IMG/VR virus record: IMGVR_UViG_3300006802_000542
Location: 1 to 24,465 of that record
DNA: 24,465 nucleotides
Source of the DNA: a virus
Reading direction: 5' to 3' (one strand)
Shown: positions 1 to 24,465 of the stretch, one piece after another
Position numbering within the stretch: the first letter of the stretch is position 1
Layout: each line of letters starts with the position of its first letter
Position numbers and translations under genes: made by a program
Notes under the pieces: generated by a model
What the model was told of the DNA's origin: nothing
The model's input: only the letters and a program-made list of their open reading frames with translations
Databases searched by the model: none

Positions 1-1483
1 GAGTGGTTTTGGGGGCGGTGACCACAGCTTGTCCTGTTTCGTCAAACTGAGGGTCGCCAGAACCTTCCAGTGCAGACCCGCTCACGTTGGCGATTGCGCC
101 TGCTCCCATGACGGCAGCGCCTACTCCAGCGCCGATACCAGTCCAACCCGTAGTGAGGGCGATAGCTCCACCTGCCGCCATGAGGCCTGTGCCTACCCCC
201 TTAAGGATAGACCCGGCAGCACGCTGCTTAGGTCGGCTGCTGATGCGTAGGTCGTAGACATCCTTGAGCGTCTCATCGAGCTGGGTCATGATCTTGATAA
301 GATCCTGATTAGCTCGCTCAAGTGCAGCCATTGCCTTGATCTGGTCGCCAGCAAAGTTCTCTTCACGAAGCTGCTGAAGGCGAGTTGTTTCCTCTTGCTG
401 AATAGCAAGCTGATCCTTCTCGCTAATGCCCATGGTCTTGAGGTGAGCTGGGTTGGAGGGGTCGTACATCCCCTTACCCCCGGCTTTCTCAAAGGCGATC
501 TGCTGCTGACCATATTGGATGAGGGACGTTTGCATCTCCTCACCTATACCCATCTGGGCCATGCGTGCTCTTGTCATAGAGCCTGGAGTTAGAGCGCCTC
601 TGGAGATATTAGGGTTAGTCAACCCTAACGCCTTAACCATCTCCTGCCGCTGCTGGAAGGGGTCCTTCATGCCCCCACCAATCTTAAAAGCGTTGGTGCC
701 AAGCATGAAGAACATCCTGTTAGCGACATCAGGGTTCATCATCTGCTCTTGCTCAGCGATGATGTCTTGAGTAGTCTTTCCGTAGCCTGCGGTCATACGT
801 AAGGACTCAACGCTTTGAGCGAGCTGGCTAGTGGCCTGTACTCCTGTTCTAGACTGAAACGCAACAAGAGAGTTAACGCCGTCAGCACCTAACCTGTAAT
901 TCGTCAGGGGCCGTCGCTGACCTATGACCTCCGCTTGCGACATACCAGTCATCTGCTGTGTGAGGAGGTTCAGCCGGTCCATAGAAGTGGCGTACTGAAT
1001 GCCCCTATCTATACGGCGGTCCATGGCCCCTACAGCCTGGCCAACTACAGGGGCTACGATCTGGTTAACTATGGCTGCCGCCCCAGCCGCCCTTACGGCA
1101 GTGGTGTTAAGAGGGGGGGTAGGAGGACCCCCACCAGCGCCAGCGCCAGCGCCGCCGCCTCCACCGCCGCCTCCACCGCCTCCACCGCCGCCTCCACCCT
1201 TCATGTTCTTTTCGGCAAGATTCCCAGGGTTGAATGCTGGGTTGCTTTTGCCTGTGCCGGATACGCTCTGCATGGCGTTGGCGTAGCGCTCAGCCTCATC
1301 AGCTAAGAGCTTCATTTCTGACTTGAGCTTGGTGGTCGACTCTTTGACCTTGTCAAGCTCTTTAGCCAAGGTCTGGATGGCGGTGGCGTCTACTTTCAGA
1401 GAAGACCGAGCAGAAGCCATACGGCGGCCTTGATTGCCACCGATCATTCCTCGACCTACTTCTGCATTTGGGTCTTCTGCCAT
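1..1483 (-). CDS. tail tape measure protein, N-terminal part (runs off the window)
   Basis: The reading frame opens with ATG at 1483 after a GGAG ribosome site and stays open to base 1, giving about 494 residues without a stop. It follows sheath, tube and tail chaperone genes, which is where the tape measure gene sits in contractile-tailed phages. The N-terminal 30-70 region is charged and helical. Residues 96-111 are sixteen consecutive glycines followed by an Ala-Gly and Pro-rich stretch. Residues 150-410 are rich in Gln, Met and Ala and look helical. Residues about 419-467 form a Gly/Ala-rich hydrophobic segment that could be one or two membrane-spanning helices, as tape measure proteins often have. 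In the family, this protein sets tail length and is ejected during DNA entry. The assignment rests on position, length and composition; no enzymatic domain is visible in this part. Confidence 0.75.
   Translation of the reverse strand, partial: MAEDPNAEVGRGMIGGNQGRRMASARSSLKVDATAIQTLAKELDKVKESTTKLKSEMKLLADEAERYANAMQSVSGTGKSNPAFNPGNLAEKNMKGGGGGGGGGGGGGGGGAGAGAGGGPPTPPLNTTAVRAAGAAAIVNQIVAPVVGQAVGAMDRRIDRGIQYATSMDRLNLLTQQMTGMSQAEVIGQRRPLTNYRLGADGVNSLVAFQSRTGVQATSQLAQSVESLRMTAGYGKTTQDIIAEQEQMMNPDVANRMFFMLGTNAFKIGGGMKDPFQQRQEMVKALGLTNPNISRGALTPGSMTRARMAQMGIGEEMQTSLIQYGQQQIAFEKAGGKGMYDPSNPAHLKTMGISEKDQLAIQQEETTRLQQLREENFAGDQIKAMAALERANQDLIKIMTQLDETLKDVYDLRISSRPKQRAAGSILKGVGTGLMAAGGAIALTTGWTGIGAGVGAAVMGAGAIANVSGSALEGSGDPQFDETGQAVVTAPKTT
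1151..1198 (-). repeat. poly-glycine codon run in the tape measure gene
   Basis: Sixteen consecutive glycine codons (GGT, GGA and GGC mixed) encode residues 96-111, followed by alternating Ala-Gly and then Pro-Pro-Thr-Pro-Pro. The mixed codons suggest selection for glycine rather than a simple DNA slippage tract, though trinucleotide expansion may have contributed. It probably forms a flexible linker between an N-terminal helical domain and the rest of the protein. Confidence 0.85.
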
Positions 1484-1494
1484 TGATGTCTCCG

Positions 1495-1659
1495 TTACGA
1501 TTTACGCCACTTCGCCATACGATACCAGAAATCTCGTTGGCGAACTGTCAGGGATTTCATGTCATGAAATGTGAACCCTTTGTAGACGGAGGCAATCGAC
1601 TCGTATTCCCAATAAAGAACTGTCAGGTTAACTGAGTAGAAGTGAGACCCAGTCGAACA
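1495..1659 (-). CDS. frameshifted C-terminal extension of the tail assembly chaperone
   Basis: This frame is +1 relative to the upstream chaperone gene and open from just after a TAG at 1662-1660 to a TAA at 1497-1495. Beyond the chaperone stop it encodes 44 residues, including YWEYESIASVYKGFT and a basic, aromatic end (FWYRMAKWRKS). It has no ATG, GTG or TTG before this conserved-looking part; the first ATG falls inside it. It fills the whole gap between the chaperone stop and the tape measure start. Long-tailed phages commonly make a short and a long form of the chaperone by ribosomal frameshifting at exactly this place. A +1 (or -2) shift would fuse the frames. I suggest CTT-CTA at 1642-1637 as the site, because a leucine tRNA on CTT could re-pair with TTC. 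The slip site is inference. Confidence 0.7.
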   Translation of the reverse strand, partial: CSTGSHFYSVNLTVLYWEYESIASVYKGFTFHDMKSLTVRQRDFWYRMAKWRKS

Positions 1660-2413
1660 CTAACGGAATGTCCTTCTCGCAAGCTGCACACTGGGCGTTC
1701 ACCTCCTTCATATCAGGGCCAACCTCGACACCGAGGAGGGTGTCGATGAGCTTCTTGCGTTCACCTACGTTGAGCTTCTTAGCCCAAGCAATACGGTCTT
1801 TGGGGGCCTTGCCCTCAAACATCACACAATTTGCAAGAACATGAGTGTTGAACTCAGCTACATTGTTGGTCTTCTTTTGAACACTCACCATGTCTTCTCC
1901 AGTAGGGAGACGAAGATGGTAAGTGGCTTTATGAGTTTTGACTTCTAACCCTACTCTAGGATCGAATGAAGGCTTCCTAATAGGGAAGTCCTCATCAAGG
2001 GACAAGAGTATGTCGTTAGATTCACCACAAGAAGGACACGCTGACCTAAGCTCTCTGGATTCTCCATAGGTAGCTTTTACTATCCCTAAGTACAAAGTAT
2101 CCCTATCAGCAAGCGTCAGCTTATGAATGATAGAGGGAGACTTAGATACAACGAAATCTCCTATGCTAACTACTGCCAATTTGAGTACTTCTGACATGTA
2201 CTCAGCATAGAGCAGGTCCTTCTTGTTCTCAAAAGAAGCGAGGTGCTCTTCATCCTCTCCGGTTAACTCCCGGACGATTGCAGTAGTCACCCAATCGTCG
2301 TCAATCTCTATCCCAATAGTAAGCTCAACAACCGTTTGTGGAGCCTCCCCCATTTCTGGGGGAGGCTCTTCCAGAGCAGCGTTGATCTGACTTACCTGCG
2401 AATCAGTACTCAT
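1628..2413 (-). CDS. tail assembly chaperone, zinc-ribbon type (T4 gp26-like)
   Basis: This 261-residue protein lies between the tube and tape measure genes, the standard place for a tail assembly chaperone. Residues 1-30 are acidic and probably disordered; the middle is helical. Two CxxC pairs, Cys126/Cys129 and Cys242/Cys245, are likely to bind one zinc although 112 residues separate them. This resembles the T4 baseplate/gp26-type family as I remember it, which also carries paired cysteines. Such proteins bind the tape measure protein and nucleate tube assembly. The ATG at 2413 follows an AAGGAA ribosome site. The frame ends in WVSLLLS and stops just where an overlapping +1 frame continues, so a longer form of about 300 residues is expected. 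The alternative is a baseplate hub component. Confidence 0.7.
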   Translation of the reverse strand: MSTDSQVSQINAALEEPPPEMGEAPQTVVELTIGIEIDDDWVTTAIVRELTGEDEEHLASFENKKDLLYAEYMSEVLKLAVVSIGDFVVSKSPSIIHKLTLADRDTLYLGIVKATYGESRELRSACPSCGESNDILLSLDEDFPIRKPSFDPRVGLEVKTHKATYHLRLPTGEDMVSVQKKTNNVAEFNTHVLANCVMFEGKAPKDRIAWAKKLNVGERKKLIDTLLGVEVGPDMKEVNAQCAACEKDIPLVFDWVSLLLS

Positions 2414-2448
2414 TGTAGATTCCTTATTGTAAACGTGTTTTTATGTTA

Positions 2449-3066
2449 TTACGAGAAGTTAGAGACTGTGGCAGTACCGTTAGGACCAGGGCTTGACCAA
2501 GCAATCTCGAAACCTTCATGGTTGACCACCATCTGCTGAATAAGGATGGAGGAGTCACCAGCATTGAGGTCACCAAGATAGTACGAGGCGGGCCAGCAGT
2601 TGTGCAGCTTATACGCCATCTTTAACGCCGAATTGTGAGCGACGGGATCCTGATTAGGAAGCTCGTACTTAGCATCTGCTACCGGATGGTCAAACACATG
2701 GATGGTAATATCGCAACGATAGTCGCTGTTACCTGTAGCAGCTGCACCAGGGTTGCCATCTCCCTGCGCCCATGTGTGCATGAACGTCTGCCACTTGTAA
2801 AGAGCATCGTTGTCTGCAAAGACACCCTTGGTGAAGGTTACAGGCCCAAAGTCTGACTGCCCAATCATCTTGTGTGGGTGGGTGTTCATCCCACCCTCTC
2901 TGTAGGCAATCATTTCGTTCTGTACCGTCAGACCAGAAACGACAGAGAATCCTGTCTCTATCGAGTCTGTACCAAGGTAGGAGCGAAGACCAGAAGACTG
3001 GTCAGGCGATATCGTTACCTTGAACTTGAAGTTCCTGATCGGATCGCTTAATACGGATCTCGGCAT
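2449..3066 (-). CDS. tail tube protein (T4 gp19 / Hcp-like family)
   Basis: At 205 residues this is of normal size for tail tube subunits. The N-terminal part (RNFKFKVTI, then FSVVSGLTVQNEMIAYREGG) matches the gp19-like pattern: a first strand followed by the 'fxxvxGl' loop and a glutamate-rich strand. The family forms stacked hexameric rings making the inner tube through which DNA passes. It directly follows the sheath gene, with only 15 bases between, as in most contractile-tailed phages. ATG at 3066 is preceded by AAAGGAG. Nothing unusual is seen; there are two cysteines and no signal peptide. Confidence 0.9.
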   Translation of the reverse strand: MPRSVLSDPIRNFKFKVTISPDQSSGLRSYLGTDSIETGFSVVSGLTVQNEMIAYREGGMNTHPHKMIGQSDFGPVTFTKGVFADNDALYKWQTFMHTWAQGDGNPGAAATGNSDYRCDITIHVFDHPVADAKYELPNQDPVAHNSALKMAYKLHNCWPASYYLGDLNAGDSSILIQQMVVNHEGFEIAWSSPGPNGTATVSNFS

Positions 3067-3081
3067 TACAAATCTCCTTTA

Positions 3082-4650
3082 TTAGAGGGCTTCTGCGGAA
3101 CTGCTACCGCCGGTCCACTGACTGATGTTGAGGACAATGTACTCAGCTGGGTACAGCAACGATACGCCAACCTCAATATTGACGATACCTTCGTCAATAG
3201 AGGTGGCAGTGTTGTTGGTCGAGTCACAGATCACGTAGTAAGCCTCTGCGGGGCTGTTGCCCTTCAACCCTCCGCTTTGGTAGAAGTCTGTGAGGAACCC
3301 GGACAGGGATGCCCCAATCTTCAACCAGAGGTTGGTGTCGTTCGGCTCAAACACTGCGAATGCCGAACGCTCCTTGAGCTGGTGCTTAAGGTAGTTGAGG
3401 GTACGCCGTACAGGAATGAACTTGTCTGGAGCGGAGATATTGAGAGTTCTCGCACCGTAAACCGAGATGCCAGCACCAGGAATAGCTTTGAAGGTGTTGA
3501 TCGGATTAGAAGCGTTCTCGTACATGGTACCGATATCAGCACTGGAGATGACGGTCTCCAGACCAATAGCACCAACAATGTCGGCCTTGTACCCGGCAGG
3601 GGCAACTGCTACCGATCTCTGAACCTGGAGTCGAGCCATCATTCCCACAATAGCCCCACCAGGATAGGTCACCCGAATAGCTCCCGGACCTCTCTTGGCA
3701 GGATCCACCATCTTCAGGCAGGGGGCGTAATACGCAGCGTAACCCTTAGATGAGAAAGAGCTAAGAGGTGACGACTCAGAAAGGATGTCTACAGCGGAGG
3801 TAAGGCCCTTGCTGGGGTCTATGACCACGAAGGCATTTCCTCTAGTCTCGGCTTTTCCGACCAGGGTGCTCAAGCTAGACGCATCGCTAAGAGTAAGTCC
3901 AACCGCATTCCAAACCATATCGCCTTCAATGAGGTCGATCTTGTCGAAAGCGTCAGACCAATCAGCTGCTCTAAGCGAATCTCCCTGAGTCCCACTAGCC
4001 AAGGTCGTATACGCCGTAGCGAAAGTGGCAAGTGTGTCTTCTCTTCCAAACCCTACATCAGGGTCAGCGCCAGCTACGTTATGAACCTTAATGTACTGGC
4101 TATACGTATTAACAATAGTGGCTACGTAGCGGCTGCTATTGGGGTCAAGAGACAGCTCCGGCCAACGCTCCACTTCTGTTGTGCCATACTTGACAGCGAT
4201 AGCAAAAGTGCTAAGAGTCAACCCATTGGACACTTCTACCGACAAAGAGTTGCCCCAAGTACCAACGCTTATAGCATCGACATCAAGCAGGTGTACTACG
4301 CTTTCAGCGCTAGCGCTAGCGTCAGTCGGATAGTAACCGAAAGAGGCTGAGGAGGCAGTGGGGACGATGGGTTCTTCCTCGGTATCGGTTGGGATGACTC
4401 GCACGATGTAGGCATTGCGGCCCCCATTGGCGAAGAAGTGGTATACCGAATACCCGAGATCGTAAGTGTCCTCAAGATCTCCGAAGAGCTTTTTATACGA
4501 TACCCAATCGGTCACAAGAGTAGCAGTCTCTGGACCGCGAGCTGCCGTGCCGAAGAAGGCGGCAACAGGACCGTTAGCAACAGGACGAATGAAGTTAGAC
4601 GTCAAAGCCTCATTGACGTATACGCCTGGGCCGTTAGTGAATGTAGGCAT
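3082..4650 (-). CDS. contractile tail sheath protein
   Basis: This 522-residue protein has the diagnostic sheath ends. The N-terminus reads PGVYVNE, followed by VAAFFGTAARGP and a WVSYKKLFG segment, then HFFANGGRNAYIVRV at about residues 71-85. The C-terminal domain includes a helical LNYLKHQLKERSAFAVFEPND stretch and ends with the SLLYPAEYIVLNISQW strand that extends to neighbouring subunits in known sheaths. The variable middle domain (about 100-330) is likely surface exposed. It forms the outer contractile layer around the tube. The ATG at 4650 has a strong AGGAG site. The next gene is the tube protein. This is the main evidence that the phage is a myovirus. Confidence 0.95.
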   Translation of the reverse strand: MPTFTNGPGVYVNEALTSNFIRPVANGPVAAFFGTAARGPETATLVTDWVSYKKLFGDLEDTYDLGYSVYHFFANGGRNAYIVRVIPTDTEEEPIVPTASSASFGYYPTDASASAESVVHLLDVDAISVGTWGNSLSVEVSNGLTLSTFAIAVKYGTTEVERWPELSLDPNSSRYVATIVNTYSQYIKVHNVAGADPDVGFGREDTLATFATAYTTLASGTQGDSLRAADWSDAFDKIDLIEGDMVWNAVGLTLSDASSLSTLVGKAETRGNAFVVIDPSKGLTSAVDILSESSPLSSFSSKGYAAYYAPCLKMVDPAKRGPGAIRVTYPGGAIVGMMARLQVQRSVAVAPAGYKADIVGAIGLETVISSADIGTMYENASNPINTFKAIPGAGISVYGARTLNISAPDKFIPVRRTLNYLKHQLKERSAFAVFEPNDTNLWLKIGASLSGFLTDFYQSGGLKGNSPAEAYYVICDSTNNTATSIDEGIVNIEVGVSLLYPAEYIVLNISQWTGGSSSAEAL

Positions 4651-4705
4651 AGGATTCTCCTTAAAGGGGACGTGAGGAATACTACCACGTATGATTCATC
4701 GGGTA

Positions 4706-5398
4706 CTACCAAATTGTGTCAGAAACAGAGCCATAGGCCAAAGATCCTTGGATCTCAAAAGCAGCCTCGGCAGCGAACAGGTCGGATTGGGGAAGCTCCG
4801 AATTGATTTGTACTGTATACACCTTTCGGAATATACGTTTCTTGTATCCGGCTTCTTGATCCATTACGTCAGAAGATCTCCAGCTAAGTAGGTCGCAGCG
4901 TCTACTCGTGTTGTCTTCTGGGATAGTTATGTAAGAGCGCCTAAACGGAAATACATAACGCAACATACCAGCAGTCAAATCTCTATCATGTCGCTGAGAC
5001 CTACAATAGGTAGATATCTGGTAGGTCAGATCTATAGGGATCATTTGCTGAGTGGCTAAATAAGGAGAATCTCCTACTATGTTCTCCATGTCAGCATCAA
5101 CGTATTCCGAAGGGAAATAATCTATCTTATTAGATGAGCTAGACAGAGGAACAGAGGCGCTGAACTCGGGAGACACGTAGTAATAGGTAAGCTCAGATTC
5201 CTGTCGGTACCTAGCATGGCTTATCCCAATCAGCTCTATGGTAACGAAAGGGAAAGATCTCTCGGTATCAGACTCCGGGTAGCGATAGAACACCTGTACT
5301 TTGCGAGAGTTCTGCCTGTCGTCGGACACACTAAGGCCGTTCAACAACCGAGCCTTCAGGGCAGCGTCTTCGGCTAAAAGGAAACCGGGGTTAGACAA
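4706..5398 (-). CDS. tail terminator / tail completion protein (probable)
   Basis: The 230-residue product has no motif I can name with certainty. Its position directly before the sheath gene and behind the head-closure genes is where tail-terminator proteins (T4 gp15-like) are found. The sequence is a mix of strands and polar helices, with FPFVTIELIGIS near residue 50 and a LTYQISTYCR segment near 130, compatible with the alpha/beta terminator fold. The start is TTG at 5398, which overlaps the end of the preceding gene; AGAGGA lies about 8 bases upstream. The overlap suggests translational coupling. Confidence 0.5.
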   Translation of the reverse strand: MSNPGFLLAEDAALKARLLNGLSVSDDRQNSRKVQVFYRYPESDTERSFPFVTIELIGISHARYRQESELTYYYVSPEFSASVPLSSSSNKIDYFPSEYVDADMENIVGDSPYLATQQMIPIDLTYQISTYCRSQRHDRDLTAGMLRYVFPFRRSYITIPEDNTSRRCDLLSWRSSDVMDQEAGYKKRIFRKVYTVQINSELPQSDLFAAEAAFEIQGSLAYGSVSDTIW

Positions 5399-5783
5399 GG
5401 GGCACGTCCTCTCTCATTTGGGAGTTCAGGTGCTCTTGAACAACAGACACCAAGGTATCTACGGAGTTACGGACGTAAGGCACGGGGGGCATATCTATGG
5501 TCCCGAATTCCAACTCCTCAACAGCCTCGATGATGTCAACCGGGCCAACAGCCTCAACGCTTAAAAGCCCACGATTAACATCTACTTCCAGAAATCTAGA
5601 GGCTACTTCCCAAGGGCCTTCAGCCCCCTCAACGAGTACAGCTTTAGCTTTTTTCTGGCCAGTAGCTACGTAGCTGTCCAGCTGAGAGATCATGTAATCG
5701 CACATGTCATCAGCTAAATCGGCTATACCGAAGTGACCAGACAGGAACCCAGAACTAGAAGCATAAACAGGCGAATTAGCCAT
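5391..5783 (-). CDS. neck / head-tail joining protein, function unassigned
   Basis: This 130-residue protein lies in the neck module between a probable head-closure gene and the probable tail terminator. It starts at ATG 5783 after a GGAGG site and overlaps the next gene by 8 bases. It is predicted mostly beta with an N-terminal helix; acidic residues are frequent. I see no recognisable catalytic or binding motif. By context it is a head-tail joining or head-completion component. Confidence 0.45.
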   Translation of the reverse strand: MANSPVYASSSGFLSGHFGIADLADDMCDYMISQLDSYVATGQKKAKAVLVEGAEGPWEVASRFLEVDVNRGLLSVEAVGPVDIIEAVEELEFGTIDMPPVPYVRNSVDTLVSVVQEHLNSQMREDVPLV

Positions 5784-5821
5784 ACGGCACCTCCAGTTCT
5801 AGGCGTTGATCAGCGATTACT

Positions 5822-5843
5822 GGTGGCAACGCTCGTTACCACC
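5822..5843 (-). other. intergenic 9-bp hairpin in the neck module
   Basis: In the 75-base gap between two neck genes the transcript can form a 9-bp stem (one G-T pair) with a 4-base loop. There is no T-run downstream, so intrinsic termination is doubtful; it could be an RNA processing or stabilising structure. It is one of the longest gaps in a region where most genes touch or overlap. Confidence 0.35.
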
Positions 5844-5858
5844 TATCGCAATCATACA

Positions 5859-6374
5859 CTATAAAGAAGGGAACGTGCTTGGCCAAACATCATCTGTAAG
5901 TGTATTTATGCGTTGATCGAACACAAACTCTTCGTCCATGAACACTTCATAGCCAGCTATCTTGATGATGATTTCGCCCTTCAGACGACCGCCTACTCTA
6001 TAGTTAGCCACTTTGTAAAAGCGATCATCATAGCTAAGCACGTCATTGAGGTGCGGGCCGTATTCCCCAGGAGAAATGACCCCACACACCTCTGCGTCCC
6101 GGAGAAGTATGGTGAACATGACATTCTGAGTTGGCTTGCGACCGTCTTCTCTTAAGACGAAGGAATCTTCAGACTCTTCGGCATAGATAGTAGGAACCTT
6201 GACGGGGTCCAAGAATACCCTACCTGATATGCCAGGACCGCCCTCATCGTATACATCGTCATAAGAGCTAACAGGAGAAGGAGAGTACTGGTACCACATC
6301 ACATACTCGCCAGCCACTTCGTTACGCCAGCGAACATGCTTATTTATCAGGCCACGTTCAGTACCTACGTGCAT
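5859..6374 (-). CDS. head closure / neck protein (probable)
   Basis: The 171-residue product begins MHVGTERGLINKHVRWRNE, which resembles openings of head-completion proteins. It goes on with a WYQYSP segment and an acidic YDDVYDEG loop near residue 40, then mostly beta structure ending in a YEVFMDEEFVFD segment. Head-closure proteins sit on the connector and block DNA exit. It starts at ATG 6374, one base from the stop of the upstream neck gene, so the two are almost certainly translated together. Assignment is by context and general features; it could instead be another connector ring. Confidence 0.5.
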   Translation of the reverse strand: MHVGTERGLINKHVRWRNEVAGEYVMWYQYSPSPVSSYDDVYDEGGPGISGRVFLDPVKVPTIYAEESEDSFVLREDGRKPTQNVMFTILLRDAEVCGVISPGEYGPHLNDVLSYDDRFYKVANYRVGGRLKGEIIIKIAGYEVFMDEEFVFDQRINTLTDDVWPSTFPSL

Positions 6375-6375
6375 A

Positions 6376-7176
6376 TCAGTAGTATCCCGTACTCAAGTAA
6401 CCGGGGGGCGGCTCACCATCAAGGAACACGTCCTGACGAATGTCGTCAGGCTCATCTTCGATGTTGATGATACCGTCGTCAATTGGCGGGAACACTCGTT
6501 CGATAGGACCGTAGTCGCCAACCTCACGAGCCTTGTAGATAGGAACGAGGCGGTTGGTAGTACGGCTGACTCGGCGCAGGGTCAGGACCTCCATGCGCTC
6601 CAGGCCAATGTTGAGAGCCTGAGCACGCTTATTGTACTCCTCAGTCCAATACTGCAAGAGGCTAGACACCATGCGATAACGCTGTGAGGCGATGATGTGT
6701 ACCGACTCAGATGTAATCACGTCGATGTCTCGGCTGTACTCAGACAGGAGTCCCCAAAGGGCCTGGATCAGAGTGTGTATCCCTACTACGTCAGAAACGG
6801 CGGGGGCCATGTTAGCCAGCGGCACATTGAGGTTATGCGTGTTGAGGTTTATCGCCATGTCAGCGAAGAAGTCCAGGTCTGAGGGGGTAAGCCACTCATA
6901 GTGGTAACCCTCTACCAAAATGGTATTAGTAGAAGGCAATTCTGAGGTAAATCTCAGCAGTCCGTTACGCTCATCCACAGAGTAGTACGAAGAGGGAAAG
7001 ACACTAGCGCTACTTCCACTTGTGGGCACATAGGCAACCCATAGCGTTGTTGAGTCTAAATTTGGTTTACCCAAATCGTAAGTACGCCCAGAAGGGGAAA
7101 ACTTTGTCTGAAAGAACTTAGGAAAGTCTCTAAGATAGTTCCGTGCGATTGTGGTGATCTCAGACTTAGTGGCCAT
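6376..7176 (-). CDS. neck / head-tail connector protein (probable)
   Basis: This 266-residue protein has a beta-rich N-terminal part, with FFQTKFSPSGRTYDLGKP and later SVDERNGLLRF near residue 88, followed by a helical part (about 115-215) with ADMAINLNTHNL and YWTEEYNKRAQ. The tail is acidic and proline-rich (FPPIDDG, PPPGYLSTGYY). The layout, a beta domain plus helical bundle at the head of the neck genes, suggests an adaptor bridging portal and tail. Its ATG overlaps the stop codon of the collar-fibre gene (TGATG), so the neck genes are coupled to the fibre island. I cannot name the family. Confidence 0.45.
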   Translation of the reverse strand: MATKSEITTIARNYLRDFPKFFQTKFSPSGRTYDLGKPNLDSTTLWVAYVPTSGSSASVFPSSYYSVDERNGLLRFTSELPSTNTILVEGYHYEWLTPSDLDFFADMAINLNTHNLNVPLANMAPAVSDVVGIHTLIQALWGLLSEYSRDIDVITSESVHIIASQRYRMVSSLLQYWTEEYNKRAQALNIGLERMEVLTLRRVSRTTNRLVPIYKAREVGDYGPIERVFPPIDDGIINIEDEPDDIRQDVFLDGEPPPGYLSTGYY

Positions 7177-8903
7177 CAGTCGTTCCTAAGGACGTACAAG
7201 ACCACGTTCAGGGGACCCGACTCTCCAGTAGCGCTCATAATGTCGAAACTAATGAGGGAGTCGTTGCCCAGATCAGTCGTGGATATGTCAGCGGGAGTAG
7301 CCGCTGTAAAGGAGGACGATTCACCACTATCTATGGTCAGCTTGTTTGTCCCTAACACTGACGTTCCATCAAGGTTAATGTCAATGCTAATCTCGTTGGT
7401 TGCTGTGACCCCAACACCATCAAGGCTGGCTTTAACGGCGGTAAGTGTAGCTGGCCAGGGAAGTCGGAAAGAGGCAACGTCGTCAGCGGAACCTGAGGGA
7501 AGAGTCCCATCGTAGGAAAGGGTAAGGACCTCTTGACGAGCAGAGGAGTAGATGGAAGTACCAGCTGGCTGGTTGTCTCCAGTGGCGGCTCTTATAATCC
7601 ACACGACATAAGCAGCCTTAGGGATGTTATTGAAAGCCTGGTCCCCGCCTACACCGGAAGAATCACCACCAATAGGCTCACCAGTATTGGAGGTAGAGGC
7701 TTGTCCAGTAGACCCAGAGTAGTTGGGGACACTGAAGCTATGTGTATGGTTAGCCACGGTTCCGATTGAGACCGATAATGCCCAGTCCACCGGATAGATA
7801 CCTAATACGGGAATGTTTGCGGAGGTGTTACCTGAGGCAAAATTTATGGTGGTCTGCTGACCGTTATAGATAGCCTGATATTGAGACGTATTGTCGTAAA
7901 CATCATTACCAGTGTGCGTGTGCCCACCTGCTGACCCAGTAGTACCGCCAGAATGGCCATGGGACATAGAGTGGGTATGGCCCATAGAGTGGTAGTGGCT
8001 TCCTGAGCCATGATCGTGGAGAGGAAGGTTGGCAACAGACAGAGTCCTCTGATCGGAGGAGTCAGTAACGAGAGTGCCAGCGAGAGAGGAAGATATCGTG
8101 CCCTTTAGAACGTGGTCGTTAAGGTTGGGCAAAGAAAAGGTTGCGGATGTGATCCCGTAAGCTGAAGCTAAGTCTGGATAATCGGACTTATTAACAGTTT
8201 GACCGCTGGCTGCTAAGAACCCCTTTGGGATGGCGGCGCTAGACGGCCAGCCAAGCACGGACCCTACTGGGACTTGCGGTCCTACGTTCTTCTGTATAGG
8301 TACCCACCCAGTCGTCCCCCTCACGTACAACCCTGAGTTGGTACCAGTCTCTTGACTGGGGCTGAAGTAAAGTTCGCCTACAACACCACCAGTAGTAGGG
8401 GCTGCTGCACCTTGATTAAAGATCGAATTCTTGAGAAAGACTCGTTTGTCTACAATTGACCCAGATGACAAGCTCTGGGAGGTGCGATAGACAGCGGCCA
8501 ATATCACCGAATTAGCTAAGTTGATCTGCCCACCACTAACCGAGGTAGACGAAGAAGAGGGGTACCTTGGGTTGATGGGGTCCTCTAACCCATCAACCGC
8601 TACAACACTAACAACCCCTGACAACACCCTAACGGTTATCAAAGAGAATTTAGAGTTAGAAGCAGCCGTGACGGTAACAACAGACTCTGGTACCGAATAG
8701 GCAACACCGTCTAAAACAACGGTGCCCTCAGCTACTAGAACCGTGTTGGCAGAGGCCAAAGATACACCGCATCCTCTATACACCCCAGAATGCCCTAAGT
8801 TGCCAAGAACCTCAAAATCAAGAGAGTCTGGCTCGGCCTGATCTATAGCGACATACTTCTCAGAAGATGCCGTGCTTGTAGCGTTCGGGATGATGAAGGC
8901 CAT
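7176..8903 (-). CDS. tail fibre with phage tail collar domain and His-rich loop
   Basis: The 575-residue protein has three parts. Residues 1-150 form a beta-rich N-terminal domain, likely the attachment end. Residues 211-268 match the phage tail collar domain: VPVGSVLGWP, then PKGFLAASG and FSLPNLNDHVLKG. Residues 296-330 are rich in His-x-His pairs (LHDHGSGSHYHS, GHTHSMSHGHS), and another HTH occurs later; in T4 gp12-type fibres such histidines coordinate metal in the trimer core. The last ~115 residues form a separate beta-sandwich-like domain, probably receptor binding. It acts outside the cell in host adsorption. ATG at 8903 has an AGGAG site. Confidence 0.85.
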   Translation of the reverse strand: MAFIIPNATSTASSEKYVAIDQAEPDSLDFEVLGNLGHSGVYRGCGVSLASANTVLVAEGTVVLDGVAYSVPESVVTVTAASNSKFSLITVRVLSGVVSVVAVDGLEDPINPRYPSSSSTSVSGGQINLANSVILAAVYRTSQSLSSGSIVDKRVFLKNSIFNQGAAAPTTGGVVGELYFSPSQETGTNSGLYVRGTTGWVPIQKNVGPQVPVGSVLGWPSSAAIPKGFLAASGQTVNKSDYPDLASAYGITSATFSLPNLNDHVLKGTISSSLAGTLVTDSSDQRTLSVANLPLHDHGSGSHYHSMGHTHSMSHGHSGGTTGSAGGHTHTGNDVYDNTSQYQAIYNGQQTTINFASGNTSANIPVLGIYPVDWALSVSIGTVANHTHSFSVPNYSGSTGQASTSNTGEPIGGDSSGVGGDQAFNNIPKAAYVVWIIRAATGDNQPAGTSIYSSARQEVLTLSYDGTLPSGSADDVASFRLPWPATLTAVKASLDGVGVTATNEISIDINLDGTSVLGTNKLTIDSGESSSFTAATPADISTTDLGNDSLISFDIMSATGESGPLNVVLYVLRND

Positions 8904-8915
8904 CAGGCTCTCCTA

Positions 8916-9176
8916 TCAGAGAGTGTCGTAAATGTTACCGTTATTACGGAGATACTCAAAAAGATCGAGGGGAAGATCGTACCGGCGACCGTCAACGAAA
9001 TCCCAACGGCTAGTACCGTAGTACATAGTCCAGGTGCCCTTGACCTTAGCGTTCTTCGTTGTAGGAGAAACGATAACGGGGGCGGGGGTCGATACTGGCA
9101 CTACTTCATCCTCTACGTAAGAATCCTCATCAATGAGGACTTCAGCGATCTTTGTTGTTGGCTTCTTAGCTACCAC
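8916..9176 (-). CDS. conserved small phage protein of unknown function
   Basis: This 86-residue protein starts with GTG at 9176, 7 bases after AGGAG. The first 45 residues are Lys/Thr/Val-rich and probably disordered. The C-terminal 40 form a compact domain with WTMYYGTSRWDF, a YDLPLDLFEYL helix and an NGNIYDTL end. I recognise this C-terminal pattern from small proteins encoded near structural genes of many tailed phages, but know no function. It sits between the endolysin and the collar fibre; a fibre or virion accessory role is possible. Confidence 0.7.
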   Translation of the reverse strand: MVAKKPTTKIAEVLIDEDSYVEDEVVPVSTPAPVIVSPTTKNAKVKGTWTMYYGTSRWDFVDGRRYDLPLDLFEYLRNNGNIYDTL

Positions 9177-9196
9177 AGTATTGCTCCTTAGTTATC

Positions 9197-10024
9197 TCAC
9201 GAAGTCGCCTGAAGATCAATGATTAAATCACAGGCCTCTTTAGTATACACAGTAAAAGCCCCTGAGGGGGACACCGGGACCCATGAAGTATTACAAATGG
9301 TTGTACCAACGGCGTAGTTCAGGTTAGACACTTCAGGCTTACTGGTGGTGCCTGCCCAGGCAGTCAAGTACCCAGAGCCTTCTACGTTAGTAACAGTGAT
9401 ATTGACGAACACTGCTGTGGCTCCGGGGACCGGAACCTTAACGGAAACTACTGAACCCTTCTTTACCTTGCCAGTTTTTCTTGAATCATAGATTCTGTTA
9501 GGGGGCGTAACCAGTTTCATTTCTAAATCCTCCGTGAGAGAGAAGTCCTTGCAAGGAATCGGGTAGTTAGGGACAGGATCAGGAGAACCAGCCTGACTCC
9601 AGCCTAGCCAACCGTCGATCTCGACACACTGCATGTGCCAACTTTCTGTAGACACATTAGCATGAACTCCGTACTCCTTAGCCCACGCTGATCCCTGTAC
9701 TGGCACTTCTGACCATTTGGGGGCGCGGTGAACCTTGCCAGGGTTTCTAACGACAAGGTCTACAGCAGAGAACTTGATCAAACCTGAAGCGAACTTTTGG
9801 TATTGATGGAAGCTCTTACCTTCAGGTGCAAATCCGGGTTTATCGGGCTGAGTACCATCCTCACGCCATGAGCCGCCAATGCCTACATTGCCCCCCTGAG
9901 CTACCAGCCAGCATTTCAATCTGCGAGCGAACTCGGGGTGCATCTTGTCTACATGGTGCTCCTGAAACAAGTCTTCAATAGAAACGAGGCGTGTTCCATA
10001 GCGGGTGGGATAAAGAGTCGTCAT
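9197..10024 (-). CDS. endolysin: M15-type peptidase plus actinobacterial-type wall domain
   Basis: Residues 10-140 look like a zinc D-Ala-D-Ala-type peptidase (M15). His73 (KSFHQ), Asp89 (SAVDL) and His130 (ESWHMQ) fit the three zinc ligands, and Glu127 fits the catalytic acid. It would cut peptide cross-links of host peptidoglycan. After a Pro-rich linker, residues 173-275 form a second domain with PPNRIYDSR, AVFVNITVTN, SNLNYAVG and a final CDLIIDLQA strand. I know this pattern from secreted actinobacterial proteins, so it probably binds the host surface. There is no signal peptide, so release would need a holin; none is seen nearby. ATG at 10024 overlaps the stop of the upstream gene (ATGA). 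A virion-bound lysin used at entry is an alternative, given the surrounding fibre genes. Confidence 0.85.
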   Translation of the reverse strand: MTTLYPTRYGTRLVSIEDLFQEHHVDKMHPEFARRLKCWLVAQGGNVGIGGSWREDGTQPDKPGFAPEGKSFHQYQKFASGLIKFSAVDLVVRNPGKVHRAPKWSEVPVQGSAWAKEYGVHANVSTESWHMQCVEIDGWLGWSQAGSPDPVPNYPIPCKDFSLTEDLEMKLVTPPNRIYDSRKTGKVKKGSVVSVKVPVPGATAVFVNITVTNVEGSGYLTAWAGTTSKPEVSNLNYAVGTTICNTSWVPVSPSGAFTVYTKEACDLIIDLQATS

Positions 10025-10185
10025 TCAGTACTCTCCTTAGTCTTTACAGGCTTAGGCAGCTTAGGGGCTGCGTCAATAGACTCTTGTTGCGTTCTTACCA
10101 ATACCTTCAACATGGCCACTTCCTTAGAGAGGTTAGTGATCTGCTGAGCTAATTCGTTAATTACAAGATTAGGATCAATATTCAT
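10021..10185 (-). CDS. small coiled-coil protein before the endolysin
   Basis: This 54-residue ORF starts at ATG 10185 and stops with TGA overlapping the endolysin ATG. Residues 6-34 (INELAQQITNLSKEVAMLK and on) have a heptad-like pattern of a short coiled coil; the tail is Lys/Pro/Glu-rich. There is no membrane segment, so it is not a holin. It may be a small fibre- or tape-associated protein. Tight overlap on both sides supports that it is real. Confidence 0.65.
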   Translation of the reverse strand: MNIDPNLVINELAQQITNLSKEVAMLKVLVRTQQESIDAAPKLPKPVKTKESTE

Positions 10186-10191
10186 AGCTTA

Positions 10192-10554
10192 TTAGGGAGT
10201 AGGCTCCCAACCTCCTAGTAGTTCATTCCAATCATAGTCTAAACCGTCATTCGGTGCAAGCACCGGAGCTTCCCACAAACAGGAATCTTCGTTCAACAGC
10301 CAAGACGGGTACGGCTGAGGCGGGATGAACGCATCCCTCGTTTCGTCATAGGTGAACCCGATCCCAGCGTAGTTCTTCCGAAACGGTGTGCCCCCAGAAA
10401 GGTGAACGCCGCCTAGCGTGTTGTACGAGGTTCGCTTACACGGTACACCCCTGAAGTTTCCGTAGAACTGTTCCCAGTCCGTCTCGCCCTCGTCTAGGCC
10501 AACAATGACCTCCACGACAACATTGTTCTCGTCCAAAAATGCGTAGTGTGCCAT
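10192..10554 (-). CDS. conserved phage structural-region protein of unknown function
   Basis: I choose ATG at 10554 (MAHYAFLDENN), which overlaps the upstream TAA as TAATG, giving 120 residues; an ATG five codons earlier would lie inside the upstream gene. The order MAHYAFLDENNVVVEVIV, FRKNYAGIGFTYDE, DAFIPPQPYPSWLLNE and WEAPV is one I recognise from small proteins common among fibre genes of marine and cyanobacterial T4-like phages. The function is unknown to me. Its place next to the glycine-rich adhesins suggests a fibre-tip or fibre-assembly role. Confidence 0.75.
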   Translation of the reverse strand: MAHYAFLDENNVVVEVIVGLDEGETDWEQFYGNFRGVPCKRTSYNTLGGVHLSGGTPFRKNYAGIGFTYDETRDAFIPPQPYPSWLLNEDSCLWEAPVLAPNDGLDYDWNELLGGWEPTP

Positions 10555-11468
10555 TACGCCACCGTCCAAGTAATAGTGCCAGTACCGGCTGTAATCCTGA
10601 CATACCTTGTGCTAAGATATGTTGTGTCGACGCTAACAGTCAAACCAGAGGTTGAAATATCGTACTCTACTGGGAAGCTCAAAAACACCGTTCCGCTACC
10701 TCCGCTACCGCCTGCGGCCGACGATGCCCCACCGCCACCACCACCGCCGCCGCCGTTAGCAGCACCAGAGCCACCGGCTGTCCCATCAACACCACCATCT
10801 CCACCAGAAGTACCACCATCTCCACCGACACCCGTGGAAATGTTGTTGTCGGAAGCACCGCCGCCGCCATGAGCAAGCCAGTAAATGGAAGTGGAAGGCC
10901 ATCCGATTGTCTTTTCAAGACCTCCATCACCGCCAGGGTGGCTAGTTCCACCCGCAGTATTACCAACACCGGCAGCACCACCACCACCAGCAGCAGACTG
11001 ACTTGTACTGTACGTCGTACCACCACTATAACCTTGTCCTGTGGTCCCAGACCCAGGACTGGTGCTGTCGTTAGCACCAGCACCACCACCAGAACCGCCA
11101 TTGCCAGGTACTTGATCTGCGTTCGGTCTAACACCATTGCCGCCACCAATCGAAGTGATCGTATGAAATGTAGTATCCGAACCCGAAGACCCATTTGTAT
11201 TTCCGCCACCACCGGCACCACCGGCACCTATGGTTACGCTGTACGCCGTACCTGTAGCCAGAGTAAGGGTACTCTCAGCAGAAGCCCCACCGCCCGAAGT
11301 GCCAACGGTTGATCGGTAACCTCCTGCGCCGCCACCGGAGCCACCATAGCTGGCACGACCGCCGCCTCCACCGCCACCGCCTGCAACCACGACATAGTTG
11401 ACAACAAGATCGGGAATCACGATTCCCTGTTGCCCCAGAACGCCAACGATAAAGTTATAGAATCTCAT
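10554..11468 (-). CDS. glycine-rich adhesin-like tail fibre tip, copy 2
   Basis: This 304-residue protein is dominated by glycine runs (for example GGGGGGGGRASYGGSGGG) separated by loops, with an opening VVNYVVVAGGGGG and an end ITAGTGTITWTVA. Poly-glycine arrays of this sort form polyglycine II sandwiches in gp38-type adhesins at the tips of T-even fibres; loops between them contact the receptor. Residues 1-30 differ from copy 1 (MRFYNFIVGVLGQQG). It is clearly paralogous to the gene upstream: both share GGYRS, SAE(T)SLS/TLT, TAYxVTxGAGGAGG and the C-terminal end. ATG overlaps the previous stop (ATGA). Whether it is a fibre itself or a detachable tip is unknown. Confidence 0.75.
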   Translation of the reverse strand: MRFYNFIVGVLGQQGIVIPDLVVNYVVVAGGGGGGGGRASYGGSGGGAGGYRSTVGTSGGGASAESTLTLATGTAYSVTIGAGGAGGGGNTNGSSGSDTTFHTITSIGGGNGVRPNADQVPGNGGSGGGAGANDSTSPGSGTTGQGYSGGTTYSTSQSAAGGGGAAGVGNTAGGTSHPGGDGGLEKTIGWPSTSIYWLAHGGGGASDNNISTGVGGDGGTSGGDGGVDGTAGGSGAANGGGGGGGGGASSAAGGSGGSGTVFLSFPVEYDISTSGLTVSVDTTYLSTRYVRITAGTGTITWTVA

Positions 11469-12340
11469 GCCGCACTCCAGGTTACCGTGCCAGTTCCAGC
11501 AGTAATCTGAGTCACCTTATTCGATCCAACAGTAGAAGTTGATCCCGTCAACCCTCCGCTCAGTGTGGGGGTGTAGGTACTAGGGTAGCGCAGGATAACC
11601 ACACCAGACCCACCATTACCACCATCATCGTTTGCATTTGTTCCACCACCGCCGCCCCCAGTATTGACAGTACCGTCTACACCGCTGCTGGTTGTGCCAT
11701 CACCACCGCCATCAACAGCAGCACCGAAAGATGCGTCGTCGTTACCGCCGCCGCCACCACCAGCGCGACCAATAGCCGTTCCAGTTATTGATGAGGTTAC
11801 ACCAACGCCCCCAGCGCAGTTTTCGGGTCTTCCATTACCACCAGAACCACCCGCACCGCCACCGCCACCAGCGTCGGTCACATAGTTACCGCCTGCATAC
11901 CCTTGATTGGCAGTGCCACTAGCACCAGTATTTACAGCACCATTACCACCGCCTCCACCAGAACCGCCAGATTGCGATGCGCCAGATGTAGCACCACCTC
12001 TGCCGCCACCAGTAGAAGTGATGCTGACAAAAACCGAGTCGCTGCCGTTAGAGCCAGGATTACCTCCAGTGCCTCCAGCGCCCCCCGCTCCAACAGTGAC
12101 CGTATAAGCAGTACCAGGGGTGCAACTCAGAGAAGTTTCAGCAGAAGCTCCTCCACCCGAAGACTCTCCAGACACAGATGAGCGATAGCCGCCAGCGCCG
12201 CCTCCACCACCATCATTTCCAGAACCACCACCGGCACCACCGGCAATAACAAGGTACTCAACAGTAAATGAAAGGGTCGGGGTCGGGATGCGTACACGTT
12301 TCTGCCCGACCGCTGCAATAGCAGCAGCAGCAAGGCTCAT
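11465..12340 (-). CDS. glycine-rich adhesin-like tail fibre tip, copy 1
   Basis: The 291-residue product starts with a short helix (MSLAAAAIAAVGQKRVRIP), then VEYLVIAGGAGGGSG, and continues as an array of glycine-rich blocks to about residue 245. The end reads ITAGTGTVTWSAA. The composition fits a polyglycine II adhesin. It overlaps both neighbours as ATGA and lies directly after a long trimeric-type fibre gene, in the place where adhesin genes such as T-even gp38 are found. Its paralogue follows immediately. The hydrophobic N-terminus could anchor it to the fibre. Confidence 0.75.
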   Translation of the reverse strand: MSLAAAAIAAVGQKRVRIPTPTLSFTVEYLVIAGGAGGGSGNDGGGGGAGGYRSSVSGESSGGGASAETSLSCTPGTAYTVTVGAGGAGGTGGNPGSNGSDSVFVSITSTGGGRGGATSGASQSGGSGGGGGNGAVNTGASGTANQGYAGGNYVTDAGGGGGAGGSGGNGRPENCAGGVGVTSSITGTAIGRAGGGGGGNDDASFGAAVDGGGDGTTSSGVDGTVNTGGGGGGTNANDDGGNGGSGVVILRYPSTYTPTLSGGLTGSTSTVGSNKVTQITAGTGTVTWSAA

Positions 12341-14283
12341 GATGTGCCACCAAATACAGAGATTGTGTTGGAACCGGTGAACACAACCATCATGCCTTCT
12401 GACTCAGCAATGGTTGTTTTAGCTCCGTTTACCGTGATTCCTGTGGTCGAAAGGGTCAACCCTCCGGCTCCGGTCGATTGGAGCATAAACCAGTCGCCAG
12501 TAACGAATGTACCAGTGGGGACGGTCACAGTAACCTGGGATGCGTTGCTGAACTGAGTCAGTTCAAATAGGTCACCAGATGCCAACGTGTGGGTGGTAGT
12601 GGTGACGGGCGTGTTGGTGGTGGCGTACTTTGGATCATCAGCACCAGAGATGACACTAATAGTGTTAGAAGCGGTAAAGACGACCATGATAACTTCGCCC
12701 TCTGATACTGAGGTGGAAGAACCTGTTACCGTAAGGCCCGTAGTCGAAAGCGTCAACCCTCCAGCCCCGGTCGATTGAAGCAGGAACCAATCTCCAGCGG
12801 AGAAGGTTCCAGTAGGGACCGTTACAGTAACAAGCGAAGCGTTGCTGTACTGAGTCAATTTCCAGACATCACCAGCAGCAAGTGTGTCCGTTGTTGTGGT
12901 AACGGTTGTGTTGATGTCTGTGCCTGGGTTGGTAGCACCAGCCTCAATACCGTCGAGTTTCGTTCCATCTGCTGCAACGTCACGACCATCTACGGTCCCT
13001 GTGACGGTGATATTTCCGGTTACAGTTAAATCACCACTGTCAATACTGAAATCGCCAGTAGCAACACCGCTAGTCGATGCGCCAGAATAGATACCCCATA
13101 CATCCGTGGTCGGGAACCCTGCTGGATTAAGATAAAGTTGAAACTCCCCGTAGGTAGAGTTGCCAGCACCTTTCTGATAAGCGGACCTTCCCTCAAACCG
13201 AAAAGTTGCATAGTTGGTTGTGCTTGGCGTAAAACAAAGATCAACGAGATTCAGGCTATCAACCTCAAAAATAGCTCCAGCAATAGGAAATGCTCCATTG
13301 ACCTTGAGCCGAGTCGATCCGTAAGCACCGCCTGTCTGCTCAATAACTTGAACACTAGACGATGTAGTAATATCGCCGCCAACAGCTATATCTCCAGTAA
13401 CGGTAAGCGCCGATGCTGTTCTTGTGCCATCAGCCAACAGGTACTGGGTGTGATCGTCGTCACCAAGACCAGTCAAAGCGCCGTGGTCAGCTACTGCACC
13501 AGATGCAATACCGTCAAGCTTGGTTCCATCAGCAGCAACATCTCGTCCATCGACTGTTCCTGTGACGATGATATTGCCGTTGATTTCAGCATTGCCTACA
13601 ACGTCTAGCTTTTCTGATGGGCTGGCAGTACCGATTCCTGTATTGCCAGCAGTACCGTTGAGCAGGATGTTCCCGCCGAAAGTGTTGATGTCAAGTGAGT
13701 TATAAGTGCCACTAGATGAACCGAATGATTGAATACTGTTTCGGTCGATCCCAAGACTGATCGTGTTGCTTGCACCAAGTTTGACCCAGCCGGTGTAATG
13801 GCCTGTGATGTTCGCTCCGTTGTCAACGACAATGTCGCCAACAGTTGCATTACCAGTAACGTCCAAAGACGTTGCTGAACGTGTTCCATCAGCAAGTAGA
13901 TATTGTGTGTGGTCGTCATCACCAAGACCGGTCAAGGCACCGTGGTCTGTTACACCACCGCCACTAGCGGTAGCCCAAGTTACTGTACCGGAACCGTTGG
14001 TCTGAAGTACCTGCCCTGTGGTGCCATCGGCGGTAGGGAGGGTGAACTCCCCGGATACACCAAGGCTGGCTGCCTCTAAGGCATCGTCAGTCTTGAGCGT
14101 GTTAGCTGCGCTTCTGTAAAGAGTGGTATCGGGGGCGTTTGTGCCGTCACCCCAACTGACCTTGCCACCAGCATCAATGGTCAAACGCTTCTGGGTATCT
14201 CCGTTTACATCAACAGAAATAGCTTGAGAAGCAGCAGATGTTGCGTCCTCTACGGTGATAGGTGTTTTAAATCTCTGAGCCAC
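12337..14283 (-). CDS. repetitive tail fibre protein
   Basis: This 648-residue protein starts with GTG at 14283 (MAQRFKTPI). It is beta-rich with phage fibre motifs in repeats: DHGALTGLGDDDHTQYLLAD twice, GRDVAADGTKLDGI twice, and VTGNITVTGTV-type strands. The last ~200 residues consist of two ~90-residue copies beginning TTTTxTLAxGD and ending TASNTISV/TGSNTISV. There is no peptidase-type intramolecular chaperone at the end. It probably forms a trimeric shaft and carries the glycine-rich adhesins encoded next. N-terminal features shared with the 570-residue fibre (MAQ start) are weak. Confidence 0.85.
   Translation of the reverse strand: MAQRFKTPITVEDATSAASQAISVDVNGDTQKRLTIDAGGKVSWGDGTNAPDTTLYRSAANTLKTDDALEAASLGVSGEFTLPTADGTTGQVLQTNGSGTVTWATASGGGVTDHGALTGLGDDDHTQYLLADGTRSATSLDVTGNATVGDIVVDNGANITGHYTGWVKLGASNTISLGIDRNSIQSFGSSSGTYNSLDINTFGGNILLNGTAGNTGIGTASPSEKLDVVGNAEINGNIIVTGTVDGRDVAADGTKLDGIASGAVADHGALTGLGDDDHTQYLLADGTRTASALTVTGDIAVGGDITTSSSVQVIEQTGGAYGSTRLKVNGAFPIAGAIFEVDSLNLVDLCFTPSTTNYATFRFEGRSAYQKGAGNSTYGEFQLYLNPAGFPTTDVWGIYSGASTSGVATGDFSIDSGDLTVTGNITVTGTVDGRDVAADGTKLDGIEAGATNPGTDINTTVTTTTDTLAAGDVWKLTQYSNASLVTVTVPTGTFSAGDWFLLQSTGAGGLTLSTTGLTVTGSSTSVSEGEVIMVVFTASNTISVISGADDPKYATTNTPVTTTTHTLASGDLFELTQFSNASQVTVTVPTGTFVTGDWFMLQSTGAGGLTLSTTGITVNGAKTTIAESEGMMVVFTGSNTISVFGGTS
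12340..12917 (-). repeat. tandem ~90-residue duplication at the fibre C-terminus
   Basis: Copy A (about 12640-12917) and copy B (about 12340-12617) encode nearly parallel sequence: TTTTDTLAAGDVWKLTQYSN against TTTTHTLASGDLFELTQFSN, then VTVTVPTGTF and LQSTGAGGLTLSTTG in both. The period is about 300 bases. Copies have diverged at the protein level, so the duplication is not very recent. Confidence 0.85.
13420..13948 (-). repeat. direct repeats encoding the DDHTQYLLADGTR fibre motif
   Basis: Two diverged direct copies, about 13420-13488 and 13878-13948, encode the same fibre motif. A related pair encoding GRDVAADGTKLDGI lies at about 12942-13013 and 13501-13573. They mark an internally duplicated fibre shaft. 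Confidence 0.75.
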
Positions 14284-14304
14284 GGCCTCAACCGTACCTT
14301 TCTA

Positions 14305-14322
14305 AGCGGCCCTCAAGCCGCT
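14305..14322 (-). other. 6-bp hairpin after the 570-residue fibre gene
   Basis: In the 43-base gap between two fibre genes, AGCGGC pairs with GCCGCT around a 6-base loop. No T-run follows, so it is at best a weak terminator or an RNA processing site. Confidence 0.3.
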
Positions 14323-14326
14323 ATCA

Positions 14327-16039
14327 TCACGCCGAGGTAACGACGATGCGGTAATCACCAGCGGTGATTGTACCGAGCAAGGTTACCGTAACCACGTTCG
14401 TGTTAGTTCTGACTACGTCACCGATAACAGTAGCACCTGTCGAGTCATCATATACCTGAACGAGCACATCCTTCGTACCAAAGTTATGGGTAACAGTCGT
14501 CGTGCTGGTACCAGCCGTGTCGGCAGCGCAATCAACGGCGACGATGCGAGCCAAGGTAGTACCAGAGATACCGCTCGCCGTGGCAGCGATGTTATCACGA
14601 GCATCAGCAGCAGTTCCGGCACCAGTACCACCGTAAGCGACGGGGAGGTCTGTGGTGGCACTGAGAACTTCGGTGCCGCTGATGAATACACCACCAACGT
14701 CAATCGAACCAAGGGTACCTGAGAACACCTCTGAAGTGTTCGTGGCGTTAGGGATGAAGGTGAATCGACCTGTTGAGTCATCAAGACCGAAGAAGCCGAC
14801 CTTAGCGGTGCCGTCGTTCCACTTGAACTCAATACCACGGTCCTTGTTGTCGTTGAGACCTGCGCCGTCACCGCCGATGGTGAAGATGGGGTCATCAATC
14901 GTGACAGTGGTGGAGTTGACGGTGGTGGTAGTACCGTTGACGGTGAGGTTACCCGTAACTATAAGATCGTTACCAATGGTCACGTTGTTGGGGAGGCCGA
15001 CCGTGATAGCCCCTGTGCTGGCAGAAACCTCTACCTCGTTGGTCGTACCAGCAAGGGAGAGGACACCGGTGTTAGCAACGGTAGTAGTGCCAGCAGCATC
15101 GCTGTAGGTAACGCTAACGCCCGTACCAGCGGTAACGCTCGCACCGATGGTGTCTTCGACGTACTCCTGAAGACCGGTAACCGCCGTGGTAGCGATGGCA
15201 ATGTTGGTGGAGCCAGCGGCAGTAAGACGACCGTACGCATCAACGGTAAACGTGGCTACAGCGGATGCCGACCCATAGCTATTGGCAGAGACACCAGTAG
15301 TAGTGAGTGAGAGGTCAATAGCACCATCACCAGCATCGTCGTACGAGGCAGAGATGCCCGTATGCGAACCGTTGGTGGCGATCTGCGCCCCAGAAATGTC
15401 CTGAACTGCTTCTGTGAAGCCAGTAATCGCACCAGTACCGATAGCAATGTTGGTAGAGCTGGCAGCAGTCAACTGACCCTGAGCGTTAACCGTAAAGGTG
15501 GCGACCTGAGAAGCTGACCCGTACGAAGCAGCGGTAACTGCGGTGTTATCGAGGTTAACCGTAATGGTGTCGCCGCTTACTGCCGACGAAAGGCCGGTAC
15601 CACCTGAAATGGTAAGAGTGTCCGTACCGATGACAACGCCGTTATCGGTGCCGCTATCTGCTGCGATGTCCAAAGTGGCAGCGCCCACGGACTCAGTAGA
15701 AATGGCCGTGATTCGACCATATGTATCAACTGTGATCGCAGGAATTGCTGTGGCACCTCCATAGCTGCCTGCTGATACTCCAGAGGTACCAAGGCTCAAG
15801 GTAACAGTACCTGAGGTACCTCCACCTGAAAGGCCAGTACCAGCAGTGACGCCAGTAATGTCACCATCCTTGAGGTCCACCCAGGACGTACCGTTGTACA
15901 CACGGAAGACGTTAGAAGTGGTGTTGAAGTACACCTGACCAGCGGCGGGGGAGCCTGGATCGCTAGCAAGGTTCTGAACAACAGCGTTCTGAAGCTCATT
16001 TCCATTGAGGTTTAAGCTAGTGAGGTACTTCTGTGCCAT
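14327..16039 (-). CDS. repetitive tail fibre protein with three shaft repeats
   Basis: The 570-residue product opens MAQKYLTSLNLNGNELQNA, then a PAAGQVYFNTTSNVFRVYNG segment (residues 31-50) that is common at fibre and baseplate attachment ends. A GTGLSGGGTSGTVTLSLG segment follows. Three repeats of the form SYG-A--VATFTVDAYGRLTAA occur at residues 88-113, 168-193 and 249-274. Later come DLIVTGNLTVNGTTTTVNS, and a DRGIEFKWNDGTAKVGFFG domain near residue 410. The last ~50 residues form a beta domain (DVLVQVYDDSTGATVIGDVV). This is a trimeric fibre outside the capsid, probably for host recognition. ATG at 16039 is preceded by AGGAG. Confidence 0.85.
   Translation of the reverse strand: MAQKYLTSLNLNGNELQNAVVQNLASDPGSPAAGQVYFNTTSNVFRVYNGTSWVDLKDGDITGVTAGTGLSGGGTSGTVTLSLGTSGVSAGSYGGATAIPAITVDTYGRITAISTESVGAATLDIAADSGTDNGVVIGTDTLTISGGTGLSSAVSGDTITVNLDNTAVTAASYGSASQVATFTVNAQGQLTAASSTNIAIGTGAITGFTEAVQDISGAQIATNGSHTGISASYDDAGDGAIDLSLTTTGVSANSYGSASAVATFTVDAYGRLTAAGSTNIAIATTAVTGLQEYVEDTIGASVTAGTGVSVTYSDAAGTTTVANTGVLSLAGTTNEVEVSASTGAITVGLPNNVTIGNDLIVTGNLTVNGTTTTVNSTTVTIDDPIFTIGGDGAGLNDNKDRGIEFKWNDGTAKVGFFGLDDSTGRFTFIPNATNTSEVFSGTLGSIDVGGVFISGTEVLSATTDLPVAYGGTGAGTAADARDNIAATASGISGTTLARIVAVDCAADTAGTSTTTVTHNFGTKDVLVQVYDDSTGATVIGDVVRTNTNVVTVTLLGTITAGDYRIVVTSA
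15218..15778 (-). repeat. three shaft repeats with ~240-base period in the fibre gene
   Basis: Copies at 15701-15778, 15461-15538 and 15218-15295 encode the SYG/ATFTVDAYGRLTA unit. The spacing of about 80 residues is regular, as expected for a beta-structured fibre shaft built by internal duplication. Confidence 0.8.
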
Positions 16040-16048
16040 TACGGCTCC

Positions 16049-16405
16049 TTAGGTGAGGTAGGCGTATCCAGAGAATGCGCCACTAAAACTAACAACGATC
16101 TGGGTGTCGTCTATGTAGGTGACATCGCCTATGACAACAGTATCAGAACTATCCACTACTGTGATAGAAGGCTTGCCCTCTAAAGTGTGATTTATTGTCC
16201 AAGTAGATGCGGGGGCGAGTTGAGTGTGTACATGCCGCTGAGTAGGACCCGGTTCACCCGGTTCACCCCGTGGACCCTGCGGACCACCGGACAGCACCTC
16301 TACGGTGTTGTTGATGTCAGGAGACTGAATCAGTACAGAAGTGGGGGTCTCCGTTACAGTTACTACGTTGGTGCTAACAGTCGTGTAAACGGAGGTATCG
16401 GTCAT
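16049..16405 (-). CDS. small fibre-associated protein with short collagen-like stretch
   Basis: The 118-residue product has an N-terminal Val/Thr-rich beta region (1-40), a collagen-like triplet stretch at residues 41-54 (GPQGPRGEPGEPGP), then a C-terminal domain starting HVHTQLAPASTWTINHTL and ending FSGAFSGYAYL. I know the C-terminal pattern from small phage virion proteins. The triplets suggest a trimer. Position after the capsid gene fits either a head fibre or a short tail fibre. ATG overlaps the upstream stop (ATGA), so it is coupled to the gene before it. Confidence 0.7.
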   Translation of the reverse strand: MTDTSVYTTVSTNVVTVTETPTSVLIQSPDINNTVEVLSGGPQGPRGEPGEPGPTQRHVHTQLAPASTWTINHTLEGKPSITVVDSSDTVVIGDVTYIDDTQIVVSFSGAFSGYAYLT

Positions 16406-16758
16406 ACGTATACCTCAGGAACTACTACAACCCTTCCCTTCAACAATCTTGTTACATATCCTGACTCGGAAGTCAGTTCCAGAACATAAGAGTGACGACC
16501 AGCAGGAAGGTCATCCGTGGCAGATGCGGACATCTCTACTGTGATAGTTCCAGCAGTACCACCGAGAGTTATCTGTCCGCTTTCGGTCGATAAAGTAGTA
16601 AGGATTGGATTGTTTGTAGTATCGCGCCTAATAACCATGGATGCGGAATATCCAGTCAGATCTACAGGATCTGAGTTGGAGTCCTTCCATACGAATACCT
16701 GATCGTATGAAGCCCCTTTGTCTAATGTAATAGCGTAAGTACCAGCGAGGGACGACAT
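16402..16758 (-). CDS. small beta-sandwich virion protein, probable fibre/baseplate accessory
   Basis: At 118 residues, the sequence reads as a single beta sandwich: YAITLDKGASYDQVFVWKD, DLTGYSASMVIRR, GTITVEMSASATDDL and HSYVLELTSESG. This order is familiar from small proteins near fibre genes of many phages and resembles the N-terminal domain of baseplate/upper-fibre proteins. The role is probably structural. It is the first gene after the terminator behind the capsid gene; the ribosome site (AGAAAG) is weak. It ends in an ATGA overlap with the collagen-like gene. Confidence 0.65.
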   Translation of the reverse strand: MSSLAGTYAITLDKGASYDQVFVWKDSNSDPVDLTGYSASMVIRRDTTNNPILTTLSTESGQITLGGTAGTITVEMSASATDDLPAGRHSYVLELTSESGYVTRLLKGRVVVVPEVYV

Positions 16759-16781
16759 ACGGGCTTCTTTCTACGAACACG

Positions 16782-16816
16782 AAGAGGGCGGGGGGCGAAG
16801 TGCCCCCCGCCCTCTT
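16782..16816 (-). terminator. strong GC-rich hairpin after the major capsid gene
   Basis: A perfect 15-bp stem with a 5-base loop lies between the capsid stop and the next gene. The stem has a run of six G-C pairs plus a GGGC core. On the minus strand the bases after it begin TTCGTGTTCG, so the T-run is poor. It is placed as expected for a terminator or transcript-stabilising structure that boosts capsid expression. The stem is symmetric and could also act on the other strand. Confidence 0.75.
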
Positions 16817-16846
16817 ACTTACGGTGCCTTGTCGGGTACCGAACTA

Positions 16847-17932
16847 TCAGACAGTGATGGTGCCACCGAGAGCGCCACCGTAGGTGTTGAGGACAACACG
16901 GCTCTCGTGCGTGATCATACCGAAGCCCCAGATGGCGTACCAGGCCAGACCGTGCTCACGACCGAAGTCGATCACACCGCCGTCTCGCAGCTCAACCGGG
17001 AGCGAGATGGCATGGCCGAAGGCGTTGTCACCGATCATGATGGAGTTGTACGACTGGGTGTGCGGAGCCTGAGCACCGGACGTGCCACTGTCAATGTCGG
17101 CCGGTACGGTGAGGCCCTTAGCCACCTGCGTGGTCTCAATGAACACCACGTCGTAGATACGGCCGATCTCACCGAGCATGAAGTTGCCGGGGGCGGCATA
17201 CTTCGTGACTTCGATGAACTCCGGCCAATCACGGAGCGCACGGCTCTGCGCCGGGTGAACGAAGCACACGTAGGTGTCGCCCAGACGGGGGATGTTCTGC
17301 CCAGCGAGCACCTCAACAGCGTCCTTGATGGACGCCGGGGAGAGCCAGCCCGGAGAGGCAGCGGTACCAGCCGTGCCCTGATCGTACGGCGAAAGGGCAG
17401 TACGGTCGCCTACAGAAGAGCGGCCGAACACGACGTTCGGAGCAACAGCCGAGCCACCACCGAACGGGATAGCGTTCTGGTAGAGGGTGTTGCGAGCCTG
17501 CGTGTCCATCGACTGCGCCATGTGACGACCGAGGAGGCGAGAGGCCGATGCCATAACGTCATCGAACGCCGCATTAAGCAGCAGTTCGGTAACGGCCACA
17601 GCCTTACCGTGCTCCTTGACGGTGATCTGGATCTGAGAAGCGGTCAGCGAGACCGGCTCCATACGAACACCCTCGTCAAGCTCAGAACCATCCTGATCCA
17701 CGTCGAGGTTGTTGTAACGCATGAAGTTGATGGTCAGACCAGGCTGAACACCGAGTTCGGTCTTCTTGACGGCGAACTGCTCAAAGCGAAGCACCGGCAT
17801 CGCCTGGAACAGAATCTCCTTCGACCAAATCTCCTGAATAGCAGGTGAAAGGGCGGTGGAGGTGTCGTAACCAGTAGCTGAAATGGCAGCGGTACCGGTA
17901 ATCGCACCGTTAGCGGGAGCGGGAAGGGCCAT
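16847..17932 (-). CDS. major capsid protein, N4-gp56 family (HK97 fold)
   Basis: The 361-residue protein matches the N4-gp56 capsid pattern. The N-terminus has LSPAIQEIWSKEILFQAMPVLRFEQFA; the middle has LTASQIQITVKEHGKAVAVTELL and a helical RLLGRHMAQSMDTQARNTLYQ at about 135-155. Then come YVCFVHPAQSRALRD, the GNFMLGEIGRIYDVVFIETT strand region, and a C-terminal GREHGLAWYAIWGFGMI segment. In this family it builds the icosahedral shell. It follows the scaffold gene and precedes a strong hairpin. ATG at 17932 has a GGAGG site. There is no N-terminal delta domain to speak of, which fits a separate scaffold protein. Confidence 0.93.
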   Translation of the reverse strand: MALPAPANGAITGTAAISATGYDTSTALSPAIQEIWSKEILFQAMPVLRFEQFAVKKTELGVQPGLTINFMRYNNLDVDQDGSELDEGVRMEPVSLTASQIQITVKEHGKAVAVTELLLNAAFDDVMASASRLLGRHMAQSMDTQARNTLYQNAIPFGGGSAVAPNVVFGRSSVGDRTALSPYDQGTAGTAASPGWLSPASIKDAVEVLAGQNIPRLGDTYVCFVHPAQSRALRDWPEFIEVTKYAAPGNFMLGEIGRIYDVVFIETTQVAKGLTVPADIDSGTSGAQAPHTQSYNSIMIGDNAFGHAISLPVELRDGGVIDFGREHGLAWYAIWGFGMITHESRVVLNTYGGALGGTITV

Positions 17933-17972
17933 GGGTTTATCCTCCGTAGGATATATGGTTGTTGGTTATGTG

Positions 17973-18743
17973 TTAGCGACCTCTAAGTGAGGCTTGTGCC
18001 AAGAGCCGGTCCCTAACTTGTGCATACTGATCCATCGTCATGTTGGCGATATCCGCCCCCGTTAACGTCTGCTGCTCCGTTGCGTTCTCCAATGGCCCAA
18101 TTGGGGTTGACCCCGTTGCCGGGACTCCCCTCAGGCGCTGCTGTTGAGGCATAGCCTGTTGGATGTTCTCTAATATAGCAGATGTTCTTGCTACAACGGC
18201 AGAAATTGACGCTTCAATCTCTTCTTCGTTATTTCCTCTGACAAAATCAAGCAATTCTGGCATGATTTCGTCCTGCTTTTCCTGAATTCGTCGTGACTTA
18301 TACGATTCAAGCTCCTGAAAGCGGCGCTCCTGCTCAAGGATCATCTTCTGAGTCTCAGCTTCCTGCTGGAGAAGACCGAACTTCTGCTCCCATTCCTGCT
18401 GGACTGTGTTGATGCGCTGCTGAAACTCGTCCTCCTTCTTCATAAGGAGGTCCTTTGCCGACATCTCGGCTTCCTCACGCTGACGACGCTCCTCTGCCTC
18501 TTTGGCAGCGAGTTCTTCAGCGAGACGCTTCTGCTCTTCACGCTCCTGATTGAACAACTCAACCTGCTCTTGCAGCTTGGAGATCTTGTCGTAGAGCTTG
18601 TCCTTCTCCTGGCGACGGATACCCTCTACCTCTTCCTGAGTGAAGAGCTTTGAGTTCTCTGTTCTAGAGGCCTCGGGGGCCGCTGCCTGCTGGGTCGGGA
18701 CATCAATGGTGATCGAGTCACCAGGATCGTTGATACCTGCCAT
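17973..18743 (-). CDS. capsid scaffolding protein (coiled coil)
   Basis: Residues 33-165 of this 256-residue protein form a long, highly charged coiled coil rich in Glu, Gln, Lys and Arg. The N-terminal 30 residues are disordered, and the C-terminal end (TMDQYAQVRDRLLAQASLRGR) is a basic amphipathic helix of the type that docks on the capsid protein. Position between portal and capsid genes is standard for scaffolds. It would direct procapsid assembly inside the shell and then leave. There is no protease motif. ATG at 18743 follows GAGGT. Confidence 0.88.
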   Translation of the reverse strand: MAGINDPGDSITIDVPTQQAAAPEASRTENSKLFTQEEVEGIRRQEKDKLYDKISKLQEQVELFNQEREEQKRLAEELAAKEAEERRQREEAEMSAKDLLMKKEDEFQQRINTVQQEWEQKFGLLQQEAETQKMILEQERRFQELESYKSRRIQEKQDEIMPELLDFVRGNNEEEIEASISAVVARTSAILENIQQAMPQQQRLRGVPATGSTPIGPLENATEQQTLTGADIANMTMDQYAQVRDRLLAQASLRGR

Positions 18744-18795
18744 GGTTAATACCTCACGTTGTCGTGCTGATATAGCTGAAATTGGTTACGAGTTG

Positions 18796-20481
18796 TCAGT
18801 CCGATTCAGGCACTCGTCGTTGAGCCAGGTTGGCTCCGAATGCCCGCTGTGCCAGTTGGTTTACTATGTCACCAGAGGGGCTAACCCCTGGCATTACTCC
18901 CGATTCCTCTTGTGGGGAACCGGCAGAAGTTGTACCGGAGCCTCCAGCGCTCTTAACAGCTGGCTGTGCTCCCTCAGGGATAAGCATTCCGGTAAGAGCC
19001 ATAACGGAGGCACCGATCTGGGCGTTGATAAGTTCGAGCGCCCCTTGGTCAAAGGCATCGTCTCTAAGCTCTTCAGATACCTCTGCCATTTTCTCGTTCG
19101 GGAACTCCTCACCCAAAGCCCTAAGGGCACCACGCTTGGACTCAAGCCCCATAGCCATCTTCGCTTGCAGCTCGTTCAGCTTGATGAGCTGGTCAACAGG
19201 CAGCGGATCAGGCCAATGGATGGACGTTCGGTACGTATTCGGATCACGAGGATCAAGAATCTGAGCTTGATCAGGCTCTGGGTACGTGGCCTCCATTGGA
19301 TTCCACTGGAGGCTCTCAGGCTCATGAACAGCCTGAGTGCGAATGATGAGTTCATTCAGCTGGACCAAGCCCTTGGTGAAGTGGACCTTCTTCATGTAGA
19401 AGCGGTTCATCATCGGCTGGTACTGAATTGCCAGGGCTACACCAGACGTGTTGGAGATCGGTTGGGTTCTACCGAGAGCGTTCTCGGGTACACCCGTGAT
19501 CTCGTGCATAGCCTGTTTAATCATCTGGATGTACTGGAGAGCACCGCCCATCTCGCCGCTTGATTCAAGGTTGTAAACACGAGCGTCCTTAGGCAACCCT
19601 GCCCATACCTTCTTGGCTCCACGCTCTAACTGAGAAGCCTTAGCTCCTGTAATAATAGTAACGGGGGCGCTGTGGTAGTTGACGATGTCAGAGACCTCAG
19701 ACATCTTCTCGTTCATCTCACGGTTCAGGGAAATGATGTCCCAGATATCCGACTGACCCCAGGGAGAAGAAGAGATGCTCACGTTAGGAATATGAACGAT
19801 GGGCACCTTACCGATGGGGTTCGGGTACTGGTCGATCAACTCATCGTTGATGTACTGCTCAACCGTATCGTCCGTAAGGATCTCAGTGAACGTGTACACC
19901 TGCCGAGTGCCTTCGGGGCTGGTGCCCCAGAAGCGGTACTTAAGCTTGAAGCGAAGGATGCGATCCCTGTCATGGGGGTGATACTCAGGGAAACAGTACG
20001 CCGGATTCAAGGGAATGATACGAGTCTTTCCGGTGTGGATGACTCCAATAGCGTCCTCCCAAGGCTCCTCGTAAGCAACCTTGACGAAGCAGTCACCGGT
20101 AACACTGGCGAGCTGGCCCATTTCCCAAAGCGTCTTCTGCTTATCGTTATCGACTTCCCATACCTTCTGAAGGAGGTGAGGAATGATCGCACTCGACATC
20201 TCAGGGGTCTTGAACTGGACGCCCTTACCAAAGCAGAAGTTGGTGATATAGTCCGAAATTGTACGGACATAGTTGAGCGTGATGTTCTGATCGCCCATCT
20301 CACGACGATGCGACCAATGATGCCCGAGGTACCAAGCCCAGGCAGCGGAGTAGCGGTTCAAACGGGGGCCGTGAACCTCAAACTCTTCGTCAGCCAGTTC
20401 GACCAAGCCAAGGGGAGAGATAGCGACAGTAAGGTCGCTTGAACTGGCTCTATAGCTTGGTGACCAAAAATCAACTGGCAA
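18796..20481 (-). CDS. portal protein
   Basis: This 561-residue protein has the order typical of SPP1-gp6-type portals: an N-terminal LNRYSAAWAWYLGHHW segment (40-56), ITLNYVRTISDYITNFCFGKGV, a wing domain with LASVTGDCFVKVAYE and PEYHPHDRDRILRF, then SDIWDIISLNREMNEKMSEVSD and a MHEITGVPENALG clip/stem region near 350. The C-terminus is glycine/serine-rich and likely disordered. It forms the dodecameric DNA gate at one vertex. The start is TTG at 20481, 6 bases after AGGAG; an in-frame TGA just upstream rules out a longer start. Scaffold and capsid genes follow. Confidence 0.92.
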   Translation of the reverse strand: MPVDFWSPSYRASSSDLTVAISPLGLVELADEEFEVHGPRLNRYSAAWAWYLGHHWSHRREMGDQNITLNYVRTISDYITNFCFGKGVQFKTPEMSSAIIPHLLQKVWEVDNDKQKTLWEMGQLASVTGDCFVKVAYEEPWEDAIGVIHTGKTRIIPLNPAYCFPEYHPHDRDRILRFKLKYRFWGTSPEGTRQVYTFTEILTDDTVEQYINDELIDQYPNPIGKVPIVHIPNVSISSSPWGQSDIWDIISLNREMNEKMSEVSDIVNYHSAPVTIITGAKASQLERGAKKVWAGLPKDARVYNLESSGEMGGALQYIQMIKQAMHEITGVPENALGRTQPISNTSGVALAIQYQPMMNRFYMKKVHFTKGLVQLNELIIRTQAVHEPESLQWNPMEATYPEPDQAQILDPRDPNTYRTSIHWPDPLPVDQLIKLNELQAKMAMGLESKRGALRALGEEFPNEKMAEVSEELRDDAFDQGALELINAQIGASVMALTGMLIPEGAQPAVKSAGGSGTTSAGSPQEESGVMPGVSPSGDIVNQLAQRAFGANLAQRRVPESD

Positions 20482-20523
20482 TGGACGCTCCTGTCAGAGT
20501 CATGCACACATAAGAATAGCAGG

Positions 20524-20691
20524 TTACTTGCTATTCTTCTTCTTTTTAGCAGCGTTCATGTTATCTACTAAATTCGGATAGGGACGCCCAGCCTTCTTGG
20601 CCGATGCCTTGGCCTTGCTCTTCTGGTCGGGGGTCAGCTTCTTATCCTTCTTTGTGGGGTCCTTTTTCTCCCACACCTTCTTTTCGGTCAT
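20524..20691 (-). CDS. small lysine-rich protein with GRPYPNLVDNM motif
   Basis: This 55-residue ORF begins at ATG 20691, which overlaps the upstream TAA (TAATG). About a third of the residues are lysine. The N-terminus is KKDPTKKDKK-like; the core reads KASAKKAGRPYPNLVDNMNAAKKK. I recognise the GRPYPNLVDN motif as recurring in small proteins of varied phages, function unknown to me. Extreme basicity suggests nucleic-acid binding, perhaps inside the head. It is the last gene before the portal. Confidence 0.8.
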   Translation of the reverse strand: MTEKKVWEKKDPTKKDKKLTPDQKSKAKASAKKAGRPYPNLVDNMNAAKKKKNSK

Positions 20692-20969
20692 TACTTCTTG
20701 CCTCTATTTCGTGCTCTGTTAGTGCTCGGATCTTCTGCAACCAGTTTGCCGCTCTTGGTGTGGGACATGTCCTTCTTAGCGACAGGCTTGTGGCTGTTCT
20801 TGTCGTTGGGGCCGTCAATCCCACGATCACGACGCTCCTTACGACGTTCGACCTTCTTGTCCTTGACGGACTGCTTCTGGTCGTAGTCCTTCATGTACTC
20901 GGCTTTCTTCTCCCGAGCATCAGGATTCTTCTGGTAGTACTTAGCTGTTGACTTCTTACGGGTAGTCAT
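20691..20969 (-). CDS. small basic protein of a widespread phage family, unknown function
   Basis: I choose ATG at 20969, which overlaps the upstream TAA as TAATG, giving 92 residues (MTTRKKSTAKYYQKNP). An ATG eight codons earlier would sit inside the upstream gene. The protein is Lys/Arg-rich throughout. A KDMSHTKSGKLVAE segment and an N-R-A-R-N end are familiar from small proteins of phages and large DNA viruses, some annotated as HNH-like. I do not see a full HNH motif, so I leave the function open. It is coupled to both neighbours. Confidence 0.75.
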   Translation of the reverse strand: MTTRKKSTAKYYQKNPDAREKKAEYMKDYDQKQSVKDKKVERRKERRDRGIDGPNDKNSHKPVAKKDMSHTKSGKLVAEDPSTNRARNRGKK

Positions 20970-21262
20970 TACCACTTCACCTTGTCTGCCCAATAGGCGG
21001 CGCTCATCTTGCCCTTCTTGATGTTGGCAGAATGACGAGCCTTGAAAGATTCCCGCTTCTTTCTCATCGCCTCTGACTCGCCAGCCTTGGGCTTGCCAGC
21101 AGTCTTTGCGCCCTGCTCTCCGAACCGGATGGTCTTCACCTGATCGCCTTCTTTGGCGACAACAATGTGAGACTTGGTCGGATGGTCAGGGGTGCGCTTG
21201 GGCTTGTTGTATCCCTCAACGCCAGCTCTTGCCAAGCGTGGGTCCTTCTTCTTCTCAGCCAT
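20969..21262 (-). CDS. small basic protein with C-terminal AAYWADKVKW motif, unknown function
   Basis: The 97-residue product is strongly basic. The first 35 residues look disordered; then KTIRFGEQGAKTAGKP, a helical EAMRKKRESFKARHSANI and MSAAYWADKVKW complete a small domain. I recognise the K(R)xSFxARH...YW order from many phage and giant-virus small proteins, without known function. Its ATG lies 8 bases after the Dps-like stop with GAGG between, and it ends in a TAATG overlap with the next basic gene. Co-expression with the Dps-like gene is likely. Confidence 0.75.
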   Translation of the reverse strand: MAEKKKDPRLARAGVEGYNKPKRTPDHPTKSHIVVAKEGDQVKTIRFGEQGAKTAGKPKAGESEAMRKKRESFKARHSANIKKGKMSAAYWADKVKW

Positions 21263-21270
21263 GAGTTACC

Positions 21271-21705
21271 TCACTTTGTAGAGGCACGGAGCATCCATGC
21301 CCACTTCTTGTGCATGTCAATGCGGCCAGCGAGAAAGTCCATGAAGCCCTGTTCATCCTGCTTTTCAGCTTCCTTGAACACGTTCATGTACGTCTCAATG
21401 ACCTTGTCGTTGGCCTCTTTAAGAGCAGAGGCCATCGCCTTGGGGGACGGATCTACGTCCTTGACCTTGAGTGATGTCATCTTCACGTACTCACTCAAAT
21501 CGAAAGGGGCGTAGGCGTCGAGTTTGCGGATGTTCTCAGCGACGCCATCGACAGAGTCGCTGACATCTTCATAGATCATCTGAAAGAGCGAGTGGTACTG
21601 ACTGAAGTCCTGACCCTCGACATTCCAATGAAAGCCGATAGACATGAAGTAGAACGTCACGACATCGGCCAACAACTTCTCTGTAGCTTCAATAAGAGAT
21701 TTCAT
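21271..21705 (-). CDS. Dps-like mini-ferritin
   Basis: At 144 residues this is a short Dps-family protein, a four-helix bundle that forms 12-subunit cages. The signature FHWNVEGQDF is at 25-34, with YHSLFQMIYED and VDGVAENIRKL after it. Compared with E. coli Dps ligands His51, His63, Asp67, Asp78 and Glu82, the spacing gives His26, His38, Gln42, Asp53 and Glu57, so four of five are kept and Asp67 is replaced by Gln. The lysine-rich N-terminal tail used for DNA binding in E. coli Dps is absent. Expected role: iron oxidation/storage and peroxide protection, of phage or host DNA. It lies between the exonuclease and the basic proteins, upstream of the portal. The ATG follows GAGGCC. Confidence 0.88.
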   Translation of the reverse strand: MKSLIEATEKLLADVVTFYFMSIGFHWNVEGQDFSQYHSLFQMIYEDVSDSVDGVAENIRKLDAYAPFDLSEYVKMTSLKVKDVDPSPKAMASALKEANDKVIETYMNVFKEAEKQDEQGFMDFLAGRIDMHKKWAWMLRASTK

Positions 21706-21729
21706 GCACCGGCCTCCACGTACAAGTTA

Positions 21730-22470
21730 TCACACCGTGGTGGAGTTAACTCGTTCTTCTACTTTGTTAGCCTTACTATAGCCCCTACAGCTCTTGCACT
21801 GAACCATCCGGTATCTACCTGATCTGGTCGTGTAATACTTTCTAGTGACCAGTTCTTCATGACCGCAACGGGGACAAGCGAGAGGGTCGCCCCCGTACAA
21901 ACCACGGTGAGGATGAGTTTTAATCCAGGGCAAGAGCTTGTCGTACAACTGCTCTGTCAGAACCACATCGTGACGGTTGTACTTACGCATAACCTTCCAG
22001 GCGGCGGCATCGCCCTTCATGCACCTCAACCAAAGGTCGAAGCCGTCGTGCTGAACCTTGCCGCCAAGTCCCAATTCCGAAGCTACGTGTTGCAGCTTGT
22101 TGCTTGCAAAACGAAAGCGCTGCTTTACGACGGTAAGGAGATCTACGTCTACATAATGCGAAGGGGGCGCTAACCCAGCCAAGAGAAACTCTCTGTTGAG
22201 GTGCTTCATGTCAAACGACTTGCTGTTGAAGCCGACAACTACATCTGCCTCATCCAGCAGATCCCAGATCTTAAATATCATAGACTTATGACCGTCATGA
22301 TAATCGCTAGCGAAATGAACCTTGCGTTCACCGTGCCACTTAGCCGCCCAGGAGATAACTCTACCAAACTGGTCTACCTGGTTAAGTGCGACGTTCTGGT
22401 CCCACAATCCCCAGACATAGGCGAGGTTTGGCCTGGTCTCTATGTCTACGGTAAGTATTCTGATGCCCAA
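21730..22470 (-). CDS. DEDDy 3'-5' exonuclease with C-terminal zinc ribbon
   Basis: I choose TTG at 22470 as start because a perfect AAGGAGGT lies 6 bases upstream; a TTG ten codons earlier has no such site. The 246-residue product has the three DnaQ-like motifs: ILTVDIET (Asp9, Glu11), GFNSKSFD (Asp87), and YNRHD (Tyr163, Asp167), so it is of the DEDDy type. C-terminally, CPRCG (Cys198/201) and CKSC (Cys224/227) form a zinc ribbon, probably for nucleic-acid contact. It should degrade DNA or RNA from the 3' end with two metal ions. There is no polymerase domain. It begins a run with the Dps-like and basic genes. Confidence 0.87.
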   Translation of the reverse strand: MGIRILTVDIETRPNLAYVWGLWDQNVALNQVDQFGRVISWAAKWHGERKVHFASDYHDGHKSMIFKIWDLLDEADVVVGFNSKSFDMKHLNREFLLAGLAPPSHYVDVDLLTVVKQRFRFASNKLQHVASELGLGGKVQHDGFDLWLRCMKGDAAAWKVMRKYNRHDVVLTEQLYDKLLPWIKTHPHRGLYGGDPLACPRCGHEELVTRKYYTTRSGRYRMVQCKSCRGYSKANKVEERVNSTTV

Positions 22471-22476
22471 TGGAGC

Positions 22477-22484
22477 ACCTCCTT
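22477..22484 (-). promoter_or_regulatory. perfect Shine-Dalgarno deciding the exonuclease start
   Basis: AAGGAGGT lies 6 bases before TTG at 22470. It is the strongest ribosome site I noticed in the window and argues for the TTG rather than the longer frame. Confidence 0.85.
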
Positions 22485-22521
22485 GTGTCACGTACTCCAA
22501 ACCAGTCTACAACCAATACTG

Positions 22522-24360
22522 CTACATAATATAGGGCTGACGCCTTAGCACAGCGCTCTTTGCGTACCCCTCAGTGTTGGGGTTATCGGCAAATTGAGGT
22601 GAAAGATTCTTAGATTCGTACATCCAGTCAAAATTGCTAGAAGAACCCAACCAGTCAGGGCGCTCAGTCATACCAGCACCTTCTGCTCCCCAGTTCCTGA
22701 CAACTGGGTAATGATCAGCGTGGCTAGAGAAATGAGAAGAACGACCTGCCTGCTCTGAACCCCATCTCGCAGCTTGAACAGAGTTTGAGTTATCAGAGTA
22801 GTTAACTCCTCTGCTAAGTCCCATAGCAGCGTTAACATTACGGGACGCCTTATCGTTAAGGGCGTGAACCAGCCCACCACCCTTTGACAGCATCTCTTCT
22901 GCTTCGTTGTTGCCTGGTTCGTGCTTCGTAACTACGTTGCCCTCATCATCAACCTTCAGGTTACCAGCAGAATCCTTCTCTGGACGCATCTTAGGCACGT
23001 AACCTCTTGGAGCACCGGGACGGCCCTGCCACACAGTGACTCCGGGTCTACCACTAGAAGCATCAGAGTCTATAAAGTTGAATCCCTTTGCGGAATTCAA
23101 CCAAGGCATCATCTGCTGACTTTCCATAACGTCAGTTACAACATACTGCTCAGCAGAGTTAGGGGTAGACATAGCGGTGAGGAACGGTCCAGTTTTAGGA
23201 GCAGCGGTACCTTCCAACCTAACTGTTCCATCTGGAAGGTATGTAGGCTCAGTAGCACCCTTACTGTAGTGTGGCTTAGCAGTAAGGGTGGACCTCTGAG
23301 AGGCATCGGCAAGCATATCCTGCATATCTGCTAAACCACGCTTAGCATTATCTGGACGGGAACCTGAAAGGTTTGAGGTGTTGATTTCGCGACCTTCGTT
23401 AGCGGCGGCGAACACCTCTCTTGCTGCTATAAGATTAGGAAACTTTTCGCCCCGCTTGAACGGTGTATTAGGGCTGGTGCGGGAAACTGAGGAGGCACCG
23501 ATATACCTACCACGAGCCTCTACCTCCTCTTGGGGCATCCCGGCAGTTGACTGACGGAATTGTTCACTCTCCATAATGGGATTGATGACCATGTTCTGGT
23601 ACACGGATTGAGCCTCGGCGTGTGCAGAGTCTCTCTTAGCACGGAGATCTGGATCTGGAATGTCAGCAGTAGGCTTACCTCCGTAGAAGTGCTGGCTCAC
23701 ATTCTCATTAACCCCAGCAGCAGCGTGCTCACCCATGACGCGCATCATGTTACGTAATTGAATACCAGTTATGTCTGCCTCAGCGTTGACTGCTTTACCA
23801 CTGCGGTTAGACGGCATACCAGCAATACCCATAACCTGATGTGCCTTGTCTACCTCTGCTGAAGAAAGATCTTCCCATCTTCTGCTCGCCTCTGACGCAG
23901 AGCTTACTTCATGAGGCTCGTCAATGGCGGGGGTATTTGCAGCACGAGATTCATTTGGAAACGCTCGCATGGCACCAGACAACCAACTCGTCAGTTTAAT
24001 CTGGTTCTCTGCGTCTAACCGCTCTTCTTCGGTACCGTTAACTATGGCATTACCTAGAGCCATTGCACGATCTGGCTCCATCCAACGGTAGCCTATAGGG
24101 GCGTCAATTATTGAATCTTGGGTGTTGTTTACAACCGCGTCGTAAGACTTACGTCTGGAGGCCCTATCACGCTTATCCTTATCAGAAAGAGTAATACCTC
24201 GCACCCGCTTACGATCAGGGATAGCAGGCTTCTCTACAAAGGATCCGTCGAGCGTTTTCTCTTTACGAGTTGCTTTAGTAAAGCTGTTAGGGGTACCCCC
24301 AGATGGGGTCACATCATGAGGACTTACCTTATTTTTTGTATCCTTCTTTTTGGCAGCCAT
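22522..24360 (-). CDS. large phage protein of unknown function upstream of the portal module
   Basis: This 612-residue protein opens with a lysine-rich, disordered stretch (MAAKKKDTKNK, to about residue 75). The rest is polar, with many Asn, Ser, Ala, Met and no cysteine. A segment from about residue 285 (RGRYIGASSVSRTSPNTPF, then KFPNLIAAREVFAAA) and one at about 388 (PKTGPFLTAMSTPNSAEQYV, VVTDVMESQQMM), with an N-S-V-Q-A-A-R-W-G element near 540, recall an uncharacterised phage family I have seen annotated as DUF7178; I hold this weakly. No signal peptide, membrane helix or catalytic motif is evident. Its place ahead of the exonuclease and portal suggests a packaging, virion-internal or DNA-related role. 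ATG follows GAGGGGCC. Confidence 0.75.
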   Translation of the reverse strand: MAAKKKDTKNKVSPHDVTPSGGTPNSFTKATRKEKTLDGSFVEKPAIPDRKRVRGITLSDKDKRDRASRRKSYDAVVNNTQDSIIDAPIGYRWMEPDRAMALGNAIVNGTEEERLDAENQIKLTSWLSGAMRAFPNESRAANTPAIDEPHEVSSASEASRRWEDLSSAEVDKAHQVMGIAGMPSNRSGKAVNAEADITGIQLRNMMRVMGEHAAAGVNENVSQHFYGGKPTADIPDPDLRAKRDSAHAEAQSVYQNMVINPIMESEQFRQSTAGMPQEEVEARGRYIGASSVSRTSPNTPFKRGEKFPNLIAAREVFAAANEGREINTSNLSGSRPDNAKRGLADMQDMLADASQRSTLTAKPHYSKGATEPTYLPDGTVRLEGTAAPKTGPFLTAMSTPNSAEQYVVTDVMESQQMMPWLNSAKGFNFIDSDASSGRPGVTVWQGRPGAPRGYVPKMRPEKDSAGNLKVDDEGNVVTKHEPGNNEAEEMLSKGGGLVHALNDKASRNVNAAMGLSRGVNYSDNSNSVQAARWGSEQAGRSSHFSSHADHYPVVRNWGAEGAGMTERPDWLGSSSNFDWMYESKNLSPQFADNPNTEGYAKSAVLRRQPYIM

Positions 24361-24377
24361 GTAGGCCCCTCAGTAAC

Positions 24378-24465
24378 TCAGCCGCTTACGCGAGTCGGGT
24401 TCGGTCGGTTCATGTGCATACCTGAGTTGTAAGTCATCTCAAACATCGGCATACCATCACCGGCC
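24378..24465 (-). CDS. C-terminal end of an unknown upstream gene
   Basis: The last 28 codons of a gene that begins beyond the window end at a TGA at 24380-24378. The visible end reads AGDGMPMFEMTYNSGMHMNR and then PNPTRVSG. It is methionine- and asparagine-rich. Only 17 bases separate it from the next gene. Too little is present to name it. Confidence 0.6.
   Translation of the reverse strand, partial: AGDGMPMFEMTYNSGMHMNRPNPTRVSG

Follow-up and report, generated by a model that had tools for sequence, protein, structure and literature searches.

A Dps-type mini-ferritin encoded among virion genes of an aquatic phage and its possible association with the phage head

Dps is a mini-ferritin that oxidises iron and protects DNA. 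Phage-encoded Dps as such is already known, from gut 'Gratiaviridae' and other phages (PMC8008677), Synechococcus phage S-SRM01, the Aeromonas phages LAh_6/8/9 and Lactobacillus phages, in all of which the gene has a genome setting other than the one described here. The S-SRM01 protein resembles ours in being without the fifth carboxylate of the ferroxidase centre; it and the Aeromonas phage proteins are 28-30% identical to it. The best match in both sequence and fold is Pseudomonas aeruginosa Dps (PaDps, PA0962; PDB 8ff9-8ffd), which has the same four direct metal ligands and the conserved Trp and, like the phage protein, no basic tail, whereas it is cellular, has Glu at the fifth position, is about 32% identical and has a large Tyr network that is partly shared only. 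Tail-less Dps proteins are also represented by Helicobacter cinaedi CAIP and H. pylori NAP (about 26% identity), which have a secreted or immunomodulatory role in bacteria; CAIP has the same Gln and Glu as the phage protein at the positions of Q42 and E46. Lastly, three UniProt entries from uncultured Caudovirales named 'Prohead protease' (A0A6J7XDU5, A0A6J7WPK9, A0A6J7WIS1) contain a Dps domain, 38-43% identical and superimposable with TM 0.87-0.98, that is not annotated as Dps and is fused to the head protease, whereas the gene studied here stands alone. Proteins joining protease and Dps thus already exist as unremarked database entries. What is new here is not phage Dps itself; it is the association of Dps with the head protease and with two kinds of small basic protein, termed K1 and K4 (DUF6321, PF19846), on which no paper was found in a literature search that fell short of most subscription journals.

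The window gene and its ferroxidase centre

The window, that is, the whole stretch of DNA analysed (24,465 nucleotides of IMG/VR virus record IMGVR_UViG_3300006802_000542), carries the following genes in minus-strand order:

21730..22500, minus strand: DnaQ/PolB-type 3'-5' exonuclease (phrog_403), upstream neighbour of Dps
21271..21705, minus strand: Dps-type mini-ferritin, 144 aa (Pfam PF00210, PHROG 3636, PDB 8ff9, AlphaFold, alignments)
20969..21262, minus strand: K1, basic, 97 aa, pI 10.3, phrog_7595 (profile match; linkage)
20691..20969, minus strand: K2, basic, phrog_6437
20524..20691, minus strand: K3, basic, 55 aa, phrog_34011; its ATG overlaps the K2 stop (TAATG)
18796..20481, minus strand: portal protein (SPP1/gp6-like), downstream neighbour
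17973..18743, minus strand: probable scaffold protein (weak PHROG match)
16847..17932, minus strand: major capsid protein (MCP), phrog_1357; nearest isolate Streptomyces phage BRock

The proximity of Dps to virion genes and the three lysine-rich proteins directly behind it (pI 10.2-10.3), both pointed out in the sequence-only reading, are confirmed by this arrangement. The start codon of the Dps ORF is ATG, closely preceded by a GGAGG-like site. For K2, the ATG at 20969, which overlaps with the stop of K1 in TAATG, is preferred to the less likely TTG listed at 20993, and the two TAATG overlaps make it probable that K1, K2 and K3 are co-translated. The MCP is about 61% identical to that of phage BRock and shares 77-83% identity with the MCPs of 12 large contigs (76-99 kb) that bear Dps; it is also 37% identical to that of Bacteroides phage BS162P1, itself with a Dps-like stretch. 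Two minor observations concern other genes of the window: the exonuclease has a C-terminal Zn-ribbon-like tail resembling Lar restriction-alleviation proteins (below cut-off), and two adjacent overlapping genes at 10554-12340 both match phrog_2295 while having little sequence in common.

Judged from its sequence and predicted structure, the window ORF is almost certainly a genuine Dps mini-ferritin with an intact ferroxidase centre. The Dps-like identity proposed earlier is borne out by Pfam Ferritin (PF00210; 1e-16, 61.5 bits at a cut-off of 24.5 bits), which places the protein inside the family, by PHROG 3636 (3.8e-26, 93 bits) and by a sequence search of solved structures, in which PaDps is the best match (PDB 8ff9, 5e-23). 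Viral relatives number 46, at 47-81% identity. The AlphaFold monomer model, computed from 45 aligned sequences (pLDDT 97.3, pTM 0.91), has the five helices of a Dps subunit (2-28, 34-61, 70-76, 88-115 and 119-142), which make up a ferritin-like four-helix bundle whose B-C loop holds the short helix. Foldseek superimposes it on 8ff9 with TM 0.94 and an rmsd of 1.4 A, well within ferritin-like folds, and the matches listed are Dps-type proteins or Dps mutants, the top ones all Dps. The lysine tail is indeed missing, as had been read from the letters: the protein is acidic (pI 4.9), and neither the N-terminus (MKSLIEATEKLL) nor the C-terminus (RASTK) has a Lys-rich DNA-binding stretch. Such a tail belongs to E. 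coli-type Dps only and is not defining for the family. W27 and Y45 are invariant in the viral Dps alignments and are presumably a radical-trapping pair, by comparison with W32/Y50 of Listeria Dps. Relative to its nearest relative, the gene has a dN of 0.14 with dS saturated. A cellular source was considered and rejected, for the closest cellular Dps are 33-40% identical and no recent cellular donor of the gene was found.

The metal ligands are assigned as H26, H38 (+12), D53 (+27) and E57 (+31), hence one His each from helices A and B followed by Asp and Glu later in helix B. The spacing of 12, 27 and 31 residues from the first His, noticed earlier, holds, and alignment verifies that the Asp67 position is taken by Gln42, not by an acidic residue. 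The weight once attached to the absent carboxylate has to be withdrawn. The acidic residue at the Asp67 position is second-shell or water-mediated in canonical Dps and is not universal, so that its absence is not disqualifying. In the iron-soaked structure of PaDps, the ligands are H37, H49, D64 and E68 only (PMC10002758), and a gap-free alignment puts these four on H26, H38, D53 and E57 of the window protein. Residue 67 (E. coli numbering) of canonical Dps acts via water and is Asn in NpDps4 (PMC6675082). Among the 77 nearest cellular Dps, which were chosen by similarity to the query and are not a random sample, 60 have Glu at position 42 and the other 17 have no acid there (16 Met, 1 Gln); among 105 unique viral sequences this position is acidic in 11 and non-acidic in 94. 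The four ligands, by comparison, are invariant in all 105 and are kept in all 63 Dps domains of a second set, fusions included, which argues that catalysis is under selection. Taken together, the PaDps ligands, this invariance and the variable position 42 identify the 'four of five' pattern as the normal direct-ligand set of this Dps branch. A shifted ligand, with E46 replacing position 42, had looked like compensation, E46 being conserved in 62/65 of the window Dps family and Ser in the two E42 sequences listed. It was rejected as explanation because nine sequences have both residues, those of S-SRM01 type mostly have neither and PaDps needs neither.

Basic partners of Dps

In 90 Dps loci of the window family, Dps is usually the first or last gene of a short same-strand island whose products have a median pI of 10.1. 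Most relatives have this island outside the head module, flanked by replication-type and baseplate-type genes on the opposite strand. Profile search finds K1 (33 loci) or K4 (58 loci), never both, on the same strand and within 1.5 kb in 91 of 94 related viral Dps loci; of the other three, two have a distant Dps type (L046, L047) and one is cut by the contig end (L045). The background is 1 K1/K4 ORF in 500 kb of portal loci. The lysine-rich neighbours seen in the window are therefore a conserved association and not a local accident. Near the S-SRM01-type cyanophage Dps the K1/K4 linkage is absent (0/81 loci). On the Dps tree, the partner switched between K1 and K4 9 times, at least 8 of these changes being forced by supported branches: one partner is exchanged for the other, yet the place near Dps remains occupied, which is better explained by function than by shared descent of one locus. 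K1 and K4 were also considered as homologues, which was rejected because hhalign gives only a short common motif. Folding of K1 likewise gave no usable functional hint (pLDDT 77; viral fold matches weak beyond its own family).

Dps itself comes and goes. In the nearest kin (portal 86-90% identical), 24 of the 25 readable exonuclease-K1 junctions are without Dps, the exonuclease adjoining K1 directly, and the one exception (L002) is not the sister of the window on the portal tree, so that Dps was gained or lost more than once in this lineage; on the Dps tree, the two form a long branch nested among the Dps of the wider group. K1, K2 and K3 occur without Dps at these 24 junctions and in many marine phages, from which it follows that the basic proteins do not depend on Dps. 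The idea of K1 as a strictly co-transferred companion of Dps was discarded: the window K1 groups with Dps-linked K1s, the K1 of L002 with those of Dps-less kin. Among 13 contigs of at least 60 kb, picked by capsid protein only, Dps is present in 9, and K1 or K4 adjoins it in all 9. An apparent second Dps ORF in one locus (L034) proved an artefact of ORF clustering.

Outside the Dps loci, K1 and DUF6321 are found in head and packaging modules of other phages. DUF6321 is the C-terminal domain of T4-GC119, encoded between the terminase genes of cyanomyoviruses and called a 'structural protein' in S-B43, while the Syn9 record gives it no structural label; in podovirus P-SCSP1d, a small DUF6321 ORF lies directly behind the MCP gene, and the head region of S-CBS2 contains K1. 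In the entries for P-HM2 and S-SM2, GC119 and virion proteins such as neck, sheath, tube, portal and capsid are annotated as 'similar to Synechococcus phage S-SM1 protein', but terminase, UvsY and UvsW are not. Since S-SM1 virions were analysed by mass spectrometry (PMC3037559), this pattern indicates that GC119 may have been detected in them. As a side observation, a K1 (phrog_7595) domain forms the end of a cytidyltransferase ORF (L518:219-2099, plus strand) that precedes a Dps fusion ORF by a few genes; cytidyltransferases have been reported from cyanophage virions (PMC3037559).

Fusions of Dps to the prohead protease

A fold search of viral models led to Dps domains inside 'Prohead protease' entries (UniProt/BFVD), and scans of viral contigs then revealed further cases. 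Peptidase_S78 and Dps share one ORF in L569 and in L558, where the protein of 446 aa (Peptidase_S78 at 2.5e-32) is encoded between portal-like and MCP-like ORFs. ORFs of about 1700-2000 aa contain the head maturation protease and then Dps in L515, L524, L527 and L553, the next gene in L515 being that of the major head protein (MCP). In L046, portal, head protease and Dps are neighbouring genes, the latter two overlapping by 4 nt. One ORF unites in a single chain the protease with Dps and DUF6321, which are neighbours in the window family:

L584:4792-7152, plus strand: protease-DUF6321-Dps-coiled-coil ORF, 787 aa; MCP-like ORF next

Its domains run from the head maturation protease (8-167) through DUF6321 (190-261; 2e-28) and Dps (405-542) to a coiled-coil tail. 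The ORFs described as portal-like or MCP-like in L558 and L584 were so named from order, size and sequence rather than by a profile match. Six changes are required to place the fused state on a tree of 63 Dps domains, and supported branches force at least 4 of them. In assembly of the HK97 and T4 types, the interior of the prohead houses the protease and the scaffold, and a Dps cargo fused to them should thus be inside, too. The earlier suggestion that the window protein might be packaged gains indirect backing, by analogy, from these fusions in its homologues.

Function in the particle or in the infected cell

Based on the combined evidence, we infer that members of this Dps family associate with the phage head and shield the DNA of the phage against iron/peroxide chemistry, and we assign a probability of about 0.5 to the reading that the window Dps is a catalytically complete detoxifier of this kind, either packaged or acting at the assembly stage. 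The proposed mechanism starts from the Dps fold with its complete four-ligand ferroxidase centre, which sequence and model show. The protein would oxidise Fe2+ with H2O2 and store Fe3+ in a 12-mer, as P. aeruginosa Dps does, and on this analogy iron/peroxide chemistry is probably its working activity. In such a shell of 12 subunits, the ligands would meet at the two-fold interface. Its placement at the head is suggested by the fusions to prohead protease and scaffold precursor, by the partnership with K1/DUF6321 and by the head and packaging modules in which other phages carry these two. For the Dps of this particular phage, we consider the chances of head association evenly balanced, because the window gene is unfused and the association comes by analogy. 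The basic partners might supply the DNA contact that the acidic, tail-less Dps lacks, a proposal that we regard as rather doubtful. A Dps 12-mer (about 9 nm) should exceed the width of the portal channel; if packaged, it would thus probably act inside the particle or enter the cell only as dissociated subunits. The generalised form of the proposal falls a little short of an even chance: widespread aquatic tailed phages would package an active mini-ferritin, within the protease/scaffold precursor or with a K1/DUF6321 partner, as a functional pair that protects the packaged DNA and perhaps mineralises iron beside it.

The main rival, of lower probability and still to be taken seriously, is an intracellular stress protein encoded by an auxiliary gene, which stays unpackaged and quenches iron and peroxide, which would protect both host metabolism and the replicating DNA of the phage. 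Gut phage Dps has been interpreted in this way in print (PMC8008677), and infection in one system is accompanied by strong induction of host dps (PMC7354516). The position of Dps outside the head module in most relatives and the S-SRM01-type Dps without K1/K4 link agree with it, whereas the repeated fusion to the prohead protease and the near-invariant pairing with K1/DUF6321 are left unexplained. If these fusions and their coiled-coil, scaffold-like regions were taken as the primary clue, the Dps fold could be viewed as purely architectural, a module that oligomerises or fills space in the prohead core, with iron chemistry only incidental. That is improbable, since none of the viral sequences examined, whether fused or not, has changed any of the four metal ligands, whereas position 42, which is not a ligand, is free to drift. 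We know of no nuclease site of Dps that would permit a sequence check of the least probable alternative, in which the phage protein acts on host DNA by nicking or degrading it. P. aeruginosa Dps, the closest solved relative, cleaves DNA in vitro with divalent metal despite having no basic tail (PMC10002758), and the upstream gene of the window encodes an exonuclease, but a fusion in the capsid precursor would place a nuclease beside the packaged DNA and the exonuclease adjoins Dps in the window lineage only, which makes this reading very unlikely.

Virions are without metabolism. The protease fusions and the pairing with basic proteins in relatives of the window gene suggest that the particles of some phages come with a built-in iron detoxifier. 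If true, a nanocage that oxidises iron in or on the head would be a new means by which phages withstand damage from iron and sunlight-driven peroxide on the way from host to host, and virus particles in lakes and coastal water would constitute a small, testable carrier of iron. DUF6321 and K1 are small basic proteins present in hundreds of marine phages, and the fusion of Dps, DUF6321 and protease provides a first functional handle on both; to the function of DUF6321, the L584 ORF offers the most promising lead. Roseophage CRP-603 has K1 followed by homologues of two further basic proteins of the Dps islands, K5 and K6, upstream of its terminase genes (L048:1791-2648), a module of small basic proteins that recurs in unrelated aquatic phages.
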